Virus record (IMG/VR): IMGVR_UViG_3300020222_000019
Location: 1 to 60,635 of that record
Reading direction: 5' to 3' (one strand)
From: a virus
DNA length: 60,635 nucleotides
Part shown: positions 1 to 60,635 of the stretch, one piece after another
Layout of the letters: every line of letters starts with the position of its first letter
Position numbering within the stretch: the first letter of the stretch is position 1
Made by a program: the position numbers and the translations under genes
Notes under the pieces: generated by a model
The model's database searches: none
The model's input: the letters and a program-made list of their open reading frames with translations, nothing else
What the model was told of the DNA's origin: nothing

Positions 1-208
1 ATTTATTTTTCTTTTTGTTTTTAAAAAAATCATTTCTACGTTGTCTGATGGCTATAGCAAAAGCTAGTATTGAAGGAACCCAAATTCCAACAAATATTCC
101 TTCTAATTTCTGACCACTGAACCAGAGAGTTACTGAGTAGAGAAAAGAAATAAAGGCAAGTACGACGGGGTAATAAAGTCCCCAAAATTCAATTAGTTTG
201 TTTTTCAT
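1..208 (-). CDS. Small membrane protein, 3' end outside window
   Basis: An open frame starts at the ATG at 208 and stays open for 69 codons to the window edge, so the C-terminus is missing. Two hydrophobic stretches are visible: roughly residues 8-24 (LYYPVVLAFISFLYSV) and 31-47 (LEGIFVGIWVPSILAFA). A basic Arg/Lys-rich tail follows, suggesting a two-pass inner membrane protein with a cytoplasmic tail. I do not recognise the family. Small membrane proteins of this kind are common in this part of the window. Confidence 0.55.
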   Translation of the reverse strand, partial: MKNKLIEFWGLYYPVVLAFISFLYSVTLWFSGQKLEGIFVGIWVPSILAFAIAIRQRRNDFFKNKKKNK

Positions 209-299
209 AGTTTATATTTTATTTTGTTTATTCTTTAATATAAATAATATTTTTTTTTTAATCAAATTTAATTTTGGATTATGTTTTTATAAGTAATGA

Positions 300-518
300 T
301 TATTTTTTAACTTCACACTTTTTGTGGTGTCGATAATCTTTAATACCTATAATTAATGACAATAAACCAACTAAAGCCCATAAAATTGAAAACCAAATAG
401 AATGTGTTTCATGTGTCTCACTAATTAATAAAACACTTTGTATAAATTGAATTATATGGAACATTCCATGTGCAAAATTTAATAATCCTAATCCTATTGC
501 TATTTTAAATGATTTCAT
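300..518 (-). CDS. Small two-pass membrane protein
   Basis: This is a 72-residue protein with two hydrophobic segments (about residues 5-30 and 42-60) and a charged, His/Lys-rich C-terminal tail (DYRHHKKCEVKK). The family is unknown. It lies 6 bp after the preceding minus-strand gene and probably belongs to the thyA transcript. No signal peptide cleavage site is obvious. Confidence 0.6.
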   Translation of the reverse strand: MKSFKIAIGLGLLNFAHGMFHIIQFIQSVLLISETHETHSIWFSILWALVGLLSLIIGIKDYRHHKKCEVKK

Positions 519-524
519 AGTTGT

Positions 525-716
525 TTAATTTGATAATGGTGTTTTACTTGTTGGGTGTGATTTATTTTCAATCTTTTCTAATAAAATATCTACCTGCTCA
601 TCCAGCATACTGATGCCATGCATTTCTTTTATTGATTGGTATTCGTTTACACTAATTGTTGCTTTTGCTTCCTTTTTACCATCGGTGATTGTAATTTTGA
701 TTTGTAAATTTTCCAT
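525..716 (-). CDS. Hypothetical protein with a thyA-derived C-terminal tail
   Basis: This 63-residue protein is of unknown function. Its first ~50 residues resemble no family I know. Its last 11 residues (SHPTSKTPLSN) are almost the same as the end of the thymidylate synthase directly upstream in the transcript (SHPTIKAPLSN). At DNA level the terminal 36 nt including the stop match at 33 positions. The tail therefore looks like a duplicated thyA 3' end fused to an unrelated gene. See the matching finding. Confidence 0.65.
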   Translation of the reverse strand: MENLQIKITITDGKKEAKATISVNEYQSIKEMHGISMLDEQVDILLEKIENKSHPTSKTPLSN

Positions 717-729
717 AACTTATATTTTT

Positions 730-1809
730 TTAATTTGATAACGGTGCTTTAATTGTTGGGTGTGATTGATAATCTTCAATTTGAAAGTCTTCAATAAGTA
801 TTGATAAAATATGAGTATCTAAACCACAATTATCGGCCCAAAATTTATCATTTATTTTAAGTTTAGGTAATCGAAAAGATTCTCTTACTATCTGTTCACG
901 TGCTTGTGGTAAGTGATTTTCATATAAATGCACATCGCCTAAGTTACCAACAAGCTCATCAGGAATCATGTTGGTCATTTTAGCTAATATCTCAAGTAAT
1001 AAACCATAAGATGCTATATTGAATGGTAAACCTAAGAATGTATCTACTGAACGTTGATTCCACATTAGAGAGATTGCTCTTTTAGGAACTTTTTGTTCAT
1101 CTACTAAACTTTCCGGAACACCCTCAACTAGTTTGTTCCTCTCTTCCAAACTCAATTCTCTTGTATAAACCTGAAATCCATAATGACAAGGTGGAAGAAC
1201 CATTTGGTCTAATTCACCTACATTCCAAGCATTAACCATTAGTCGTCTTGAGTCTGGGTTTGTTTTAAGTTCGTTGATTAGGTTTGCGATTTGGTCTATC
1301 TCAGTGAATTTTCCATTTGAAAACTTTAAGTTGCCTTCATTAACTACATAGTTTCCTTTTCTACCCCACTTTCGCCATTGTTTACCATACAGAGGTCCTA
1401 ATTCACCCCACTTGTTCGCAAACTCGAAATCTGTTTTAATTTTGTTTATGAACCAATCTTTTATATTTACCATCTGAATAGCATCGTTAATCATTTGTTT
1501 ATCTGCAGTTGGATTATGTTTTATGTAGTTAGCGAAACAATCCCCATCCCAAATATGACAATCATTGTCTATAAGGTATTTGATGTTAGTATCACCACGT
1601 AAGAACCATAACAACTCTGTTACAATTCCTTTCCAATACATTTTCTTTGTTGTGAGTAATGGAAACCCATCTTTCATCTTGTGTCTAATTTGTTTTCCAA
1701 AAACAGATCTGGTGTTGCCGTTACGTGTTTCTTTTATATTACCATTTTCTATAATGTCAAATAAAAGTTCTTGGTATTGTTTATCTAGCTGGTTTATTTT
1801 TTTATTCAT
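730..1809 (-). CDS. thyA: Thymidylate synthase
   Basis: ThyA converts dUMP to dTMP using methylene-tetrahydrofolate, supplying dTTP for phage DNA synthesis. At 359 residues it is longer than the common ~264-residue bacterial form because of insertions in the first half. The family signatures are present: SRRLMVNAWN near residue 187, the catalytic Cys208 in LPPCHYGFQ, RSVDTFLGLPFNIASYGL near 253-270, GDVHLYENHL near 291-300 and the conserved C-terminal tail. The start ATG at 1809 gives the usual N-terminus (YQELLFDIIENG). The next gene downstream carries a copy of its 3' end. Confidence 0.97.
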   Translation of the reverse strand: MNKKINQLDKQYQELLFDIIENGNIKETRNGNTRSVFGKQIRHKMKDGFPLLTTKKMYWKGIVTELLWFLRGDTNIKYLIDNDCHIWDGDCFANYIKHNPTADKQMINDAIQMVNIKDWFINKIKTDFEFANKWGELGPLYGKQWRKWGRKGNYVVNEGNLKFSNGKFTEIDQIANLINELKTNPDSRRLMVNAWNVGELDQMVLPPCHYGFQVYTRELSLEERNKLVEGVPESLVDEQKVPKRAISLMWNQRSVDTFLGLPFNIASYGLLLEILAKMTNMIPDELVGNLGDVHLYENHLPQAREQIVRESFRLPKLKINDKFWADNCGLDTHILSILIEDFQIEDYQSHPTIKAPLSN

Positions 1810-1821
1810 TTAATTTAATTT

Positions 1822-2052
1822 TTATAAATCCCAAATATCTTTTCTTTTTTTATTTGAATAACGATATGAAAACCATAACATTATTTTTCTTATTAATCTT
1901 TTCATAAAAGTATTTTTTTTGGTTTCAATTTTATTAAATCTCTTTTGATTACCCATACTATCGTAATCAGTATAAGAATCTTTATAAGCCATAGGTGATG
2001 GTAAATCACTGTACTCACACCAAAAGTCATCTTTATTTATTTTTTTGTTCAT
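1822..2052 (-). CDS. Hypothetical protein
   Basis: A 76-residue protein of unknown family. I chose the ATG at 2052 (MNKKINKDDFWCEYSD) because it directly follows the stop of the preceding gene at 2054. An earlier in-frame ATG at 2112 would overlap that gene by about 60 nt. The C-terminal half is strongly basic (KRLIRKIMLWFSYRYSNKKRK) and could bind membrane or nucleic acid. No motif was recognised. Confidence 0.55.
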   Translation of the reverse strand: MNKKINKDDFWCEYSDLPSPMAYKDSYTDYDSMGNQKRFNKIETKKNTFMKRLIRKIMLWFSYRYSNKKRKDIWDL

Positions 2053-2053
2053 A

Positions 2054-2302
2054 TTATTTGAACTGTTTCTTGAATTTTTCATTGTTTTCCCATTTTTCAA
2101 AAAATTCTTCAAATGTGTATTCTCTTACTTTATTTTGATTTGGGTCATCAATAAGAAACTCATAATCAGGTTCTTCTAATTTTTTGATAAACTTTAAATA
2201 CTTTTTGTACCTTTTTTCAAAAGTATCGTCAATAATAACCTCGACTGGTTCGACAAAAAACATATTCATCCCAACACCTAAATTAACTTCTATTGTTTTC
2301 AT
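2054..2302 (-). CDS. Hypothetical acidic protein
   Basis: An 82-residue protein with a beta-like N-terminus (MKTIEVNLGVGMNMFFVEPV) and a charged helical C-terminus (YTFEEFFEKWENNEKFKKQ). The family is unknown. It sits in a run of closely spaced minus-strand small genes between the glutamine synthetase and thyA genes, probably in one transcript. Confidence 0.6.
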   Translation of the reverse strand: MKTIEVNLGVGMNMFFVEPVEVIIDDTFEKRYKKYLKFIKKLEEPDYEFLIDDPNQNKVREYTFEEFFEKWENNEKFKKQFK

Positions 2303-2311
2303 TTTTTATAT

Positions 2312-2482
2312 TTATTTTATGAGTTGATTTTTATCTTTAATTTGTACCAAATCAAGTGAAGTATGACCTGTCACATTGTTTGGTAATACATAAACAACTT
2401 TTTTTCCACCAAAGTAATGTAAATCTTTTTTAATTTCACCATCTACTATCTGGTTATAAATTTTCAATTTAATTTTTTTCAT
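2312..2482 (-). CDS. Hypothetical small protein
   Basis: A 56-residue frame from the ATG at 2482 to a TAA at 2312-2314. The sequence begins MKKIKLKIYNQIVDGEIKK and contains YFGGKKVVYVLPNNVTG, which suggests a small beta-rich fold. Its ATG overlaps the TGA of the upstream gene (ATGA), a typical sign of translational coupling. The function is unknown. Confidence 0.5.
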   Translation of the reverse strand: MKKIKLKIYNQIVDGEIKKDLHYFGGKKVVYVLPNNVTGHTSLDLVQIKDKNQLIK

Positions 2483-2646
2483 TTTATAATTCCTAATTCT
2501 TTTCTGTATTTATTTATCAATTTTCTTTCTTCACAAAACTTGTCATTATCAGTAGCTTTATGTCCCCTTAAAACTTCTTCAGTTATTTTCAATTCAGTTT
2601 TTAAAATATAAGTTAACTTCTCAGAATCTGTTAAATTATTTTCCAT
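2479..2646 (-). CDS. Hypothetical small protein
   Basis: A 55-residue frame from the ATG at 2646 (MENNLTDSEKLTYILKTELK). It overlaps the last 11 nt of the glutamine synthetase gene and shares an ATGA overlap with the next small gene. It is charged and predicted helical, and the family is unknown. The overlaps at both ends fit a coupled operon. Confidence 0.5.
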   Translation of the reverse strand: MENNLTDSEKLTYILKTELKITEEVLRGHKATDNDKFCEERKLINKYRKELGIIK

Positions 2647-3850
2647 TTAAATCAAATTTGATTTCTTCAGATGGTATATTAGATTCGACCATTGTTTCTT
2701 TATCAATTTCATACCCATCATCATTTTTATAGTCATTTAACAACTCATCATTTGATAATGTTTTAAAATCATTTTTTAAATTATTAATATCAAGTTTATA
2801 GCTAATTTTGTGTTTAATATCTTCTATTTCAGTTACATTTTTAATTGACTTATCTATTTGATATATAATTTTATATGGGTCAGCGTTTGAACCAGGTCTT
2901 CTATCTTCAACATAACCTTTCCAATTTTCTGCAGTTTGTTGTGGTACTCTGATTGATGCTCCTCTATCAGAAATACCCCAACTGAATTTATCAATCGATT
3001 GTGTTTCGTAATTTCCAGTCAACCTTAATTCATTTGATGAACCGTATTCTTTGATGTGTTCCCAATGTCTTAAATCAAAACTTGCAAACAATGATTCAAA
3101 ATATTCTTTTCCTCCTTCTTCTCTCATTTTCTGGTTTGAAAAATTTGTATGTAATCCAGACCCATTCCATTGTCCGTGTGTAAGTGGTTTTGGATGTAAT
3201 TCAATGTGGTAACCAAATTTTTCAGAAATTTTATATAAAAAATATCTACTCATCCATAAATCATCCCCACCCTTTAGTTTACCTTTTGAGAATACTTGAT
3301 ATTCCCATTGACCTAATGCAACTTCGGCATTTGTACCAGTAATGTCAATACCATAATCCAAACACATATCAAGATGTTCTTCAACTAAGTCTCTTCCTAT
3401 TACATTATGTCCAACACCACAGTAGTATTCTCCCTGTCCTTTTAAAATATTTCTTTTATGTCCAAGTATATTTCCGTTAATTTCTTCCCTAATGAAATAT
3501 TCTTGTTCAAAACCTAACCATAAATCTTCCTGTTCTTTACCAATTTTTGATCTCATATTGGATTCGTGTGAAGTGCCGTCAGGGTTCATTACTTCACACA
3601 AAACATATATTGTTTTGTTTTCAGAAGGAAAATTACAATGTTTGTACAAAGCAACCGGTTTTAATATTCTGTCAGAATTTCGAGTTTCAGCCTGATTTGT
3701 TGATGAACCATCGAAATTCCAAGTTGGTAGATTGATACCATCGTCCATATTTCTGACAATTTTTTCGTAGTCAATAATTTTTACTTTACTTCTTAAATTG
3801 GCTTCTGGTTTATAACCATCCAACCATACGTACTCTAATTTAACTTTCAT
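2636..3850 (-). CDS. Glutamine synthetase, GSII (eukaryotic-like) family
   Basis: The enzyme makes glutamine from glutamate, ammonia and ATP. Its sequence is clearly type II (GSII), not the GSI form usual in bacteria. Motifs in order are WNFDGSSTNQAE (~residues 44-55), GFEQEYF (~113), EYYCGVG (~141), ALGQWEYQV (~178), KPLTHGQWNGSGLHTNFS (~220-237), NELRLTGNYET (~275) and WGISDRGASIRVP (~290), followed by EDRRPGSNADPY. It is 404 residues long, with about 55 extra residues after the usual GSII end (rich in Asp, Glu and Lys). The active-site signatures look complete. In a phage it would be an auxiliary metabolic gene, perhaps supplying glutamine for nucleotide synthesis next to thyA. That role is inference. 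Confidence 0.95.
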   Translation of the reverse strand: MKVKLEYVWLDGYKPEANLRSKVKIIDYEKIVRNMDDGINLPTWNFDGSSTNQAETRNSDRILKPVALYKHCNFPSENKTIYVLCEVMNPDGTSHESNMRSKIGKEQEDLWLGFEQEYFIREEINGNILGHKRNILKGQGEYYCGVGHNVIGRDLVEEHLDMCLDYGIDITGTNAEVALGQWEYQVFSKGKLKGGDDLWMSRYFLYKISEKFGYHIELHPKPLTHGQWNGSGLHTNFSNQKMREEGGKEYFESLFASFDLRHWEHIKEYGSSNELRLTGNYETQSIDKFSWGISDRGASIRVPQQTAENWKGYVEDRRPGSNADPYKIIYQIDKSIKNVTEIEDIKHKISYKLDINNLKNDFKTLSNDELLNDYKNDDGYEIDKETMVESNIPSEEIKFDLNGK

Positions 3851-3863
3851 TTTTTTATTTTAT

Positions 3864-3971
3864 TTATTTATATTTATTTTTTAAGTATTTATTCCACTGT
3901 TCTTGTTTTCTTCCGTTGATGAAGAACCAAACCCAATTTAGTTCAAACCATCTGTTTAATTTCTTTAACAT
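3864..3971 (-). CDS. Hypothetical Trp-rich peptide
   Basis: A 35-residue frame from the ATG at 3971 (MLKKLNRWFELNWVWFFING) with four tryptophans and a basic C-terminus. It is too short for family assignment. It fills a gap between two minus-strand genes and stops 2 nt before the preceding small gene begins to end, so it may be a real coupled microprotein. A membrane association is possible. Confidence 0.35.
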   Translation of the reverse strand: MLKKLNRWFELNWVWFFINGRKQEQWNKYLKNKYK

Positions 3972-3972
3972 A

Positions 3973-4116
3973 CTATTTCTTATTTAACTTAAATGTGTCT
4001 GGATCCAAATAATCACATATTACCATCGTAATAAGTCCTGGTAATCCAACAATAAGTGCTGGAATTGCTAGAATCACTGAAATGACTCTAAGGGTGTAAT
4101 AAAGTATTTTTTTCAT
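3973..4116 (-). CDS. Small single-pass membrane protein
   Basis: A 47-residue frame from the ATG at 4116 to a TAG at 3973-3975. Residues ~5-33 are hydrophobic (LYYTLRVISVILAIPALIVGL and on), followed by an acidic tail. The function is unknown. It lies 10 bp after the end of umuC in the same orientation. Confidence 0.5.
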   Translation of the reverse strand: MKKILYYTLRVISVILAIPALIVGLPGLITMVICDYLDPDTFKLNKK

Positions 4117-4126
4117 ATTAATAATA

Positions 4127-5344
4127 TTAAACAAAAACTTTTGGTAAGTCAGCCCAAGATGTTGTATATTTTTGGGTAATATACTCTTGTTTCATTTCCC
4201 AATCTTTAATTTCATTTACTGGTGGTTCAACATAATTTATTTCTTCTTCAAATAAAGAACACTGTATAACATTTTCTGGTGTTAATTCATTGAATATTAT
4301 ACCGCACTTCTTAAACTTTTCTTTTTTATCACAAATCATTTTAAACTGGTCATATATTTGAGACCATATTTCATCACTATCACTTGTTGGGTTCTGTAAG
4401 TTTATTGTTTTTGAATAATGGTACTTATCTCCCTTGTGGTAATTACCAGAAACAAATATTGTAGCTTTATTTGCTAGTACACTAGACTGATTTAGTTTTT
4501 TTGTACCGCTAACTATATAGTTATACATAGCTTCACCCATTTGTTCAAAGTCAGTTACGTCTTTACCAAAAGACCTTGTAGACGCAATATTTCTTTTTAA
4601 TTTAGTTTGTTTTTGAATTTGGTAACAATATAACCCTTTTAGTTCTAGTTGTGTTTTAGATCCATTTACGTTTGTTAATTTCCTAACAGTATAATCACTT
4701 GTGTTAATAAATTGTCCAACTGTTTCAACACCAATATTTTTAAATTTTTTATACCATTTCCTTCCAATCCCCCAGACTTCATCAAGTGGAATTGAGTAGC
4801 ATATATTTTCAAAATTTGGTACATCCCAATAAGAACACACACCATTATAGTTAGGTTGTTTTTTTGCAAAATATGATGTGAGTTTTGCCAGAGTTTTATT
4901 TGGTCCAACACCTATTGATACAGGTATACCAGTTTGTCTATAGACTTCATTTTTAATTCCGCGTAAAGTATCAAGTAAATGTTCGTCTGGAATGTTTGAA
5001 AAATCAACAAATGACTCATCAATTGAATATACTTCAATGTCATTTGCAAAACTTTTAATTAGAGTCATCACTCGGTCTGACATATCACCATAAAGATTAT
5101 AATTAGACGAATAAACACAGAATTTATGTTGATCCATAAAATCTCTACTTTTAAAAAATGGTTCACCCATTTTAATTCCCAAATCTTTTGCTTCTTGTGA
5201 CCGAGCAATTACACAGCCATCATTATTAGATAAAACAACCGTTGGTCTTCCAATTGATTCTGGATTAAATAATCTTTCACAACTGACATAAAAGTTGTTA
5301 CAATCAATTATACCAATCTTTTTTAAACTTTTTTTAGAACCCAT
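4127..5344 (-). CDS. umuC: UmuC-like Y-family DNA polymerase
   Basis: This is an error-prone translesion polymerase related to the catalytic subunit of Pol V, 405 residues against ~422 for E. coli UmuC. Y-family motifs are visible: IGIIDCNNFYVSCERLFNP at the N-terminus, VLSNNDGCVIARS, SIDESFVDFS with the catalytic acidic pair, GIPVSIGVGPNKTLAKLTS, VWGIGRKWYKKF (HhH-like) and SFGKDV in the little-finger region. The preceding gene encodes the UmuD partner and overlaps it by 22 nt, so the two are co-translated as in host umuDC operons. The expected role is bypass of damaged phage DNA. Confidence 0.95.
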   Translation of the reverse strand: MGSKKSLKKIGIIDCNNFYVSCERLFNPESIGRPTVVLSNNDGCVIARSQEAKDLGIKMGEPFFKSRDFMDQHKFCVYSSNYNLYGDMSDRVMTLIKSFANDIEVYSIDESFVDFSNIPDEHLLDTLRGIKNEVYRQTGIPVSIGVGPNKTLAKLTSYFAKKQPNYNGVCSYWDVPNFENICYSIPLDEVWGIGRKWYKKFKNIGVETVGQFINTSDYTVRKLTNVNGSKTQLELKGLYCYQIQKQTKLKRNIASTRSFGKDVTDFEQMGEAMYNYIVSGTKKLNQSSVLANKATIFVSGNYHKGDKYHYSKTINLQNPTSDSDEIWSQIYDQFKMICDKKEKFKKCGIIFNELTPENVIQCSLFEEEINYVEPPVNEIKDWEMKQEYITQKYTTSWADLPKVFV

Positions 5345-5649
5345 GTTATTTTACCCCATAAATTTTTTTGACCATTATATTCTCTAATTTTGAAAAATGA
5401 TTTATCTATTAAAACAACCAAATCATTTTCTTTTGGTTCTTCTGACCTATCAATAACCAATGTGTCTCCATCTTTAACGCCAAATACATTAGGACCGGAA
5501 TATCTGAAATAAAATGTTGTATAAATGTTTTTAACAATTAAATCATTTAAGTCTAATCTCTTATCAACATAAGTTTCAGCTGGAGATGGAAAACCAGTTG
5601 TTTTAGCTTTAATATGTAAATTATTTTTTTTTATTTTTGTATTCATCAT
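5323..5649 (-). CDS. umuD: UmuD'-like protein lacking the protease residues
   Basis: A 108-residue partner of UmuC. It aligns with UmuD from the cleavage site to the end: TTGFPSPAETYVDKRLDLNDL matches CGFPSPAADYVEQRIDLNQL of E. coli UmuD, and the C-terminus ITWVLKK matches VIHVVKAM. The Cys of the Cys-Gly cleavage site is Thr here. The catalytic-Ser region SGDSMID reads SGPNVFG, so the Ser is lost, and the catalytic Lys position is Ile with a Lys one residue earlier. The N-terminal arm is also shorter (~18 residues). I infer a form that needs no self-cleavage and acts directly like UmuD'. The start is either of two adjacent ATGs. Confidence 0.88.
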   Translation of the reverse strand: MMNTKIKKNNLHIKAKTTGFPSPAETYVDKRLDLNDLIVKNIYTTFYFRYSGPNVFGVKDGDTLVIDRSEEPKENDLVVLIDKSFFKIREYNGQKNLWGKITWVLKKV

Positions 5650-5731
5650 AAAAATATTGAATTACCCAAGATGTGAATACAAGAAAGATTACACACCACA
5701 TTCCAAGTAATACATTAACAAATGTCACCAT
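5621..5731 (-). CDS. Small single-pass membrane peptide
   Basis: A 36-residue frame from the ATG at 5731 with one hydrophobic segment (FVNVLLGMWCVIFLVF) and a basic tail. It overlaps the end of the upstream gene by 17 nt and the start of umuD by 29 nt. Such long overlaps lower confidence. The hydrophobic helix argues for a real small membrane protein. Confidence 0.35.
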   Translation of the reverse strand: MVTFVNVLLGMWCVIFLVFTSWVIQYFYDEYKNKKK

Positions 5732-5912
5732 TTTTAAATTCTTCTATAAAGTTTATAATTTCTTCTTTTGTTTTTCCAGAATTAAACATTCTATATACAT
5801 CCCTTGAAAATTCATCGGTTAGATAAACAGCGTCAGCATCTAAATAGTCCATTATATTTTCAAGGTTTAATAATATACCATCTTTCTTTAAAAATCTTTT
5901 ATTAAATCCCAT
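5715..5912 (-). CDS. Hypothetical protein
   Basis: A 65-residue protein starting at the ATG at 5912 (MGFNKRFLKKDGILLNLENI). A longer reading would need a TTG at 5948. It is acidic in the second half (FSRDVYRMFNSGKTKEEIINFIEEF), predicted helical, and of unknown family. Confidence 0.5.
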   Translation of the reverse strand: MGFNKRFLKKDGILLNLENIMDYLDADAVYLTDEFSRDVYRMFNSGKTKEEIINFIEEFKNGDIC

Positions 5913-5951
5913 AATTATAAATTTAACAAATATTTCTAATAAATTCAAATA

Positions 5952-7220
5952 TTAAAGAAACAATTTTTTTGATTGTTTTTCACGATGAAATTTAATTGCA
6001 AAACGGTGAACTTCTTCTTGAATTTTACCAAACATTGTAAAGTTCATATCATCTTTGATATCAAATTCCGAACCATCAACTTTGTGAATTATGGATGACT
6101 TGTGATTTGAATCTTTTGATATTGAAATAAGGTCAACCTGGTTTAATATTCCAAGTTCTTCAAATACTCTTCTGGCAATACCAAGTTGTCCTTTACCACC
6201 ATCAATGACTACAAGATCTGGAAGTTTTTGTTTTTCATCAATTAACCGTTTGAATCTACGATTAAGTATTTCATCAAACGATGCGTAGTCATCAATACCA
6301 TCCACAGTCCTAATAATATACTTACGGTATTCAGACTTAACTGGATTGTCGTTTTGATATCTAACTGATGCTGCAACATTTGAATCTCCCTGGTTGTGTG
6401 AATTATCAAATGCCTCAATTGTTTGTGGAAGATTAATAAGACCAAGGATATTTTTAACATCAAAAGCTTTCTTGTTGTATTTCTGTAATCTTATAACATT
6501 CAACTTACTATCGATACTTTCCAAATTTGTAAGTTTCGATAATATGTTTTGTGCTTTTTCAAATTCAAGATTGTCAGAATGATACTTCATTGTTTTTTTC
6601 AACTTTGTTTTCAAACTGGAAACATTAAGTGATAGAATCTTTTTCACATCACGCACAATCTCATTGTAATAAAACTTTTTTATGTTATTTACACAAGGTG
6701 CATTACACCTTCCAAGGTGAAATTCAAGACAAGTTTTGAACTTTTCTTTTGTGATATTTTCTTCAGTCAAATCATACGAACAACTACGAAGTTCAAACAC
6801 ATCGTGAATCAGATTGTAGATTTCACGACATAACATTCCAGATGTAAAATCAAGTGACAATCTATCATCCTGTTTGTCACGGACAATCTCAAGTTTTGAG
6901 AAATCTTCTTCGGTAAAACATAAAGACCATTTTCTTGTCTTGTCGTCCTTTCCTTTGATGTTGAACTTTGGTTTGTATAATTTGATTAGTTCTTCTTCAA
7001 GGATGATTGCTTCTTGTTCTGATGATGTAATCTTGAACTCAACATCAACAATGTTTTCAACAAGGGTTTTTGTTTTACCGATATGATTTTTTTGGAAGTA
7101 AGATGAAACTCTTTTTGGTAAAAACTTTGACATACCAACATAGATAATTTGTTCTTTGTCATTTTTGAACAAATAACATCCTGGGTTTTGTGGTATGTTT
7201 TTAAGTTTATCCGAAATCAT
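5952..7220 (-). CDS. uvrC: UvrC-like excinuclease subunit, short form
   Basis: A nucleotide excision repair incision protein of 422 residues, against ~600 in bacteria. The order is: an N-terminal GIY-YIG nuclease (PGCYLFKND, IIYVGMSKFLPKRVSSYF), a Cys-rich middle part, a UVR helix pair (LKKTMKYHSDNLEFEKAQ) and the RNase H-like UvrC domain (AFDNSHNQGDSNVAAS, LPDLVVIDGGKGQL, HRFAIKFHR). The C-terminal helix-hairpin-helix pair is absent, as the protein ends just after HREKQSKKLF. I chose the ATG at 7220 because MISDKLKNIPQNPGCYLF gives the usual start and sits 4 nt after a consensus promoter. No uvrA or uvrB is in the window, so it may use the host's proteins or act alone. Confidence 0.93.
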   Translation of the reverse strand: MISDKLKNIPQNPGCYLFKNDKEQIIYVGMSKFLPKRVSSYFQKNHIGKTKTLVENIVDVEFKITSSEQEAIILEEELIKLYKPKFNIKGKDDKTRKWSLCFTEEDFSKLEIVRDKQDDRLSLDFTSGMLCREIYNLIHDVFELRSCSYDLTEENITKEKFKTCLEFHLGRCNAPCVNNIKKFYYNEIVRDVKKILSLNVSSLKTKLKKTMKYHSDNLEFEKAQNILSKLTNLESIDSKLNVIRLQKYNKKAFDVKNILGLINLPQTIEAFDNSHNQGDSNVAASVRYQNDNPVKSEYRKYIIRTVDGIDDYASFDEILNRRFKRLIDEKQKLPDLVVIDGGKGQLGIARRVFEELGILNQVDLISISKDSNHKSSIIHKVDGSEFDIKDDMNFTMFGKIQEEVHRFAIKFHREKQSKKLFL

Positions 7221-7224
7221 ATCA

Positions 7225-7255
7225 CAAAGATATGAATAATATTTAAAATAACAAA
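7225..7255 (-). promoter_or_regulatory. Bacteroidota-type promoter of uvrC
   Basis: On the minus strand TTTG (7255-7252) is followed after 19 nt by TATCTTTG (7232-7225), the TTTG/TAnnTTTG promoter of Bacteroidota sigma-A. The -7 element ends 4 nt before the uvrC ATG, so the mRNA should be leaderless or nearly so. The promoter lies in the 3' end of the upstream gene. Confidence 0.7.
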
Positions 7256-7446
7256 CCAATCATAACACCAAATCCAAATCCAGACATAAAAAGTAATCCA
7301 GCAAGAATAAAAATGTATTTTTTCATTTTACCAAAACCAAACATATCTTGGTTTGGTAATTGTGGCATAAATGGATTTTTCTGAAAATTTTTCATCATTT
7401 CGTTCAGACCTTTGAACATATCTGGGTCAATTTTGTGTTTACTCAT
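7243..7446 (-). CDS. Small membrane-anchored protein
   Basis: A 67-residue protein with a soluble N-terminal part (MSKHKIDPDMFKGLNEMMKN, Met and Pro rich) and a C-terminal membrane helix of ~23 residues (YIFILAGLLFMSGFGFGVMIGLLF). The topology suggests a tail-anchored inner membrane protein. The family is unknown. The uvrC promoter lies in its last codons. Confidence 0.6.
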   Translation of the reverse strand: MSKHKIDPDMFKGLNEMMKNFQKNPFMPQLPNQDMFGFGKMKKYIFILAGLLFMSGFGFGVMIGLLF

Positions 7447-7447
7447 A

Positions 7448-7675
7448 TTAATTAAGTATTATAGGATTATTTTTAATTAAATTTTTTCTTTTTAATTCTA
7501 TTTTATATTTTAAATCAATAATAAATGGGAGTGCTAACATACCATCATAATCATCTTTTTTCATTTGATTTTCAAAATTACTAATCAACTTTTCACAAGT
7601 TGTTAGTTGATCCCAATTTACTGAAGATCTAATAACACCCTCAATCCATTTTTTTATTTGATATTTTTCTGTCAT
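7448..7675 (-). CDS. Hypothetical protein
   Basis: A 75-residue, Lys-rich, predicted helical protein (MTEKYQIKKWIEGVIRSSVN). No recognised domain. It ends 1 nt before the next gene's start, consistent with an operon of small accessory proteins. Confidence 0.55.
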   Translation of the reverse strand: MTEKYQIKKWIEGVIRSSVNWDQLTTCEKLISNFENQMKKDDYDGMLALPFIIDLKYKIELKRKNLIKNNPIILN

Positions 7676-7693
7676 TTTTTATAATTTTTAATA

Positions 7694-8071
7694 TTAATCT
7701 AGTAAAAAAATACAATCTTCAAATTCATAATTTTGTTCACTTCTTTCTGATATAACAATAAACTTATATTTCATACCAATTATTTCGTTACCATGTGAAG
7801 TTAGTGAACCATCTTCATTTGGGGGTATAATTTTAAATGGTGTTTCGAATTGTATACTATCGTGTGATATAATTGCTTTTACTTTATCAGTCCAAGTTGA
7901 AAGTCCATATTTTCCTTTGTACCTAAAATTTTTACCAACCAATTGTTTCATATCAAAGGTTGGTATTACGATTTCTTCTTCCGAAAGTAAAGGATTCCTT
8001 TTTCCTGTTAGTTCCTCGTAATAAGGATTTAATTCTCCTGTTTGTGGATCGTGTGTTGGTATTTTACCCAT
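7694..8071 (-). CDS. Hypothetical protein
   Basis: A 125-residue protein starting at the ATG at 8071 (MGKIPTHDPQTGELNPYYEE). A TTG at 8098 could extend it by nine residues but is unlikely. The N-terminal DPQTGELNPYYEELTGKRNP is hydrophilic, followed by a beta-rich part (FRYKGKYGLSTWTDKVKAII, KYKFIVISER). The family is unknown. The start overlaps the preceding gene by 8 nt. Confidence 0.55.
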   Translation of the reverse strand: MGKIPTHDPQTGELNPYYEELTGKRNPLLSEEEIVIPTFDMKQLVGKNFRYKGKYGLSTWTDKVKAIISHDSIQFETPFKIIPPNEDGSLTSHGNEIIGMKYKFIVISERSEQNYEFEDCIFLLD

Positions 8072-8249
8072 TGTACAACGTATATAATCTTTGAGCAATT
8101 AATTTTAAATCATTTTCTAACTTACCAATCCTTTTTTTATCATCTTCAGTTAATTCAAACTTTTCTGCTTTAATATCAGCAATTTCATTTATAATTCTCC
8201 TATGTTGTTCCATAAGAGTCCCTTGCATTATTCTTTTATCGTTTCTCAT
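8064..8249 (-). CDS. Hypothetical helical protein
   Basis: A 61-residue, highly charged protein (NEIADIKAEKFELTEDDKKR) likely to form a helical hairpin or coiled coil. The family is unknown. It is coupled by an 8-nt overlap to the next gene. Confidence 0.55.
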   Translation of the reverse strand: MRNDKRIMQGTLMEQHRRIINEIADIKAEKFELTEDDKKRIGKLENDLKLIAQRLYTLYNG

Positions 8250-8251
8250 AT

Positions 8252-8509
8252 TTATTTTTTATTTTTAACTATTGCTTTTGTTAATTGGTTTATTAGTCCC
8301 TGGACTTCTCCGAATTCGTAGAATCTTACATTTGGGTCCGTGTTGAAAAAATCAACATACCAGTTACCGTCTTTTATTTCTTCATTTGTTGGTGTTATAA
8401 ATGTTAGACCATCAACAATATCCAAAACATAATAATAGGACTCATCTTCATCGTGTTCTCTAATTTCTTCACTTTTGAAACCTAAAAGTATTAATTCTCT
8501 TTCTGTCAT
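8252..8509 (-). CDS. Hypothetical acidic protein
   Basis: An 85-residue acidic protein (ILLGFKSEEIREHDEDESYY) with a mixed alpha/beta pattern and a motif FITPTNEEIKDGNWYVDFF. It resembles small phage proteins of unknown role. It shares an ATGA overlap with the preceding lipoprotein gene. Confidence 0.55.
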   Translation of the reverse strand: MTERELILLGFKSEEIREHDEDESYYYVLDIVDGLTFITPTNEEIKDGNWYVDFFNTDPNVRFYEFGEVQGLINQLTKAIVKNKK

Positions 8510-8754
8510 TTTATAAGTTTTACTTTGGTTACTTTTCCTTTTTTATCTGTTTTATATTTAATTCTAAAACTATCTTCAATTGTGTATTCACCTTCTTCCA
8601 TATTCAAACAATACCATTCACAACTATCGTGGTGATAAAGATGAACGTGTATTTTTTCGAGTTCTTCACAACGTTGATATTCAATATCTTTATACATCCA
8701 ATTTGAACAACTAGACAAAGATAGTAATAAAATTATTAAGTTCAAAATTTTCAT
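8506..8754 (-). CDS. Small lipoprotein
   Basis: An 82-residue protein with a lipoprotein signal: MKILNLIILLLSLSSC, lipobox LSSC with the modified Cys at residue 16. The mature part has three further Cys residues and a His-rich segment (HVHLYHHDSCEWYC) that could bind metal. It is expected in the host envelope, perhaps in superinfection exclusion or lysis. That role is inference only. Confidence 0.6.
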   Translation of the reverse strand: MKILNLIILLLSLSSCSNWMYKDIEYQRCEELEKIHVHLYHHDSCEWYCLNMEEGEYTIEDSFRIKYKTDKKGKVTKVKLIK

Positions 8755-9017
8755 GTGTCTCTTGATGTTAATTCGTCTAATATTTCTTCAATTTTCTTTT
8801 CAGATTTTTTAAATTTTTGACTATGGTAATAATATAAAATTATAATAGCAAATAAAAAAAGAAATAAAATTGGTAACGAGATTATTTGTAAAAAAGCTAA
8901 AATAAATTCAAAAACTAATACAACAACAAATATAACTGTTGATATAATATGGATATCCATTTTACGTATTTCATTGTAGGCTAAATCCAACAATTCTTGG
9001 TCTTTTAATTCTTTCAT
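8751..9017 (-). CDS. Two-pass membrane protein
   Basis: An 88-residue protein with a charged N-terminal helix, two adjacent membrane helices (~residues 24-45 and 48-65, with Ile, Leu and Phe rich segments) and a charged C-terminal helix (FKKSEKKIEEILDELTSRD). The two-helix hairpin with cytoplasmic tails is holin-like in shape but I have no family evidence. It shares an ATGA overlap with the lipoprotein gene downstream. Confidence 0.55.
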   Translation of the reverse strand: MKELKDQELLDLAYNEIRKMDIHIISTVIFVVVLVFEFILAFLQIISLPILFLFLFAIIILYYYHSQKFKKSEKKIEEILDELTSRDT

Positions 9018-9256
9018 TATTCTAATTCTTTTACTTTAATTAAACTGTGTGATGCTTCAAATCTTTTTAAGATTGTAATTAATTCTGGGATATTATCAAA
9101 TGCCCATCTTTCTGTTTCTATCACATAGAAATCACCACCACCACCATTTTGTGTTTTGATTGTGATGTATTGTTCTTTATCATCACAACAATCAGCTTCC
9201 TGGGTGAATGTCATTTGGAAATCTTGTGTCAATAGATATTTTTTTCTATCTGTCAT
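9017..9256 (-). CDS. Hypothetical protein
   Basis: A 79-residue protein starting at the ATG at 9256 (MTDRKKYLLTQDFQMTFTQE). It has a beta-rich middle with a glycine run (TIKTQNGGGGDFYVIETERW). The family is unknown. A TAnnTTTG-like element lies 15 nt upstream (9279-9272), with a poorly spaced -33 box. Confidence 0.5.
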   Translation of the reverse strand: MTDRKKYLLTQDFQMTFTQEADCCDDKEQYITIKTQNGGGGDFYVIETERWAFDNIPELITILKRFEASHSLIKVKELE

Positions 9257-9294
9257 TTTTAAATCTTTAGTCAAAGATATAAAAAATTTTCAAA

Positions 9295-9516
9295 TCAAAC
9301 AAGTTTTATAATTAATTTTCCGGGATTTAAATATTCTTCCTGGTAGGTCATATTGTAATCAGAAATACATTCTTTAACAATATTTTTCATATGTTCACTG
9401 TGACCAGTAATTACCGATATTTCTTTTATTTTTTTTTGCATATTTTCCCATAGGAATTGATCCAAAATTACTTTTACATCAGAATGTCTAATCCCGTGCA
9501 AGTCCAACGAGTTCAT
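9295..9516 (-). CDS. Smr-domain protein
   Basis: A 73-residue stand-alone Smr (small MutS-related) domain. It starts MNSLDLHGIRHSDVKVIL, with the family's LDLHG motif, and has VITGHSEHM where the family usually has the HGKG loop. Smr domains are nicking endonucleases acting on DNA or RNA, and stand-alone copies occur in phages. The ATG at 9516 was chosen because it places LDLHG at the N-terminus as usual. It overlaps the preceding gene by 29 nt. Confidence 0.75.
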   Translation of the reverse strand: MNSLDLHGIRHSDVKVILDQFLWENMQKKIKEISVITGHSEHMKNIVKECISDYNMTYQEEYLNPGKLIIKLV

Positions 9517-9691
9517 CTTTAAATAGTTCTTTTGTGAAGAAATTATCTGATGGGTTGTGTTTACCAAGATTATACCTAGTATAGGTACCATCATCAAATG
9601 CTATTTTAATCATTAAAAATCCAAGATCAGATACGTACAACTTATCCAATTTACCAACACCTTTTGGTGTTTCAATTAAAACATCATTCAT
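9488..9691 (-). CDS. Hypothetical protein
   Basis: A 67-residue protein (MNDVLIETPKGVGKLDKLYV) predicted to form a small beta barrel, with IAFDDGTYTRYNLGKH in the middle. The pattern GVGKLDKLYVSDLGFLMIKI resembles small phage SH3-like proteins. It overlaps the Smr gene downstream by 29 nt. Confidence 0.55.
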   Translation of the reverse strand: MNDVLIETPKGVGKLDKLYVSDLGFLMIKIAFDDGTYTRYNLGKHNPSDNFFTKELFKDELVGLARD

Positions 9692-9788
9692 CTTTTTTTC
9701 CTTTTTTATATCTAATATAAAGTTCTACCGGTATTGCAAGAATTGCAACAAATAATAATCCAAATAAAATTTTTTCTAATAAAATCAT
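9684..9788 (-). CDS. Small single-pass membrane peptide
   Basis: A 34-residue frame from the ATG at 9788 to a TGA at 9684-9686. It has one membrane helix (LFGLLFVAILAIPVEL) and a basic tail (YIRYKKGKKDE). It overlaps the upstream stop as ATGA and the downstream start by 8 nt, so it is tightly packed as real phage genes are. Confidence 0.5.
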   Translation of the reverse strand: MILLEKILFGLLFVAILAIPVELYIRYKKGKKDE

Positions 9789-10096
9789 AAGTTATATGTT
9801 ATTGTACCGTTTTCTTCAACCACTTCTAATACACCATCAGATTCTTCTTCGGTAAGTTTTTCAATTTGTTCTTGTGTCAAATTAACTTTTTCTGGACCCA
9901 TATACACTTTAAATGGTTGAGTCAATGTTAATTTACTATTCGTAATTAAATCAATTATTTGTTCATTACCACATTCAACAATTGAAGGGTATTTACCACC
10001 AACTGTTACAACAGCTTTATCACCTACTTCAAGTTTATCTAGTGATACTAAATATGGTTTTTCATCAACGATGAATAATTTTACTTTCTTTGTCAT
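9785..10096 (-). CDS. Hypothetical protein
   Basis: A 103-residue protein of unknown family. The N-terminal part is beta-rich (MTKKVKLFIVDEKPYLVSLD) and includes VGDKAVVTVGG. The C-terminus is acidic (LTQEQIEKLTEEESDGVLEV). Upstream on the minus strand are overlapping TATAAATA boxes about 10-20 nt from the start. Confidence 0.55.
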   Translation of the reverse strand: MTKKVKLFIVDEKPYLVSLDKLEVGDKAVVTVGGKYPSIVECGNEQIIDLITNSKLTLTQPFKVYMGPEKVNLTQEQIEKLTEEESDGVLEVVEENGTITYNL

Positions 10097-10114
10097 TTCA
10101 ATCTTTATTTATAT

Positions 10115-10429
10115 TTATAACTTCAAATCGTTTTTTGCATTCATAGATATAATATAAGACATTAAATTTTTAACTAAAGTATCAGCATCTATATTTTTAT
10201 ATAATTCCGGATAACGGTCTTGAAGTATTTTATTTTCTTCATATTCCCTGCAGCTTGAAAGAATATCCGAGAGCATTGATTTTAACATATGTTCTTTATC
10301 GTATGAATCTTCAACTTTTCTTTCTAACACTTGTCCCTCAAGATCTTGTGTATATTCAATAAGTTCTTGTACTTCTGGTTTGTTAAGAAGTCCAGGATTT
10401 CTACGAAATAGTTGTTTTATGTTTTTCAA
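10115..10429 (-). CDS. Hypothetical helical protein with a TTG start
   Basis: A 104-residue helical protein (NIKQLFRRNPGLLNKPEVQE). No ATG occurs in the first 40 codons. The TTG at 10429 overlaps the stop of the upstream HAD gene as TTGA, which decides this start. The family is unknown. Confidence 0.55.
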   Translation of the reverse strand: MKNIKQLFRRNPGLLNKPEVQELIEYTQDLEGQVLERKVEDSYDKEHMLKSMLSDILSSCREYEENKILQDRYPELYKNIDADTLVKNLMSYIISMNAKNDLKL

Positions 10430-11022
10430 GTTAAATAATTTAATATTTTTTCTTTTACTCCTAATTGTTTAATACCTTCATTAGATTTTGGTGTTAAAAC
10501 GAAATTATCGATTGCCCATTCATCTTTCCACGGTTCACCAATTTTCCCCATATTCAAATCATCTACAGAAACCCAATGTGTTATTTCAGGGTTATCGTGA
10601 AGGTATTGTTTTATTTCAATTGTTCGGGTTTGTTCCAATTCCCATCGTGGTGACCATATAAAATTACTATCGTAATCTTTACAATTTTGTATGTTTGGTG
10701 TTAGAGCAATTGGTCGTTTGATAATCCCTTGACTCTCGTAGTAATCACCAAGTTCTTCTAATGTCGCATGAAATTTCCAATCTGAAGATACAACAATTTC
10801 ACAACCAGTTTCTTCAAGAATTTCATTAAGTATCTTAATTGCCTTTTTATCAAAATCATCAAAACGATATTCTACAGGAGCATCTTTTTTATCTTTACTA
10901 CTATCTGGATTTTCACTACGATATTTCGCCCATTTTTTTAATCGTCCACCCCAATTGTTTGATAGACATATAACTGAGTCGTTATCAAGGAACAAAATTT
11001 TATGATTTTTAGTTTTTTCCAT
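10426..11022 (-). CDS. HAD-superfamily phosphatase (RNA-repair-type)
   Basis: A 198-residue HAD-fold protein. Motif I is ILFLDNDSVICL (DxD) near residues 9-20, motif II is EIVVSSDWK near 75-83, and the acidic motif is VSVDDLNMGK near 151. The arrangement resembles the HAD domain found in multidomain RNA-repair proteins. The window also encodes a polynucleotide-kinase-like P-loop protein and an RNA ligase, so a role in 3'-phosphate removal during RNA repair is possible. That function is inference. It is coupled to the next gene by a TTGA overlap. Confidence 0.65.
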   Translation of the reverse strand: MEKTKNHKILFLDNDSVICLSNNWGGRLKKWAKYRSENPDSSKDKKDAPVEYRFDDFDKKAIKILNEILEETGCEIVVSSDWKFHATLEELGDYYESQGIIKRPIALTPNIQNCKDYDSNFIWSPRWELEQTRTIEIKQYLHDNPEITHWVSVDDLNMGKIGEPWKDEWAIDNFVLTPKSNEGIKQLGVKEKILNYLT

Positions 11023-11140
11023 TTTATATGATATTTATAGATATAGTAATTGATTAAATGTTTTTACAAAGATAATGAAAAATGAATAAAAAAGAGTATG
11101 GTGGTTTTAAGTGGGAAGTTTTTAGATAAAAAATTATTTT

Positions 11141-11431
11141 TTAAACCCCAACAAAATCAATACAATCTAAATTGTATTTTTTTTTAACCCAATACTTAAC
11201 AAAATCATATGTTTCCGAATAGTCTGTGTTTAACATACTAAAAATTGGGTCGATTACTTTTTTTGAATTTAAAAATATTTGAAGGTTGGTTTGTTCAACT
11301 AGAAAAATTGTTGACTTATCGTCTTTATGGTTTAAAGACTTATACTTTCCTTCTCTTGTTGTTTTTATCTCCAAATTACCATAATGTAATTCAAGGAATT
11401 TTTCAATACGATTTTTTTCTTTATCTGTCAT
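11141..11431 (-). CDS. Hypothetical protein
   Basis: A 96-residue protein from the ATG at 11431 (MTDKEKNRIEKFLELHYGNL). A longer reading would need a TTG at 11497. It has an aromatic C-terminal half (YDFVKYWVKKKYNLDCIDFV). The family is unknown. It overlaps the preceding membrane peptide by 11 nt. Confidence 0.55.
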   Translation of the reverse strand: MTDKEKNRIEKFLELHYGNLEIKTTREGKYKSLNHKDDKSTIFLVEQTNLQIFLNSKKVIDPIFSMLNTDYSETYDFVKYWVKKKYNLDCIDFVGV

Positions 11432-11531
11432 TTTTATCAAAAAATGATTCGAATGGATGTTCGCCCATTCTTTTTTTATGTTTAAATTTATAACCAATAA
11501 ATAATACTGTAAAAATTATTAACAAAATCAT
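11421..11531 (-). CDS. Small single-pass membrane peptide
   Basis: A 36-residue frame from the ATG at 11531 to a TAA at 11421-11423. The N-terminus is a membrane helix (MILLIIFTVLFIGYKF) followed by a basic and polar tail. It probably forms the first gene of the minus-strand run below the fibre gene's terminator. Confidence 0.45.
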   Translation of the reverse strand: MILLIIFTVLFIGYKFKHKKRMGEHPFESFFDKNDR

Positions 11532-11560
11532 AGTTTAAATATATAAAATTATTTTAAATA

Positions 11561-11592
11561 AAAAAACCCCAACTTAGTAGTATTGGGGTTTT
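11561..11592 (-). terminator. Terminator after the fibre gene
   Basis: Perfect 10-bp inverted repeat AAAACCCCAA / TTGGGGTTTT (11563-11572 and 11583-11592) with a 10-nt loop. On the minus strand a T-run follows it. It lies 20 bp after the fibre stop codon at 11612. Confidence 0.85.
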
Positions 11593-11611
11593 AATTTTTA
11601 TTATTTTTTAA

Positions 11612-13819
11612 TTAAGGTACAATAAATAAACCATTTGTCGCCGGATCTCTCCATACAGCACCTGTTGGTAATCCTGATGCACTTGTTGGCACATTCATAA
11701 TTGAAAGATTGTTTACAAATGTTGCGCATTGTCTATTTGTTGTTATATCAGAGCCGACTATAAATGAAAGACAATCATTAACAGAATTGTTTTTACCACC
11801 TAAAATACCAGATTTTGATTTTGTAATTTTATTACATTCACCACCTGAAATAACTGAATGCTGGGCGTAAACAGTGTTTTGGAAACCGTTACCAATTAAA
11901 TTAAATCCACCATTTAAAGCTGTATTACAATAACCACCAACAATAACATCAGAACCATTTGTAGTATTATATATACCTGCACCAATAAACGCAAAGGAAC
12001 CACCTTGATTAGTAGTATTATATATACCACCACCAATAATACCATTGTCGGACCTATTTAAATTACTTGAACCCCCTACTATTGCCGCACCACAACCAAT
12101 TGCTGTGTTTGAGCACCCACCAATAACAGAAGCATGAGGTCCACTAAGATAGTTAAGTTCTCCACCTAATATTGTTCCAAACCCACCAAGTTCAACATAA
12201 TTGTTTTTTCCACCAACTACACTTGAAAACGAGCTATATACTTTATTAAGGTTACCCCCAACTAATGATGAACACTGTCCTTCTACCGTATTTTTTTCAC
12301 CACCTAAAATTACATTTGAACCACCGTATGGTGAAATAGTGTTACAAAAACCACCACCAACTACAGAACATTGTGCTGCTGAAATATTTCTTTCACCACC
12401 AACAACTGTTGATGACCAAAGATAACTTAAAAGACAACTACCTGCGGTATTATATATACCACCTAGAACACTAGATCTCATACTTAATACTGTGTTATAT
12501 TCACCAGCACCAATAAATCCATATTTACCAGAAGAAGTATTATATTTACCACCAGCTATTGTTGCATAGTTACAACTTGATGTGTTATACCTACCACCAC
12601 CCATAACACTATAAACCCCAGACGCAAAACTATTATTACCAGTTCTTAAAACAGAACAAGTTCCAGAGCCAGCAACCATTACACCAGAACCACCACCAGT
12701 GCTAAATCCAGATGCTGTAACTGTAGATCCGTCTGTGTTTGATAAAGTTAATACACCTGTTCCATTATTATAAGATGCTCCAGTCAAGTAGATATCAGTA
12801 AATCCAGTTAAGAATCCAGAGACATTAAATGTATTTCCAGAGTTTGTTGTAAATGTTGCAACACCGGTATTAGAATCATACGTACCACCAGTTACAGTCA
12901 TATCAGATGATAAAATACCAAGGTTTACAGTATAATCATTTCCATCATTAACAGAAGCCGTTAAATCAAAAGTTCCAGGATTCCAAGTAAGTCCAGTTAA
13001 GAAATAATCTGTTCCACCTGTATATAATCCATTAATTGTTACAGAACCATCTTGTCTATCTAATGTTAATGTTCCATTAGAATATGTTCCACCAGTTACA
13101 TAAAAATCATCTGTTAAAAACCCAGAAGTATTTAATGTATTACCATTAGAATTTGTTAAAGTTAAAACACCAGTTCCATTATTATATGTTAAACCAGAAA
13201 CAAATACATCTGTTGTTGTAACACCAGTCACAACAAAACCAGAAGAATCTAAACCTAAATTAATCACAGCACTACCAGAACCAACATTTCTAATGTTAAG
13301 ATTTGGAACATAAGCAGTATCTGGAGCTGAGGCTACAATATTTGACCCAGCAAGAACTGATGAACAATTACCAGTAACTTTATTATTAAAACCTCCCAAT
13401 ACAGAACCATATGTACTAATTACTGTATTTGATTTACCACCACCAACAGTTGAGTAATTACCTATAGAATCATTTGATTCTCCACCTAAAATTGATGAAT
13501 ATGTACCAAAAGCACTATGACAAAGTCCTCCACCAATTGTTGAGTAATCACCACTTGGGTTCATTCTGTTAAATCTACCACCACCTATAAAACCTCCATA
13601 AGAAAGTATTGTGTTTCCACCACCTCCGGCTACGGTTGAATATACGGTATTACCACTTATTGTGTTTTGGTATCCGCCACCAATTGTTGTGTATGTTTGT
13701 CTTGCATTATTTCCTCTACCACCAGAAACTGTTGCATAATTAGCTGGAGCTGTATTACAATTTCCTTGTCTCACTGTTGAAGTTGAAAACCCAGGATTGT
13801 CAATGATTACATAAGCCAT
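11612..13819 (-). CDS. YadA-head-like fibre or adhesin protein
   Basis: A 735-residue repeat protein. Residues ~20-165 and ~385-690 are two blocks of left-handed beta-roll repeats of the trimeric adhesin head type, with units such as YSTVGGGKSNTV and SSVLGG.NN. Each block ends with a similar closing segment (APDTAYVPNLNIRNV and NRQCATFVNNLSIMNV). Between them (~200-375) lie about five ~40-residue repeats of the form TGxxYNNGTGVLTLTNSxG. The C-terminus PTGAVWRDPATNGLFIV resembles ends of phage virion fibre proteins. The expected role is receptor binding or capsid/tail decoration. The gene stands alone between two terminators with its own TATTTATA box. Confidence 0.8.
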   Translation of the reverse strand: MAYVIIDNPGFSTSTVRQGNCNTAPANYATVSGGRGNNARQTYTTIGGGYQNTISGNTVYSTVAGGGGNTILSYGGFIGGGRFNRMNPSGDYSTIGGGLCHSAFGTYSSILGGESNDSIGNYSTVGGGKSNTVISTYGSVLGGFNNKVTGNCSSVLAGSNIVASAPDTAYVPNLNIRNVGSGSAVINLGLDSSGFVVTGVTTTDVFVSGLTYNNGTGVLTLTNSNGNTLNTSGFLTDDFYVTGGTYSNGTLTLDRQDGSVTINGLYTGGTDYFLTGLTWNPGTFDLTASVNDGNDYTVNLGILSSDMTVTGGTYDSNTGVATFTTNSGNTFNVSGFLTGFTDIYLTGASYNNGTGVLTLSNTDGSTVTASGFSTGGGSGVMVAGSGTCSVLRTGNNSFASGVYSVMGGGRYNTSSCNYATIAGGKYNTSSGKYGFIGAGEYNTVLSMRSSVLGGIYNTAGSCLLSYLWSSTVVGGERNISAAQCSVVGGGFCNTISPYGGSNVILGGEKNTVEGQCSSLVGGNLNKVYSSFSSVVGGKNNYVELGGFGTILGGELNYLSGPHASVIGGCSNTAIGCGAAIVGGSSNLNRSDNGIIGGGIYNTTNQGGSFAFIGAGIYNTTNGSDVIVGGYCNTALNGGFNLIGNGFQNTVYAQHSVISGGECNKITKSKSGILGGKNNSVNDCLSFIVGSDITTNRQCATFVNNLSIMNVPTSASGLPTGAVWRDPATNGLFIVP

Positions 13820-13856
13820 TTTTAATTGTTTTTTTTTTATTTATTATTTACTTTTA

Positions 13857-13864
13857 TATAAATA
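13857..13864 (-). promoter_or_regulatory. TATTTATA box upstream of the fibre gene
   Basis: On the minus strand TATTTATA lies 37 nt before the fibre ATG. The same octamer precedes several other candidate late genes in this window. It is a putative phage late promoter element, complementary in sequence to the T4 late box TATAAATA. Confidence 0.4.
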
Positions 13865-13883
13865 CATTAAAACAAATTAAAAA

Positions 13884-13920
13884 CAAAAAAACCCCAAAAC
13901 TTTTTTAGAGTCTTAGGGTT
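13884..13920 (-). terminator. Terminator upstream of the fibre gene
   Basis: On the minus strand ACCCTAA can pair with the later TTTGGGGT region (one G-U pair) and is followed directly by seven T residues. It would end the transcript of the gene at 14074-14538 before the fibre promoter. Confidence 0.55.
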
Positions 13921-14073
13921 AAGAGTAAATTAGATGTTGTGTGATTCGAGAATTTGAGTTTTAAGTTTTGACTTACTTAAATGTTGAACGCTTGATTTTT
14001 AACTTTTGAATGCGGTATCAAATCTAACCATCGATTCTTGCAAGTTGTAGATTGAAAATCACAAACATTCTAA
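13921..14073. other. Non-coding stretch, no feature seen
   Basis: No open frame longer than ~14 codons, no consensus promoter and no strong hairpin was found. It lies between the stop of the gene at 14074 and the terminator before the fibre gene, and could be a long 3' untranslated region. Confidence 0.4.
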
Positions 14074-14538
14074 TTACTCAGCTATTTGGTCTTCGTAAGG
14101 TTCCAAATATGTTACCGAATTATGATAATCCAGTTCGTCTTGTAATTGTTCAATTCTCGATTCCAAGAATTTAACTTCATTATCCCTTTCTACGGCAGTA
14201 ATTTCACTTACTTTTACTGTTTGAGTTTCATTTCTTCTTGAATAATAATCCTCTGAAACACCATTTGTACAATCTAATGCTTTTAAATTTTTAACAACTG
14301 ATTTTAATTCAGACATTAAAAAGATTTTATCATAAAAAATAGTGTTTGCTTGATGAATTTGTGTTTTAAGTGCTGTCAACTCATCAACTTTTGTGTAAAT
14401 TGTCGCAAGAGTTTCTTTTGTTGAATAATCTCTTTGATTTCCTTCGATTACTGAATTGTTCTTATGTAATCTAACCATTAGTTCATTTACTTCGTGAACT
14501 AACTTGTTTTTTAATTTTAATGCTTGTTTTACTGTCAT
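14074..14538 (-). CDS. Coiled-coil protein, DIP1984-like
   Basis: A 154-residue helical protein. The N-terminal part (ALKLKNKLVHEVNELMVRLH, then ELTALKTQIHQANTIFYDKI and LMSELKSVVKNLKALDCTNG) has the layout of the DIP1984 family, a helical family found in bacteria and phages with unknown activity. The assignment rests on pattern memory only. A C-terminal coiled coil (KFLESRIEQLQDELDYH) follows. Confidence 0.5.
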   Translation of the reverse strand: MTVKQALKLKNKLVHEVNELMVRLHKNNSVIEGNQRDYSTKETLATIYTKVDELTALKTQIHQANTIFYDKIFLMSELKSVVKNLKALDCTNGVSEDYYSRRNETQTVKVSEITAVERDNEVKFLESRIEQLQDELDYHNSVTYLEPYEDQIAE

Positions 14539-14577
14539 AACTTATTTTTTTGTGTTAAAATTATATTATATATTTTT

Positions 14578-14898
14578 TTAATAGTCAACATCTTCTGTCA
14601 AACAAATTTCGGTTTTTGCTAAATCACTATAAACCCAAATTTCATATCCTAAACCGCCAGTACCTTTAAACTTATATTCAAAATTACCATACATACCATA
14701 AACACCATAAATGTGTCCCATCCATTCGTTGAGTACTTTGCTTTCTTTTGAATGAATTGTAAAAGTCATTGGTTTAAATCCATCGTCACCTAAATCTTGT
14801 TTTGCTTCTTGTATTGGTTTTGGGTTATTTCTTACCTTTTCACCCTTTTCAATAATTCGTTCTCGCATTTTGTTTAATCTTTCAATTTCTCTTTCCAT
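14578..14898 (-). CDS. Hypothetical protein
   Basis: A 106-residue protein with an Arg/Lys/Glu-rich helical start (MEREIERLNKMRERIIEKGE) and an aromatic, Gly-rich C-terminal domain (YGVYGMYGNFEYKFKGTGGL). The family is unknown. It ends in AEICLTEDVDY-like acidic residues. Confidence 0.5.
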   Translation of the reverse strand: MEREIERLNKMRERIIEKGEKVRNNPKPIQEAKQDLGDDGFKPMTFTIHSKESKVLNEWMGHIYGVYGMYGNFEYKFKGTGGLGYEIWVYSDLAKTEICLTEDVDY

Positions 14899-14907
14899 TT
14901 CAAAATT

Positions 14908-15459
14908 TTAATTATTATTTTTTATGATTTCAGTAACCTTTAATGACCAAGGATCAAAAAAGGTATCTGTGTTACATATTTCAATTGTGTTTGTAAGAGC
15001 ATTAAAATAAATGTCTCCATTTTTAATTGGTTCCATTAATTTTTTAAGATATCTTTTACCTTCGTATTCAACATACAATCTTTCGTCCCTATGTTCATCA
15101 CATAATGTATAAATCCAACCATTGATTGTATGTTGTTCTCCAGGTTCTCCACAAACTTCACAAACCTGGAATGTTTCTTTTTCTGCTTCAATAACAAAGT
15201 GAAATCCGTTTTTAGGTAGATTATCCAAAAATATACTCATACCTCCAAACTTTTCTTTTACATTAACAAAACTTTTATCCCAACCAAGTGCAATTAACGT
15301 TTCAAATAATCTTTGGACAATACCCAACCAACCGTTACCAATATTAAATTCATTTCTTTTAAGTATTGGTCCTTTATCAATTCTATATGATCTTTGTAGT
15401 CCTCCAATTTTTTCAAGAAAACTTTCAAACTCTTTGTCTGTTCTATGATTATTGTTCAT
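14908..15459 (-). CDS. Hypothetical zinc-site protein
   Basis: A 183-residue protein with a likely zinc site CEVCGEP.....LCDEH around residues 100-125, within a domain that includes ALGWDKSFVNVKEKFGGMSI. This layout occurs in phage proteins of unknown function. The ATG at 15459 (MNNNHRTDKEFESFLEKIGG) was preferred. An in-frame ATG at 15471 is possible and both overlap the upstream gene. Confidence 0.6.
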   Translation of the reverse strand: MNNNHRTDKEFESFLEKIGGLQRSYRIDKGPILKRNEFNIGNGWLGIVQRLFETLIALGWDKSFVNVKEKFGGMSIFLDNLPKNGFHFVIEAEKETFQVCEVCGEPGEQHTINGWIYTLCDEHRDERLYVEYEGKRYLKKLMEPIKNGDIYFNALTNTIEICNTDTFFDPWSLKVTEIIKNNN

Positions 15460-15886
15460 TCTTATTCCCATTCTTTTTTCTTTCTTGTCTAACAATAGTT
15501 AATGTATTTGATAGTGTCCAGTAAGATTCCCAGAACCCACCTCTATCATCAAGGAAGATGTTTGCATATAACTTTCCATTAATACCATAAGGTCTATCCC
15601 ATTCTGGGTGCATTTCATTTATTCCGTGGACTTCAATACCTAAAGTTTCAACTTGTTCTTTTGCATTTTGTAATTGGTCCTTACTTCTTGCTGTGTTTAT
15701 CAAAAAGTATATTCCTTGTTCTTGACATTCCAAAATCAAATCAACCATTTTTTTACAGTTTTCTTTGATTTCTTCATTATAAGGAATGATTGTATCGTCA
15801 AGGTCACAGGCAATTATTATCTTACCGTTTTTCAACCATTCCTTAGCTAATCTGTTTGTATAAAAATTTGCGTGATGTCTAATCAT
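15449..15886 (-). CDS. HAD-superfamily hydrolase
   Basis: A 145-residue HAD-like phosphatase. Motif I is IIIACDLDDTIIPYNEE (~residues 22-38), motif II is INTARSKDQLQ (~77-88) and the acidic motif IFLDDRGGFWESYW is near 110. It is small and lacks a large cap, like phage 5'-nucleotidase or polynucleotide 3'-phosphatase relatives. The substrate is unknown. The C-terminal KKNGNKNEQ overlaps the next gene's start. Confidence 0.75.
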   Translation of the reverse strand: MIRHHANFYTNRLAKEWLKNGKIIIACDLDDTIIPYNEEIKENCKKMVDLILECQEQGIYFLINTARSKDQLQNAKEQVETLGIEVHGINEMHPEWDRPYGINGKLYANIFLDDRGGFWESYWTLSNTLTIVRQERKKNGNKNEQ

Positions 15887-15892
15887 AATTTA

Positions 15893-16921
15893 TTAATTCC
15901 CAAATCCTACTTTACCTAAACCTTTAATTGTTGGTGTTTTTTTCAATCCTTCAAGGTTATCTATTGTTTCTTCAAAAGTTCTACCCATAACAATAACTGA
16001 AATTACAACTTCTTTTAAATGTGACAAAGACATTCCTTCAGTTTTTTTAATCCATTCTTCAATATCAATACCTTTTAAATCTTCTTCGCTTAATTTGTGT
16101 TGGATGTATGCTCTTCTGATGTCTCCATTCGGAAGTTCCACCTTATATCTTCTATCAAAACGAGATGGTCTATTGGTAATCCTTTCCTGTAATTTTTCTG
16201 GGTAGTTTGTTGTTGCAATATAAACAACACCTTCAATTTGTTTTACACCATCAAGGATATTTAATAATCTTGCAGTTTGATGTCTACCTTCACCCGCAAG
16301 TGAATCAATGTCTTCTAATAGAACAATAAGTGGTCTATTAGGTTCAATTTTTCTAAATGTTCCAATAAATGATGTAAACATTTCAACATCTTCTTCATTT
16401 TTGATATTAATTACAATACCGTCTTTTTCAATAATTTGTTGTGATATTAGTTGGATTATCCCTGATTTACCACATCCAGGTTCACCATACATCAAAATAC
16501 CTCTTTTGTGGATATAGTTATATTTTTTATAGTTGTCGGCTCTATTCCAAAAATTATCAATGTCTTTTAAAATGTCAGTAATTTCATATGACGGTAAACG
16601 GTACAATTCGTCAGTTTTGAATGGTTGTTTTTTTACGGTATATGTTGATAGGCTACTATTCCAACCTATTTCATATACACCCGCGGGAACTTTTGGTACT
16701 GTTGGGTATGCTGGTGCATATTCATTATTTTTTAAACTACTCCAACAAGAAGGAACATCTTTGTCAACTGTTTGTTCCTCTTCCTTATCTATCACTCTAC
16801 CAACAACAGGTTCATCCATTCTTTCATCATCAGTATATTCTACAGTTTCTTCAATATATTCTTCACTCATTTTATTTCTTTTTAGAATTTCTTTTAATTC
16901 TCTTTTCCAGTTTCGTTCCAT
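15893..16921 (-). CDS. AAA+ ATPase
   Basis: A 342-residue AAA+ ATPase. It has an acidic N-terminal region, then Walker A GEPGCGKSG (~residue 145), Walker B LIVLLEDIDSL (~198), sensor 1 YIATTNYPE (~237), arginine finger region RPSRFDRR (~252) and a small helical lid. It resembles classical AAA proteins (Bcs1/FtsH-type core) without a membrane or protease domain, so it may be an unfoldase or remodelling factor. The ATG at 16921 gives MERNWKRELKEILKRNKM; an earlier TTG is less likely. It follows the 66-residue gene with a 28-nt overlap. Confidence 0.88.
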   Translation of the reverse strand: MERNWKRELKEILKRNKMSEEYIEETVEYTDDERMDEPVVGRVIDKEEEQTVDKDVPSCWSSLKNNEYAPAYPTVPKVPAGVYEIGWNSSLSTYTVKKQPFKTDELYRLPSYEITDILKDIDNFWNRADNYKKYNYIHKRGILMYGEPGCGKSGIIQLISQQIIEKDGIVINIKNEEDVEMFTSFIGTFRKIEPNRPLIVLLEDIDSLAGEGRHQTARLLNILDGVKQIEGVVYIATTNYPEKLQERITNRPSRFDRRYKVELPNGDIRRAYIQHKLSEEDLKGIDIEEWIKKTEGMSLSHLKEVVISVIVMGRTFEETIDNLEGLKKTPTIKGLGKVGFGN

Positions 16922-17094
16922 TGTTCTATTTTTTCCCAATCTTCTTTTCTTGTGGCCACTGTAATCCCATCAATATTAAAGAATACTTCATCTGTAAAAA
17001 TCCTTGGATTACTTATTTTGTTTGGGTCTACATTTATTTTATCGTAGTAGGTTCCTTCATTCGCAAACCTAACATAGATTTCAACCTTGTTCAT
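16894..17094 (-). CDS. Hypothetical protein
   Basis: A 66-residue beta-rich protein (MNKVEIYVRFANEGTYYDKI) ending in an acidic helix (REDWEKIEQWNETG). The family is unknown. It overlaps both neighbours, suggesting coupling with the ATPase and the WC-domain protein. Confidence 0.5.
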   Translation of the reverse strand: MNKVEIYVRFANEGTYYDKINVDPNKISNPRIFTDEVFFNIDGITVATRKEDWEKIEQWNETGKEN

Positions 17095-18196
17095 TTTCCT
17101 GTTGAATTAAGTGTTCTACAATTTGTTTTTCTAATTCTTCTTTACGGATTTCTAGTCGTAGTTTTAAATCTTCCAAATATTCTTCAGTATTTTCGTCCAT
17201 AACTGGAACTTCGTCTTTTCCGTGCGGTTCAAGAACAGGCATTGGTATAATACGACCACGTCTTCTCAAACGTTGAGCCGGTGCCAATCTTGGTAATTCA
17301 TCACTAACCGTAATTTTTTCTTCAGCTAGTTGTGAATCTTCTGGTAATGGTCCGTTGTGTCTTCTCATTTCATTTTTTTCATCTTCGGAAAATAATCTAT
17401 AATTTGGAATTGTAGTTGGTGATTTTGAATCACATTCCATTAGAATTATTTGCAGGATGTTCATTGGAAGACCGGTTTGTATTGTATCAATTTGTTTATC
17501 TTCCTGGTTATATGTTTTAAAAGCATAATCTTCGTGATTATTTTCAAGTTCATATTGGTTCGGAAAATATTTATAAAATGCAAACTTTTTATTTTGTTTT
17601 TTATCAATAAGATAGATTAAAATTCCTTTTGAATGGTTATAAAAATATGCAGAATCATTAACCATTGCAGTACACCATTTTGTTTGATAACCGTATGAAC
17701 AAGATGCAGCATAAGTTAGTGGTTTAAAAATCATATAATTATCGTCTTCAAAAATCTTATGAATTTCTTTTTTTGATTTTTTAAACATTTCACGATTCTT
17801 TGCCTCAAATAGCTGTTCTTCCAACATATCCCAGGAATCATATTTACTAATATCTTTTTCAATGATAACACCTTTTTCCATTAGTTCTGTGAACTCAATA
17901 AATCTTTGCATTTTATTCCAAGAAAATATAAAGTCACAAAAAAAATTTCTTGACAACATATTTTCGAAAGAATCCATTGGTACTGTTTTTTCAATTGGGC
18001 TTTGGTGAATTGAGTCTGATTTTATTGGTCGAAAACTATCTTGTTCTGATTGCCAATATTCAATTCTTTCATTCAACATTTTAACCAAAAACTGTGAATA
18101 TTTTTTGGTGTTTGTTGTGTCAAATTTTGCCAACATATTGGCAATTGTTAGATTTAAAATCTCATTTTCTTTTTTTAATTTCTTAATTCCCATCAT
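17081..18196 (-). CDS. WC-motif domain protein, paralogue 1
   Basis: A 371-residue protein of unknown function. Residues ~130-235 form a domain with FEDDNYMIFKPLTYAASCSY, then TKWCTAM and GILIYLIDKKQNKKFAFYKY. The same domain, including the upstream helical part (KDISKYDSWDMLEEQL), recurs in the gene at 23,327-24,283 and, more diverged, at 35,977-37,947. The invariant Trp-Cys pair followed by a Tyr/Asn-rich loop and a beta hairpin suggests an active or metal site. The C-terminus has an Arg-rich patch (APAQRLRRRGRIIP) and a coiled coil. Confidence 0.65.
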   Translation of the reverse strand: MMGIKKLKKENEILNLTIANMLAKFDTTNTKKYSQFLVKMLNERIEYWQSEQDSFRPIKSDSIHQSPIEKTVPMDSFENMLSRNFFCDFIFSWNKMQRFIEFTELMEKGVIIEKDISKYDSWDMLEEQLFEAKNREMFKKSKKEIHKIFEDDNYMIFKPLTYAASCSYGYQTKWCTAMVNDSAYFYNHSKGILIYLIDKKQNKKFAFYKYFPNQYELENNHEDYAFKTYNQEDKQIDTIQTGLPMNILQIILMECDSKSPTTIPNYRLFSEDEKNEMRRHNGPLPEDSQLAEEKITVSDELPRLAPAQRLRRRGRIIPMPVLEPHGKDEVPVMDENTEEYLEDLKLRLEIRKEELEKQIVEHLIQQENEQG

Positions 18197-18389
18197 CTTC
18201 TTTATTTTCTATTAAACAACTTGCTAACACATACAACTGAAATAGTACGAATATTACAATCATAAGAAAACTATTCCAGATTGTCCAATTTAAAGGATTA
18301 AATTCGTCTTGAAAAAAACATATTACTGCATACCAAAAAAATTCTTTTGCAAAAAATTCTTGTTTATTTAGTGTATACCGATTTTCCAT
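18183..18389 (-). CDS. Small membrane protein
   Basis: A 68-residue protein with an aromatic N-terminal part (FFAKEFFWYAVICFFQDEF) and a clear membrane helix (SFLMIVIFVLFQLYVLASCL), followed by an acidic tail. The family is unknown. It overlaps both neighbouring genes by a few bases. Confidence 0.5.
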   Translation of the reverse strand: MENRYTLNKQEFFAKEFFWYAVICFFQDEFNPLNWTIWNSFLMIVIFVLFQLYVLASCLIENKEDDGN

Positions 18390-18631
18390 TATCTTAAGAC
18401 AAAAGGATGAATAATAACTGCAATTTTTTCTACCCTACCTTCCTGTGGTATTACAGCTCTATCTTCTTTTACAACAATATCCATAAGTCCAGAATCTTCT
18501 TTTAATCTATCGGCCTGGATTTTAACTTCTTTTTTTGCGTCTTCTTCGTTTTTGAAAAAACCGAAATACGAATCACAGTTTCCGGTTTTATCACAAACAC
18601 CAAAAATGATGTTTCTTGCTGGTTTTATCAT
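18389..18631 (-). CDS. Hypothetical protein
   Basis: An 80-residue protein (MIKPARNIIFGVCDKTGNCD) with alpha/beta character. A segment KNEEDAKKEVKIQADRLKED is helical and the C-terminus IAVIIHPFVLR is a strand. The family is unknown. Confidence 0.5.
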   Translation of the reverse strand: MIKPARNIIFGVCDKTGNCDSYFGFFKNEEDAKKEVKIQADRLKEDSGLMDIVVKEDRAVIPQEGRVEKIAVIIHPFVLR

Positions 18632-18651
18632 AATTTAATTTTTTATAAAGT

Positions 18652-18685
18652 TAAAAAAAAGGTGATTCTATCAATGGGAATCACC
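18652..18685 (-). terminator. Terminator overlapping the RNA ligase stop codon
   Basis: Perfect 8-bp stem GGTGATTC / GAATCACC (18661-18668 and 18678-18685). On the minus strand it is followed by a run of eight T residues (18660-18652). The last codons of the RNA ligase are inside the stem and its stop codon (18671) is in the loop. Confidence 0.85.
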
Positions 18686-19801
18686 AACATTATTTTTTTC
18701 TCCATATATCAAATAGTCAGGGTTTATAACCTTTGATACTTTTCTACGGTCACCACTTTCGTGTTTTACTACAACACCTTCGTGTGGTACTTTGGTACCT
18801 TTTATATTGTTATTGAAAACAAAACTATCTTGTTTTTTTTTATTCCACCGACCCCAATGTAAAAGTTCAACCTGTGGTAAATCTAAGACATCAAAGTGAG
18901 CAGCTTCTGCTGGATAACGTTCATATTTACCATCAACCTCAACGTCAAAACCTGCAAATTTTATATCAGTTAAACCATAGTCGTAGTTTTTTTGTATTCC
19001 TACGCCATATATTTCACCATACACTATAAAACCACTTTCAAGGTATTCGTAAGTATCTTTAACGTGAGTCCATAGTTTTTTACGTATATCATATTTTTTT
19101 GCAACATCGTCCCAAACATCAGAAGAGAAAAACCCTTGTGAGTCAGAACCTTTTTCAACATTATGAGAACCATAAACATATTCAAAACCAGCCCATCTAT
19201 CACCAAAGAAAGATGTAACTCGATCCCATAAAGATAATTTTTTCTTTCTAACTATACCGTAACGAGCATTGGTCCCATGTAACTTACGAGTTATAACAAC
19301 CAAATCTTCTTCAGTAAACATATCGGGTACGTTCTTTTGATTTGGAAACTTGTAATATATGTGGAAGTTTGGATTTTGATGATACTTCATTTTACGTTCA
19401 CCTGAAACCAAAGTTATAACTTTTACTGGTGGTTCGTATTTAGTTATATCTAATACACCCATCATGTCTTGACCTTCAACAAACCCGTCTACTGACATTT
19501 TTGATTTGAAAACTTGACCTAATGACATTATTAAACATTCAGAGTAAACTCCACGAAGTTTTACAGTTCTAACTCTTCGACCATTACGGAGGTAATTAGT
19601 AACACCTAATTCATCAGATAATTTTTGTGGTATTACAGCATCAGTAGTTGCAACAACAACAAGATCATCAACCTTATATTCTCCTTTTTTGGTTATGGCA
19701 TTCCAACCACCAACAGTTACTAATTCTATATTGTCGGCACCTAGTATTTCAGATACTGAACCTATTACTCCAACATATGCTACACTATTCTGATTTTCCA
19801 T
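18671..19801 (-). CDS. RNA ligase (Rnl5/DraRnl-like)
   Basis: A 376-residue ATP-dependent RNA ligase. The N-terminal ~115 residues look like an OB-fold (VIGSVSEILGADNIELVTVG, KVDDLVVVATTDAVIP), as in the Deinococcus-type Rnl5 group. The nucleotidyltransferase domain has motif I TRKLHGTNARYG with the adenylated Lys, motif III-like FIVYGEIYGVGIQKN and motif IV EGVVVKH. Its likely job is sealing broken RNA, for example tRNAs cut by host anticodon nucleases. It has a promoter 4 nt upstream of the ATG and its own terminator, so it is a single-gene unit. Confidence 0.88.
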   Translation of the reverse strand: MENQNSVAYVGVIGSVSEILGADNIELVTVGGWNAITKKGEYKVDDLVVVATTDAVIPQKLSDELGVTNYLRNGRRVRTVKLRGVYSECLIMSLGQVFKSKMSVDGFVEGQDMMGVLDITKYEPPVKVITLVSGERKMKYHQNPNFHIYYKFPNQKNVPDMFTEEDLVVITRKLHGTNARYGIVRKKKLSLWDRVTSFFGDRWAGFEYVYGSHNVEKGSDSQGFFSSDVWDDVAKKYDIRKKLWTHVKDTYEYLESGFIVYGEIYGVGIQKNYDYGLTDIKFAGFDVEVDGKYERYPAEAAHFDVLDLPQVELLHWGRWNKKKQDSFVFNNNIKGTKVPHEGVVVKHESGDRRKVSKVINPDYLIYGEKNNVGDSH

Positions 19802-19805
19802 ACAA

Positions 19806-19837
19806 CAAATATAATTATAATATATTTAATAAACAAT
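19806..19837 (-). promoter_or_regulatory. Promoter of the RNA ligase gene
   Basis: On the minus strand TATATTTG (19813-19806) ends 4 nt before the ATG, with ATTG 20 nt further upstream in place of TTTG. This matches the Bacteroidota promoter at seven of the eight fixed positions and keeps the same 4-nt spacing to the start as other promoters here. Confidence 0.6.
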
Positions 19838-19846
19838 ATTTCCTAA

Positions 19847-19854
19847 TATTTATT
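19847..19854 (+). promoter_or_regulatory. TATTTATT box before the ParB-like gene
   Basis: TATTTATT lies 4 nt before the ATG at 19859. It is one of six boxes of this kind at 3-5 nt from a start codon, and is a putative late promoter element. Confidence 0.4.
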
Positions 19855-19858
19855 ACAT

Positions 19859-20266
19859 ATGAACCTACAAGAAAACATACAGAGAATTAAACAAATGATG
19901 GGACTTCTTAAAGAAGGACTGCACGACACATCTTGGCAAAATGAAGAGGGTGATAAAATAACTCTTATGGATTTATTAGATGCGACGCAAGACATACCTG
20001 TGGAAGAATATTCGGTAGAAGAATTAAAACCACACCTATTGACTTGGGATGGTGATGAAGATGAAATTAAAAAAATAGAAAAGTCAGATTTAAAATACCC
20101 AATATTAATATTTGTTAATGATGATGGTGAATTTATTAGTATTATTGATGGGCACCACAGAGGACAAAAGGCGGTAAGGAAAGGATTAGAGACAATTAAG
20201 GCTAAAGTAATACCAATTAATTATTTACCTAAAAAAATAAGAAAAGTTTTTTCACATCTAAATTAA
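19859..20266 (+). CDS. Tagged ParB/Srx-fold protein
   Basis: A 135-residue protein. Residues 1-20 (MNLQENIQRIKQMMGLLKEG) form an amphipathic tag of a type seen on several otherwise unrelated proteins here. Residues ~75-128 resemble the ParB/sulfiredoxin fold: YPILIFVNDDGEFISIIDGH, then HRGQKAVRKGLETIKAKVIP, with the Asp-Gly-His-His-Arg motif typical of ParB-type CTPase/nuclease domains. No HTH follows, so it is not a full ParB. The gene is plus-strand in a minus-strand region and is bounded by two copies of its own tag-coding DNA, suggesting that it arrived as a cassette. Confidence 0.7.
   Translation: MNLQENIQRIKQMMGLLKEGLHDTSWQNEEGDKITLMDLLDATQDIPVEEYSVEELKPHLLTWDGDEDEIKKIEKSDLKYPILIFVNDDGEFISIIDGHHRGQKAVRKGLETIKAKVIPINYLPKKIRKVFSHLN
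19860..19889 (+). repeat. Direct repeat, copy A (tag-coding)
   Basis: A 30-nt segment covering the start of the ParB-like gene. It matches 20269-20298 with a single mismatch. Confidence 0.8.
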
Positions 20267-20268
20267 TC

Positions 20269-20298
20269 TGAACCCACAAGAAAACATACAGAGAATTA
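20269..20298 (+). repeat. Direct repeat, copy B (vestigial tag)
   Basis: A 30-nt copy of 19860-19889, 3 nt after the ParB-like stop codon. The ATG has become CTG and the frame runs into a stop after 18 codons, so it no longer starts a gene. The stop codon of the minus-strand gene at 20296 lies inside it. Confidence 0.8.
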
Positions 20299-20808
20299 TT
20301 CTTCAGAATATTCTTTCTTCATAGATCTTGGTTCAACAAAATCCCACTTTGTGTTTTCAAATTCTGTAACCCATTCACTAACATCTTCTCTTGTCCATAT
20401 TGGACCAAAAGACGGTCTGTATTGAAATGGTAGACTATCCCTATTTTCCCACTCATCAAGTCGTTGTGTTACATCTTCAATAAAATTTTTATTCTTAATG
20501 TATTTAATCCACTCTCTGTAATCATATTCAGATTTAATATACATAACATCACCGTAGTTATAAAACTCCATTTCAGGAAATTCTAAATTTGGGTTATTGG
20601 TATAAACATCAACAATACCGTTGTCTCCGTTGTATTCACCACAAAGTTCTTTTAATGAATATAAACTGGATGGTTTTTCTTCCCAAACACTACCGAACTG
20701 ACGTACAGAACAAATGTAGATATATCCATCTTTATATGAATGAATAAATCCTTCAATTTTATTTCTCAAAGAAATAAGTTCGTCCATTGTTAGTTTTGAT
20801 AAGTCCAT
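20296..20808 (-). CDS. Hypothetical protein
   Basis: A 170-residue, Trp/Tyr-rich, acidic protein (YREWIKYIKNKNFIEDVTQR and GPIWTREDVSEWVTEFENTK). It starts with a short helix (MDLSKLTMDELISLRNKIEG). No domain was recognised. It converges with the ParB-like gene and its stop lies in direct-repeat copy B. Confidence 0.6.
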   Translation of the reverse strand: MDLSKLTMDELISLRNKIEGFIHSYKDGYIYICSVRQFGSVWEEKPSSLYSLKELCGEYNGDNGIVDVYTNNPNLEFPEMEFYNYGDVMYIKSEYDYREWIKYIKNKNFIEDVTQRLDEWENRDSLPFQYRPSFGPIWTREDVSEWVTEFENTKWDFVEPRSMKKEYSEE

Positions 20809-20844
20809 ATTATATTCAATTATTGATTTGTTTTAATTTTTCTT

Positions 20845-21102
20845 TCAATTAAATTTTACAAATTGTTTGAGTTTATCGTGTAATTTATAAGAATTTTGGT
20901 AGTAGTTACCCTTTTTGGTTCTTTTGAGTTCCTTATCGTGGTATCCAGAATTATATGCAATGTTTACCATATCTTCTTCATCTTTTTCCATATTTTTAAT
21001 ATGTTTTTGGATTTCAGATAATACATCTTTGATTTCATCATTTGATGTATTATTCTTTTTTTGTTCTAACCATATATTGAGATTTTGACGATATGTTTTC
21101 AT
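20845..21102 (-). CDS. Hypothetical helical protein
   Basis: An 85-residue Lys/Asn-rich helical protein (VLSEIQKHIKNMEKDEEDMV). The family is unknown. It shares an ATGA-type overlap with the upstream zinc-ribbon gene. Confidence 0.55.
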   Translation of the reverse strand: MKTYRQNLNIWLEQKKNNTSNDEIKDVLSEIQKHIKNMEKDEEDMVNIAYNSGYHDKELKRTKKGNYYQNSYKLHDKLKQFVKFN

Positions 21103-21512
21103 ATAATTTCTTTTTTAACTATTTTACCTTCAATAAATCTTGACAGAACAAATGATTCAACCGATTTTTCAGAATTATTAAGTAATGCCATTTCCTGAAA
21201 TAACTTTTCATAATCTTCTTCAGTTATTAAAGTGCCGCTCATTCTTCCTTTATCACCAACCATTTGTATTTTAAAAGAACCATATGGTTCTGGATGATGT
21301 TCTTCAACCATAATCAAATTATCAAATTCAGAACCTTTTGTTTCATCTAATTTAACTAACTTACCTTCATCATCTCTTTTATAGAAAGCACTTCTATGAT
21401 ACCCACAATCTGGACAAGATGAAAAAAATTCACCACTCTTATAATAATAATCTTCAAAACAATCCTGTGATTCACATCTAGGACAATCAACATAATTTAT
21501 TACACTTCCCAT
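21099..21512 (-). CDS. Zinc-ribbon protein
   Basis: A 137-residue protein with an N-terminal zinc ribbon (CPRCESQDC near residue 10 and CPDCGYHRSAFY near 33). The remainder is alpha/beta with no recognised enzyme motif. It may bind nucleic acid or a protein partner. The family is unknown. Confidence 0.6.
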   Translation of the reverse strand: MGSVINYVDCPRCESQDCFEDYYYKSGEFFSSCPDCGYHRSAFYKRDDEGKLVKLDETKGSEFDNLIMVEEHHPEPYGSFKIQMVGDKGRMSGTLITEEDYEKLFQEMALLNNSEKSVESFVLSRFIEGKIVKKEII

Positions 21513-21518
21513 AATTTA

Positions 21519-21881
21519 TTATTTATCTGTATTATACAATCCGTCTTTTTCGTCGTCTTTCATCATTTTAACTATCGCACCTTCTCTTTTGTATTTTCTC
21601 AAAAGATTGAAGATTTCCTTGATATCTGTAAATTCAGATGGTGGCGAGTCATTTCTTCCTGGAAGAAACATCACAGTAAACCCATGGTTTGCTTGGAAAT
21701 TTTCTTTAACTCTCATACCATTGATTTCACTAATATAAACCCAAGGAAAGTTTCCTGATAGTTTTACATCTATTCCTATTTTTTTAAGCCTTTCAATAAA
21801 CACTCCGAGTTTATCTGTACTTATTTGTGTGCTACTTTTTGTTTCCATTTTATATGTTCCAAATTTAGTTTTTACTTCCAT
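21519..21881 (-). CDS. Hypothetical protein
   Basis: A 120-residue protein from the ATG at 21881 (MEVKTKFGTYKMETKSSTQI). The middle is beta-rich (GNFPWVYISEINGMRVKENF) and a helical segment TDIKEIFNLLRKYKREGA follows. It resembles small phage proteins of unknown role. It overlaps the upstream gene by 17 nt. Confidence 0.55.
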   Translation of the reverse strand: MEVKTKFGTYKMETKSSTQISTDKLGVFIERLKKIGIDVKLSGNFPWVYISEINGMRVKENFQANHGFTVMFLPGRNDSPPSEFTDIKEIFNLLRKYKREGAIVKMMKDDEKDGLYNTDK

Positions 21882-22038
21882 AACATTCAAGTTTTTTATC
21901 CGTTACATTCCACAAATCTTTTTTTCCTTCCGTCATATGACAGTTGTGTTTCTTTCCGGTTCTTTTTCCGAACTCCACAATCATATCATTATGACGATTA
22001 CGAATAAGATGAGGACATTCTTTGCAAGGTTTTTTCAT
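21865..22038 (-). CDS. Small zinc-binding protein (DUF6283-like)
   Basis: A 57-residue protein from the ATG at 22038 to a TAA at 21865-21867. It has PCKECPHLIRNRHNDM and a downstream HNCHMTEG, giving a CxxC...CxxH zinc site like the small phage/bacterial DUF6283 family. The resemblance is by pattern only. A consensus promoter ends 4 nt before its ATG, so it is a leaderless first gene of a transcript. Confidence 0.65.
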   Translation of the reverse strand: MKKPCKECPHLIRNRHNDMIVEFGKRTGKKHNCHMTEGKKDLWNVTDKKLECYGSKN

Positions 22039-22042
22039 GCTA

Positions 22043-22074
22043 CAAAGTTAAGAAATGTTTTTTATTAAAACAAA
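22043..22074 (-). promoter_or_regulatory. Bacteroidota-type promoter
   Basis: On the minus strand TTTG (22074-22071), 20 nt, then TAACTTTG (22050-22043), ending 4 nt before the ATG at 22038. It fills the gap after the metalloprotease stop codon at 22075. Confidence 0.75.
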
Positions 22075-22635
22075 TTATTTTTTGAAATTGTAAGATTTTT
22101 GAATTGGTCTTTTACCATATCTTTTTTCCATAAGTTTTTGGTGTAAATCCCAATTTAATATTGATTCGTTTGTTTGTTTCAGTTTTTTTGATACTTTTTT
22201 TGTTAATTCTTCGTTAAACTCTACCCCATGTCTATCATAAAACTCATCAACCAATCTATCTGTTGACATATTGTTTTGTTTCAAAAGAATGTAAGCTCCA
22301 AGATCGGCTTCTATTTCATCTTTTTCAGAACGAGGACCGTTATGTTTCAATAATAAATGGGCAACCTCGTGTGCTTCAATAAATTTAAGGTCTTTCATAT
22401 TCAGACCATCATTACCTAAAAAAATTTCCCCATCAATTATTATTAAATTTTGTTCTGGAAAATAAAACCCATAACCATATTCATCGAAAAAATTTTTTAA
22501 CTCTAAATAGTTTGTATTGTTTTCGAAAATAACTAAAATATTAATGCCAGCTTTAAAATTACTTTCATAAGATATTAAATCTTTTTCCATTTCTTTTAAT
22601 AACTTATACTGATTTTCAGTTATAATGATTTTCAT
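22075..22635 (-). CDS. Tagged zinc metalloprotease
   Basis: A 186-residue protein. It begins with the tag MKIIITENQYKLLKEMEKDL, nearly the same as the start of the sigma fusion at 24,934 (MKIIISESQYNKLY). The metalloprotease motif is EAHEVAHLLLKH with H89, E90 and H93, and a downstream EIEADLGAYIL offers the third ligand, as in ImmA/IrrE-type enzymes. A TATTTATA box ends 3 nt before the ATG. I infer that it could be packaged and injected to cleave a host regulator or defence protein. Neither substrate nor packaging is shown by the sequence. Confidence 0.8.
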   Translation of the reverse strand: MKIIITENQYKLLKEMEKDLISYESNFKAGINILVIFENNTNYLELKNFFDEYGYGFYFPEQNLIIIDGEIFLGNDGLNMKDLKFIEAHEVAHLLLKHNGPRSEKDEIEADLGAYILLKQNNMSTDRLVDEFYDRHGVEFNEELTKKVSKKLKQTNESILNWDLHQKLMEKRYGKRPIQKSYNFKK

Positions 22636-22648
22636 ACATATAAATATA

Positions 22649-22678
22649 TTGGTGTTGTGATTTAACCCACAACACCAA
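22649..22678 (-). terminator. Terminator overlapping the phosphoesterase stop codon
   Basis: Perfect 11-bp stem TTGGTGTTGTG / CACAACACCAA (22649-22659 and 22668-22678) with an 8-nt loop that holds the TAA stop of the gene at 22662. The T-run after it is weak (TATATTTATA), and that stretch also carries the late box of the next gene. Confidence 0.7.
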
Positions 22679-23315
22679 CTAAATCATCTAGGTGATGATC
22701 TCCGGACATATCAGACCCAATCGGTCTTTTATCCATAATTTTGATTATTTCATCAATACTATATGGGTCCAACCCATTTCCATCAACACCAACATCCATT
22801 CTTTTACCATTACCAAATTTAGCTTCCCTACCAAGATGTACATGCCCGTGTAGATGGATTACACCTTTATTTAGACCGTGCCAACTTTGTAGTGGATAAT
22901 GACATAAAACAAAGTTTCTGTCATTTATTTTAACTTCCAAGTAGTGGTTTACACTTAAAAATCTATTTCGAATGTCGTCTCTGTTGTTGACTATGTGCTG
23001 GTCGTGATTTCCAAGTATTAAGTGAATGTTTTGACAAACCAATCTATCAAGGAATAAACCAATATTATCAAAACCACCAAATGAAACATCACCTAACATT
23101 ATTAATGTATCATCTTGACCGACATAATGATTTATACCATCAATAAGCCTTTCATTCATTTGGTCTATTGTTTCAAAATCCCTAACCGAATCAACTGGTA
23201 TTTCACCATCTTTTTTTCTCCAGTTTGTCACACCACGAACAATATTTTTGTGTCCGTAGTGTGTGTCTGAAGTTATATATACTTTTCCTGTTGTTAATAT
23301 TTTTTTAAAACTCAT
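22662..23315 (-). CDS. Calcineurin-like metallophosphoesterase
   Basis: A 217-residue metallophosphoesterase. Motifs are VYITSDTHYGHKNI (~residue 12), LIMLGDVSFGG (~70), LILGNHDQH (~98), FVLCHYPLQSWHG (~135) and HLHGHVHLG (~152). The layout is that of small phage-type phosphoesterases acting on nucleotides or phosphoproteins. The substrate is unknown. It is the last gene of a run that includes a WC-motif protein and a P-loop kinase. Confidence 0.88.
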   Translation of the reverse strand: MSFKKILTTGKVYITSDTHYGHKNIVRGVTNWRKKDGEIPVDSVRDFETIDQMNERLIDGINHYVGQDDTLIMLGDVSFGGFDNIGLFLDRLVCQNIHLILGNHDQHIVNNRDDIRNRFLSVNHYLEVKINDRNFVLCHYPLQSWHGLNKGVIHLHGHVHLGREAKFGNGKRMDVGVDGNGLDPYSIDEIIKIMDKRPIGSDMSGDHHLDDLVGVVG

Positions 23316-23326
23316 AATTTTTATTT

Positions 23327-24283
23327 TTAAGGTAAATCATCTAAATAATCTATATTATAATTTACATCTGGTCTACTACTAACTGTTTGGTTTTGTTCAG
23401 AACCAATTAATCTTTTAATTCTTTCAATCATATCATTTGAAAACATAGCCCTTATTGAATCGTTATTTGTTGGATTAATTATAGCTTCAGTATTTGTGGA
23501 ACTCCAAATTCTAAGTGTTTCTTGTACAATATCATTAGCCGTTCTGGGTTCCGAATAATCAGATATTCTTCTTCTAATTGTTGATACATCATCCCCCCAA
23601 CCAATTAAATCGCCGGTTGTTTTATTTTCTTGCAATTCTTTTCTAATTTTTAAAAACAATTCATCCGGAATAAAGTTAATAAACATTGGATCAACTTCTT
23701 TATCTAATTGATCCCAAGCCTGGAACTTTTCTTTTGAAAATTCCCTTGAGAAGGCAATTTTTGTATCCGTTTTTTTATTTAAAACATAAACCAATCTATG
23801 TGTTGATAAATATTGATTCCAATACCTTTCTTGTGTTACACACCACTTTGTATTTGCTCCATACACTTGTGATGCTTCAAAACTTAATGGTGTTAAAATA
23901 AACCAGGTGTCATCTTCATAAATCTTTAAAATTTCTTTTTCAAGTTTTTTTCTATTTTCAATTTCTTCGGCTAACACAACAACTTCATTTAATTCTAAAA
24001 AATTAGTGTAATGGCTAATATCTTTATTTTTAATCCTATTTGCTTTTGAATGTCTTTCAAATTCATTTAGAGTTTCAATTTCACCAGAACCAAATAAAAA
24101 TACACCCATATAACCCATAAATTCATCTTTATTAGAACTGTAATAGTCACTATCATTTTTAAAATTTTTAATTAAAAATTCTGTGTACTTATACGAATCC
24201 GTTGGGTCCAGAAAAGATATAATATCAATTAAAGATATATTCAGATCCGGATGTTGTTCTTTTAATCTATCTAATCTACTCAT
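23327..24283 (-). CDS. WC-motif domain protein, paralogue 2
   Basis: A 318-residue paralogue of the gene at 17,081-18,196. Matching segments are FLDPTDSYKYTEFLIKNF, KNKDISHYTNFLELNEVV, YEDDTWFILTPLSFEASQVY, TKWCVTQERYWNQYL and RLVYVLNKKTDTKIAFSREF. The C-terminal 100 residues are not shared. The function is unknown. It shares an ATGA overlap with the P-loop kinase gene. Confidence 0.65.
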   Translation of the reverse strand: MSRLDRLKEQHPDLNISLIDIISFLDPTDSYKYTEFLIKNFKNDSDYYSSNKDEFMGYMGVFLFGSGEIETLNEFERHSKANRIKNKDISHYTNFLELNEVVVLAEEIENRKKLEKEILKIYEDDTWFILTPLSFEASQVYGANTKWCVTQERYWNQYLSTHRLVYVLNKKTDTKIAFSREFSKEKFQAWDQLDKEVDPMFINFIPDELFLKIRKELQENKTTGDLIGWGDDVSTIRRRISDYSEPRTANDIVQETLRIWSSTNTEAIINPTNNDSIRAMFSNDMIERIKRLIGSEQNQTVSSRPDVNYNIDYLDDLP

Positions 24284-24669
24284 AACTTTATACTGAATCT
24301 GTTTTTCATTTGTTCTATTTTATCTTCTGGAACTCCGTGTTGGTTTTTTCCTTCGTGACGATTTTCAATTATTATTGAAAACACTTTATAACCAAATTCT
24401 TTTGCTAATTCAAAATAAGGTTCCATTTCCCATTCTGTTGTAAAGGTATTTGAAACAACAATTTTTTCAACATCGGCTTTCATATCTGTTTTTACTTTAT
24501 GTTGACACCAATTATGTGCATTGCCAATTCTATTTGAATCAAAGTTGTAGTTACTATCTTCATCCAAAAAGAACATGTCAGCTTCGTAATGATTATCAGA
24601 TAAAGTTTTAGCAAATGTTGATTTACCACTTCCTGGTATTCCTCTTACAATATATAATATTTTTTCCAT
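24280..24669 (-). CDS. P-loop kinase, polynucleotide-kinase-like
   Basis: A 129-residue P-loop protein with Walker A RGIPGSGKSTFAK at residues ~9-21, an acidic strand (MFFLDEDSNY), and EKIVVSNTFTTEWEMEPYFE, as in the AAA_33/Pnk family that phosphorylates 5'-OH ends or small molecules. It would complement the RNA ligase and HAD phosphatases for RNA end repair. That link is inference. Confidence 0.75.
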   Translation of the reverse strand: MEKILYIVRGIPGSGKSTFAKTLSDNHYEADMFFLDEDSNYNFDSNRIGNAHNWCQHKVKTDMKADVEKIVVSNTFTTEWEMEPYFELAKEFGYKVFSIIIENRHEGKNQHGVPEDKIEQMKNRFSIKL

Positions 24670-24673
24670 AGTT

Positions 24674-24886
24674 TTAAGCTTTAATCCAACTTGATTTATT
24701 TTCTGGATTTACCTTAATTAAACCCTTTTCAATTAAATCATATGCAATACCCCAAGATTTATACGCGATGATTTTGTCTTGTCCTTTTTTATTTTTAGTC
24801 TTAAGAAATATATAATCAAAATTCCAAACTAAACCTTCTTTTTCAAGTTTGTCTAAAAATAATTGTTCTCTCTTGTTAACTTTCAT
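24674..24886 (-). CDS. Hypothetical protein
   Basis: A 70-residue basic protein (MKVNKREQLFLDKLEKEGLV) with a possible winged-helix pattern (WGIAYDLIEKGLIKVNPENK). The family is unknown. A promoter-like TATCTTTG ends 4 nt before its ATG, so it probably heads this transcript. Confidence 0.55.
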   Translation of the reverse strand: MKVNKREQLFLDKLEKEGLVWNFDYIFLKTKNKKGQDKIIAYKSWGIAYDLIEKGLIKVNPENKSSWIKA

Positions 24887-24890
24887 AATA

Positions 24891-24922
24891 CAAAGATATA
24901 AATTTTTTTTTTATCTTACAAG
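24891..24922 (-). promoter_or_regulatory. Bacteroidota-type promoter
   Basis: On the minus strand CTTG (24922-24919), 20 nt, then TATCTTTG (24898-24891), ending 4 nt before the ATG at 24886. It is divergent from the late box of the sigma fusion gene. Confidence 0.6.
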
Positions 24923-24930
24923 TATTTATT
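24923..24930 (+). promoter_or_regulatory. TATTTATT box before the sigma fusion gene
   Basis: TATTTATT ends 3 nt before the ATG at 24934. It is a putative late promoter element of the same kind as those before the other tagged genes. Confidence 0.4.
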
Positions 24931-24933
24931 AAT

Positions 24934-25944
24934 ATGAAAATTATAATTTCTGAATCACAATATAATAAATTATATTCTTATAATAATCCAGGTGTCAATT
25001 TAATTATTAATGAAGTTGCCGGTAAAAAACTTACACCATTAAGTGAAGGTTGGTTAAATACTCTGGCCGACATTGTTGGTATTTTTGACCCAACAGGACT
25101 TGTTGATATTGGAAATGCCGTTTCATACTGGCACCAAGGAAAAAATACATTTGCCTTATTAACGTTAGTTTCTGCAATACCTGGTATTGACTGGGCAACA
25201 AAACCTTTTATTTTGGGTAGTAAAATTGTTGCTGGTGCATCTGAAACAAAAATACTTGGTTGGTTAGTAAGAACACTTAACAAATGGATTGGTAAAGTTT
25301 TAGACAAAATAGATAAGATGTTACTTTCTAAAATACCAATTGTTAAAAACTTTGCAGATGCTATGAGATCATTTATAAATGGTCTTAAAAAAGATTCAGA
25401 AATGAAATTAAACGAATCCAAACTTTATAAGATATTAACTGAAGATGTTGATTTTGATAAGGCTTATCGTGAATTTTTCCCAAAAATTTATAAATCAGTA
25501 TGTTTAAAATATGCAAAAGGTGATGGTGAAAAAGCTCAAGACTTTTGTCAAGATGGGTTTATAAAGGCTTACAATAAATTAAGTCAGTTTAGAGGTGATA
25601 ATTTAGGTGGTTGGATTGCGATGATTGTAAGAAACAATATTCTTGATGAATTAAGAAAAGAAAAAGGTTCAAAAATTCAAGATTTTGATTTTGGTAGATA
25701 TGATGCAAAACAAGAAGAATATGATGATTCATTTATGGGTAGATATAGTGAACAAGATATTCAAGATGCAATAAATACATTATCACCACAATTTCAAAAG
25801 GTTTTCAGAATGTATTATTTTGATGGAATGAAACACCACGAAATTGCAAAAAAATTAGGTATTTCCGATAGTACATCAAAAACAAACTTACTTAGAGGAA
25901 AAGTAAAAGTTAAAGATTTCTTAGAAAATTTAAAGGAGGCATAA
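24934..25944 (+). CDS. Tagged pretoxin-like/ECF sigma factor fusion
   Basis: A 336-residue protein in three parts. Residues 1-15 (MKIIISESQYNKLYS) match the tag of the metalloprotease at 22,635. Residues ~40-150 form a Gly/hydrophobic domain (FDPTGLVDIGNAVSYWHQGK, LLTLVSAIPGIDWATKPFIL) like pretoxin or membrane-active regions of phage structural proteins. At residue 157 a second tag-like segment starts with an in-frame ATG at 25,402 (MKLNESKLYKILTED). From ~172 to the end it is an ECF-type sigma factor: sigma-2 with DFCQDGFIKAYNKLSQFRGD and WIAMIVRNNILDELRKEKG, sigma-4 with LSPQFQKVFRMYYFDGMKHH and EIAKKLGISDSTSKTNLLRG. It may be a fusion of two tagged genes. A packaged, injected sigma factor is my inference. 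Confidence 0.82.
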   Translation: MKIIISESQYNKLYSYNNPGVNLIINEVAGKKLTPLSEGWLNTLADIVGIFDPTGLVDIGNAVSYWHQGKNTFALLTLVSAIPGIDWATKPFILGSKIVAGASETKILGWLVRTLNKWIGKVLDKIDKMLLSKIPIVKNFADAMRSFINGLKKDSEMKLNESKLYKILTEDVDFDKAYREFFPKIYKSVCLKYAKGDGEKAQDFCQDGFIKAYNKLSQFRGDNLGGWIAMIVRNNILDELRKEKGSKIQDFDFGRYDAKQEEYDDSFMGRYSEQDIQDAINTLSPQFQKVFRMYYFDGMKHHEIAKKLGISDSTSKTNLLRGKVKVKDFLENLKEA

Positions 25945-25989
25945 GCCCCCTTCAAAATTGGGTCGACATTGAATGTCAACTCTCCACCA

Positions 25990-26009
25990 CCTTGTTTCAT
26001 TAAACAAGG
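25990..26009. terminator. Stem-loop between convergent genes
   Basis: CCTTGTTT / AAACAAGG forms a perfect 8-bp stem with a 4-nt loop between the ends of the sigma fusion (+) and the lipoprotein gene (-). No T-run follows on either strand, so it may be a processing or weak termination site. Confidence 0.45.
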
Positions 26010-26014
26010 AAAAA

Positions 26015-26455
26015 TCATTGCCTTATCATCCAGAAGTAATAGTTGGTACCATTACCGGATCCCATTGTTATATCTGTAAATTTTAATCCATTCATAAAAC
26101 CCATATTCAAATTACCTTGATATATTGTTCCACTTAAATTACCAAAAGGTGTAAAGTTTAATGTCAAATTATAAGCCGAAGCTGTTGGGTAAAAGGAATA
26201 CAGACTTTCTATTCCATTATAAGTATATGTGTTTAAATCTAAAAAAACAATGGTGTCATTCAAAGGAATTAGATTTCCAAATTCACCAACCCTATATTGA
26301 TTTATAACCCAAACTTGTCCAACCAAATTATATGCCGTATCGATTTGTGTTGAATCCGTAACTATTGGTTCTGGTGGATTTGGTGGTCCAAAATTTTCCT
26401 TATGACAGGATGTTAAACCTAACACAATAAATAAACTAATTAAAAAGTATTTCAT
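26015..26455 (-). CDS. Lipoprotein
   Basis: A 146-residue lipoprotein with signal MKYFLISLFIVLGLTSC (lipobox LTSC, Cys17). A Pro-rich linker follows (FGPPNPPEPI), then a beta-rich domain (WVINQYRVGEFGNLIPLNDT, NLTLNFTPFGNLSGTIYQG). I have seen similar secreted domains in phages of this group but know no function. It is expected in the host envelope. Confidence 0.65.
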   Translation of the reverse strand: MKYFLISLFIVLGLTSCHKENFGPPNPPEPIVTDSTQIDTAYNLVGQVWVINQYRVGEFGNLIPLNDTIVFLDLNTYTYNGIESLYSFYPTASAYNLTLNFTPFGNLSGTIYQGNLNMGFMNGLKFTDITMGSGNGTNYYFWMIRQ

Positions 26456-26456
26456 A

Positions 26457-26732
26457 TTATCTTGTTACTAATGCTTCAATTTTACTTTTAACTTGGTCTG
26501 TAATTGTAAATTCTTTAACAGATGTAATTACAACAGACTCATTCAATACTTTAGACGGAATGTGAACCAAAAAGGTATCACCATCAAAAAATGATAAATT
26601 GTTTTCCAATTCAATGCAACCGTGAACCATCTTCAAAAACAATTTGAACTGAATTTGATCCATAAATGTTTCATTTACCAATTCACCCATCTTTTCGTGT
26701 GTGATTCTAATATTGTATCCTTGTTTATTCAT
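26457..26732 (-). CDS. Hypothetical protein
   Basis: A 91-residue protein (MNKQGYNIRITHEKMGELVN) with an alpha/beta pattern and ESVVITSVKEFTITDQVKSK near the end. The family is unknown. It has a perfect consensus promoter 4 nt upstream of the ATG, so it is a leaderless first gene; the lipoprotein gene follows. Confidence 0.6.
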   Translation of the reverse strand: MNKQGYNIRITHEKMGELVNETFMDQIQFKLFLKMVHGCIELENNLSFFDGDTFLVHIPSKVLNESVVITSVKEFTITDQVKSKIEALVTR

Positions 26733-26736
26733 AAGA

Positions 26737-26768
26737 CAAAGATATAAATAAAAATCAATTAAAACAAA
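26737..26768 (-). promoter_or_regulatory. Bacteroidota-type promoter
   Basis: On the minus strand TTTG (26768-26765), 20 nt, then TATCTTTG (26744-26737), ending 4 nt before the ATG at 26732. The -33 box lies in the T-run of the preceding terminator. Confidence 0.75.
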
Positions 26769-26803
26769 AAACCCACAAATATTTTTTTACAAACTTTGTG
26801 GGT
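26765..26803 (-). terminator. Terminator after the Nudix gene
   Basis: ACCCACAAA / TTTGTGGGT (26771-26779 and 26795-26803) is a perfect 9-bp stem. On the minus strand TTTTTTGTTTT follows. It ends the Nudix transcript. Confidence 0.85.
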
Positions 26804-26891
26804 CTTTAAACTAAACCATTATTTTTTTAGAAGAAGGTGGATTAGGTTTTTTTGTAAAGATAAATATATAGGAGTTTTCAAAAAAATCAAA

Positions 26892-27311
26892 TTATTTTAA
26901 AACTTTTTGTATTAATTTCAATAATTGTTTGTTTTCTTTTGAAATATCAATATTTTTTTCAGAAAAATACTGACACTTAGTATGTTCGTGACCATCTTTT
27001 GCTCTTTCTAAATTTGGTAAAACTTTTTTTTTAGATTCAAATGAAAAAACATACATCATACCTTTTTTTGTTGTTCCATCATTTTTATATCTATTGATAA
27101 AACCAACTAAATCAATTTTATTTGGTAGTTTAATATTTGTTTCTTCTTTGTATTCTCTGATTGCTGCTTCCGTTGGTGATTCCTTACCTTCTATATGTCC
27201 TGAAGGTATTGACCATTGATTTGGTAATGATTCTTCTGGACTTCTTTTACAAAGTAGGACTTCATCATTGTGTTTTAAAATAACACCGGCATATCTTTTA
27301 AATTCATTCAT
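26892..27311 (-). CDS. Nudix hydrolase
   Basis: A 139-residue Nudix enzyme. The Nudix box is SGHIEGKESPTEAAIREYKE followed by ETNI, at residues ~37-60, with the metal-binding REYKEE. The N-terminal strand FKRYAGVILKHNDEVLLCKR is typical of the MutT/NTP pyrophosphohydrolase fold. The substrate may be an oxidised or modified nucleotide, or a capped RNA end. The start at 27311 is divergent from the DUF192 gene. Confidence 0.9.
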   Translation of the reverse strand: MNEFKRYAGVILKHNDEVLLCKRSPEESLPNQWSIPSGHIEGKESPTEAAIREYKEETNIKLPNKIDLVGFINRYKNDGTTKKGMMYVFSFESKKKVLPNLERAKDGHEHTKCQYFSEKNIDISKENKQLLKLIQKVLK

Positions 27312-27318
27312 GATACTA

Positions 27319-27326
27319 TATTTATA
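27319..27326 (+). promoter_or_regulatory. TATTTATA box before the DUF192 gene
   Basis: TATTTATA ends 3 nt before the ATG at 27330. It is a putative late promoter element. Confidence 0.4.
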
Positions 27327-27329
27327 AAT

Positions 27330-27680
27330 ATGAATGAAGTAAAAATAAATAATAACCTATTCAATGTTATCACAGTTTTAACTGATAGAGACATTCAGAA
27401 TGGTATGATGGGTAAAAAATTTAATGATAAATTTAATGGAATGTTATTTGTTATGGAATCAGGTCAACATTCTTTCTGGATGAAAAACTGTGAAACGTCA
27501 CTTGATATTATTTTTATAAAAGATATGAAAGTTTCTAAAATACACAAAAACTGTTTACCTTGTAGGGAACAAAAATGTCCAACATATCCAGGTGAAGGTG
27601 ACTTAATATTGGAAATTGCTGGTGGTGATTGTGATAAGTACGATATAAAAGAAGGTGATTCTGTATATATTGAAGCTTAG
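27330..27680 (+). CDS. DUF192 family protein
   Basis: A 116-residue DUF192 protein. Conserved segments are RDIQNGMMGKKFNDKFNGML, SFWMKNCETSLDIIFI and GDLILEIAGGDCDKYDIKEG. DUF192 proteins are small beta-barrel proteins, often exported in bacteria, of unknown activity. This copy has no signal peptide and has extra Cys residues (CLPCREQKC) that may bind metal. The gene is plus-strand between two minus-strand transcripts. Confidence 0.8.
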   Translation: MNEVKINNNLFNVITVLTDRDIQNGMMGKKFNDKFNGMLFVMESGQHSFWMKNCETSLDIIFIKDMKVSKIHKNCLPCREQKCPTYPGEGDLILEIAGGDCDKYDIKEGDSVYIEA

Positions 27681-28324
27681 TTTTTAATATGAATTATATT
27701 GTCAAGTATATTTGGATTTATTAATAATTCATTTGGTGTTGTTTTTATCATAAGAGCCTTACCACTTTTTGATTTAGAAGATTTTATATTGGAAAAATCT
27801 AAAATTTCAACTTGGAATCTAGTTATTGAAGTGTATGTACCATTTTTTAGTTTTTCACCATAAATTGAATTAAATTCTTTTAAATAGAAAATTGTGTATT
27901 CTGGAATTTTCTTTGAAAATTCAATTCCATCGTACGTAACCCAGTTTTCTGAATTTTTAGTATTACTATATTCTTGAAAGGAATTTTCAATAGCAATTTT
28001 TAATTTACTTAAATTTTCAAAATCGCATTCAAATTTTATTATGTAATCTGTATAATTTTCAGATATAATGACATTTGAAATTCCGTCTTGTTTGATTAAA
28101 TTTTTTTTAAAATTAAATATTTTTTGTTTTATTTCTGGTAGTTTTAAATTTTTCTTACCATTTATACTATCTAATAACAATATGGATGATACATTTGTCT
28201 TACTTTGACTCAAGTTTATAACATATTTAAACTTTCCGCTACCATCGTTGTTTAATTGTATTTCATCTATAAGTTCGACACAAGATGTCAATAAAAAAAG
28301 TAATATGAAAAAAAAATATTTCAT
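27677..28324 (-). CDS. Lipoprotein
   Basis: A 215-residue protein with lipoprotein signal MKYFFFILLFLLTSC (lipobox LTSC). The mature part begins VELIDEIQLNNDGSGKFKYV, a pattern seen in Bacteroidota lipoproteins related to the LppM-like fold. It is expected to be anchored in the host inner or outer membrane. The role is unknown. Its 3' end overlaps the DUF192 gene by 4 nt in convergent orientation. Confidence 0.65.
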   Translation of the reverse strand: MKYFFFILLFLLTSCVELIDEIQLNNDGSGKFKYVINLSQSKTNVSSILLLDSINGKKNLKLPEIKQKIFNFKKNLIKQDGISNVIISENYTDYIIKFECDFENLSKLKIAIENSFQEYSNTKNSENWVTYDGIEFSKKIPEYTIFYLKEFNSIYGEKLKNGTYTSITRFQVEILDFSNIKSSKSKSGKALMIKTTPNELLINPNILDNIIHIKN

Positions 28325-29160
28325 TAATTTTCTAACTTACTAATATGATTTTGTAGGTACCACATTGCTTTTTTCAAATCTTCCAGCTCTTTACTTGGGT
28401 CCTTTTTACCGGCTCTTGAAATATATTTAACGGTATTACCAAGTGCAAAACCCAAATTCCAGGCATCAATAACTTTAATTGTTTCATATGGATTTTCTTC
28501 TCCACCGTAATGTAATGGGTGGTCAACAACTTCATATGGTCTCAAAATATCTTTAAGTGTATATATGTTTGGTTGTTTTCTTTCACCCCAAAATGCACCA
28601 TCAATATAATATGTTTCAAAACTTGACCAATTAAGTGAATCAACACCATTGTCAACATCTGGAATATTAATATTTGATGATTTATAATCATCAATATAAA
28701 CAACACCACCTGGTTTTAGTCTTGGTAATGTGTTTTGTACGTCTTGGACCAAACAATCAAATGTATGACAACCATCTATTTCTATAAAATCAAATAACAA
28801 ATCGTTTGATTGTATAAACTTAGGTACTGTTTCTAGTGAGGATCCAGGAACTAAGTTTAGATAGATTTCGTGTTTTTTTGCTTCTTCTGCCAAAATTTCA
28901 AAGTTAGGTACCGTACATTCGTGTTCACACAAATCAAATACGTGAATAGAAACTGGGTTATTAGGATATTGACCAGAGTTTTTCATAGATGCAATCACAT
29001 CACAAATTAGTAATGCTGAATGACCCATATTAAATCCAATTTGGATTAATGATTCTGGTTTATAATTTGAAATTAAATCACTTAAAGTTTTTTGTCTTTC
29101 TGGAAACCAACTAATGTTTCCTTCTTGACAATCATTTCTCATTCCTTCTAATAATTCCAT
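28324..29160 (-). CDS. Methyltransferase fused to a DUF3310 domain
   Basis: A 278-residue two-domain protein. Residues ~20-165 are a class I SAM-dependent methyltransferase (SLIQIGFNMGHSALLICDVI as the SAM loop; FDFIEIDGCHTFDCLVQDVQ and RLKPGGVVYIDDY). Residues ~210-275 are DUF3310 (VDHPLHYGGEENPYETIKVI, LGFALGNTVKYISRAGKKDP, ELEDLKKAMWYLQNHI). DUF3310 is normally a separate small phage protein, often labelled as a nucleotide kinase without proof. The fusion suggests a joint role in nucleotide or small-molecule modification, but the substrate is unknown. Confidence 0.82.
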   Translation of the reverse strand: MELLEGMRNDCQEGNISWFPERQKTLSDLISNYKPESLIQIGFNMGHSALLICDVIASMKNSGQYPNNPVSIHVFDLCEHECTVPNFEILAEEAKKHEIYLNLVPGSSLETVPKFIQSNDLLFDFIEIDGCHTFDCLVQDVQNTLPRLKPGGVVYIDDYKSSNINIPDVDNGVDSLNWSSFETYYIDGAFWGERKQPNIYTLKDILRPYEVVDHPLHYGGEENPYETIKVIDAWNLGFALGNTVKYISRAGKKDPSKELEDLKKAMWYLQNHISKLEN

Positions 29161-29166
29161 TATTTT

Positions 29167-29295
29167 TTAATATTTTCTTTTTTTATTTTCTATTTGAATT
29201 TTACTACTAAAATTTCTGATTTTCTTACCCAAATCCATATCATTGGGTGTTTCTTCAATCAATTCTTTGATTTTTTCTACTGGGATTGTTGCCAT
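29167..29295 (-). CDS. Hypothetical small protein
   Basis: A 42-residue frame from the ATG at 29295 to a TAA at 29167-29169 (MATIPVEKIKELIEETPNDM). It fits exactly between two genes (2 nt and 6 nt gaps). It is helical and charged with a basic end. The family is unknown. Confidence 0.5.
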   Translation of the reverse strand: MATIPVEKIKELIEETPNDMDLGKKIRNFSSKIQIENKKRKY

Positions 29296-29297
29296 AG

Positions 29298-30074
29298 TTA
29301 TACGTTTAATTCTTGTTTGGATTTTTTATAATTTTCAATCATTTGTTTTTGTCCAACATAAGCAATCAACTTTCTTTTAAACATTGGTAGTAGTGTTTCA
29401 TTTATTGGAAAATCACCCCTACTTATCATTTCAATTACAGGGAGTTTCTTTTTATCTTCTGTTGTCCACTGACTAAAACTATCAATAATCTTTGGGATTG
29501 TCAAACTTTTTTTGTCTCCTGAATATATTAAATTAGTAACAACTTTACTTTCTGGCGACCCCTTTGCTGCTGGTTTTTTTTCATATTCCCAGATGTTTAT
29601 TACATTACCAATTGTAAAATAAAAATAACCTTTATTTTCTAAAATATTTTTATTGTTCTTTTTTACTTTGAGATGAATACTATCATATACAAGTTCCCAA
29701 ACTGATTTTGCCATTCCAAAATATTCGTAAATTCTTGGTGCCGAATAAGATAGAATCTTTATAAATTCTTCATATTCATCTTTGGACATTACTGGAACGT
29801 CTTTGATTTTTAAATCCTTTACAAGTAATTCATCATCAACTGTTTGGAATTTCTTATTTGTATATAGGAGTTTTTTATCTTTTACTAATGTTTGGACATT
29901 TGCTAAATGTAATGATAGTTCAATAAAACCTGGATATAATTCCATATTATCGAGTTTTTCACCCATTTTTTGAAAGTACGATAAAAGTTTGTATTCTTTG
30001 TGTTCTCTGTCAATTGGTTTTTCAAACATCCAGTCGGTGTTCATTAAAAATTCTATTTTCTTTTTTCTTGCCAT
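29298..30074 (-). CDS. Hypothetical protein, possibly virion-associated
   Basis: A 258-residue protein starting MARKKKIEFLMNTDWMFEKP. It contains YPGFIELSLHLANVQTLVKD and SVWELVYDSIHLKVKKN. I recall similar proteins in large Bacteroidota phages but no experimentally assigned function. The length and position next to the acidic structural-type protein suggest a late role. Confidence 0.55.
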   Translation of the reverse strand: MARKKKIEFLMNTDWMFEKPIDREHKEYKLLSYFQKMGEKLDNMELYPGFIELSLHLANVQTLVKDKKLLYTNKKFQTVDDELLVKDLKIKDVPVMSKDEYEEFIKILSYSAPRIYEYFGMAKSVWELVYDSIHLKVKKNNKNILENKGYFYFTIGNVINIWEYEKKPAAKGSPESKVVTNLIYSGDKKSLTIPKIIDSFSQWTTEDKKKLPVIEMISRGDFPINETLLPMFKRKLIAYVGQKQMIENYKKSKQELNV

Positions 30075-30112
30075 CTGACATAATAATAATCATTTAATAT
30101 AACCTGTAAATA

Positions 30113-31645
30113 TTAATTAATCCTCATAACGATATATTCAGTACTATTGATTGTTATTTCTTCATATTGACCATCGTAACCATTAAGAGTTTCACCATAG
30201 TCGGCATTATTTTTTAAATCTTCTTTGAGTTCTTCCAAATCCATAAAATCTGAAAAATCTGTATAACCCATATCTCTTAAAAAACTTAATGCGTCTCTTT
30301 CTATATCATCCAAATAGTTTTCAACGGCTTCTCCAATATCGTCATCACTTGGGTCACCATCTGGATTATCTTTTATTTCTTGTATTTCATATTCAATATC
30401 AGATATTCTTTCGTCTCTAGTTTCTTCTTGTTCTTCTGTGTCTTCATCGTCATAAATTTGATGTGGTGAAACAACGGCACCATTTTTATATAAAACCCAA
30501 TGACTTCTTGACGAGTCGTTACTTGTATTTTTATATTGAAACCTATTACCTTCGGAATCTTCAAAATCAAAAACATTACCATCTTCTTTTGTAGGTAATG
30601 AAATTGGTGCTCTCACACCTTCATATTCATAAACCCATTTTTCCATTTCAAGTAACCAAATTTCTTCTTCTTGGTCATCACTTAGTTGGTTTTCAACACC
30701 ATACGAATCTGGAGAATCCCTAACCCATTCTTCAACAGCGTCTTCAAAATAATCTTTAACCTTTTCTGAATCAATGTAGTTGGATAAATAATCTTTACTG
30801 AAATAATCATTTGGCCTATCTAACATATCTTCATAATATGCCTCAACAGAATCTTCAACTTCACTCATTGTTCCAACGGCATATTCATAACCAGTTGATA
30901 ATGATTCAAAAGATGTCATATCATAGTGTGTTCCATATGGGTATAAATCATAGACATCAGTTTTATCATCTGTTAAAGTTTCAATTTCTTCTTCAATTTC
31001 ATCTATTTTTTCTTGCAATTCATCATACTTTTCATCATAATCTTCTAGTTCGGTACTAAGATTTGATTGTTCTTCTTCTAATTCTTCTAATCTATTTTTT
31101 AATTCTTGTAGTTCTTCTTTTTCGTCACTATCCAAATAATTTAGTTCATTCCTATCTGTTGCATATATAAATGCCGCGTGTGCTTTTTCGCCTTCTTCGT
31201 TAGTATCATTTAAATTCCATTCGTTTTCTTCTCTTCTAACTTCCTGTTCATCAAATTTTGCTTTTTGTTTTCTTGCCGCAATTACTTTTTCATATGGTGT
31301 TGACCAGTATCTTTTAGATCCGAATACTTCAACATTATCTAATGATTTTATTTTTGTATGTGATATATTGATATTTCCATTGACTTTAATTGGTCCCAAA
31401 TCTGTAAGATGTATTTCATTTTTGAATGGTTGAAAATCTAAGGATCCGTCAATGACAAGTTTTTTTCCTCTAAATGCTCTTAGTTTTGGTATTAAGTTTG
31501 CTTGATAATAAACATTTTTTAATAAGACATAGTATTCTTCTGGTGAAATTACAATTTCTTGTTCGCCTTGCTCACTTTGTTCTTTAATTATGTTTTTAAT
31601 CAACTTAATTAGATTTGACTCTGTCAATTTCAAAACTTTTTTCAT
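30113..31645 (-). CDS. Tagged acidic coiled-coil protein, possible internal head protein
   Basis: A 510-residue, very acidic protein. The ATG at 31645 gives a tag MKKVLKLTESNLIKLIKN, then IIKEQSEQGEQE. Residues ~45-105 form beta-strand repeats (LVIDGSLDFQPFKNEIHLTD, LGPIKVNGNINISHTKIKSL). A coiled coil follows (~175-230: ELQELKNRLEELEEEQSNLS) and the rest is Asp/Glu/Tyr-rich. A TATTTATT box ends 5 nt before the ATG. The tag, acidity and length fit an internal or scaffold-like late protein, but this is inference. Confidence 0.6.
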   Translation of the reverse strand: MKKVLKLTESNLIKLIKNIIKEQSEQGEQEIVISPEEYYVLLKNVYYQANLIPKLRAFRGKKLVIDGSLDFQPFKNEIHLTDLGPIKVNGNINISHTKIKSLDNVEVFGSKRYWSTPYEKVIAARKQKAKFDEQEVRREENEWNLNDTNEEGEKAHAAFIYATDRNELNYLDSDEKEELQELKNRLEELEEEQSNLSTELEDYDEKYDELQEKIDEIEEEIETLTDDKTDVYDLYPYGTHYDMTSFESLSTGYEYAVGTMSEVEDSVEAYYEDMLDRPNDYFSKDYLSNYIDSEKVKDYFEDAVEEWVRDSPDSYGVENQLSDDQEEEIWLLEMEKWVYEYEGVRAPISLPTKEDGNVFDFEDSEGNRFQYKNTSNDSSRSHWVLYKNGAVVSPHQIYDDEDTEEQEETRDERISDIEYEIQEIKDNPDGDPSDDDIGEAVENYLDDIERDALSFLRDMGYTDFSDFMDLEELKEDLKNNADYGETLNGYDGQYEEITINSTEYIVMRIN

Positions 31646-31650
31646 ACAAC

Positions 31651-31658
31651 AATAAATA
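31651..31658 (-). promoter_or_regulatory. TATTTATT box before the acidic coiled-coil gene
   Basis: On the minus strand TATTTATT ends 5 nt before the ATG at 31645. It is a putative late promoter element. Confidence 0.4.
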
Positions 31659-31728
31659 CCCAAAACTTTACAAATATGAATGTTTGAAGATATTTATATA
31701 GAAATAAACCTAATAAAAACAAATTATT

Positions 31729-31878
31729 ATGGGATGTGGTTGTAAGAACAAAGGAAACCAAGCGGCAGCACCTCAACAAGCAACAAGAACTGAACCGGCA
31801 CCAAAACCAGCTGTTCAGAATCAAACTGTACAAGAGTCTGTTAAAAAAGTAATCGAAAAGTATTACAATAAAAAATAA
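31729..31878 (+). CDS. Small Cys-rich start/tag-like end protein
   Basis: A 49-residue protein from the ATG at 31729: MGCGCKNKGNQAAAPQQATR, an Ala/Pro linker, and QNQTVQESVKKVIEKYYNKK. The Cys-Gly-Cys start recurs in tiny proteins near structural genes of similar phages, to my memory. The C-terminal helix resembles the amphipathic tags seen elsewhere here. The function is unknown. A TATTTATA box lies 37-44 nt upstream and a terminator follows. Confidence 0.6.
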   Translation: MGCGCKNKGNQAAAPQQATRTEPAPKPAVQNQTVQESVKKVIEKYYNKK

Positions 31879-31903
31879 TTTCCTTTGGCCAAAGAAAAAT
31901 TAA

Positions 31904-31930
31904 GGGTGGAAAATTTTTCCACCTTTTTTT
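31904..31930 (+). terminator. Rho-independent terminator
   Basis: GGTGGAAAA / TTTTCCACC followed by TTTTTTT on the plus strand (stem 31905-31923). It ends the transcript of the 49-residue gene. Confidence 0.85.
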
Positions 31931-31931
31931 G

Positions 31932-31939
31932 TATTTATA
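31932..31939 (+). promoter_or_regulatory. TATTTATA box
   Basis: TATTTATA ends 4 nt before the ATG at 31944, directly after the terminator T-run. It is a putative late promoter element. Confidence 0.45.
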
Positions 31940-31943
31940 AGAT

Positions 31944-33068
31944 ATGGCAAAATTAGATCAATTTCTTGAGTGGTTCCACGATGGTAGAGAATATTATTAC
32001 AATAATTTATTAAACACATTTCAAACGACTCGTAAATTTCTCCAAACCGTAATTAAATATGGTGAACAAGACAATATTGATATTTCATATATTCCATCTA
32101 GTGAATTTGAAGAAGATGAAGGATTATTTGACTTTTTAGCTGAAAATGGTTTTTTAGATGATATAAAATATGGAGATTTAGAAGACCATTTAAGAAATTA
32201 TTATCTTCTTTGGTTGATGAATAAAGATGAAATCGGATGTTTGAAATTTATATGTGATAATATCCTTACAGATGTTGAACCAAGAGATGATGGGTACTGG
32301 TTAAGGTTAAGGGATAGAGAAGAACTTGCTGATTTTTTTAGAAGTAGTAGTAGAAGAAGTGACTATGATTTACAAGATATTGCAAAACAAGTATTAGGTG
32401 ATGGTCTTGATTATGATAGATATTGGAATACAACTGATGATGTTTATAGAGATGTTATTGAAGAACTGGATGAAAAAAATATTCGAACTCTTGCAAATTA
32501 CATTTTAGGAAGTATTGGAAATATCGATTTAAATACTGATGATTATAATTCAGATTTTTTTGAAGAATTGGCTCAAATACAAGCTCGTGATGGTGTATTT
32601 CAAATTACCCAGGATAATGTAATGTCTTTAATTAAAGATGATGACGCTATGAATGAATTAATGAATGGTAAGGATTTATCTGATTTGAAAAGTGATTTAT
32701 ATTCAATACATAGTAATGCTTATAACAGTACTTATGAAAATACGATATATAGTCAAGTTATGGAAGGGCTTAAAGAATATTTTTCATCCCCAATTGATGT
32801 AGTTGCAACAAAAGTTGGTGAAAAAACAAAATATATTTCATACATTAAAATTCGTGATTTCTACGGTAATGTTATGAAATTTATTGAAGGAAATCTTGGT
32901 GGTGGTTGGAATGAAAGTGTTTTAGAATACTTTGGTTCATATACAGGAATGATGAATCAACTATTCAGAGAAGATGTTTATGAACCAATTGATTTTAGAA
33001 TCGATGACTATCCAGATTATAGAGAAGTTGACAAAGCAATAAATGATTACTTCAGTGACTACATTTAA
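31944..33068 (+). CDS. Hypothetical acidic protein, probably late
   Basis: A 374-residue, acidic, Asp/Tyr-rich protein (MAKLDQFLEWFHDGREYYYN). It has GYWLRLRDREELADFFRSSS and a central helical region. No domain was recognised. It has its own TATTTATA box immediately upstream and stands between two terminators with one further gene, so it probably belongs to the late class. Confidence 0.6.
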   Translation: MAKLDQFLEWFHDGREYYYNNLLNTFQTTRKFLQTVIKYGEQDNIDISYIPSSEFEEDEGLFDFLAENGFLDDIKYGDLEDHLRNYYLLWLMNKDEIGCLKFICDNILTDVEPRDDGYWLRLRDREELADFFRSSSRRSDYDLQDIAKQVLGDGLDYDRYWNTTDDVYRDVIEELDEKNIRTLANYILGSIGNIDLNTDDYNSDFFEELAQIQARDGVFQITQDNVMSLIKDDDAMNELMNGKDLSDLKSDLYSIHSNAYNSTYENTIYSQVMEGLKEYFSSPIDVVATKVGEKTKYISYIKIRDFYGNVMKFIEGNLGGGWNESVLEYFGSYTGMMNQLFREDVYEPIDFRIDDYPDYREVDKAINDYFSDYI

Positions 33069-33120
33069 CAACTATTTATAAATTAAATTAAAACTTGTAT
33101 CCATTATAAAAAAATGGAAT

Positions 33121-33816
33121 ATGAGAAAAATTAACAAAAATTCAAGAAGAGGTATTGTAAACCTATTTGCCGATTTTATTCTTACAAGAATAGATAAAAA
33201 AGAAAATTCAATTATCCAGGTAACAGATTGTGAATCATTTATGGTTATCCACGGACAAACAACATCAAAAGACGTATTGGATTTAGATAAAATTAAAACA
33301 GACTTTTTTGAGTGGTTTAAAGATATTTTAGATGTGGTTGGAATAAAACAGATTAATACTTTAGATATTATCCGTTACGACCAGGAAATCAACAACATTG
33401 AAAAGGGTTGGATTAATGTAAATAAAGAAGTGTTCGTTGAAGAAGATGAACCTATTCACGAACTTAATGTATCTTCTGAATTTCCATACGGTTACAGTTT
33501 AAATTGTGGTAGACTTATGACTTATTATTCACACTATGTTTTTAATCATATGTATAGTCTTATGGGTGTTGACAGTTTGAAATTTTATTTCACAAAAGAA
33601 GAAGATGAAAATGAAGATTTAAAAATTAAAATTATATCTGATTCTAAATATAACAAAGACATTATCAAATCTTTAGTACTTGACGTATTTTCTTTTGATT
33701 TAGAAGACTTTAAAGAATATGTTAAGGATTATGACCTTTTACAAGACATCTTATTTCCTGGTAAAGATAAACCATATACAAAACAAGATAAGTTAGAACA
33801 CATAATAGTATTCTAA
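33121..33816 (+). CDS. Hypothetical protein, probably late
   Basis: A 231-residue alpha/beta protein (MRKINKNSRRGIVNLFADFI) with beta-rich SIIQVTDCESFMVIHGQTTS and FPYGYSLNCGRLMTYYSHYV. The family is unknown. A TATTTATA box lies ~45 nt upstream of the ATG, and a small stem (TCCATT / AATGGA, 33100-33118) sits just before the start codon and could affect translation. Confidence 0.6.
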   Translation: MRKINKNSRRGIVNLFADFILTRIDKKENSIIQVTDCESFMVIHGQTTSKDVLDLDKIKTDFFEWFKDILDVVGIKQINTLDIIRYDQEINNIEKGWINVNKEVFVEEDEPIHELNVSSEFPYGYSLNCGRLMTYYSHYVFNHMYSLMGVDSLKFYFTKEEDENEDLKIKIISDSKYNKDIIKSLVLDVFSFDLEDFKEYVKDYDLLQDILFPGKDKPYTKQDKLEHIIVF

Positions 33817-33820
33817 AAAG

Positions 33821-33850
33821 AAACCCCACCTTTTGAGTGGGGTTTTTTAT
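33821..33850. terminator. Bidirectional terminator
   Basis: AACCCCAC / GTGGGGTT (33822-33829 and 33837-33844) with a T-run on the plus strand (TTTTTT) and A-rich DNA on the other side. It lies between converging genes at 33816 (+) and 33851 (-). Confidence 0.85.
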
Positions 33851-34135
33851 TTAATCAATTAAAAATCCTTTTATTATTTCAAAACCTTCATTGATATCGT
33901 CAAAGTCTCTATCTGGTGCAAAAAGTTCTGTATTTGGGTTATCTTCTGGAGATTCAATCAACATAAAAGCCGGAACATATTCATTACCTGTTACTTCAAC
34001 AAATAAATCGTATTCCGCTTCGTGTTCGTGAATATCTCGATCAACATATGGAATATTTTCTTTATCCAACATTTCTTTTAGGTCCACACAGAAAGGACAA
34101 CCTTTCATTGTGAATAACACTGCTAACTTATCCAT
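33851..34135 (-). CDS. Glutaredoxin-like protein
   Basis: A 94-residue thioredoxin-fold protein with active site GCPFCVDLKEML (CPFC, residues 13-16) and TGNEYVPAFMLI in place of the cis-Pro TVP loop. It resembles phage glutaredoxins that reduce ribonucleotide reductase. No ribonucleotide reductase is in this window. It overlaps the upstream thioredoxin gene by 8 nt, so the two are coupled. Confidence 0.85.
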   Translation of the reverse strand: MDKLAVLFTMKGCPFCVDLKEMLDKENIPYVDRDIHEHEAEYDLFVEVTGNEYVPAFMLIESPEDNPNTELFAPDRDFDDINEGFEIIKGFLID

Positions 34136-34442
34136 TAATTAATTCTGTTACTAATCCGTTTATTTGTCCTTCACTTAACATACCAACTCTCGTTTCAATA
34201 ACTTGTCCTGCATTAAATATTTTTACAGTTGGGATGCTTCTAACACCAAGGGCTGCACTTACTTCTTGATTTAAATCGACATTCATTGTGTACATTTTAA
34301 CATCTGAAGTATTTTGATTTGCTACTTTTTCAAAAGCTGGTTTCATCATACGACAAGGTCCACACCATTCTGCCCAGAATTCAACAATAACTTTCTTTCC
34401 GGCATTAATTTCATTTTGTAAGTCAACACTACTAATTTCCAT
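34128..34442 (-). CDS. Thioredoxin
   Basis: A 104-residue thioredoxin with active site EFWAEWCGPCRMMKP (WCGPC, residues ~28-32) and cis-Pro loop RSIPTVKIF. All core positions are typical. The ATG at 34442 was preferred to the GTG one codon earlier. It could serve as a reductant for ribonucleotide reductase or as a DNA polymerase processivity factor as in T7; the sequence does not decide. Confidence 0.95.
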   Translation of the reverse strand: MEISSVDLQNEINAGKKVIVEFWAEWCGPCRMMKPAFEKVANQNTSDVKMYTMNVDLNQEVSAALGVRSIPTVKIFNAGQVIETRVGMLSEGQINGLVTELING

Positions 34443-34785
34443 CACTTTCTTTTAATTTTAATAAATTTTTTATGAAGAACTTTGTTTCTTCTATTTTATC
34501 TGGTTCAAAATAAACCTTTATTTGGTAGAATGTTTCCATCCCATCCTTTCTTGATAAATATACAAAAATTCCGGATTTGTTTTTTAAGATTGCATCAGTA
34601 TATGTTAATCCATCTTCATACATATTAATATCACAATATTCTAATGTAAATTTTTTTTCAATAAGAAGTTCTGGTGATATTTTAACTTTGGCAAACACTC
34701 GGCTCTTTGAATAAAGTTTTCCTTCTTTTTCGTACAATAATTTAAGGAACTCATCTTCCTTTTCAAAAAACTTTTTAGATTCCAT
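34432..34785 (-). CDS. Hypothetical protein
   Basis: A 117-residue alpha/beta protein (MESKKFFEKEDEFLKLLYEK) with a beta-rich centre (ISPELLIEKKFTLEYCDINM). The family is unknown. It precedes thioredoxin with an 11-nt overlap, so it probably belongs to the redox operon. Confidence 0.55.
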   Translation of the reverse strand: MESKKFFEKEDEFLKLLYEKEGKLYSKSRVFAKVKISPELLIEKKFTLEYCDINMYEDGLTYTDAILKNKSGIFVYLSRKDGMETFYQIKVYFEPDKIEETKFFIKNLLKLKESDGN

Positions 34786-34802
34786 ATTTCAATATTAAAA
34801 TG

Positions 34803-34824
34803 AAGTGGTGAAAAGTCACCACTT
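34803..34824 (-). terminator. Hairpin after the DUF932 gene
   Basis: Perfect 9-bp stem AAGTGGTGA / TCACCACTT with a 4-nt loop. The T-run on the minus strand is short (CATTTTAATATT), so termination may be partial. Confidence 0.6.
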
Positions 34825-34829
34825 TATTA

Positions 34830-35585
34830 TTAAATCATTGTTTCAGCCAATTCCCAAAGTTTAGTATTAATATTGTTTTGTGATATAATATTTTCAATAC
34901 TTTTCATTTTTGTTATTTTACCACGATTGTTTGTTACTTTAACACCACCACGAATAAGTTTTTCTTGTATTACATTAAAAACTTTCCACATATCATCACC
35001 TTCATCATCTTTTCTATTTGGTGTTAACAATCCAAGTATTTCTAAATCGGTCAATGTTTTTTCACTATTGAATCTGATTTTAGCCGATTCTCGAACAAAA
35101 TCAATTTTTTCATCAGTTGTTAATTCACGACGCATCATACGACCAACCGATTGTTCAATCATTGGTAATTTTTTAGAAAATGAATCGGCCAATTGTTTAA
35201 CATCGTCAAGTTGGAACTGATTATGTCTCATTGTAAATTTTTCAGCGACTGCTGTAGGTACTGTTAAACCATTAGAACATACCAATCTAAAAAGACCTGA
35301 ACCCATGGAAAACGCGGCAGTTCCATTATGTGAATTCCTAACAATTGCCTCAACTAAAGTGTCACCAATTTTTGGTAATTCACCATTACGGAATTTGATT
35401 TCGTGAAGACTATGAATACCCTTACCTGTTTGTTTTACTGATGATACCTGCCAACCTTCACGGTCAAAAAATTCAATAACTTCTTCTGTTGGTACAAAAG
35501 TATATTTGCCAGTCATTTTTGGTGATGGTGAAGTTGCAAATACTGATGGTGCTGTAGATTTAATTAATTCTGGGGTGTATAACAT
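34830..35585 (-). CDS. DUF932 (phage/plasmid-related) protein
   Basis: A 251-residue DUF932 protein. Signature segments are FFDREGWQVSSVKQ near the start, EAIVRNSHNGTAAFSMGSGL, FRLVCSNGLTVP and a helical C-terminal half. The family is widespread on phages and plasmids, is often associated with anti-restriction or DNA-binding proteins, and lacks a defined activity. A near-consensus promoter lies 26 nt upstream. Confidence 0.85.
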   Translation of the reverse strand: MLYTPELIKSTAPSVFATSPSPKMTGKYTFVPTEEVIEFFDREGWQVSSVKQTGKGIHSLHEIKFRNGELPKIGDTLVEAIVRNSHNGTAAFSMGSGLFRLVCSNGLTVPTAVAEKFTMRHNQFQLDDVKQLADSFSKKLPMIEQSVGRMMRRELTTDEKIDFVRESAKIRFNSEKTLTDLEILGLLTPNRKDDEGDDMWKVFNVIQEKLIRGGVKVTNNRGKITKMKSIENIISQNNINTKLWELAETMI

Positions 35586-35610
35586 ATTTTAGATTTTTTT
35601 GATTACACTA

Positions 35611-35640
35611 CAAAATTAGTAATTTTTTTTTAATTACAAA
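35611..35640 (-). promoter_or_regulatory. Likely promoter of the DUF932 gene
   Basis: On the minus strand TTTG (35640-35637), 18 nt, then TAATTTTG (35618-35611). The spacing is one short of consensus and the leader would be ~20 nt. Confidence 0.5.
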
Positions 35641-35653
35641 ATTTTATATCAAA

Positions 35654-35944
35654 TTAATTTAAAATAATATCACCAAAGCTTGTTTTTTGAATTACTTTAT
35701 CAAGATATTTTTCTTTTTGTTTTGTAATTTCTGGAATTTTTAGTTCAACAACAATACTAACAATCTGATTCCTTGAAAGTACAATGTCTTTTCCTTCTTC
35801 AAGATTCTTTTCGCACCTTTCTCTTAATTTTTTGTAGAAATCGTCTTTTTGTAAATCACCAATTAATGTAATTAAATCATTTGGGTTATTTTCAAAGAAA
35901 TTGACTAACTGAGTTATATAAATTTCTAAATCAACATTTTTCAT
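35654..35944 (-). CDS. Hypothetical helical protein
   Basis: A 96-residue, mainly helical protein (MKNVDLEIYITQLVNFFENN, PNDLITLIGDLQKDDFYKKL). I recall close relatives as small conserved proteins of Bacteroidota phages, without a known function. It follows the WC/LRR protein. Confidence 0.6.
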   Translation of the reverse strand: MKNVDLEIYITQLVNFFENNPNDLITLIGDLQKDDFYKKLRERCEKNLEEGKDIVLSRNQIVSIVVELKIPEITKQKEKYLDKVIQKTSFGDIILN

Positions 35945-35976
35945 AAAAAATTTTTAGAATTAAGTTTTTACTAATA

Positions 35977-37947
35977 TCATCCTAATTCTGAACACATGTC
36001 AAAATATTCGTCAGGTCTATTTGTGTCCCAAAGTGTTGCGCCAGGTTCAATACTAAAATAATTTTTTAGTCCGGCTGGTAGATTTTCTTCTTTAAGATTG
36101 TCTGAACCAAGAATTGATATAAAGTCTAAACAATAGATATCTGCAATCGATTCTGGTAAAGTTTTTAAATTTTTATTGTTTGTTAAGTTAAGGAACGACA
36201 ATCTTTTTAAATTTCCAATTTCTTCTGGTAATTCACTAATAATATTTTCAAATACCAAAGTTCTAACATTTGTAAATTTAGAAATACTTGATGGTATTTT
36301 TATTACAATAGTGTCATCTTTACTTTTATTTTCTATTTGTAAGAATCTTGTATCTTCCGGAATCAAATCAAATAATTCTTCAAGACCAAACATTCTGGCG
36401 TATTTAGCATTTGCGTCAGTTGGGTATGCAATACCAACAAAATTTGTTTTAAAGTCAGTTGTAAGTTCGTTTCTATATTTTTGTTTAAGACTTTTTAAGT
36501 ACGGTCTCATTTCTTTACTTAACACAACTTCGATATCATTTTCTGAAAGGTCTTTCAAAGATTTTTGTAATAGTTTTTCTTTCTTCTTTGAAACATAATA
36601 TGACATTCCACTTGGTGATAAACTTCTTACCATTGCGGCGCTTAATTCATTTCCAAGACCAATATATTTCTTTTGTAGTTCTTCTGGTAAATTACCAAAT
36701 ATATCTGCACCTTTTTGACCCATACCATTAAAGTCAGGACCTCTAAGTTCCATCCATAATTCAATTTCTTGTTCACTTCCAAGTTCTGCTAGAGGGTCTG
36801 TTGTTGAAAGGTTGTAGTGTTTATATCTATTTAACTTTTCCTGGTCTTCTTGTGTATATGGTTTTGCTTCCAAATATTGTTTTTTACCATCTAATACCGG
36901 AACTTTTTTAGTAATTTCAGACCAAGGAATTACAGTAGATCCAGCATATCTTCCAGAGTTAGAACCATCAGCAAGTCTCATTTCCCCATATCTATCAACC
37001 AAAATTACAGTTGCGTAATTCAAATCAGAAGAAGGTAAATTTTTATTAATGATATAATAAAGTGTTAGGTTTTGATTCAATCTATAATTGTAATAATAGT
37101 TTCCTGAACCTTCCCAAGATGTACACCATCTTCTATCTGGTGCATGTTTTTTTCTAATGTTAATACACTTATGTTTTTGATCTGGTGCAAATATTAACAC
37201 ATCATCATCTTCATAAGGAATATTAACATCACTTAAATCAATTTCTGGAACCGAATATTCACTTTCTTCCATTGGTGTATAACCATCAACAATATGTTCA
37301 AATTCTTCAAAATTCATAAACTTACTCAACTTTGAATTAATTGGTAGAAGTTCAAAGTGTCTAACAAATCTTTTCGCTCTTGGTAAGAAAGTTGTCATTG
37401 CATCTTCATCCGGATTTTCTTCGTGGAATTTTTGTGTAATTGCAGCAACAAGTTCGTTTATTCCTTGGTTATTAAATTTCGAAAAGTATTTAGCAACTAA
37501 TTCATTAAGTTCGGTAGGATTAAATGACAATACATCTCTTTTAAATTCTTTAAGTTTTGGGAAATGTGTTTTAACTTCGAAAAACTTTTTGATATTAAGT
37601 TTTGTTAATTGTAAATCAACTTGTACTGTTCCTCTCCATTTATTGATATAATCTTGAACCATACCTTCAAGGTCTTTTTTACTTTTTTGTTTTGTAGATT
37701 TGTCAGTAATTAATTTTTTAACCTTATCATAGTCGTGTTTAAAAATGTCTCTATCTTCATTATCAAATGCTGCCTTAAATCTTTCAAAATCGGCAATTGT
37801 TTTTCTGATATCTTCTTCAGTATCTTCTGTCTGTTTAGAAAACTTATCCACAAGTTTTTTAACTGTTGATTCTGGGTATTCTAAAAGTATTTTTTTTGTT
37901 TGTAAATTTTCTTTTACAACTTTAGATAGAAGTCCAAGTAATTCCAT
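35977..37947 (-). CDS. Tagged WC-motif/leucine-rich-repeat protein, paralogue 3
   Basis: A 656-residue protein. It begins with a tag-like helix (MELLGLLSKVVKENLQTKKI), then a long helical region rich in Lys and Phe. Near residues ~250-340 lies the WC-type domain: YEDDDVLIFAPDQKHKC, DRRWCTSWEGSGNYYYNYRL and LTLYYIINKNLP. The C-terminal ~120 residues contain leucine-rich repeats (ISELPEEIGNLKRLSFLNLT and NNKNLKTLPESIADIYCLDF). Leucine-rich repeats usually bind proteins. A TATTTATA box lies 13 nt upstream. The role is unknown; it could be a large virion or injected protein. Confidence 0.65.
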   Translation of the reverse strand: MELLGLLSKVVKENLQTKKILLEYPESTVKKLVDKFSKQTEDTEEDIRKTIADFERFKAAFDNEDRDIFKHDYDKVKKLITDKSTKQKSKKDLEGMVQDYINKWRGTVQVDLQLTKLNIKKFFEVKTHFPKLKEFKRDVLSFNPTELNELVAKYFSKFNNQGINELVAAITQKFHEENPDEDAMTTFLPRAKRFVRHFELLPINSKLSKFMNFEEFEHIVDGYTPMEESEYSVPEIDLSDVNIPYEDDDVLIFAPDQKHKCINIRKKHAPDRRWCTSWEGSGNYYYNYRLNQNLTLYYIINKNLPSSDLNYATVILVDRYGEMRLADGSNSGRYAGSTVIPWSEITKKVPVLDGKKQYLEAKPYTQEDQEKLNRYKHYNLSTTDPLAELGSEQEIELWMELRGPDFNGMGQKGADIFGNLPEELQKKYIGLGNELSAAMVRSLSPSGMSYYVSKKKEKLLQKSLKDLSENDIEVVLSKEMRPYLKSLKQKYRNELTTDFKTNFVGIAYPTDANAKYARMFGLEELFDLIPEDTRFLQIENKSKDDTIVIKIPSSISKFTNVRTLVFENIISELPEEIGNLKRLSFLNLTNNKNLKTLPESIADIYCLDFISILGSDNLKEENLPAGLKNYFSIEPGATLWDTNRPDEYFDMCSELG

Positions 37948-37960
37948 AAATTATTTTATT

Positions 37961-37968
37961 TATAAATA
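37961..37968 (-). promoter_or_regulatory. TATTTATA box before the WC/LRR gene
   Basis: On the minus strand TATTTATA lies 13 nt before the ATG at 37947. It is a putative late promoter element. Confidence 0.35.
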
Positions 37969-38041
37969 TTATAAAACATTAAAAAATTAAGTATTTATTG
38001 TTTATATGTCAAATCACATCAATTATTATTTAAAATAAAAA

Positions 38042-38203
38042 ATGGAAAATAAAGAATCAACAAAAGTAGGTTGTCAAGCCTGTAAAACAAATAAAGGTGT
38101 TATAAGAACACAAAGATTAGTTTTTACTTTAGGAACTATAATATCAGTATTGGCTGTTTATGGTGGTATAAGATTGATTCAAGATATTTCTTCTTTATTT
38201 TAA
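38042..38203 (+). CDS. Small Cys-motif membrane protein
   Basis: A 53-residue protein from the ATG at 38042 (MENKESTKVGCQACKTNKGV) with a CxxC motif and one membrane helix (FTLGTIISVLAVYGGIRLI). It is comparable in size to the Cys-Gly-Cys small protein at 31,729. It overlaps the end of dnaJ by 4 nt in convergent orientation. Confidence 0.55.
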   Translation: MENKESTKVGCQACKTNKGVIRTQRLVFTLGTIISVLAVYGGIRLIQDISSLF

Positions 38204-39126
38204 TCCCTATGATATTTGACAAATTGGTTAATTAATAAATCACCAATAGTTTCTAATTTAAAACCTTTTGATTTAACTCTGAGTGGTTTTGAAGTATCAA
38301 ATGTCTTTGGAAATTTTATTGTTAAGGGTCCGTCTGGATGTGGGATTTCAAAAGATTGTCCTTTTAAATCTTCTAAATCAAAATAAATATCATAAACAAG
38401 GTTGTTACCATACTTTTGGAAATTATTTTCTTTTTCCAATTGTATTCTAACAATCAAATCACCAAAAATACCATTTCTAAAATCACCCATTGATTGTAAT
38501 CTCAAAAATTGTCCGTCATCAATGCCGTGTGGTATTTTCACTTCAACATTTTTCATTTCGTCTTTGGTACCACTTCCAGAACAAACAAAACAAGGGTTTA
38601 CCAAAACGTGTCCAGAACCACCACAACCATTACATTGCATTGAAACCATCTGAATAAACATTCCATTACCCATCTGTTTTAATATTTGTCCAGATCCATT
38701 ACAAGTCGCACAAACCCTTTTATCACCACCACTTCCACTACAAGTATCACAACTTGTTTTTCTTTTGAATGTTATATTTTTCTTCTGACCTAAATATGAT
38801 TCAAGTGTACCAATATTGACAGTTATATTTGTTGTGTGTGTTCTTTTTTCTTGTCTTTGATTGAACATAGAATTGAACATTTCCTGGAAAGTGGTTCCAA
38901 ATCCACCATTCATTCCTGCAAAAGGATTTTTTCTTTCAATATCATACCGTTGTCTTTTTTTTTCATCACCAACAATATCGTATGCAACTGAAATTTGTTT
39001 GAATAGTTCTTCGTCGCCACCTTTATCCGGATGGTTTTCTTTAACTAACTTTCTATATGCTTTTTTTATTTCATCTTGTGCTGCAGTTTCTTCAACACCT
39101 AATATCGAATAATAATCAGTATTCAT
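38200..39126 (-). CDS. dnaJ: DnaJ co-chaperone
   Basis: A 308-residue type I (DnaJ-like) Hsp40. The J domain at residues 1-70 has the HPDKG motif (KLVKENHPDKGGDEE). The zinc-binding region has four CxxCxGxG repeats: CDTCSGSG, CATCNGSG, CNGCGGSG and CFVCSGSG. A short C-terminal substrate-binding domain ends in KSKGFKLETIGDLLI. It would recruit a Hsp70 (host DnaK or a phage one outside the window) for folding or assembly of virion proteins. Confidence 0.95.
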   Translation of the reverse strand: MNTDYYSILGVEETAAQDEIKKAYRKLVKENHPDKGGDEELFKQISVAYDIVGDEKKRQRYDIERKNPFAGMNGGFGTTFQEMFNSMFNQRQEKRTHTTNITVNIGTLESYLGQKKNITFKRKTSCDTCSGSGGDKRVCATCNGSGQILKQMGNGMFIQMVSMQCNGCGGSGHVLVNPCFVCSGSGTKDEMKNVEVKIPHGIDDGQFLRLQSMGDFRNGIFGDLIVRIQLEKENNFQKYGNNLVYDIYFDLEDLKGQSFEIPHPDGPLTIKFPKTFDTSKPLRVKSKGFKLETIGDLLINQFVKYHRD

Positions 39127-39172
39127 TTATTGTTTCTTTTTGATATTTTTATATAAAGATAAAAAAAATTTT

Positions 39173-39811
39173 ATGAAATATCTAATAGTTCTATTCAAAA
39201 ATAAAGAAAGGAAAAAAATAATCAAGAAGTTTAAAACCTATGAAAGGGCTAAAAAATTTTTAGATAATAGAATTTCTAACAATAATATTGTTTTTGATAA
39301 ACAGATTGAAAATGGTAAGACTTGTAGTTTTGAAATTGGTCTATTGGAAAAAAATTCAAGTAATTTTGATTTATATTTTGTAAAAGATGAATTAGGTAGA
39401 CAAGTCAAAGTAGATTTAGATGATTCTGAATATAAAATTTTACAGATACAAAAATATCAAATAGAAGAATTAATTTTTGATATTTCAAAAAATAAAAAAT
39501 TAACAATAGATGAATTCATTTCTAATTATTTAAAACGCGGTTCAATTAAATTAATATCAAAACTAAATAATAAAATTGTTGTCCAGGATGACGATAATTT
39601 TAATTTATTTTCACTTAAGAGTGAAGAAGATTGTTATCGATTTACCCAAGTATTGCAAACGTATATGTTAGAAAAGAAAAGAGGTGATTGTATTATTGTT
39701 TTAGATTCATCTTTACCTCAAAAAAAATACCTTTATTCTCTTTTAGAGTCCAAAGGTATTTCAAAATCAATTCTATATAAAAAATCAACTACTTTTTTTA
39801 CTGGTGAATAG
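39173..39811 (+). CDS. Hypothetical protein
   Basis: A 212-residue, Lys/Ile-rich protein from the ATG at 39173 (MKYLIVLFKNKERKKIIKKF). It has FYFVKDELGRQVKVDLDDSE-type strands and a helical middle. I recall relatives in similar phages without function. An upstream TTG start is unlikely. It converges with the gene at 39,785 with a 27-nt overlap. Confidence 0.6.
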   Translation: MKYLIVLFKNKERKKIIKKFKTYERAKKFLDNRISNNNIVFDKQIENGKTCSFEIGLLEKNSSNFDLYFVKDELGRQVKVDLDDSEYKILQIQKYQIEELIFDISKNKKLTIDEFISNYLKRGSIKLISKLNNKIVVQDDDNFNLFSLKSEEDCYRFTQVLQTYMLEKKRGDCIIVLDSSLPQKKYLYSLLESKGISKSILYKKSTTFFTGE

Positions 39812-40105
39812 TTTTCTTAGTTTAGAAAAAAAAGTTTCTTTTATGATTTCTTCTTCAATCATTATAGGTTCTTCTTTGTATGAATTTTCCAATATGAAGA
39901 CAATTTCGGTACCAGATATATCTATTTTAATCTGAGTATCATCAATTTTTAAATTTCTAAAATTTGATTTAACAAAATTAAAATCGATTTGGTTTAATTC
40001 ATATATCAATACAGACTTACTTCTTGGGAATAACCCTTGAATACCATCAACAATTAAAGCCAACTTTCCTAATGAATCTTCAAAACTGTTTTGATTCTCT
40101 GCCAT
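39785..40105 (-). CDS. Hypothetical protein
   Basis: A 106-residue protein with an N-terminal helical part (FEDSLGKLALIVDGIQGLFP), a strand-rich middle and a basic C-terminus (FFSKLRKLFTSKKSS). The family is unknown. Confidence 0.55.
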   Translation of the reverse strand: MAENQNSFEDSLGKLALIVDGIQGLFPRSKSVLIYELNQIDFNFVKSNFRNLKIDDTQIKIDISGTEIVFILENSYKEEPIMIEEEIIKETFFSKLRKLFTSKKSS

Positions 40106-40224
40106 AGTGAAATTTTTTCTTTTTTAATTGGTGTTATTTCTTCTTTCTTTAATTTTTTAATCTGTTGAATGAAGTTTAATTTTTCTTTTTCTAAACTTTC
40201 CTGATCTTTTTTAATTTCATTCAT
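40069..40224 (-). CDS. Hypothetical helical protein
   Basis: A ~51-residue Lys/Glu-rich helix (MNEIKKDQESLEKEKLNFIQ) ending in SLWQRIKTVLKIH. In-frame ATGs at 40236 and 40260 would lengthen it but overlap the upstream gene more; 40224 leaves an 8-nt overlap. The family is unknown. Confidence 0.45.
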   Translation of the reverse strand: MNEIKKDQESLEKEKLNFIQQIKKLKKEEITPIKKEKISLWQRIKTVLKIH

Positions 40225-40645
40225 TAACCACTCCATCTGGTTTTCCTGTTTGGTCTTCATCTTCTAACCGTAAATTAAATTCTTTTATATCAAATTTTAA
40301 AGTTTGTAATTTGTCTAAGTTTTGTTTTTCAAAAATTTTCTTCAATTCTTCTACTTTGTTGATAAATAAAACTTCTTTTTCTTCTAATTCTTTATTATAG
40401 TCAATAATAGATTTTATATTATTAATTGTTAGTGAAACTTCTTTTTCATGGAAATCACTAACAAATGAAATTAGTCTCATATTTGGTTGTGGATTGTCTT
40501 GTTCAACAACCTTGCCTTCAACAGTAAACTTTTTTGGTATTTTCCAATTTTGTGAAATTTCAACATCAATTGATAAATAACCTTTGAGTTTTCTAATTGA
40601 TTTCATATAAGGAAATATTTTTTCTAATTCTTTAAAAAATGTCAT
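40217..40645 (-). CDS. Hypothetical protein
   Basis: A 142-residue protein with a strand-rich N-terminal half (YLSIDVEISQNWKIPKKFTV) and a coiled-coil C-terminal half (YNKELEEKEVLFINKVEELK). The family is unknown. It is part of a minus-strand run next to the Hc1 histone gene. Confidence 0.55.
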   Translation of the reverse strand: MTFFKELEKIFPYMKSIRKLKGYLSIDVEISQNWKIPKKFTVEGKVVEQDNPQPNMRLISFVSDFHEKEVSLTINNIKSIIDYNKELEEKEVLFINKVEELKKIFEKQNLDKLQTLKFDIKEFNLRLEDEDQTGKPDGVVNE

Positions 40646-40650
40646 AATTT

Positions 40651-40836
40651 TTAATTTAAAAGGTAAGTTATTATATAAGAAAGAAAAACACCAAAAATAA
40701 TAATTTCAATCTTTGAAAAAGTTAATACTGTAGGTGGGTCATTGAATAATGACAAAATAAACATAAAACTGATTCTTGTTACACTTAAAATTGAAAAAAC
40801 AAAAAGAAATAAAAAAATATTATCTACACCAAACAT
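40651..40836 (-). CDS. Small two-pass membrane protein
   Basis: A 61-residue protein with two hydrophobic segments (FLFLFVFSILSVTRISFMFI and EIIIFGVFLSYIITYLL). It has few charged residues. The family is unknown. Confidence 0.5.
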   Translation of the reverse strand: MFGVDNIFLFLFVFSILSVTRISFMFILSLFNDPPTVLTFSKIEIIIFGVFLSYIITYLLN

Positions 40837-40838
40837 AA

Positions 40839-41015
40839 TTAATTTTTTCTTGATTCCAGAACTTCTTTTCTTAACACTTGCATCAAATCTTTTAATTCTT
40901 GTGCTGTTTTTCTAACTCTTGTTCCAGCTGTTTTGTTTCCTTTTTCAAATTTGTCATAATCAAAACTTAATGACTCCACAAGGGTTTTAACTTTTTGAAT
41001 TGTTGTCTCCTCCAT
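40839..41015 (-). CDS. Histone H1-like (Hc1 family) protein
   Basis: A 58-residue protein from the ATG at 41015. VKTLVESLSFDYDKFEKGNK then TAGTRVRKTAQELKDLMQVL matches the Hc1/histone H1-like proteins common in Bacteroidota (LVESL..DA.KF..KGNKAAGTR.RK pattern). Those proteins bind and compact DNA. A phage copy could coat incoming or packaged DNA or displace the host protein. The usual Lys/Ala-rich tail is missing here, leaving only the conserved helical core. Confidence 0.8.
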   Translation of the reverse strand: MEETTIQKVKTLVESLSFDYDKFEKGNKTAGTRVRKTAQELKDLMQVLRKEVLESRKN

Positions 41016-41069
41016 TTTTTTATTATAAAAGTTTATTTTTAATATAATTTAATATTTTATTATACATTG

Positions 41070-41543
41070 TCAATAGATAACTGTCATATTACTATCTATG
41101 GACCTATATATTGTTAAAATAACATCTAAATCTGATTTTGTGAATGGTTTTTTTCTATCGAACATATCAACAAAAAATTCTGGTATTGATTTTTTAACTT
41201 TGTCTTCTGGGTGATTATAAAATATTTCCTTAAAGAAGTCTTTGAAGTAATCATAGTGTTCACCGGTTTCATTAATTAAGATATTTTCTTTTTCAAATGT
41301 TTCTATTGTTTTTTTCCAACACCAATTAAAGTGATTGAGGTTGTCTTTGTCAGACATTTCTATTTTACTTTCTCGTTCTTCTTCACTACCGCCAAGGTAT
41401 GTGTCATATAGTATTGTAACGAGTGTATATGTAAAATCATAAAATAGGTCCATTTTTTCAAATACAATGTTATTTGTTTTGAACCAGATATCAACTTCAC
41501 TATATTCTAATTGTTGTGTCAGGTAATTAAAAAAATTCTCCAT
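41070..41543 (-). CDS. Hypothetical acidic protein under a hairpin
   Basis: A 157-residue acidic, aromatic protein (MENFFNYLTQQLEYSEVDIW) that includes HFNWCWKKTIETFEKENI. The family is unknown. Its first three codons lie in the right arm of a perfect 12-bp inverted repeat, followed by seven T residues within codons 4-6, so expression should depend on readthrough or melting of that structure. Confidence 0.6.
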   Translation of the reverse strand: MENFFNYLTQQLEYSEVDIWFKTNNIVFEKMDLFYDFTYTLVTILYDTYLGGSEEERESKIEMSDKDNLNHFNWCWKKTIETFEKENILINETGEHYDYFKDFFKEIFYNHPEDKVKKSIPEFFVDMFDRKKPFTKSDLDVILTIYRSIDSNMTVIY

Positions 41544-41565
41544 AAGATGTGTTCTTATGGAGAAT
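41529..41565 (-). terminator. Terminator/attenuator covering a start codon
   Basis: ATTCTCCATAAG (41535-41546) and CTTATGGAGAAT (41554-41565) form a perfect 12-bp stem with a 7-nt loop. On the minus strand the stem is followed by TTTTTTT (41535-41529). It ends the structural transcript from the gene at 41,593 and also sequesters the ATG of the gene at 41,070-41,543. Confidence 0.8.
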
Positions 41566-41592
41566 AATAAGTTTAATTATGACTTTTGTAAA

Positions 41593-42987
41593 TTATTGTG
41601 TCCTTTTTGAATAATTCATTAATTCTGAAATTCTTTTAAATTCTTCCTTAACTTTTTTACGTTTTTTAGGTTTTTCATCAAAAACGGGACTTGGTACTCT
41701 ACCATATGATTCGTCTTTCCATTTTGATAATTGGTCAGATGCAAAATATTCGCCAAATTTATCATTAACACCTGTGTTTTCTGCGTTTACCCAATCTTGG
41801 TTATTTCCGTTGCTTGAACTCCCTTTGATTTGTTTTTCAATGGTATCTTTTTTAGGTTTTATTTCATCATAATCAGGAATATTTTGTCCACCAATTTCAA
41901 TATTGTAATCTGTACCTTCTTGATCAATTTCATAAGCCTTTTTATCCATTTTAGCTAACTGACCATTTCCTTTTGGAAAATGTTTTGGGTTTGTTTCATA
42001 TTTACCTTTTGACCCATCTTTAATGTAATCTATCATCTTTTTTGCGACAGATTTTAAATAGTCTTTATTTTCTTTTCCAGATTCTTTATGAATTTTTTCG
42101 TACTTTCCAAGACCTTTTGGTGTTGCACCTTTTTTGATATTATCTTTTTCTTCTTTTACAATATTTTCAATAATATCAATAACTTCACTTTCACTAAACA
42201 AAGCACTTTCATCACCATCAACTAATCTATATAGTGTTTCTTCTAAATTAGAATTATCGGTGTATTCTTTATCACCCATTTTAAATTTACCTCCTTTAGG
42301 TGTTTGTTTTAATTTATTGGTAAAAGCATTTCCTTCTTCCATTTCTTCATCAACATCAACTTTACCTTTTCCTGGCCATCCTTTTTTGGATCTTTTTGCA
42401 AAATATAGTTCAGACATTTTTTCTTTTAATCTTTTAGGGACTTTTTCACCTTTTTCTTGATATTTTTGAGTTAAATCCTTTAAACTTCTAATTTGTAAAT
42501 CTATATCTGCAATTGATTTACCAGCATGTTCACCAGTTTTTTTAACTTTGACATCACCTTTCCATTTTTCATCTAATGGTATACCACCAGTACCAAACTG
42601 ACCACCACCACATTCTTCACACATTTTACCTTCCATATAATCACCTTTCATACTACCACCACATTCCATACAATCTTTTTCTTGTACATCACCTCTTAAC
42701 ATTTTAAAGTCTTGTCGGTCTAATCTTCCGTTTCTATTTTTATCAAGTTTACGCTGTCCTCCGTGAAGTTTTTCAAGCATTTCAGCACCACCACCTTTCA
42801 TAGCACCACATTCAACACATTCACCTTCATAAAATTCATTACTACCACATTCACATACATTACCTTCTGCAACATAATCAAATGAATCTGATTTTATTTT
42901 TTCCATAACTTTATTGGCTTTATCCTCTAAAGTTTCAAGAATTATTTTATTTGCTAGTCTTTTTAAATATTCTTTAGAATTTCTCAT
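41593..42987 (-). CDS. Tagged zinc-site/EF-hand-like structural protein
   Basis: A 464-residue, Lys/Glu/Gly-rich protein. The N-terminus MRNSKEYLKRLANKIILETL is tag-like. Two zinc-ribbon-like pairs follow (CECGSNEFYEGECVECG; CMECGG with CEECGGG) and between them an EF-hand-like loop LDKNRNGRLDRQDFKML. The rest is low-complexity and coiled-coil. The C-terminus (EEFKRISELMNYSKRTQ) recalls ends of head-associated proteins in related phages. The likely role is a prohead core/scaffold or internal structural protein, by context. A TATTTATA box lies 12 nt upstream. Confidence 0.6.
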   Translation of the reverse strand: MRNSKEYLKRLANKIILETLEDKANKVMEKIKSDSFDYVAEGNVCECGSNEFYEGECVECGAMKGGGAEMLEKLHGGQRKLDKNRNGRLDRQDFKMLRGDVQEKDCMECGGSMKGDYMEGKMCEECGGGQFGTGGIPLDEKWKGDVKVKKTGEHAGKSIADIDLQIRSLKDLTQKYQEKGEKVPKRLKEKMSELYFAKRSKKGWPGKGKVDVDEEMEEGNAFTNKLKQTPKGGKFKMGDKEYTDNSNLEETLYRLVDGDESALFSESEVIDIIENIVKEEKDNIKKGATPKGLGKYEKIHKESGKENKDYLKSVAKKMIDYIKDGSKGKYETNPKHFPKGNGQLAKMDKKAYEIDQEGTDYNIEIGGQNIPDYDEIKPKKDTIEKQIKGSSSNGNNQDWVNAENTGVNDKFGEYFASDQLSKWKDESYGRVPSPVFDEKPKKRKKVKEEFKRISELMNYSKRTQ

Positions 42988-42999
42988 TTCGTTTTTTAT

Positions 43000-43007
43000 T
43001 ATAAATA
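43000..43007 (-). promoter_or_regulatory. TATTTATA box before the zinc-site protein gene
   Basis: On the minus strand TATTTATA lies 12 nt before the ATG at 42987. It is a putative late promoter element. Confidence 0.35.
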
Positions 43008-43008
43008 T

Positions 43009-43707
43009 TTAGTACTTTGGATTTGACTTAAATTCCTTAGATATAATTTCTTTAATTTCATTTTCAGTCAATCCGTATTTTTTTGACATAGTTTCAATAA
43101 CCTTTTCAGTTGTTGATTCATTGAAGATATCAAGCGCTTTAATGTCTCCTTGATTACAATAAGGAAATCTTTTACATTTTTTTTTAACCTGGACAAACTT
43201 GCCGCCTGGTAATTGTGTTTTACGCCATGATCTACCTTTTCCTTTGGGTGTATTACCTTTCATTTTAATATCTTGAAAACTATTGGTATCATACTGACCA
43301 CTAGAGCTTGAAGATGTTGCTTCTTTAAATTCTTTTTTTGAGAATAGTGGTGTATTATCTAATGCCGCATATCCACCACCGGTTCCCATCGCCTCTTTAT
43401 TTTCTGATTTTTTACCTTTACTATCTAATATTGACCTTAAAAATGCTTTTAATTCACTTGGTTCTTTCAAAAAATCTTTTATTTTTTCTTTAATTTTATT
43501 TGCTGAAAGTTTTTTATTTTTTGCCAACAAATAAATTTCTTTCATATCGTCTGAATGAATTAAATAATCTTCTGGTGAATTTCTTTCTGTGCCTTCATCT
43601 TCTGTAAATTCTTTTTTCATATTCGACACATCAGACCCCCTTAGACCAAGGTCGTTTGCTTGTCTACCAAGTTCAGATATAAACATATCTCTAAGTGAAT
43701 CACTCAT
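43009..43707 (-). CDS. Hypothetical structural-type protein
   Basis: A 232-residue protein. A helical N-terminal half is followed by a Ser/Gly-rich linker (EATSSSSSGQYDTN), a basic cluster FVQVKKKCKRFPYCNQGD with two Cys residues and a C-terminal helix (LTENEIKEIISKEF). The layout recalls head proteins of similar phages. The function is not shown by the sequence. Confidence 0.55.
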   Translation of the reverse strand: MSDSLRDMFISELGRQANDLGLRGSDVSNMKKEFTEDEGTERNSPEDYLIHSDDMKEIYLLAKNKKLSANKIKEKIKDFLKEPSELKAFLRSILDSKGKKSENKEAMGTGGGYAALDNTPLFSKKEFKEATSSSSSGQYDTNSFQDIKMKGNTPKGKGRSWRKTQLPGGKFVQVKKKCKRFPYCNQGDIKALDIFNESTTEKVIETMSKKYGLTENEIKEIISKEFKSNPKY

Positions 43708-43952
43708 AACCCTTTGAATTTAGATTCCCAGAAACTTCTTTGTTGATACATAATTGTATAGAATTCTCTGAAAGATTTTATTATTAAGTCTTTGACTTCA
43801 CCATTTAATTTACCATTTTTTTTCATTTCTTTGGTAATTCTTTCAACCAATTTATCTTCAAATTGTTTTGCAGTATTTGACCCAAGAAAGTCTTTCATTT
43901 CTTTTTTAATTAATGATTCAATTTCTCTTTTATCTGCTTGACTAAGTGCCAT
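43704..43952 (-). CDS. Hypothetical small structural-type protein
   Basis: An 82-residue, fully helical protein (MALSQADKREIESLIKKEMK) ending in YTIMYQQRSFWESKFKGL. It shares an ATGA overlap with the following structural-type gene. I recall similar small proteins adjacent to head genes. The role is unknown. Confidence 0.55.
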   Translation of the reverse strand: MALSQADKREIESLIKKEMKDFLGSNTAKQFEDKLVERITKEMKKNGKLNGEVKDLIIKSFREFYTIMYQQRSFWESKFKGL

Positions 43953-44362
43953 TATTTGAATAATTGTATATAAGTTATGGTTGCAAAAATAACCCCAGAA
44001 ACAATTTCTATTATATTGTTTTTAATTTTAACGTTTTTAATTTCTTTTCTTAAATCCTTATTGTCTTCTTCTAATAATTTATATTTTTCTTCAGTACTTT
44101 TAATAATAACTTCATTATTTCTATCTTTTTGTTCAAGTTTTGAAATTATTGAGTCCTGGTCTTTTACTTTTTTTTCAAATTCTTCTATTTCTTTTTTATC
44201 CAAGATGTTTGTTTTTCTTAACTTATCCAATTCGTTAAGATCCTTTAAAACTTCCTTACCAATTTCTGTTGGAAAACAAATTATTGTTGTATCGACATTT
44301 GTTTTTTGGCTAAAACCAAAAAAACAAAGTGACAAGAAAATAAAAAATAGTATATTCTTCAT
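43952..44362 (-). CDS. Secreted/membrane coiled-coil protein, spanin-like
   Basis: A 136-residue protein with an N-terminal signal (MKNILFFIFLSLCFFGFSQ), a long coiled coil (~55-110: IEEFEKKVKDQDSIISKLEQ) and a C-terminal membrane helix (IIEIVSGVIFATITYIQLF). It lies next to another membrane coiled-coil protein and close to the amidase. The arrangement suggests part of a lysis cassette spanning the envelope, but no spanin family match is certain. Confidence 0.5.
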   Translation of the reverse strand: MKNILFFIFLSLCFFGFSQKTNVDTTIICFPTEIGKEVLKDLNELDKLRKTNILDKKEIEEFEKKVKDQDSIISKLEQKDRNNEVIIKSTEEKYKLLEEDNKDLRKEIKNVKIKNNIIEIVSGVIFATITYIQLFK

Positions 44363-44364
44363 AA

Positions 44365-44718
44365 TTAATATTTGTATCTAACCCTAAATGCACTATCAAC
44401 TTGTTTGTTTGTCCATTTAGGAATTTCTTTTTCTTTTATTTCGTAATAGTTATTTATTGTTGTTTTTTGTGACCTAATATTGTCAATATTTTCATTTATA
44501 ATTTTAATATTTTTTTTGTAAACCGATATCGAATCGTCCAATTCTTTTTGTTTATTTTTCAAATCCAAAATCTTTTGGTCCAATTGGTCAAGTTTATATT
44601 TTAAAAGTTCACTTTTGTCTGGTGCTGGTGTGTAAACTTTAATTAACAAAAAAACAACCATACCAATTAGTACGACTAATAAAATTTCTCTAAAATATTT
44701 TATAAAAAATTCTTTCAT
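44365..44718 (-). CDS. Membrane-anchored coiled-coil protein, i-spanin-like
   Basis: A 117-residue protein with an N-terminal membrane helix (EILLVVLIGMVVFLLIKVY), a periplasmic coiled coil (ELLKYKLDQLDQKILDLKNK) and a short conserved-looking end (WTNKQVDSAFRVRYKY). This is the shape of an inner-membrane spanin (Rz-like). The placement between the amidase region and the secreted coiled-coil protein supports a lysis role. That is inference. Confidence 0.5.
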   Translation of the reverse strand: MKEFFIKYFREILLVVLIGMVVFLLIKVYTPAPDKSELLKYKLDQLDQKILDLKNKQKELDDSISVYKKNIKIINENIDNIRSQKTTINNYYEIKEKEIPKWTNKQVDSAFRVRYKY

Positions 44719-45359
44719 TATTCTTTTGTTTTCTTTCTTACCGCAATTACTTTAGACCATTTAGTTTTGAACTTTTCATAATATTGTTTAAGTTTATTCA
44801 TCATTTTTAGAAATTCTTCATCAACTTGCATCATAGTACCGTTAATGTACACACCATTGTTTTCACCAATTGAAAAGAAAAATTCCAAATCATATTCAGT
44901 GATTTTTCCAGACCATTCGACGTTGTTTGGATATAAATTCAATTTATTAAAATCAACAATTTCAGCAACCTCATTAACAAATTCATCCATACTTTCTTGG
45001 AAGGCTATCTTATCATCTGTTGTTAGTTGTAAATCTTTTTCACTAGCTCCGTGGATGTATAAAATTCCACCAGAAATTCTATATCCTTTTTTCTTATCTG
45101 ATTTTTTTTCTTCTTTATCATCACCTGGTTCACCATCATCCGCAGTTTCATATTCAATGTCCTTTTTAATACTATCCATAGGATTATCCCTTTTGGTAAT
45201 ATTATTTGGTTCATCTATTTTTCCAGTCTCATCTTCTGGCTGTTCCATTATAAGACCATATCTTTTTTTAATTTCATAAGATTCTTTGATCATCTTTTCA
45301 CCACCTAACATAGTTCTGGATGCTTTAAGTAAATTTCTAATTTCTTCGTAATTATTCAT
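44718..45359 (-). CDS. Tagged structural-type protein
   Basis: A 213-residue protein beginning with a tag-like helix pair (MNNYEEIRNLLKASRTMLGG and IKESYEIKKRYGLIMEQ). An acidic low-complexity linker follows and then a folded domain with GYRISGGILYIHGASEKDLQ and LEFFFSIGENNGVYINGTMM. I recall similar head-associated proteins in related phages. It overlaps the amidase gene by 8 nt. Confidence 0.55.
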   Translation of the reverse strand: MNNYEEIRNLLKASRTMLGGEKMIKESYEIKKRYGLIMEQPEDETGKIDEPNNITKRDNPMDSIKKDIEYETADDGEPGDDKEEKKSDKKKGYRISGGILYIHGASEKDLQLTTDDKIAFQESMDEFVNEVAEIVDFNKLNLYPNNVEWSGKITEYDLEFFFSIGENNGVYINGTMMQVDEEFLKMMNKLKQYYEKFKTKWSKVIAVRKKTKE

Positions 45360-45948
45360 TGTCTAATTTTTTTATAAAATATTCAAAATCAAAAGCAGGA
45401 CTCAAGTCTGTGGATTCTTCATCAATATTTGATCTTGTGATAATCCCACTAAATGTTTCCAGTCTATTTGTTTTTGTATTATGTCCAATACAAATTGGTT
45501 CTATATTAAACTTTTTAGATAACTTAATACAAAGTTCAGCTGTTTTATCCAACTGTATTTGTGTATAAGGTTCCCAAAAAAAATAGTCTCTCCATTTCTT
45601 ACTGAACACTTTCTCTTTATAAATACTCCCCAACCAGTTAATGTGATGATTTTTTAGTGGTTGTTTTTCTAACCAACCAAGATTTTCCAAAGAAATGATA
45701 ATAGACTGTTTATCATACACAGTATTGTTTAACATTTTACCATAATGTTCATTATCCATTGTTTGTAAAACAATACCTTCTTTTGTTACAATGTAATGTG
45801 GTAATTTATCATATTTCTTGTTGTGTCTATTTCTCAATGCTGTTAAATATTCATCAGCATTTCTTGATGTGTGGGTTAAAACTATCTGAATTTTATTTTT
45901 TTCTACACCGAAATTATTGTTAATTTTTTTATCTAAAATTTCAAACAT
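45352..45948 (-). CDS. N-acetylmuramoyl-L-alanine amidase (endolysin)
   Basis: A 198-residue amidase_2-type enzyme. Features are QIVLTHTSRNADEYLTALRN (His near the first metal site), YDKLPHYIVTKEGIVLQTMD, SIIISLENLGWLEKQP, and GHNTKTNRLETFSGIITRS followed by TDLSPAFDFEYF. The usual final His-x-DPG motif reads DLSPAFDF, so the metal site should be checked. It is expected to cut peptidoglycan at lysis. The two membrane coiled-coil genes downstream may complete the lysis set. Confidence 0.75.
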   Translation of the reverse strand: MFEILDKKINNNFGVEKNKIQIVLTHTSRNADEYLTALRNRHNKKYDKLPHYIVTKEGIVLQTMDNEHYGKMLNNTVYDKQSIIISLENLGWLEKQPLKNHHINWLGSIYKEKVFSKKWRDYFFWEPYTQIQLDKTAELCIKLSKKFNIEPICIGHNTKTNRLETFSGIITRSNIDEESTDLSPAFDFEYFIKKLDNE

Positions 45949-46990
45949 TCTTTTTATATGTAAGTCTTTTTATACCACCAATATCATTTGTTGTTGTAGT
46001 TGTTTCCATAGGAACGTCTATCCAATAATCAACATTATCAAATAAATCTTCATCATCTACTTGGTCGGTACTTGGTCGGTACTTGGTCGGTACTTGGTCG
46101 GTTTCTTCTTCAACTTGGGGGGTACTTGTGGGTTGGTTGTGGATTGGTTGTGGGGTTGGTAGATTGGTTGATTGAAAATTTTCATCTTCTTTTCTACTGG
46201 ACTTGAATGCTTGATTTGTTGCAATAACCAAAGTAATTGCCAATGGATCAAAAACAAAAATCAGAATTAAAATAAAAAGATTTGCAGTTCTTTTTATTTC
46301 CCAATCTAAAAGTTCACTTACGTATTTGATTGCACCAAGTTCACTATTCCCAATGTCTTGTGATTCCATATCTAAAATCTGAACATCAAGTTTTGTTATA
46401 CTATCGTTATAACCATCGATTCTTTTTGAAATTGTATCTCTTCTTGATTGTGCTTCTTTTAATTGTCCTTCAAATGATTTTCTATTTGCATTATTTGCTC
46501 TTGTAATTAATTGCCCAGTTCTTTGGTCTACAGTTTGTGTTGTTGTATTTGTAGATAGTCCATCCCTTAATTTTGTAATATCACCATCGAGGGTTATTTT
46601 TTCTTTTGTTAATTCGGTTTTTATTTCTTCAAATCTTTTCTTTTTAACTTCAACATTCTTTACTTGTTTTTCACTTATTTCAAGTTTTGCAATATTTCCT
46701 TGGAATCCGGTACTAAGTAATCCATAGATACCCAAAGAAGTAATAATTGATAATATTATAAGTGCAATTGTCATATAAATTTTTAAGACACCATATGTTT
46801 GTTTCCATTTATCGTGAAGATATGTAGCTATTGCTATTTTAGAAATTTCAAGGAAGGATCCCATTATTATTACCGGAATTGCAACACCGACAAACACAAT
46901 GGACAAACCAACAACACTATAATATGCTGCGGTTGCTGATAAACCAAGAGCACAAAATAACATAAACCAGGGTAAAAATTTTTCTTTCAT
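45941..46990 (-). CDS. Multi-pass membrane coiled-coil protein
   Basis: A 349-residue protein. Three N-terminal membrane helices (~residues 5-25, 27-50 and 70-92) are followed by a long coiled coil (~100-220), a fourth hydrophobic segment (~238-262: LFILILIFVFDPLAITLVIA) and a Pro/Thr-rich tail. The tail holds an 11-bp tandem repeat at DNA level (TDQVPTKYRPS, then TDQV). It resembles membrane proteins in other large Bacteroidota phages. The function is unknown. Confidence 0.6.
   Translation of the reverse strand: MKEKFLPWFMLFCALGLSATAAYYSVVGLSIVFVGVAIPVIIMGSFLEISKIAIATYLHDKWKQTYGVLKIYMTIALIILSIITSLGIYGLLSTGFQGNIAKLEISEKQVKNVEVKKKRFEEIKTELTKEKITLDGDITKLRDGLSTNTTTQTVDQRTGQLITRANNANRKSFEGQLKEAQSRRDTISKRIDGYNDSITKLDVQILDMESQDIGNSELGAIKYVSELLDWEIKRTANLFILILIFVFDPLAITLVIATNQAFKSSRKEDENFQSTNLPTPQPIHNQPTSTPQVEEETDQVPTKYRPSTDQVDDEDLFDNVDYWIDVPMETTTTTNDIGGIKRLTYKKNV
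46060..46103 (+). repeat. 11-bp tandem repeat, four copies
   Basis: CTTGGTCGGTA is repeated at 46060, 46071, 46082 and 46093 (last copy ends in T). It lies in the C-terminal coding part of the gene at 45,941-46,990. Eleven is not a multiple of three, so loss or gain of one unit would shift the frame. A G/T-rich degenerate tract with many GG runs follows to about 46173. Confidence 0.9.
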
Positions 46991-47013
46991 ATTATATTAA
47001 TATAGTTTATAAA

Positions 47014-47021
47014 TACTTATT
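47014..47021 (+). promoter_or_regulatory. Degenerate TATTTATW box
   Basis: TACTTATT (one mismatch) lies 9 nt before the ATG at 47031, which is preceded by AAAGGAT, one of the few Shine-Dalgarno-like sequences in the window. A minus-strand TATTTATA (47015-47008) serves the divergent gene at 46990. Confidence 0.3.
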
Positions 47022-47030
47022 ATAAAGGAT

Positions 47031-47414
47031 ATGAAAAATTCACTACTAAGGGAATCAATTAGGAAACATTTATTGTTAGAAAAAAGGATTGCAACATTGA
47101 GGTCCCAGATATCGATTACATTTGAAGTTAGATTAGACAAGGGTGGACATACTCAAGATAGACAAGTAGAGAGAAATGTTAGTAGGGGTGATATTAATTT
47201 ATTATTGGGTAAAGCTGTTGATGAAATAACAACAAAAATTATTTTAAAAGAAATAAAAAATGGTGATGTTTTTATTGTTAGAAGTAAATCTGATAATTTA
47301 TTCATCCCGGTCATACTGATTGAGGAAGACCCTTATAATTTTGTATTATTAACAAAAACTGTAATCAGAAAAAACGCTCAAGGTAGACCACAATTAACAA
47401 TTTGGGTTGATTAA
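47031..47414 (+). CDS. Tagged protein with a BECR/DUF4258-like fold
   Basis: A 127-residue protein. Residues 1-18 (MKNSLLRESIRKHLLLEK) form a tag. The rest includes KGGHTQDRQVERNVSRGDIN, FIVRSKSDNLFIPVILIE and FVLLTKTVIRKNAQGRPQLT. The His..Arg..Glu-Arg pattern followed by two strands and a Thr-containing end resembles the RelE/colicin-like (BECR) or DUF4258 fold. I have seen this family near head genes of related phages. Whether it is an active RNase is unknown. Confidence 0.6.
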   Translation: MKNSLLRESIRKHLLLEKRIATLRSQISITFEVRLDKGGHTQDRQVERNVSRGDINLLLGKAVDEITTKIILKEIKNGDVFIVRSKSDNLFIPVILIEEDPYNFVLLTKTVIRKNAQGRPQLTIWVD

Positions 47415-47543
47415 GTAGGATAGGACATTAGTATCTGAATCGTCTTCCATCTTCCTATCGACTTAGGCTTGTTCATTCCTAAATCACTTCTACTTAACCC
47501 ACCACCTAGAGCTCGTTAGTGACTTTTAACCCTCGTTGTTTGT
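47402..47543 (-). ncRNA. Structured non-coding RNA candidate
   Basis: This region is less AT-rich than its surroundings and has no long frame. Read on the minus strand it can form a closing stem (GGGTTAAGTAG with CTACTTAATCAACCC, bulged), a hairpin TTAGG / CCTAA and a stem GATAGGA / TCCTATC whose 3' arm directly abuts the closing stem. That makes a three-way junction. A perfect promoter lies upstream with the start predicted near 47543. A 21-codon frame (MNKPKSIGRWKTIQILMSYP then T) exists inside and is the main alternative. It is not a tRNA. Confidence 0.6.
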
Positions 47544-47547
47544 GATA

Positions 47548-47579
47548 CAAAGATATGTTGTTTTTTCTAATTTACCAAA
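47548..47579 (-). promoter_or_regulatory. Promoter of the ncRNA candidate
   Basis: On the minus strand TTTG (47579-47576), 20 nt, then TATCTTTG (47555-47548): a full match to the Bacteroidota consensus. No start codon follows at the usual 4 nt, unlike the protein-coding promoters here. The -33 box lies in the last codons of the methyltransferase gene. Confidence 0.75.
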
Positions 47580-48469
47580 CTTTTTTGATAAATATTTTGG
47601 AATATGTAAGAAATTACATCAACGGTCCATCCATTACCAATCATTTTTTTTCTTTGGTTTAAAGTTGCAATTGATGTGTAGTTATCTGGTAGTGTTTGTA
47701 ATCTTTCGTATTCCAGAATATTAAGTTCCCTTAAATTTCCATCAACAACAACACCATAGTTACAGGCCGTGTTTAGTGTATTTGTTTTACCGTGACTTAC
47801 TCTACCTCTTCTTGTTTTACTCTTCGGAACTTCAAGGTTTACACAATCACCATTATTAGCATACAAATATCCTTGTTTTGTTCCATTCCTTATTTTAAAA
47901 CCTTCGTCGTTTATATCTAACACAACAAGGTGGTCGTTTATTATTTTTTCTGAACCATCTGGTTTTAAAATATCTAAAATGTGAATGTTCTTATCTTCCA
48001 TATTCTTATCAATTGGAATGTTAGTCCAATAAAGTCTTTGTCTTTTTTGAGCCGAAAAAAATTTACTGTCAATCATTATTGGTTCAACACCAATTGCGTC
48101 TGTTATAATTTTTTCCCATTCTTTTTTCATTACAACATTTTCTAAAAGAAAATATGTTGGTTTTACTTCATTTAATATTCTAACATATTCCCAAAATAAA
48201 CCACTCTTTCCGTCAAATCCTGTATTGTCACCTGACCTACTAAATGATTGACATGGTGATCCACCTATAAGTAAATCAATTTTTGGTAATGTTGAGGTAT
48301 CCAAACCTACAACACTACCTAATTGGATTGTATTTGGGAAATGGTGTTGTGTAAGGGAAATTGCGTGTTTATCAATTTCTGAAGCAAAATAATTATCAAC
48401 TTCAATACCAGCTCTTTGTAGTGCTAGTTGTCCGCAGGAAATACCATCAAATAGACTCAATATATTCAT
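47567..48469 (-). CDS. DNA (cytosine-5) methyltransferase
   Basis: A 300-residue C5-cytosine methyltransferase. Motif I is LSLFDGISCGQLAL, motif IV is LLIGGSPCQSFSRSG with the catalytic Cys, motif VI is FLLENVVM, motif VIII is SAQKRQRLYW, and motif X is GNGWTVDVI. The short target-recognition region lies between ~170 and 250. It is a paralogue of the gene immediately upstream and overlaps it by 23 nt. No restriction enzyme is near, so a solitary protective or epigenetic methylase is likely. Confidence 0.93.
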   Translation of the reverse strand: MNILSLFDGISCGQLALQRAGIEVDNYFASEIDKHAISLTQHHFPNTIQLGSVVGLDTSTLPKIDLLIGGSPCQSFSRSGDNTGFDGKSGLFWEYVRILNEVKPTYFLLENVVMKKEWEKIITDAIGVEPIMIDSKFFSAQKRQRLYWTNIPIDKNMEDKNIHILDILKPDGSEKIINDHLVVLDINDEGFKIRNGTKQGYLYANNGDCVNLEVPKSKTRRGRVSHGKTNTLNTACNYGVVVDGNLRELNILEYERLQTLPDNYTSIATLNQRKKMIGNGWTVDVISYIFQNIYQKSLVN

Positions 48470-49265
48470 ATTTCATATTTTTGAATATATGTTCTATAAT
48501 ACCTACGGTCCAACCATTTCCTAACATTTTATATCTTTGAGTATTGGAAACAACTGAAGAATAATTATCTGGAACATTTTGTAATCTTTCGTATTCAACT
48601 GGTGTTAGCATTCTAATATTACCATTATCCATAACACCACTCATTTGTTGATTACCAAATCCTTTATAATCTCTAGCAAGTAATGTTGCCGATTTATCAC
48701 CACCAGGTTTATGTGTCTTTTTTTGGTTTGACACAATTATATGTTGACCACTTAAAAGTATATCAGACATTTTTACATTTTTATCTTCTGGTTGTTTTAT
48801 ATTTGAAATGTTGGTCCAGTAGAGTCGTTTTCTATTTTGTGCAGAAACAAGATTACTATTTATTAAAATTGGTTCAACACCCATATGTTGTGTAATAACA
48901 TCTTCATATTCTTTTTTCATCACAACATTTTCAAGTAAAAAGTATTTTGGTTTACATTCTTCCATTAACCTAACAAATTCAAAGAACAATTTACTTCGTT
49001 CGTCTTCGAAATTTAATTGTTTACCAGCAAATGAAAATCCCTGACACGGACTACCACCAATAAGTAAATCAATTGGTGGTAGGTCAGTTCCTTTAACTTG
49101 TGTAACATCACCAATTTGTATTGTTTCTGGATAGTTATGTTGTGTTACTTGTATTGCAAACTTATCTATTTCTGATGCAAAGTACTTATCATATTTAATA
49201 CCAGCTTTGTTTAGTGCAATTTGTCCACAGGACATTCCATCAAATGAAGAAAGTACATTCATCAT
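48447..49265 (-). CDS. DNA (cytosine-5) methyltransferase, second copy
   Basis: A 272-residue paralogue of the preceding entry. Motif I is SSFDGMSCGQIAL, motif IV is LLIGGSPCQGFSFAG, motif VI is FLLENVVM, motif VIII is SAQNRKRLYW, and motif X is LGNGWTVGIIEHI. The target-recognition part differs (GGDKSATLLARDYKGFGNQQ), so it likely methylates another site. The first ATG overlaps the sigma factor stop as ATGA. Confidence 0.93.
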   Translation of the reverse strand: MMNVLSSFDGMSCGQIALNKAGIKYDKYFASEIDKFAIQVTQHNYPETIQIGDVTQVKGTDLPPIDLLIGGSPCQGFSFAGKQLNFEDERSKLFFEFVRLMEECKPKYFLLENVVMKKEYEDVITQHMGVEPILINSNLVSAQNRKRLYWTNISNIKQPEDKNVKMSDILLSGQHIIVSNQKKTHKPGGDKSATLLARDYKGFGNQQMSGVMDNGNIRMLTPVEYERLQNVPDNYSSVVSNTQRYKMLGNGWTVGIIEHIFKNMKYEYIESI

Positions 49266-50062
49266 AGATAGTCAAATAGTTCAGATGATTCATTACGAAG
49301 TCTACGAAGAGCTTTTTCTTTGATTTGTCTAACTCTTTCTTTTGTTAAGTTAAAATCTGACCCAATGTCTTCCAAAGTTCTTGGTGTACCAGTAAGGCCA
49401 AAATAGTCACCGATGATTGATTTTTCACGGTCGTCCAAAACATTAAGTAATGACAACAACTTGTCTTTAAGAATGTCTTTTGTATTAAACCCAGCGTCTG
49501 GAGCTACAGCATCTGGATTTTCAATAAGATCAATAAGTGTATCACCTTCTTCGTTGATATTCATATCAAGATTAATTATTGAAGGAAGTCGGGCAAACTT
49601 ATCATCCAGTTTTTTACCGGATTGTTCAACTTCTTTTTTTGCTTTTTGTAAATCCTGGACAACATTAACTGGGAGTCTGATTGTTCTTGCATTGTCATTT
49701 AGGGATTGAATAATTGATTGTTTAACCCACCACACAGCATATGAAATAAATCTTAAGTCTTTATTCCAATCAAAATTTTTAATTGCTTTCATAAGACCAA
49801 GGTTTCCTTCGGCAATAAGATCCGATAAATCAAGACCTTGATTCTGATACTGTTTTGCAACAGTGATAACAAAACGAAGATTTCCTTCCAATAGTTCGTC
49901 TTCTATTTTTTTTCTTTCTCTTTCCGAAATCTCTTCAGATTTCATTTTCAAAGCAAGCTCCTTCTCACGATCTGGAGTCATAACTTTAATCTTTCTAATG
50001 TCTTTTAGGTAGTGATAAATTTCGTCCTGATTAATTGGGGCACCGATGTTCTTTTCCTTCAT
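49262..50062 (-). CDS. RpoD-like sigma-70 factor
   Basis: A 266-residue group 1/2-type sigma factor. Region 1.2 is DEIYHYLKDIRKIKVMTPDR, region 2 includes GNLRFVITVAKQYQNQGLDL, SDLIAEGNLGLMKAIKNFDW and FISYAVWWVKQSIIQSLNDN, and region 3 follows ARTIRLPVN. Region 4 is LEDIGSDFNLTKERVRQIKE. It closely resembles the short RpoD of Bacteroidota. It may redirect host RNA polymerase to phage promoters. A second, ECF-type sigma factor is encoded at 24,934. Confidence 0.93.
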   Translation of the reverse strand: MKEKNIGAPINQDEIYHYLKDIRKIKVMTPDREKELALKMKSEEISERERKKIEDELLEGNLRFVITVAKQYQNQGLDLSDLIAEGNLGLMKAIKNFDWNKDLRFISYAVWWVKQSIIQSLNDNARTIRLPVNVVQDLQKAKKEVEQSGKKLDDKFARLPSIINLDMNINEEGDTLIDLIENPDAVAPDAGFNTKDILKDKLLSLLNVLDDREKSIIGDYFGLTGTPRTLEDIGSDFNLTKERVRQIKEKALRRLRNESSELFDYL

Positions 50063-50064
50063 AT

Positions 50065-50601
50065 TTATATTTGTTTCGAATATTCGTCTAGTTTGTCTTT
50101 CTCAGCTCTTGTTAATGAGCCAATTCCATTCTGTAAAATCTTATCCAAAATTTCGTCAAGAGTCAAGTCACATACTTGATTTTTCAAAAATTCTTCAACA
50201 CGAGTATTATGTTCTTCCATAAATTTCTTTATGTCAAAAATAGGTTTCTTATCCATAAATATTTCTTTAACACGATTTTTGGTTTTTGGTTTCCTACCTT
50301 TTTTGTTTAATTTCTTCAAATGTTCCAAGTGTTCTGGAAGCATATTTGATGTCATAAATTTTGTTGTCTGAACAAGAACATACATAAAATCTGGTTTTTC
50401 ATTATGTATTAAATCAACGTAGATTGTAAGTTCTGGTTGACACATATCAGATTCAAAGTGAAATATTGTATGGTTGTCACCAAAGACATAGGTAATATCA
50501 TCAGATTTTGAAATTGTTGACAGTTCTTCAGCGATTTTTTGGTTGGTTTCTTCTTTGTCCCAGTTATTGTCGCAGGGATAGACGAATAGTAAGTATTTCA
50601 T
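50065..50601 (-). CDS. Hypothetical protein with Bacteroidota-type C-terminal motif
   Basis: A 178-residue protein. The N-terminal part is alpha/beta (MKYLLFVYPCDNNWDKEETN, YVFGDNHTIFHFESDM). The last 30 residues, LTLDEILDKILQNGIGSLTR followed by AEKDKLDEYSKQ, match the short helical motif found at the C-terminus of many Bacteroidota proteins (DUF6576-like). This supports the host assignment. It precedes the sigma factor gene by 2 nt. A TATCTTTG element lies ~20 nt upstream with no clear -33 box. Confidence 0.65.
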   Translation of the reverse strand: MKYLLFVYPCDNNWDKEETNQKIAEELSTISKSDDITYVFGDNHTIFHFESDMCQPELTIYVDLIHNEKPDFMYVLVQTTKFMTSNMLPEHLEHLKKLNKKGRKPKTKNRVKEIFMDKKPIFDIKKFMEEHNTRVEEFLKNQVCDLTLDEILDKILQNGIGSLTRAEKDKLDEYSKQI

Positions 50602-50684
50602 AGATTTTTATTTTGGTTCAACAAAGATAGTGAAAATATTGGTTTCTAAACTAACTTTTTTTAAAAAAATATTTTCAGACTATA

Positions 50685-50982
50685 ATTGTGATTACATTTT
50701 ATTTGTTGATGGTCACAATAAACAACCTCTAAACCGAACTAACTAAATAGTTGTGATTACCTTCCATTTAAGTATGATTCACAATTTTATTAAATATGGA
50801 TAGTATATTGTCCGAGTTGTGATTACCTTTCATTTAAGGATGATTCACAATGCGCACTGCCGGTTTGTCCGAACGATTTTTGTTGTGATTACCTTTCATT
50901 TAAGGATGATTCACAATTTCAATCGTTGGGGATGAATTATACGGCAGTTGTGATTACCTTTCATTTAAGGATGATTCACAAT
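50685..50982 (-). CRISPR. CRISPR array, five repeats and four spacers
   Basis: On the plus strand 36-bp repeats begin GTTGTGATTACC and end GATTCACAAT. Copies at 50947-50982, 50882-50917 and 50816-50851 are the same. The copy at 50750-50785 has two changes and 50685-50719 is strongly degenerate (35 bp). Spacers are 29, 30, 30 and 30 bp. Degenerate repeats normally mark the trailer, so the leader faces the TnpB gene and the array should be read on the minus strand, in line with tnpB. The repeat is partly palindromic at its ends (GTTGTGA / TCACAAT) and has an inner CCTT / AAGG stem. No cas1 or cas2 is in the window. Confidence 0.92.
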
Positions 50983-51089
50983 GTGAATTAGGAAACTTTA
51001 CTATTGAAAGGTTCTTATCATCAACAGAAGTTGTAACCAACTTCCTCCGAATAATTAAATTGGATGTCACACCACCCAGTTTTTGTTTC
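50983..51089 (-). ncRNA. Leader / possible guide-scaffold RNA
   Basis: A 107-bp stretch between the tnpB stop and the first repeat. It has a perfect 7-bp hairpin GAAGTTG / CAACTTC (51027-51044). On the minus strand it also contains ACCTTTCA (51012-51005), which can pair with TGAAAGGT of the repeat in the same RNA sense. A guide scaffold is expected at this place for TnpB (omegaRNA) and for compact type V systems (tracrRNA). The RNA itself is inferred. Confidence 0.5.
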
Positions 51090-52268
51090 CTATTTTTTTA
51101 AACTGTCAAAGAACTTTTTTGTCCCTAAATCTCTAATGTTTAAGGCAGCATTTAAATCTCTATTCAAAATTTCACCACAATTTTCACATTTCCAGATTCT
51201 ATCTTTTAATTCTAAATTTTTATTAATTGTCCCACAACAATTACATTTTTTACTTGTTGGTTCAAATCTACCAATTTCAACTAAATATTTTCCACTATTT
51301 TTTGTTTTATAACCAATCATAGTTTTAAATTTACCAAAACCAACATCAATTATACTTCTATTCAATCCAGATTTTTGTTTTACATTTTTACCAGGATTTT
51401 CTTTTGTACCTTTACTTGATTTTGTCATCCCTTTAACATTTAAATCTTCCATACAAATCAAATCATAATTATCTACTAATTTTTTTGATTCGTTATGTAA
51501 AAAATTTTCTCTTGTATTAGCTACATTTTCATGTATTTTTGAAATGTTTTTTTTTATTTTTTTATAGTTGTTTGACCCTTTTTTTGCTCTTGCTAATTTT
51601 CTTTGTAAGACAGTTAGGTGTTCTTGATTTTTAGTTAAATGTTTTGGATTTTCTATTACTTCGTTATCTGATGTGACAACAAATGCTTTTACCCCCAAAT
51701 CTATACCAACACTTTTTTTAACTTCAACTTTTTTAAAATTATTTGTGTACTCAACCATAATTGAGACATAATATTTATTGTGTTTTTTTGAAATTGTTAC
51801 GGTTTTGATTTTACCTTCAATAGGTCTATGATATTTAATTTTAATTAATTTTTCAACCTTTGGTATTTTCAAATAGCCGTCATATGTAATATATAAATTT
51901 TTAGAATTTTGCTTTGTACTTGGTCTTGTTGTAAAACTTTGAGTGGTGTCGGATTCTTTTTTGAATTTTGGGTAACCCCCTTTATTTTTAAAAAAATTTT
52001 TATATGCCTTTGATAAGGCCTTCATTTCATTACAATATATGTTTACATCATATTCGTTTAGAAATGGTGCTTTTACTCTATAATTTTTTATATGATAATT
52101 TAATCCAAAATGTGATAAATTTGATTTACCACCCAACTGATAAATTTGTTTTTCACAATCTAAAGAAACATTATAAACATATCTTCCGGCTTTGAAAGCC
52201 CCTTCAAAATATTCTATTTGTTTCTCTGTTGGGTAAATCCTATATTTATATGCTTTATTTTGTTTCAC
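51090..52268 (-). CDS. tnpB: TnpB-like RuvC nuclease, candidate CRISPR effector
   Basis: A 392-residue IS200/IS605-family TnpB. The N-terminal HTH part (NKAYKYRIYPTEKQIEYFEG) is followed by the RuvC-like nuclease with D190 (SVGIDLGVKAF), E274 (LICMEDLNVKGM) and D371 (NRDLNAALNI), so the catalytic triad is complete. A zinc ribbon has Cys342, Cys345, Cys361 and Cys364. The GTG at 52268 was chosen because a perfect promoter ends 4 nt before it and no ATG is near. No tnpA or transposon end was seen. The CRISPR array 107 bp downstream in the same orientation suggests a type V-U-like system; an old IS copy near an unrelated array is the alternative. Confidence 0.92.
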   Translation of the reverse strand: MKQNKAYKYRIYPTEKQIEYFEGAFKAGRYVYNVSLDCEKQIYQLGGKSNLSHFGLNYHIKNYRVKAPFLNEYDVNIYCNEMKALSKAYKNFFKNKGGYPKFKKESDTTQSFTTRPSTKQNSKNLYITYDGYLKIPKVEKLIKIKYHRPIEGKIKTVTISKKHNKYYVSIMVEYTNNFKKVEVKKSVGIDLGVKAFVVTSDNEVIENPKHLTKNQEHLTVLQRKLARAKKGSNNYKKIKKNISKIHENVANTRENFLHNESKKLVDNYDLICMEDLNVKGMTKSSKGTKENPGKNVKQKSGLNRSIIDVGFGKFKTMIGYKTKNSGKYLVEIGRFEPTSKKCNCCGTINKNLELKDRIWKCENCGEILNRDLNAALNIRDLGTKKFFDSLKK

Positions 52269-52272
52269 AATA

Positions 52273-52304
52273 CAAATATAGGATTTATTTTTTAATTGGT
52301 CAAA
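52273..52304 (-). promoter_or_regulatory. Promoter of tnpB
   Basis: On the minus strand TTTG (52304-52301), 20 nt, then TATATTTG (52280-52273), ending 4 nt before the GTG start. It is a full consensus match and predicts a leaderless mRNA that could continue into the array. Confidence 0.8.
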
Positions 52305-54670
52305 AGTTTTGAGATATTATTTTGTTTTGTAATTTTTATCACACAATCTGCCCATTGTGAGACCATAGGATTGTGAGTTATTACAAACACTTTATCAAAG
52401 TATTCCTTAATCTTTACAAAAAATTCAGACACCATCTCCAAGTTGTCATTACTTATTTTACCAAATACTTCGTCGAATACAATCAGATTGGGTTTTGGTA
52501 GAGAACATACTTTACTCAAAACTGATCTTAAGGCGAGTGATGCAATTGTTTTTTCATATCCGGACCCACTAACCATTAACTTTTCAACACCAGTATTATT
52601 ATCTACCTGGATAAACTCAACCTCGGATTTATCATTAATTCTGATTTCTAATTTGAAGTAACAAGAATCTTCCATCAACCTTTGTAATTCAGAGTTAATA
52701 AGTGGCATCATAGTTTTCATAATAATTTTACTAACACCATTCTTACCATAACTTTCAAGATACATTTTATAAATCTTATCCTTACTTTCTTCTTCTTTAA
52801 TTTTTACAATTAAATTTTTGTTATTGGTAATCTTTTCCTTATTTGATTTAATTGTATATTCATTTGTGTTAATCTGGTTATTCTTTTCTTTTAAAAGTTT
52901 ATCATAACTTTCAAGTTTCAAGTCAGCTTTAATTAACATAGAATCAATCTGGTCGTTTGTTTTAATCTTGTCCTGGACCTCACCCCACCTTTTTAATTTA
53001 TCTTCAAACCCAGAAATTTTCAAGTCACAACTTTCAACACTCAAATCATATTTTTCTTTGATAAGTTTGTTTTTCTCATACTCATCAAATTGTCTTTTTG
53101 TCTCAACAAATTCTTTTTCTTTGTTGGTTAAATCCGTCATTAACTTCTCAATAACCTTTTTTTGTTGTGTAAATCCATCAAGTTCAGATATTTTTTGTTG
53201 TGTAATTGCTGCGTTCATAAGTTCAATTCCACAGTGTTCACATTTAATACCACCCTTTACTTCTGACTTTAATTTTTCAATACCAGAAATCTTTGTTTCA
53301 AGTTCTATTTTTGAATGGAACTTAGTTTTATACTCATCTTTTACTTTGTCGTGTTTATCTTCTTCATAAAATTGTTCTGGTTCAACAACCTTTAGTGTTG
53401 AAAGTAGGTCAACATAAGATTGTCTTTCTTTTTTCAAAGTTTCTATTTGTGATTTTGTTGTTTCTGGATTAAGTAAGGCAATTTCTTTATCGATGTCTGA
53501 ATGTTTCTTTTTTAACATCGAATCTCTATAATCTTTTCCTTTTGCTATACCATCCTCAATTTCTTTTACTTCACTTTTAAGAATTTCAATTTGTCCTTCA
53601 AGTTCTGTGATTTTACTTTCAAAAGATTCAATATCTTGTTTTAATTCTTCTGAATTATAGATATTTGATAATTTTGACTTACTAAATGATGAATAAATTT
53701 CTTTTGCAACTTCTTCCTTTTTCTTTAAAAATTCAAGACCCATAAATCTTGAAAGAACTTGTCCTCTGGCTGTTGGTTTTGCTTCTAATAATTCTTCTAG
53801 GTTTGTTGCCGTTGTAAGAATTGTCATTAAGAAATCTTCCTTGGTCCCAATTGAACTTTTAATGAAGGCTTCAGTTTCTCTTCTTTGTTCTCCGGTAAAG
53901 TTCTGTAAAGAACCATCGTGTAGTTTTTTAAAGAAATCAAGTTCTGTTTTAACATTCCATTCACCTTTCTTTGATTTTTTTCTTTCAATTTTTCTTAAAA
54001 TTATATAATCTTCACCATCAATTGTGATTTCACCTTTAACAACAACCTCATCTTTATCAGAAAATCTATTAAAAACTTCTTCAGCTTTTGATGTCTTTGT
54101 TGTTTCATTGAAGAACAAGAACATTAGTAAATCCACCGTAAGAACCGTCTTGCCACCAAAGTTTGGTGGGTCCGATTCAACAACAACAATTCCATTCAAC
54201 TTGTCAAAATCAAGTCGTTGGTTTTCGCCATATGATAAGAAGTTGGAGAACTCAATGTTTCTTATGTACCACTTTTTAAACTGTGTTGTTTCAGAATCAT
54301 CTTCTTTCATTTTATTCTCAACCATTTTATTCAAATCAAGAATTTCTGTAAGATGTTCTCCATACCCTTTGGATTCCAAAAATTTCTTTAACAAATCAAG
54401 TTGATAGTTAACGTCAGTTATGTTCATTGATACATCAACTGTTTGCATAGTTTCTGTGTCAACATTTTTTACTTTTGTAACAACATTAACATTTGTAGTG
54501 TTATACTTTTTTTGAAAGTAGTGTTTAACACTCTTCATTTTGTCTTGTGTGAAATTTTCTTGTAGGTCTTCCCACACCACCTGGATAGATGGGTTTTCAA
54601 ACTTTGAAAAATCCAAATCTTTTATCATAATATTGTAATTGTATAATTTTGGTGGATTAAATAAATCCAT
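52292..54670 (-). CDS. Rad50/SbcC-like recombination ATPase (gp46-like)
   Basis: A 792-residue SMC-type ATPase. About 130 extra residues precede the ATPase half that begins WYIRNIEFSNFLSYGENQRL. The Walker A region reads PPNFGGKTVL (~residue 167), with Pro where the first Gly of GxNxxGKT is usual. Long coiled coils flank a zinc hook CEHC (~477). The C-terminal half has a signature VSGSGYEKTIASLALRSVL and Walker B NLIVFDEVFG. With the Mre11-like protein at 56,000 it should process DNA ends for recombination-dependent replication, as gp46/gp47 of T4 do. Confidence 0.9.
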   Translation of the reverse strand: MDLFNPPKLYNYNIMIKDLDFSKFENPSIQVVWEDLQENFTQDKMKSVKHYFQKKYNTTNVNVVTKVKNVDTETMQTVDVSMNITDVNYQLDLLKKFLESKGYGEHLTEILDLNKMVENKMKEDDSETTQFKKWYIRNIEFSNFLSYGENQRLDFDKLNGIVVVESDPPNFGGKTVLTVDLLMFLFFNETTKTSKAEEVFNRFSDKDEVVVKGEITIDGEDYIILRKIERKKSKKGEWNVKTELDFFKKLHDGSLQNFTGEQRRETEAFIKSSIGTKEDFLMTILTTATNLEELLEAKPTARGQVLSRFMGLEFLKKKEEVAKEIYSSFSKSKLSNIYNSEELKQDIESFESKITELEGQIEILKSEVKEIEDGIAKGKDYRDSMLKKKHSDIDKEIALLNPETTKSQIETLKKERQSYVDLLSTLKVVEPEQFYEEDKHDKVKDEYKTKFHSKIELETKISGIEKLKSEVKGGIKCEHCGIELMNAAITQQKISELDGFTQQKKVIEKLMTDLTNKEKEFVETKRQFDEYEKNKLIKEKYDLSVESCDLKISGFEDKLKRWGEVQDKIKTNDQIDSMLIKADLKLESYDKLLKEKNNQINTNEYTIKSNKEKITNNKNLIVKIKEEESKDKIYKMYLESYGKNGVSKIIMKTMMPLINSELQRLMEDSCYFKLEIRINDKSEVEFIQVDNNTGVEKLMVSGSGYEKTIASLALRSVLSKVCSLPKPNLIVFDEVFGKISNDNLEMVSEFFVKIKEYFDKVFVITHNPMVSQWADCVIKITKQNNISKLLTN

Positions 54671-54673
54671 ATT

Positions 54674-54997
54674 TTATTTTTCTGATTCAGAAATTTGGTC
54701 TTCAACTTGTGGTTCTATTCTATCTTCAATTGAAAATCCACTACTATCAAATTGTGCTTCAAACATTTGAGTATTTTCTTCCTTAAATTCAACAATAGAA
54801 TTCAACTCTACATCATTAACAATACTAAACGGAACTTCTTGTTCGCCAACCGAAACGTTAAGACTTTCAGCTTCTTGTTGTTCTGCCATTTGTTTCATCA
54901 TTTTATTTAACGCATTCTGCATTGCATATCTTTCTTGTGTAATTCTTCTGTTTCGTTTTGCAACCTTTGCTCGGTGCTCTTTAGCTTTTTTTCCCAT
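54674..54997 (-). CDS. Hypothetical basic/acidic two-part protein
   Basis: A 107-residue protein with a basic N-terminal helix (GKKAKEHRAKVAKRNRRITQ) that could bind nucleic acid and an acidic C-terminal half. The family is unknown, but similar small proteins accompany gp46-like genes in related phages to my memory. It ends 4 nt before the Rad50-like gene. Confidence 0.55.
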   Translation of the reverse strand: MGKKAKEHRAKVAKRNRRITQERYAMQNALNKMMKQMAEQQEAESLNVSVGEQEVPFSIVNDVELNSIVEFKEENTQMFEAQFDSSGFSIEDRIEPQVEDQISESEK

Positions 54998-55009
54998 TTT
55001 TATTTATAT

Positions 55010-55405
55010 TTAATCGTTTAAAATTTCTTGTTCAGTTTCTGGTTCTTCGTAGTGTTGGACTTTTTGTGGTCTATTTTCTTCAAACCATTCAATTATTGAA
55101 TTTATCGCCCAGACAGATCCGGCCGATAACATTCCATCAAAAAATACGGAAACATATTCATTAAGTCCAATAAAATTATGAATAGGTGAAAAGAAAGTTA
55201 ATGATAGAAAAAAACCAACCCATGTTGATGTACATAACATACATTGTATCAATTCTGAAATAAATTTTCCAAGACCATTAAAAGCCATGTAGTCACTATT
55301 ACCCCAATTATGGATTGATTGTCTTAATCCGTTAAAAATTGATCCGTAGACCAGAATGGTTGTCATTCCATATGCAACCAACATAAAAATTACTAATTGT
55401 ATCAT
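55010..55405 (-). CDS. Membrane protein, DUF1360-like
   Basis: A 131-residue protein with an N-terminal membrane helix (MIQLVIFMLVAYGMTTILVY), a central LIQCMLCTSTWVGFFLSLTF resembling the Cys motif of the DUF1360 family, another hydrophobic segment (VFFDGMLSAGSVWAINSIIE) and an acidic tail. The function is unknown. It shares an ATGA overlap with the upstream coiled-coil gene. Confidence 0.55.
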   Translation of the reverse strand: MIQLVIFMLVAYGMTTILVYGSIFNGLRQSIHNWGNSDYMAFNGLGKFISELIQCMLCTSTWVGFFLSLTFFSPIHNFIGLNEYVSVFFDGMLSAGSVWAINSIIEWFEENRPQKVQHYEEPETEQEILND

Positions 55406-56028
55406 AATGTATCATTTAAATTTGAACCTCTCAAGAATACTGCATTTAATTTATTTTGTCTAGTATTTTGTAGGTCCTGGTTTATTTTTGTTAATTCTTT
55501 TATTTTATCATTTTTTTCCGTGAGTTCCTTTCTCAATTTTTGAAGTGTTTCCTGGAGCATTTTTTCATTGCTGTCGTCTAACTTAATGTCTAAACTTTGT
55601 CTAAATTCATCTAATTCTTTATCCTTTTTAGATATTTCATCTTCCAACCTGGCGATTTTTTCACCAAGTTCATTTTCATTACTTTTATCATAAACAGTAA
55701 CTACTTTTTCTACAATTTTTTCAACTGGAACTTCTTTAATTATTTCTTTTTCAACAATAACTTCCTTTATAACCTCAATAGGAACTTCAACCCGTTTTTC
55801 AATAATAACTTCCTTTATTAATTGTTTTTCATCAATAACATCAGTTTTTAAGTCATTTTTACCCTCATTAAGTGTTTCTCCTAATAATCCGTATTTTTTT
55901 ATATCAAAACCTTGTTTAAAACATTTATATATAAAACCATCAATGTCTTTAATTTTATTTTCAGAACAAAATGCCGACACTGTCTGCATTATCTTTTCAT
56001 TAAAGATTTTTGAGTAATTCGGTTCCAT
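55402..56028 (-). CDS. Coiled-coil protein
   Basis: A 208-residue protein from the ATG at 56028 (MEPNYSKIFNEKIMQTVSAF). Residues ~70-115 are a Val/Glu/Lys/Pro repeat (VEVPIEVIKEVIVEKEIIKE, then VPVEKIVEKVV). A long coiled coil follows (ENELGEKIARLEDEISKKDK). The family is unknown. It lies between the Mre11-like and Rad50-like genes and may belong to the same recombination operon. Confidence 0.6.
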   Translation of the reverse strand: MEPNYSKIFNEKIMQTVSAFCSENKIKDIDGFIYKCFKQGFDIKKYGLLGETLNEGKNDLKTDVIDEKQLIKEVIIEKRVEVPIEVIKEVIVEKEIIKEVPVEKIVEKVVTVYDKSNENELGEKIARLEDEISKKDKELDEFRQSLDIKLDDSNEKMLQETLQKLRKELTEKNDKIKELTKINQDLQNTRQNKLNAVFLRGSNLNDTL

Positions 56029-56779
56029 TTTCAATATCGTCAAATGAATTTATTGAGAATTTTAGAAATGGTCTTGGGTTTTCAAGATCGGTATATGTAT
56101 ATTCCTTGGTTTCGAAATCATAAATTCCGAACCCGTGGTTTCTAATACTTTCACCTATGTTCTGTTGAATTGGTGATCCAATCATATATCCTTTACCTGT
56201 TTTGAATTTAAATTCCTGTCTTTTATGAATATCACCACATAATACAATATCAAGTCCGTTGAACTTTTCAACATCATATGCTTCTTCACCAAAGTCAAAC
56301 CCTAAATCCGTTTTCATGCCTTGGATTGGTCCGTGAAATAAACCAACTTTAATACCTGTTGCAACATTCAAATCTGGTGGAATATTACCCTGGTATTGTG
56401 AATAAACACACCAACTAACATTTTCATCTTCATAAACACCTCTATCTCTATAATAGACAATATTTTTGTTATTTAATGAATTAATTATTGGTGTTAAGGT
56501 ATCCAGCCTATCTAAATTATTTATGAGTGCGTCGTGGTTCCCTGGGATGATAATTGTTTTTGTGATTTTGGAACATTCGGTCAATACCCAACTTACAATT
56601 TCTATTAATTCAGGACTAACAGTGTTTTTTGAATGAACGAGGTCTCCAGTAAATACAATTCTATCTGGTTCAATCTCTCTCCATTGATTGAGTGCATCTT
56701 CCATAATTGACCTATAAAGGTCGTGGTCTTTAAATAATCTGATATGAAGATCAGAGAAATGACAAATGGTTTTGATCAT
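56000..56779 (-). CDS. Mre11/SbcD-like nuclease (gp47-like)
   Basis: A 259-residue metallophosphoesterase of the Mre11/SbcD family. Motifs are ICHFSDLHIRLF, RIVFTGDLVHSKNT, IIIPGNHDALINN, VGLFHGPIQGMKT and IVLCGDIHKRQEF. The C-terminal cap is short. It pairs with the Rad50-like ATPase at 52,292. A homing endonuclease gene was inserted just upstream of it on the other strand. Confidence 0.93.
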   Translation of the reverse strand: MIKTICHFSDLHIRLFKDHDLYRSIMEDALNQWREIEPDRIVFTGDLVHSKNTVSPELIEIVSWVLTECSKITKTIIIPGNHDALINNLDRLDTLTPIINSLNNKNIVYYRDRGVYEDENVSWCVYSQYQGNIPPDLNVATGIKVGLFHGPIQGMKTDLGFDFGEEAYDVEKFNGLDIVLCGDIHKRQEFKFKTGKGYMIGSPIQQNIGESIRNHGFGIYDFETKEYTYTDLENPRPFLKFSINSFDDIENGTELLKNL

Positions 56780-56837
56780 ATTGTTTGTTTTTTTAAAAAA
56801 TATACAAAATATTTTAATTTTTCAATACTTAAAAGAT

Positions 56838-57713
56838 ATGTATATATATAAATGTATTAATATTTTTATTATAAAAAAAAATACTTGGACTAATGAAGAA
56901 ATTGAATTTTTAAAGGTAAATTACCCAATAAAAGGTGTTGATTTTTGTGTTGATAATTTAAATTACACAAAATCTAAAATATTTGCAATGACTCACAAAC
57001 TAAAACTTAAAATGTTACCTAACATTAAGAAAAAATATACGGGTAAACCAAACAATCTATGCAATGTAAATCCTTCAAAATTTGAAAATATTGTTGATAA
57101 AGATGTTTCTTATTTCCTTGGTTTGTTATGGGCTGATGGTCATATAATACATTACAAAAGAAATTACCATATTGTTTTAACTATGTTAGAAGATGATATT
57201 ATGAATATTAAATGGATTTTAGATAAAGTTGGTAAATGGAACTATAATAAAATTAAAAAAGGGTCAGAAAACTGGAAAAATCAGATTCGGATTACAACAA
57301 ACAATAAGAGAATATACGATATATTATATAAATATGATTTTACTAAAAAATCAAAGTTTTCACCAGAAAAGTTGTTAAATTCTATACCTAATGAACTACA
57401 TAGTTACTTTTATTTGGGACTCATAGATGGTGATGGTTGTTTTTACATCGGTAGAACAAAAAAATCAACAGTAAGACAATTTTCAATTTCATCAACCTAC
57501 GAACAAGATTGGTCTTATCTTGAAAAATTGTTTAATTCAATGGATATCAAATTTTCTATTAATAGGTATAATAGGAAATCTGGTAGTTCTTATTCTTTTA
57601 TTAGAGTTTCAAATAAAAAAGACATTACAAAAATTGGTGAATATATCTATAAAGATATTGATAGATTTGGTTTAGATAGAAAGTTTTTTAAGTACAACCA
57701 AATAATTTCATAA
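56838..57713 (+). CDS. LAGLIDADG homing endonuclease
   Basis: A 291-residue protein from the ATG at 56838. A Myb/SANT-like DNA-binding part (TWTNEEIEFLKVNYPIKGVD) comes first. Two LAGLIDADG helices follow: VSYFLGLLWADGHIIHYKRN and YFYLGLIDGDGCFYIGRTKK, so it is a monomeric double-motif enzyme. It is free-standing, on the strand opposite to all its neighbours, and ends 3 nt before the next minus-strand stop. No intron was seen. Such genes copy themselves into intergenic sites of related phages. Confidence 0.9.
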   Translation: MYIYKCINIFIIKKNTWTNEEIEFLKVNYPIKGVDFCVDNLNYTKSKIFAMTHKLKLKMLPNIKKKYTGKPNNLCNVNPSKFENIVDKDVSYFLGLLWADGHIIHYKRNYHIVLTMLEDDIMNIKWILDKVGKWNYNKIKKGSENWKNQIRITTNNKRIYDILYKYDFTKKSKFSPEKLLNSIPNELHSYFYLGLIDGDGCFYIGRTKKSTVRQFSISSTYEQDWSYLEKLFNSMDIKFSINRYNRKSGSSYSFIRVSNKKDITKIGEYIYKDIDRFGLDRKFFKYNQIIS

Positions 57714-57716
57714 ATT

Positions 57717-57956
57717 TTACATTACAATTTTTGGTGGTGTTCCTAAATCATCGTATCCATCTTCCTTGAATGGGTTTGGTGGTACAGGTACTGGTTCAAA
57801 TCTGGGCGGAGCAATTGTTCTTGGATTTGAAAAAAATGGATCAACATCTTTGACTATATTCATTTTTTCAACTATAGGTGTGATGTCTATGTTTTTGTTT
57901 TCAAGTTTACCGTACAAGTAACCTTCTAACCAGGCAAAAAATTCTTTGTGTGTCAT
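57717..57956 (-). CDS. Hypothetical phage protein
   Basis: A 79-residue protein (MTHKEFFAWLEGYLYGKLEN) with a helical start and a Pro-rich C-terminus (PPRFEPVPVPPNPFKEDGYD). The N-terminal EFFxWLxGYL pattern is frequent in small phage proteins. The function is unknown. It shares an ATGA overlap with the upstream gene. Confidence 0.6.
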   Translation of the reverse strand: MTHKEFFAWLEGYLYGKLENKNIDITPIVEKMNIVKDVDPFFSNPRTIAPPRFEPVPVPPNPFKEDGYDDLGTPPKIVM

Positions 57957-58099
57957 ACTAATTCTCTATTATAAAGATTTACTAAAATAATTCTTGCGAA
58001 TTTAAAATCTTTAGCTTTATTTAATTTTAATCCATAAGCAAGTGCTACACTTTTAAGGTGTGGATATGCTTCACTTATTGTCATTTTTCCTATTTCCAT
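57953..58099 (-). CDS. Hypothetical small protein
   Basis: A 48-residue protein from the ATG at 58099 (MEIGKMTISEAYPHLKSVAL), placed 1 nt after the stop of the zinc-ribbon gene. It is helical. The family is unknown. Confidence 0.5.
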   Translation of the reverse strand: MEIGKMTISEAYPHLKSVALAYGLKLNKAKDFKFARIILVNLYNRELV

Positions 58100-58100
58100 A

Positions 58101-58313
58101 TTAATCAAATAATTCAAATTCTTCATTAACAAATCCACAGTTGTTACACATATAAGTTGGAAATGGGACTATGGTATCTTCATGACTTCCGGTTAATAGT
58201 TTTGGTACTTTCTTCAATAATACAACTTCTTTAAAATACTTTGATTTACATTCTGTGCATTGAATTGTTTCTTGTTCTCTTAAATTGATTTTTGGTTTAA
58301 TAATGTCTTCCAT
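58101..58313 (-). CDS. Zinc-ribbon protein
   Basis: A 70-residue protein with two CxxC pairs (IQCTECKSKYFKEVVLLKKV and YMCNNCGFVNEEFELF) forming a zinc ribbon. The segment TGSHEDTIVPFPTYMCNNCG is typical of small conserved phage proteins of this family. It may act in transcription or replication. The exact role is unknown. Confidence 0.65.
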   Translation of the reverse strand: MEDIIKPKINLREQETIQCTECKSKYFKEVVLLKKVPKLLTGSHEDTIVPFPTYMCNNCGFVNEEFELFD

Positions 58314-58318
58314 TTTAT

Positions 58319-59182
58319 TTATTTTTTAAGCTTATTAAGCATTGGTCTTATATTCATATTAAGTATAGTATTTATTGTGGATTTATCAACTCTGTATTCA
58401 ACATATTCACGGTCTTCTGTTAATCTAACAATAATGCAACCAAATAATTTTATATTTTCGTATTTTGAACCTTCAAGCATTTTAAGAAGTAATTTACCAT
58501 ATAATGGAAGTTGTGTTTTATAGTGACCTAAAGCATTATTTGGTAAGTATTCAAATGGTGATCTCATAGGTTTAATGTACTTTTGGACTATGAAGTTTTT
58601 TTCCTGGTTTGTTTTCCAGTCTGTGATTAATAATCCTATCTCACCACTTGTTCCGACCACTAACCAAACCTTATCTGGTTGTCCGGTATAACCAAGTTCT
58701 GGATGTCCCAAAACAATTTCAGTATCAATTAAAACACAACCCCTCTGTTTTAATAATTCAACATAGTTTTTTCCAGCAACAATCATTGTGTCACTTATAA
58801 CAATTTGTTCTGCGTCACACTCAAATATTGGTTGTCTTAATTGTTTATTAACCTGGAACACTTTTAGGGTGTGGTCTTCTAAAAAATAATGAACTCTGGA
58901 CCCCATATTTGTTGATCTTGTTCCTTTTTCCGCCCATTCAGCAAGTAGTTTTTCTGTTTCATCTGGGTCACCACCAGACATTTCAAAAGCTTTTTTTTCT
59001 GATGGAAACTCATCATAAAAAAGTTTCATTACCTTTGATACTGAAGGAAAATTAGAGTGTAATTTACCATCCAAATCAAGCATTGTGTATTTGTGTGTAT
59101 CTTCTTCAAAAGTTAATTGTACCTCTTTTCGTCTTTTGGATAAGATATCTCTTATTTCTTGTGCTACTTTATATAAATCCAT
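58319..59182 (-). CDS. PD-(D/E)XK nuclease (RecB/Cas4-like)
   Basis: A 287-residue nuclease-superfamily protein. Core motifs are ELGYTGQPDKVWLVVG (Asp) and IGLLITDWKTNQEKNF (D-x-K), then the helix LGHYKTQLPLYGKLLLKMLE. The N-terminal part carries FPSVSKVMKLFYDEFP. It lacks the four Cys of Cas4. It resembles phage exonucleases that work with primase and recombination genes. Its start overlaps the primase stop by 1 nt. Confidence 0.82.
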   Translation of the reverse strand: MDLYKVAQEIRDILSKRRKEVQLTFEEDTHKYTMLDLDGKLHSNFPSVSKVMKLFYDEFPSEKKAFEMSGGDPDETEKLLAEWAEKGTRSTNMGSRVHYFLEDHTLKVFQVNKQLRQPIFECDAEQIVISDTMIVAGKNYVELLKQRGCVLIDTEIVLGHPELGYTGQPDKVWLVVGTSGEIGLLITDWKTNQEKNFIVQKYIKPMRSPFEYLPNNALGHYKTQLPLYGKLLLKMLEGSKYENIKLFGCIIVRLTEDREYVEYRVDKSTINTILNMNIRPMLNKLKK

Positions 59183-60084
59183 TAATCTCTTATTTCATAA
59201 TAATATTCGTTTATTTGTCCTTTTAAATCACAGACATCTCTATCGTTTGGAAGTTTTACAATTTTAACTTTACCCCACAATTCTCCACCATTTAATTCGT
59301 GATATAATCTTACGGCATTTTCCCAGGCATCACCATCCAAACAAATTATAACATTTCCTTTTGCATTATTGTAGATTGTTTCAAAAAGAAGTTCTGACAT
59401 ATGTTTTCCAAGCATAACAACTGGATTATCCAAAAACATTCCATCAAATGCACCTTCAACAAGATATATGTCTTTATTCCAATCAATAAGATTTTCCCAA
59501 AATATTATTTGGTCTTTTTCGGCTTCGGGATTTCTATATTTAGCTCTACTATTTGGGTCCCAACTTCTTCCAACATAATAATTTAGTTCGCCTTTTTTAT
59601 TATATGATGGTATAACTATTCTACCCATATGACTTCCTTTGTCACAAAAACCAATACCAAATCTTTCGATTATTTCATCGGTTATTCCACGACTTTTTAA
59701 ATAGTTGTATGCTTGTTTTCTTACGGGATATATTGGATGTGAGTCTTTGAATAGGGTAAAGTTTTCTGGAAGAACTACTTTTGGTTTTTTTACCTTTACA
59801 ACTTTTTCATTTTCTTCTGGTCTTAAAATTAAATAAAGTTTTTTTAATTTTTTATTACCAAATTTATCAAAAAGTTTTCCTAAATTTCCGTGTGTTCCTT
59901 CGCTATCACCACAGGCCCAACATTTATAAACACCATCAAAGTAATTTACTTCAAGGTTATGTTTGTTTCTTTCGTCATCACATACTGGACAATTAAAAGA
60001 AATTTGACCACGATTCGGATAGTGTAATCCGTGGTCGCCTAAAACTTCTTCTAATAATTCTACGATTGCTTCTTGTTCATCCAT
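59182..60084 (-). CDS. DnaG-like DNA primase
   Basis: A 300-residue primase. The N-terminal CHC2-type zinc finger reads FNCPVCDDERNKHNLEVNY and YKCWACGDSEGTHGN. The catalytic core has YNYLKSRGITDEIIERFGIG and GRIVIPSYNKKGELNYYVGR, and the TOPRIM part IYLVEGAFDGMFLDN and VIICLDGDAWENAVRLYHEL with the DxD pair. No helicase-binding C-terminal domain is present, so the helicase may be separate and outside the window. Confidence 0.93.
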   Translation of the reverse strand: MDEQEAIVELLEEVLGDHGLHYPNRGQISFNCPVCDDERNKHNLEVNYFDGVYKCWACGDSEGTHGNLGKLFDKFGNKKLKKLYLILRPEENEKVVKVKKPKVVLPENFTLFKDSHPIYPVRKQAYNYLKSRGITDEIIERFGIGFCDKGSHMGRIVIPSYNKKGELNYYVGRSWDPNSRAKYRNPEAEKDQIIFWENLIDWNKDIYLVEGAFDGMFLDNPVVMLGKHMSELLFETIYNNAKGNVIICLDGDAWENAVRLYHELNGGELWGKVKIVKLPNDRDVCDLKGQINEYYYEIRD

Positions 60085-60112
60085 TCACTATAATATAAGT
60101 GAATTTTTTAAC

Positions 60113-60635
60113 TTAATCAAATATTAATTTTTTTCCGTTTCTTTTTGATTCATATAAATCGGAAACGTTGATATAATGTTTTAGAAATCTTTTTTCTTCA
60201 ATTGAATTTGCATCGATTTTAATATTTTCATCTTTGTGTTCACATTTTGAAACCTGGATTGTGGACCAAATCCATAAATTTTCATATAACCAGGTATTAA
60301 CCATATAATCATAATCCCAATTATTTTTTTCACATTCTTTATGAATATGTCTGCCAATTTCTACAGTACCAATTACGTGATCACCCAACTTTTCCCTTTT
60401 TTCAATTGATTTTTCGGTTCTAATTGCAAGACTAAGACCACTTTGTGTCCCAATACCCATATAACCTAAACCACGATATGAATCAAGTTTCAAATCAGCT
60501 TCTGGTGTGTTTAAATTTATTGCATTTTTTAAATCTATTAGTTTTCTGTAGAAATACCTTTGGTATTTTTCTTTGTTTTCATTCCAATAGTGGTCTCTTC
60601 TAAATTCATTGAAATATTTTTTTACGTCTATACCC
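60113..60635 (-). CDS. Hypothetical protein, 5' end outside window
   Basis: The frame is open from the window edge to the stop at 60113, giving 173 visible residues without an obvious start. Internal TTG or ATG codons near 60460-60493 are unlikely starts because coding continues upstream (VKKYFNEFRRDHYWNENKEK, YQRYFYRKLIDLKNAINLNT). The visible part includes LDSYRGLGYMGIGTQSGLSL. The family is unknown. It precedes the primase gene by 28 nt. Confidence 0.6.
   Translation of the reverse strand, partial: GIDVKKYFNEFRRDHYWNENKEKYQRYFYRKLIDLKNAINLNTPEADLKLDSYRGLGYMGIGTQSGLSLAIRTEKSIEKREKLGDHVIGTVEIGRHIHKECEKNNWDYDYMVNTWLYENLWIWSTIQVSKCEHKDENIKIDANSIEEKRFLKHYINVSDLYESKRNGKKLIFD

What the first reader, a model, noticed from the sequence alone, without database searches (positions are those of the whole stretch)
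50983..51089. Possible guide scaffold or tracrRNA between tnpB and the array
Seen: a perfect hairpin (51027-51044) and, on the array's sense strand, ACCTTTCA, which is complementary to eight bases of the repeat. Known: type V-F tracrRNA lies between cas12f and the array and pairs with the repeat; TnpB omegaRNA lies at the 3' end of tnpB. Inferred: this 107-nt stretch could be either. An 8-base match alone may be chance.
Basis: partly seen in the sequence, partly recalled or inferred. Interest (0 to 1): 0.75.

Follow-up and report, generated by a model that had tools for sequence, protein, structure and literature searches.

The report
Guide-RNA scaffold of a phage mini-CRISPR
The short stretch between a tnpB-like gene and a small CRISPR array in this phage is very probably the RNA scaffold that lets the encoded tiny nuclease use the array's guides, because two related phages carry the same gene-scaffold-array cassette with entirely different spacers; this catches a transposon nuclease that has become a CRISPR enzyme inside phages.

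Summary
Comparison settles most of the question. Two distinct phages in IMG/VR (L008, L069) carry the same cassette on one strand: promoter, tnpB-like effector (54-55% identical, RuvC triad intact), this gap, 36-nt repeats, and about 30-nt spacers that all differ. The gap starts at the effector's stop codon. It keeps a closing stem and an identical hairpin; a second hairpin diverges to 27% identity yet folds in each phage. The anti-repeat (ACCTTTCA or GCCTTTCA) is conserved amid variable sequence and pairs 8/8 with every non-terminal repeat but one; its three substitutions keep pairing as G-U. No Cas1, Cas2 or TnpA was found; ordinary TnpB loci lack array and scaffold. I read it as an omegaRNA-derived, tracrRNA-like scaffold from the effector mRNA, in a phage V-U-type system nearest Cas12n by a sparse tree. 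Open: only one double-sided covarying pair, no spacer target, no transcript data, and a leader-repeat hairpin blocking the first repeat is not excluded. TnpB capture of arrays and phage V-U systems are known: a new variant of a known kind.

The parts
52273..52303 (-). Putative Bacteroidota-type promoter TTG-N20-TAnnTTTG just upstream of the effector start
   Evidence: Same motif and spacing in window, L008 and L069; the pattern with 17-23 spacing occurs 15 times on the 60.6-kb minus strand, so it is suggestive only.
51090..52268 (-). TnpB/Cas12-like RNA-guided nuclease, 392 aa, GTG start; RuvC D190, E274, D371 and zinc-ribbon cysteines present
   Evidence: Pfam OrfB_IS605, Cas12f1-like_TNB, HTH_OrfB; NCBIfam guided_TnpB; invariant residues in 22 relatives; AlphaFold model pLDDT 84, best PDB folds TnpB 8h1j and 8iaz, then Fanzor2 and Cas12f.
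50983..51093 (-). Guide-RNA scaffold (tracrRNA/omegaRNA-like), from the effector stop codon to the first repeat
   Evidence: Conserved in three phages; fold z -3.19, -2.47, -1.91 with the same topology.
51085..51092 (-). Closing stem P1, 5' strand TAGGAAAC (includes the stop codon)
   Evidence: Pairs with 50989-50996; GGAAAC/GTTTCC invariant in three phages.
51061..51078 (-). Hairpin P2, TGGGTG-GTGTGA-CATCCA
   Evidence: Identical in three phages.
51015..51054 (-).
   Evidence: 9/33 identity window vs L008, but folds in each: z -3.82, -2.65, -2.84; one pair A-U in window, G-C in the others.
51005..51012 (-). Anti-repeat ACCTTTCA
   Evidence: Pairs 8/8 (Watson-Crick or G-U) with positions 20-27 of every non-terminal repeat but one in three phages; block identity 11/13 against 9/33 and 4/10 for its neighbours.
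50989..50996 (-). Closing stem P1, 3' strand GTTTCCTA
50947..50982 (-). Repeat 1 (next to the scaffold)
50918..50946 (-). Spacer 1 (29 nt)
50882..50917 (-). Repeat 2
50852..50881 (-). Spacer 2 (30 nt)
50816..50851 (-). Repeat 3
50786..50815 (-). Spacer 3 (30 nt)
50750..50785 (-). Repeat 4 (two substitutions; the one in the anti-repeat helix keeps pairing as G-U)
50720..50749 (-). Spacer 4 (30 nt)
   Evidence: sequence
50685..50719 (-). Degenerate terminal repeat (35 nt); anti-repeat pairing lost

Best explanation
The 111-nt stretch from the tnpB stop codon to the first repeat is the guide-RNA scaffold of a minimal, phage-encoded type V (V-U-like) CRISPR system. Inferred mechanism: one transcript runs from the effector's promoter through gene, scaffold and array. 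The scaffold folds into a closing stem P1, hairpins P2 and P3 and a single-stranded anti-repeat. The anti-repeat pairs with the 3' part of each repeat (UGAAAGGU). Because P1 encloses the anti-repeat and the repeat lies outside, this helix would form a pseudoknot in cis for spacer 1 and a dual guide (tracrRNA:crRNA) in trans for the other spacers. The TnpB-derived nuclease binds this RNA and cuts, or represses, DNA matching the 30-nt spacers, probably of competing mobile elements or of the host. The element is in effect an omegaRNA split by a CRISPR array into tracrRNA and crRNA. Shown here: conservation of the cassette, fold prediction and pairing, intact catalytic residues, different spacers in each phage. 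Inferred: transcription, processing, RNA binding, targets and activity.
For: Same cassette in three distinct phages with different spacers. Effector 54-55% identical by BLAST between window and the others, against about 37-39% at best for other full-length database hits; catalytic residues invariant in 22 relatives. Scaffold: conserved block 41/43, variable hairpin 9/33 yet folding in each phage, anti-repeat block 11/13; fold z-scores. Anti-repeat pairs 8/8 with every non-terminal repeat except L069's sixth (7 of 8), with three pairing-preserving substitutions; duplex -10.6 to -11.8 kcal/mol, reached by 49 of 3968 random 16-mers. Terminator hairpin plus T-run on the same strand after the array in L069 and, by eye, in L008, and degenerate terminal repeats, fix the sense strand. 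No array beside any of the ordinary TnpB loci examined and no scaffold match beside those searched with the RNA model. A degenerate repeat scan of IMG/VR finds only these phages.
Against: Anti-repeat alone is near chance. Only one double-sided compensatory pair; the covariation score is not above shuffles (163/500). Only three phages. No spacer target. No transcript data. PADLOC Cas12f and Cas12u4 models score ordinary TnpBs about as well, so the protein alone does not prove a Cas role.
Confidence: 0.78

Rival explanations
1. The anti-repeat is a leader-repeat hairpin: it pairs in cis with the first repeat only, to stop a spacer-less 'extraneous' crRNA, as in type VI-B systems, and is not a tracrRNA.
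For: Leader-repeat hairpins that block processing of the first repeat are described for Cas13 systems (PMC13187072). In the window's MFE fold of gap plus repeat the anti-repeat does pair with repeat 1.
Against: In the L008 fold the closing stem P1 wins and the anti-repeat stays open. The rest of the stretch (P1, P2, linker; 41/43 identity) is far more conserved than a leader would need and starts exactly at the stop codon. TnpB-type effectors need a structured scaffold RNA and no other candidate is present.
Confidence: 0.12
2. The array is a mini-array that serves a host effector (type II-C Cas9 or type VI-B Cas13b of a Bacteroidota host), and the tnpB neighbour is incidental.
For: The plus strand of the repeat matches the 5' 25 nt of Rfam CRISPR-DR49 at 19-21 of 25 positions; in 3.4 million positions no DNA other than these repeats exceeds 19 (Rfam bits 18.6, below the curated 41). 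36-nt repeats and 30-nt spacers are also a type VI-B format. Hijacking mini-arrays are known (PMC11656645).
Against: Gene, scaffold and array stay together in three phages, at non-collinear places in the window and in L069's phage. Known mini-arrays carry one or two spacers with repeats identical to the host's. The anti-repeat fits this repeat in this orientation.
Confidence: 0.08
3. It is an ordinary IS200/IS605 TnpB whose omegaRNA happens to lie beside an unrelated array.
For: The domain order and best structural matches are TnpB.
Against: No TnpA in the phage records. The array and the anti-repeat are conserved in three phages. Ordinary TnpB loci show neither.
Confidence: 0.04

Closest known systems
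Type V-N (V-U4) Cas12n, e.g. RdCas12n (PDB 9j09)
   Same: Compact TnpB-like effector; tracrRNA inside the cas12n mRNA (PMC11641405); shared ENPGKNVxQKSxLNR insert; grouped with the phage clade at 97/94 support.
   Different: RdCas12n chain is 540 aa against 392-415 here; only its C-terminal half entered the tree; very few Cas12n or actinobacterial TnpB sequences were available; the AlphaFold model resembles TnpB more than 9j09.
Type V-F Cas12f (Cas14)
   Same: tracrRNA between effector and array and pairing with the repeat (established knowledge of the family); small RuvC effector; fold match.
   Different: Weak sequence similarity to AsCas12f (E about 1e-10) compared with TnpB and Cas12n; no evidence on dimerisation; ordinary TnpBs score the same on PADLOC Cas12f models.
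IS200/IS605 TnpB with omegaRNA
   Same: Domain architecture, fold, RNA at the 3' end of the gene beginning at or near the stop codon.
   Different: Guide is supplied by a CRISPR array rather than by DNA past the transposon end; no TnpA.
Cyanophage vB_AphaS-CL131 V-U2 system (PMC6293099) and V-U systems of huge and landfill phages (PMC7162821, PMC12607003)
   Same: Phage-borne TnpB-like protein beside a CRISPR array, no adaptation genes.
   Different: No tracrRNA was found in CL131; here a conserved scaffold with anti-repeat is identified.
The roughly 50 independent TnpB-to-Cas12 captures (PMC12669027)
   Same: TnpB associated with a CRISPR array.
   Different: This clade could not be matched to one of them with the data at hand.

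Membership tests
Type V-N (Cas12n / V-U4) | Effector groups with Cas12n in a tree of TnpB/Cas12 | tested here: inconclusive
   Window, L008, L069 with RdCas12n 97/94, but one partial Cas12n row and a Bacillota-biased TnpB sample; adding L020 to the group is disfavoured (p-AU 0.035).
Type V-N (Cas12n / V-U4) | Best profile is Cas12u4 | tested here: inconclusive
   Cas12u4 ranks first by 1-4 bits for the phage effectors, but also for L021, near which no array was found.
Type V-N (Cas12n / V-U4) | tracrRNA encoded inside or at the end of the effector mRNA | tested here: inconclusive
   Layout fits (scaffold starts at the stop codon; conserved promoter upstream of the gene); transcription not shown.
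Type V-N (Cas12n / V-U4) | 5'-AAN PAM | not testable with these tools
   No protospacer found.
Type V-F (Cas12f) | Effector closer to Cas12f than to TnpB | tested here: not met
   PDB: TnpB 1e-55 to 1e-47 and RdCas12n 1e-52 against AsCas12f 1e-10; structure: TnpB first.
Type V-F (Cas12f) | tracrRNA with anti-repeat between effector and array | tested here: met
   Conserved scaffold and pairing by sequence; expression not shown. It works like V-F in this respect without being placed in it.
Type V CRISPR (V-U, general) | RuvC effector with intact triad next to a CRISPR array with diverse spacers | tested here: met
Type V CRISPR (V-U, general) | RNA-guided interference | not testable with these tools
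   Needs experiment.
IS200/IS605 element | TnpA transposase of the Y1 family | tested here: not met
   No PF01797 match in six phage records; control genomes ring. TnpB-only elements exist, and the records may be incomplete.
Complete adaptive CRISPR-Cas locus | Cas1 and Cas2 | tested here: not met
   None in six records; records may be incomplete.
Host-serving phage mini-array | Repeats identical to a host array | tested here: inconclusive
   Partial resemblance to CRISPR-DR49 only; no Bacteroidota genomes could be scanned for the repeat.

The most novel reading that the evidence does not exclude
A phage lineage has turned TnpB plus omegaRNA into a self-contained tracrRNA-using CRISPR effector whose repeats imitate one end of host CRISPR repeats (CRISPR-DR49-like), so that the host's own Cas1-Cas2 load new 30-nt spacers into the phage array in trans, and the same RNA might also interfere with the host's Cas9 guides. 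Pointers: three arrays share no spacer, spacer length is fixed at about 30 nt, and repeat ends match that consensus at 19-21 of 25 positions.
Probability: 0.12. Interest if true: 0.85.

Novelty: new variant of a known kind. Interest (0 to 1): 0.6.

Why it matters
It gives a comparative, testable example of how an omegaRNA becomes a tracrRNA plus crRNA when a TnpB gains a CRISPR array, in a group (phage V-U systems) where a guide scaffold was not found in the described cyanophage case. The effectors are only 392-415 aa, so a validated scaffold would also make them candidates for compact tools, and the changing spacers without Cas1-Cas2 raise the question of who writes phage arrays.

Tried and rejected
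Rfam scan for a known RNA: none at gathering thresholds. Spacer targets: 15 spacers against 50,697 phage records gave best E 0.7 in Enterococcus phages, judged chance; against the own and related phage records matches were no better than, or within one or two bases of, shuffled spacers. A shared TCGGACAA motif in three spacers was noted, not explained. PADLOC and NCBIfam profiles to decide TnpB vs Cas12: not discriminating, since ordinary TnpBs score alike. First AlphaFold run with 3 sequences failed (pLDDT 35); repeated with 22. Cellular relatives: best about 37% in GTDB contigs, no arrays, but only contigs matching two short peptide patterns were examined. SbcC neighbour not found in the other phage records, so no empty-site comparison there. 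Papers carrying the repeat sequence: none relevant. My recollection that the repeat resembles the Bergeyella Cas13b repeat could not be verified and is not used as evidence.

Full report
WHAT IS THERE. The window is an IMG/VR phage record of 60,635 bp. On the minus strand lie, in order, a 392-aa tnpB-like gene (52268-51090), the gap in question, and a CRISPR-like array (50982-50685): four 36-nt repeats, four spacers of 29-30 nt and a degenerate 35-nt terminal repeat. The hairpin and the ACCTTTCA/TGAAAGGT complement are as described. Taken alone the complement is not significant: 458 of 5000 shuffles and 81 of 1131 windows do as well.

RELATIVES. Two IMG/VR contigs (L001, L002) are the same phage with the same spacers. 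A scan with the repeat's 3' end found a different phage, L008 (70.6-kb record), and a scan with the hairpin GGGTGGTGTGACATCC found a third, L069 (187-kb record). Both carry, in the same order and strand, a 415-aa homologue (54-55% identical to the window's by BLAST, 78% to each other), a gap of about the same length and an array of 5-6 repeats, with no spacer shared. A degenerate repeat scan found only these phages. The window and L069's phage share 41 ORFs, and L008's and L069's phage share 44, so this is one broad lineage; but most of the window's homologues lie at about 147-187 kb of L069's record, whereas the cassette there is at about 118 kb, so the cassette appears to have moved. It behaves as a unit from the promoter (TTG-N20-TAnnTTTG in all three) to the array end; L069 has a terminator hairpin with T-run on the same strand after the array, and L008 shows one by eye.

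THE EFFECTOR. Pfam: HTH_OrfB_IS605, OrfB_IS605, Cas12f1-like_TNB. D190, E274, D371 and zinc-ribbon cysteines are invariant in 22 aligned relatives. An AlphaFold model from those sequences (pLDDT 84) matches TnpB structures best, then Fanzor2 and Cas12f. By sequence the best natural PDB hit is 9j09, described as RdCas12n (PMC12776560), at 1e-52, then ISDra2 TnpB at 5e-47; 9j09 shares a KGTxENPGKNVxQKSGLNR insert. A tree groups the three phage proteins with RdCas12n (97/94); sampling is thin and only the C-terminal half of RdCas12n was used. Profiles do not separate Cas12 from TnpB here. No Cas1, Cas2 or TnpA was found in the phage records, which may be incomplete.

THE SCAFFOLD. Counting from the stop codon (51093), the RNA folds with z = -3.19 in the window, -2.47 in L008 and -1.91 in L069, with the same topology: closing stem P1 (GGAAAC/GUUUCC; its 5' strand includes the stop codon in the window), hairpin P2 (UGGGUG/CAUCCA, identical in all), hairpin P3, then a single-stranded anti-repeat. 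The conservation pattern is that of a functional RNA: 41/43 identity over P1-5'/P2/linker, 9/33 in P3 although P3 folds in every phage (z -3.82, -2.65, -2.84), 11/13 in the anti-repeat block, 4/10 just after it, and 6/6 in P1-3' (window vs L008). Formal covariation is weak with three sequences: one double-sided change (A-U against G-C at the base of P3), and the shuffle control is not exceeded. A covariance model built from the three scores them at 111-137 bits (by construction) and finds nothing above 15.8 bits elsewhere in the loci searched, which include some two dozen ordinary TnpB loci.

THE ANTI-REPEAT. It pairs 8/8 with positions 20-27 of every non-terminal repeat in the three phages, except L069's sixth (7 of 8). 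Three substitutions lie in the helix: A to G in repeat 4 of the window, A to G in the anti-repeat of L008/L069, A to G in the repeats of L069. All keep pairing as G-U. The window's degenerate terminal repeat loses it. This is conservation with wobble, not compensation on both sides.

MECHANISM. Shown: order, strand, conservation, fold prediction, pairing, intact catalytic residues, different spacers. Inferred: a single transcript is processed, the scaffold binds the effector, and the anti-repeat joins it to crRNAs as a dual guide; since P1 encloses the anti-repeat and the repeat lies outside P1, pairing in cis would be a pseudoknot. TnpB is reported to process its own mRNA into omegaRNA (a reference title in PMC12607003), and the Cas12n tracrRNA lies in the effector mRNA (PMC11641405), so the proposed biogenesis has precedent. 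Targets are unknown.

RIVALS. A leader-repeat hairpin (PMC13187072) could explain the anti-repeat but not the conserved P1/P2 block. A mini-array for host Cas9 or Cas13b is suggested by a resemblance of the repeat's plus strand to CRISPR-DR49 (21 of 25 in L008; nothing but these repeats exceeds 19 in 3.4 million positions; Rfam score below cut-off), but this does not explain the conserved gene-scaffold-array unit. The resemblance may instead reflect spacer acquisition by host Cas1-Cas2, as shown in trans for the F. columnare VI-B locus (PMC8092290). That DR49 belongs to Bacteroidota type II-C systems is my own recollection and was not tested.

NOVELTY. About 50 captures of CRISPR arrays by TnpB are inferred (PMC12669027), and phage V-U systems are known (PMC6293099; PMC7162821; PMC12607003). 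What is added is a phage clade with a comparatively defined scaffold and anti-repeat. New variant of a known kind.

Noticed in passing
L020:400-2419 (IMGVR_UViG_2778261097_000005): An unrelated phage has a 447-aa ENPGKNVKQK effector followed by about seven repeats at 61-nt spacing (GACTTACCCACGTGCGCGGGGGAGTTTGG); the first unit after the gene looks like a diverged repeat fused to a scaffold with ACGTGGG opposite CCCACGT in the repeat (the motif is partly self-complementary, so caution). Another phage V-U system of the same layout.
   Followed up: partly
window 50685-50982, plus strand: The repeat's first 25 nt match the consensus of Rfam CRISPR-DR49 at 19-21 positions in the three phages, although Rfam scores stay below cut-off.
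   Followed up: partly
window spacers 2 and 3 (50852-50881, 50786-50815) and L008 spacer 3: Three spacers of two phages share TCGGACAA; this octamer occurs only 2-4 times in each whole phage record. Unexplained, possibly chance or a common target motif.
   Followed up: partly
window 47567-50062: Two adjacent C5 cytosine methyltransferase-like genes (Pfam tested for the first only) beside a sigma-70 factor; a second sigma-like protein with a long N-terminal part lies at 24934-25944.
   Followed up: no
window 46058-46102 and 46126-46160: 11-bp tandem repeats (TACTTGGTCGG, 4.1 copies; TTGTGGGTTGG, 3.1 copies) inside the 349-aa ORF 45941-46990.
   Followed up: no
window 56766-57713 (+): LAGLIDADG homing endonuclease on the strand opposite to its neighbours.
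   Followed up: no
L022:3690-3800 and 5778-5937: Tandem copies of a 50-60-nt unit (AAATGATATTCCCAGTGAA...) near an array-less ENPGKN TnpB-like gene in another phage; not CRISPR-like.
   Followed up: no
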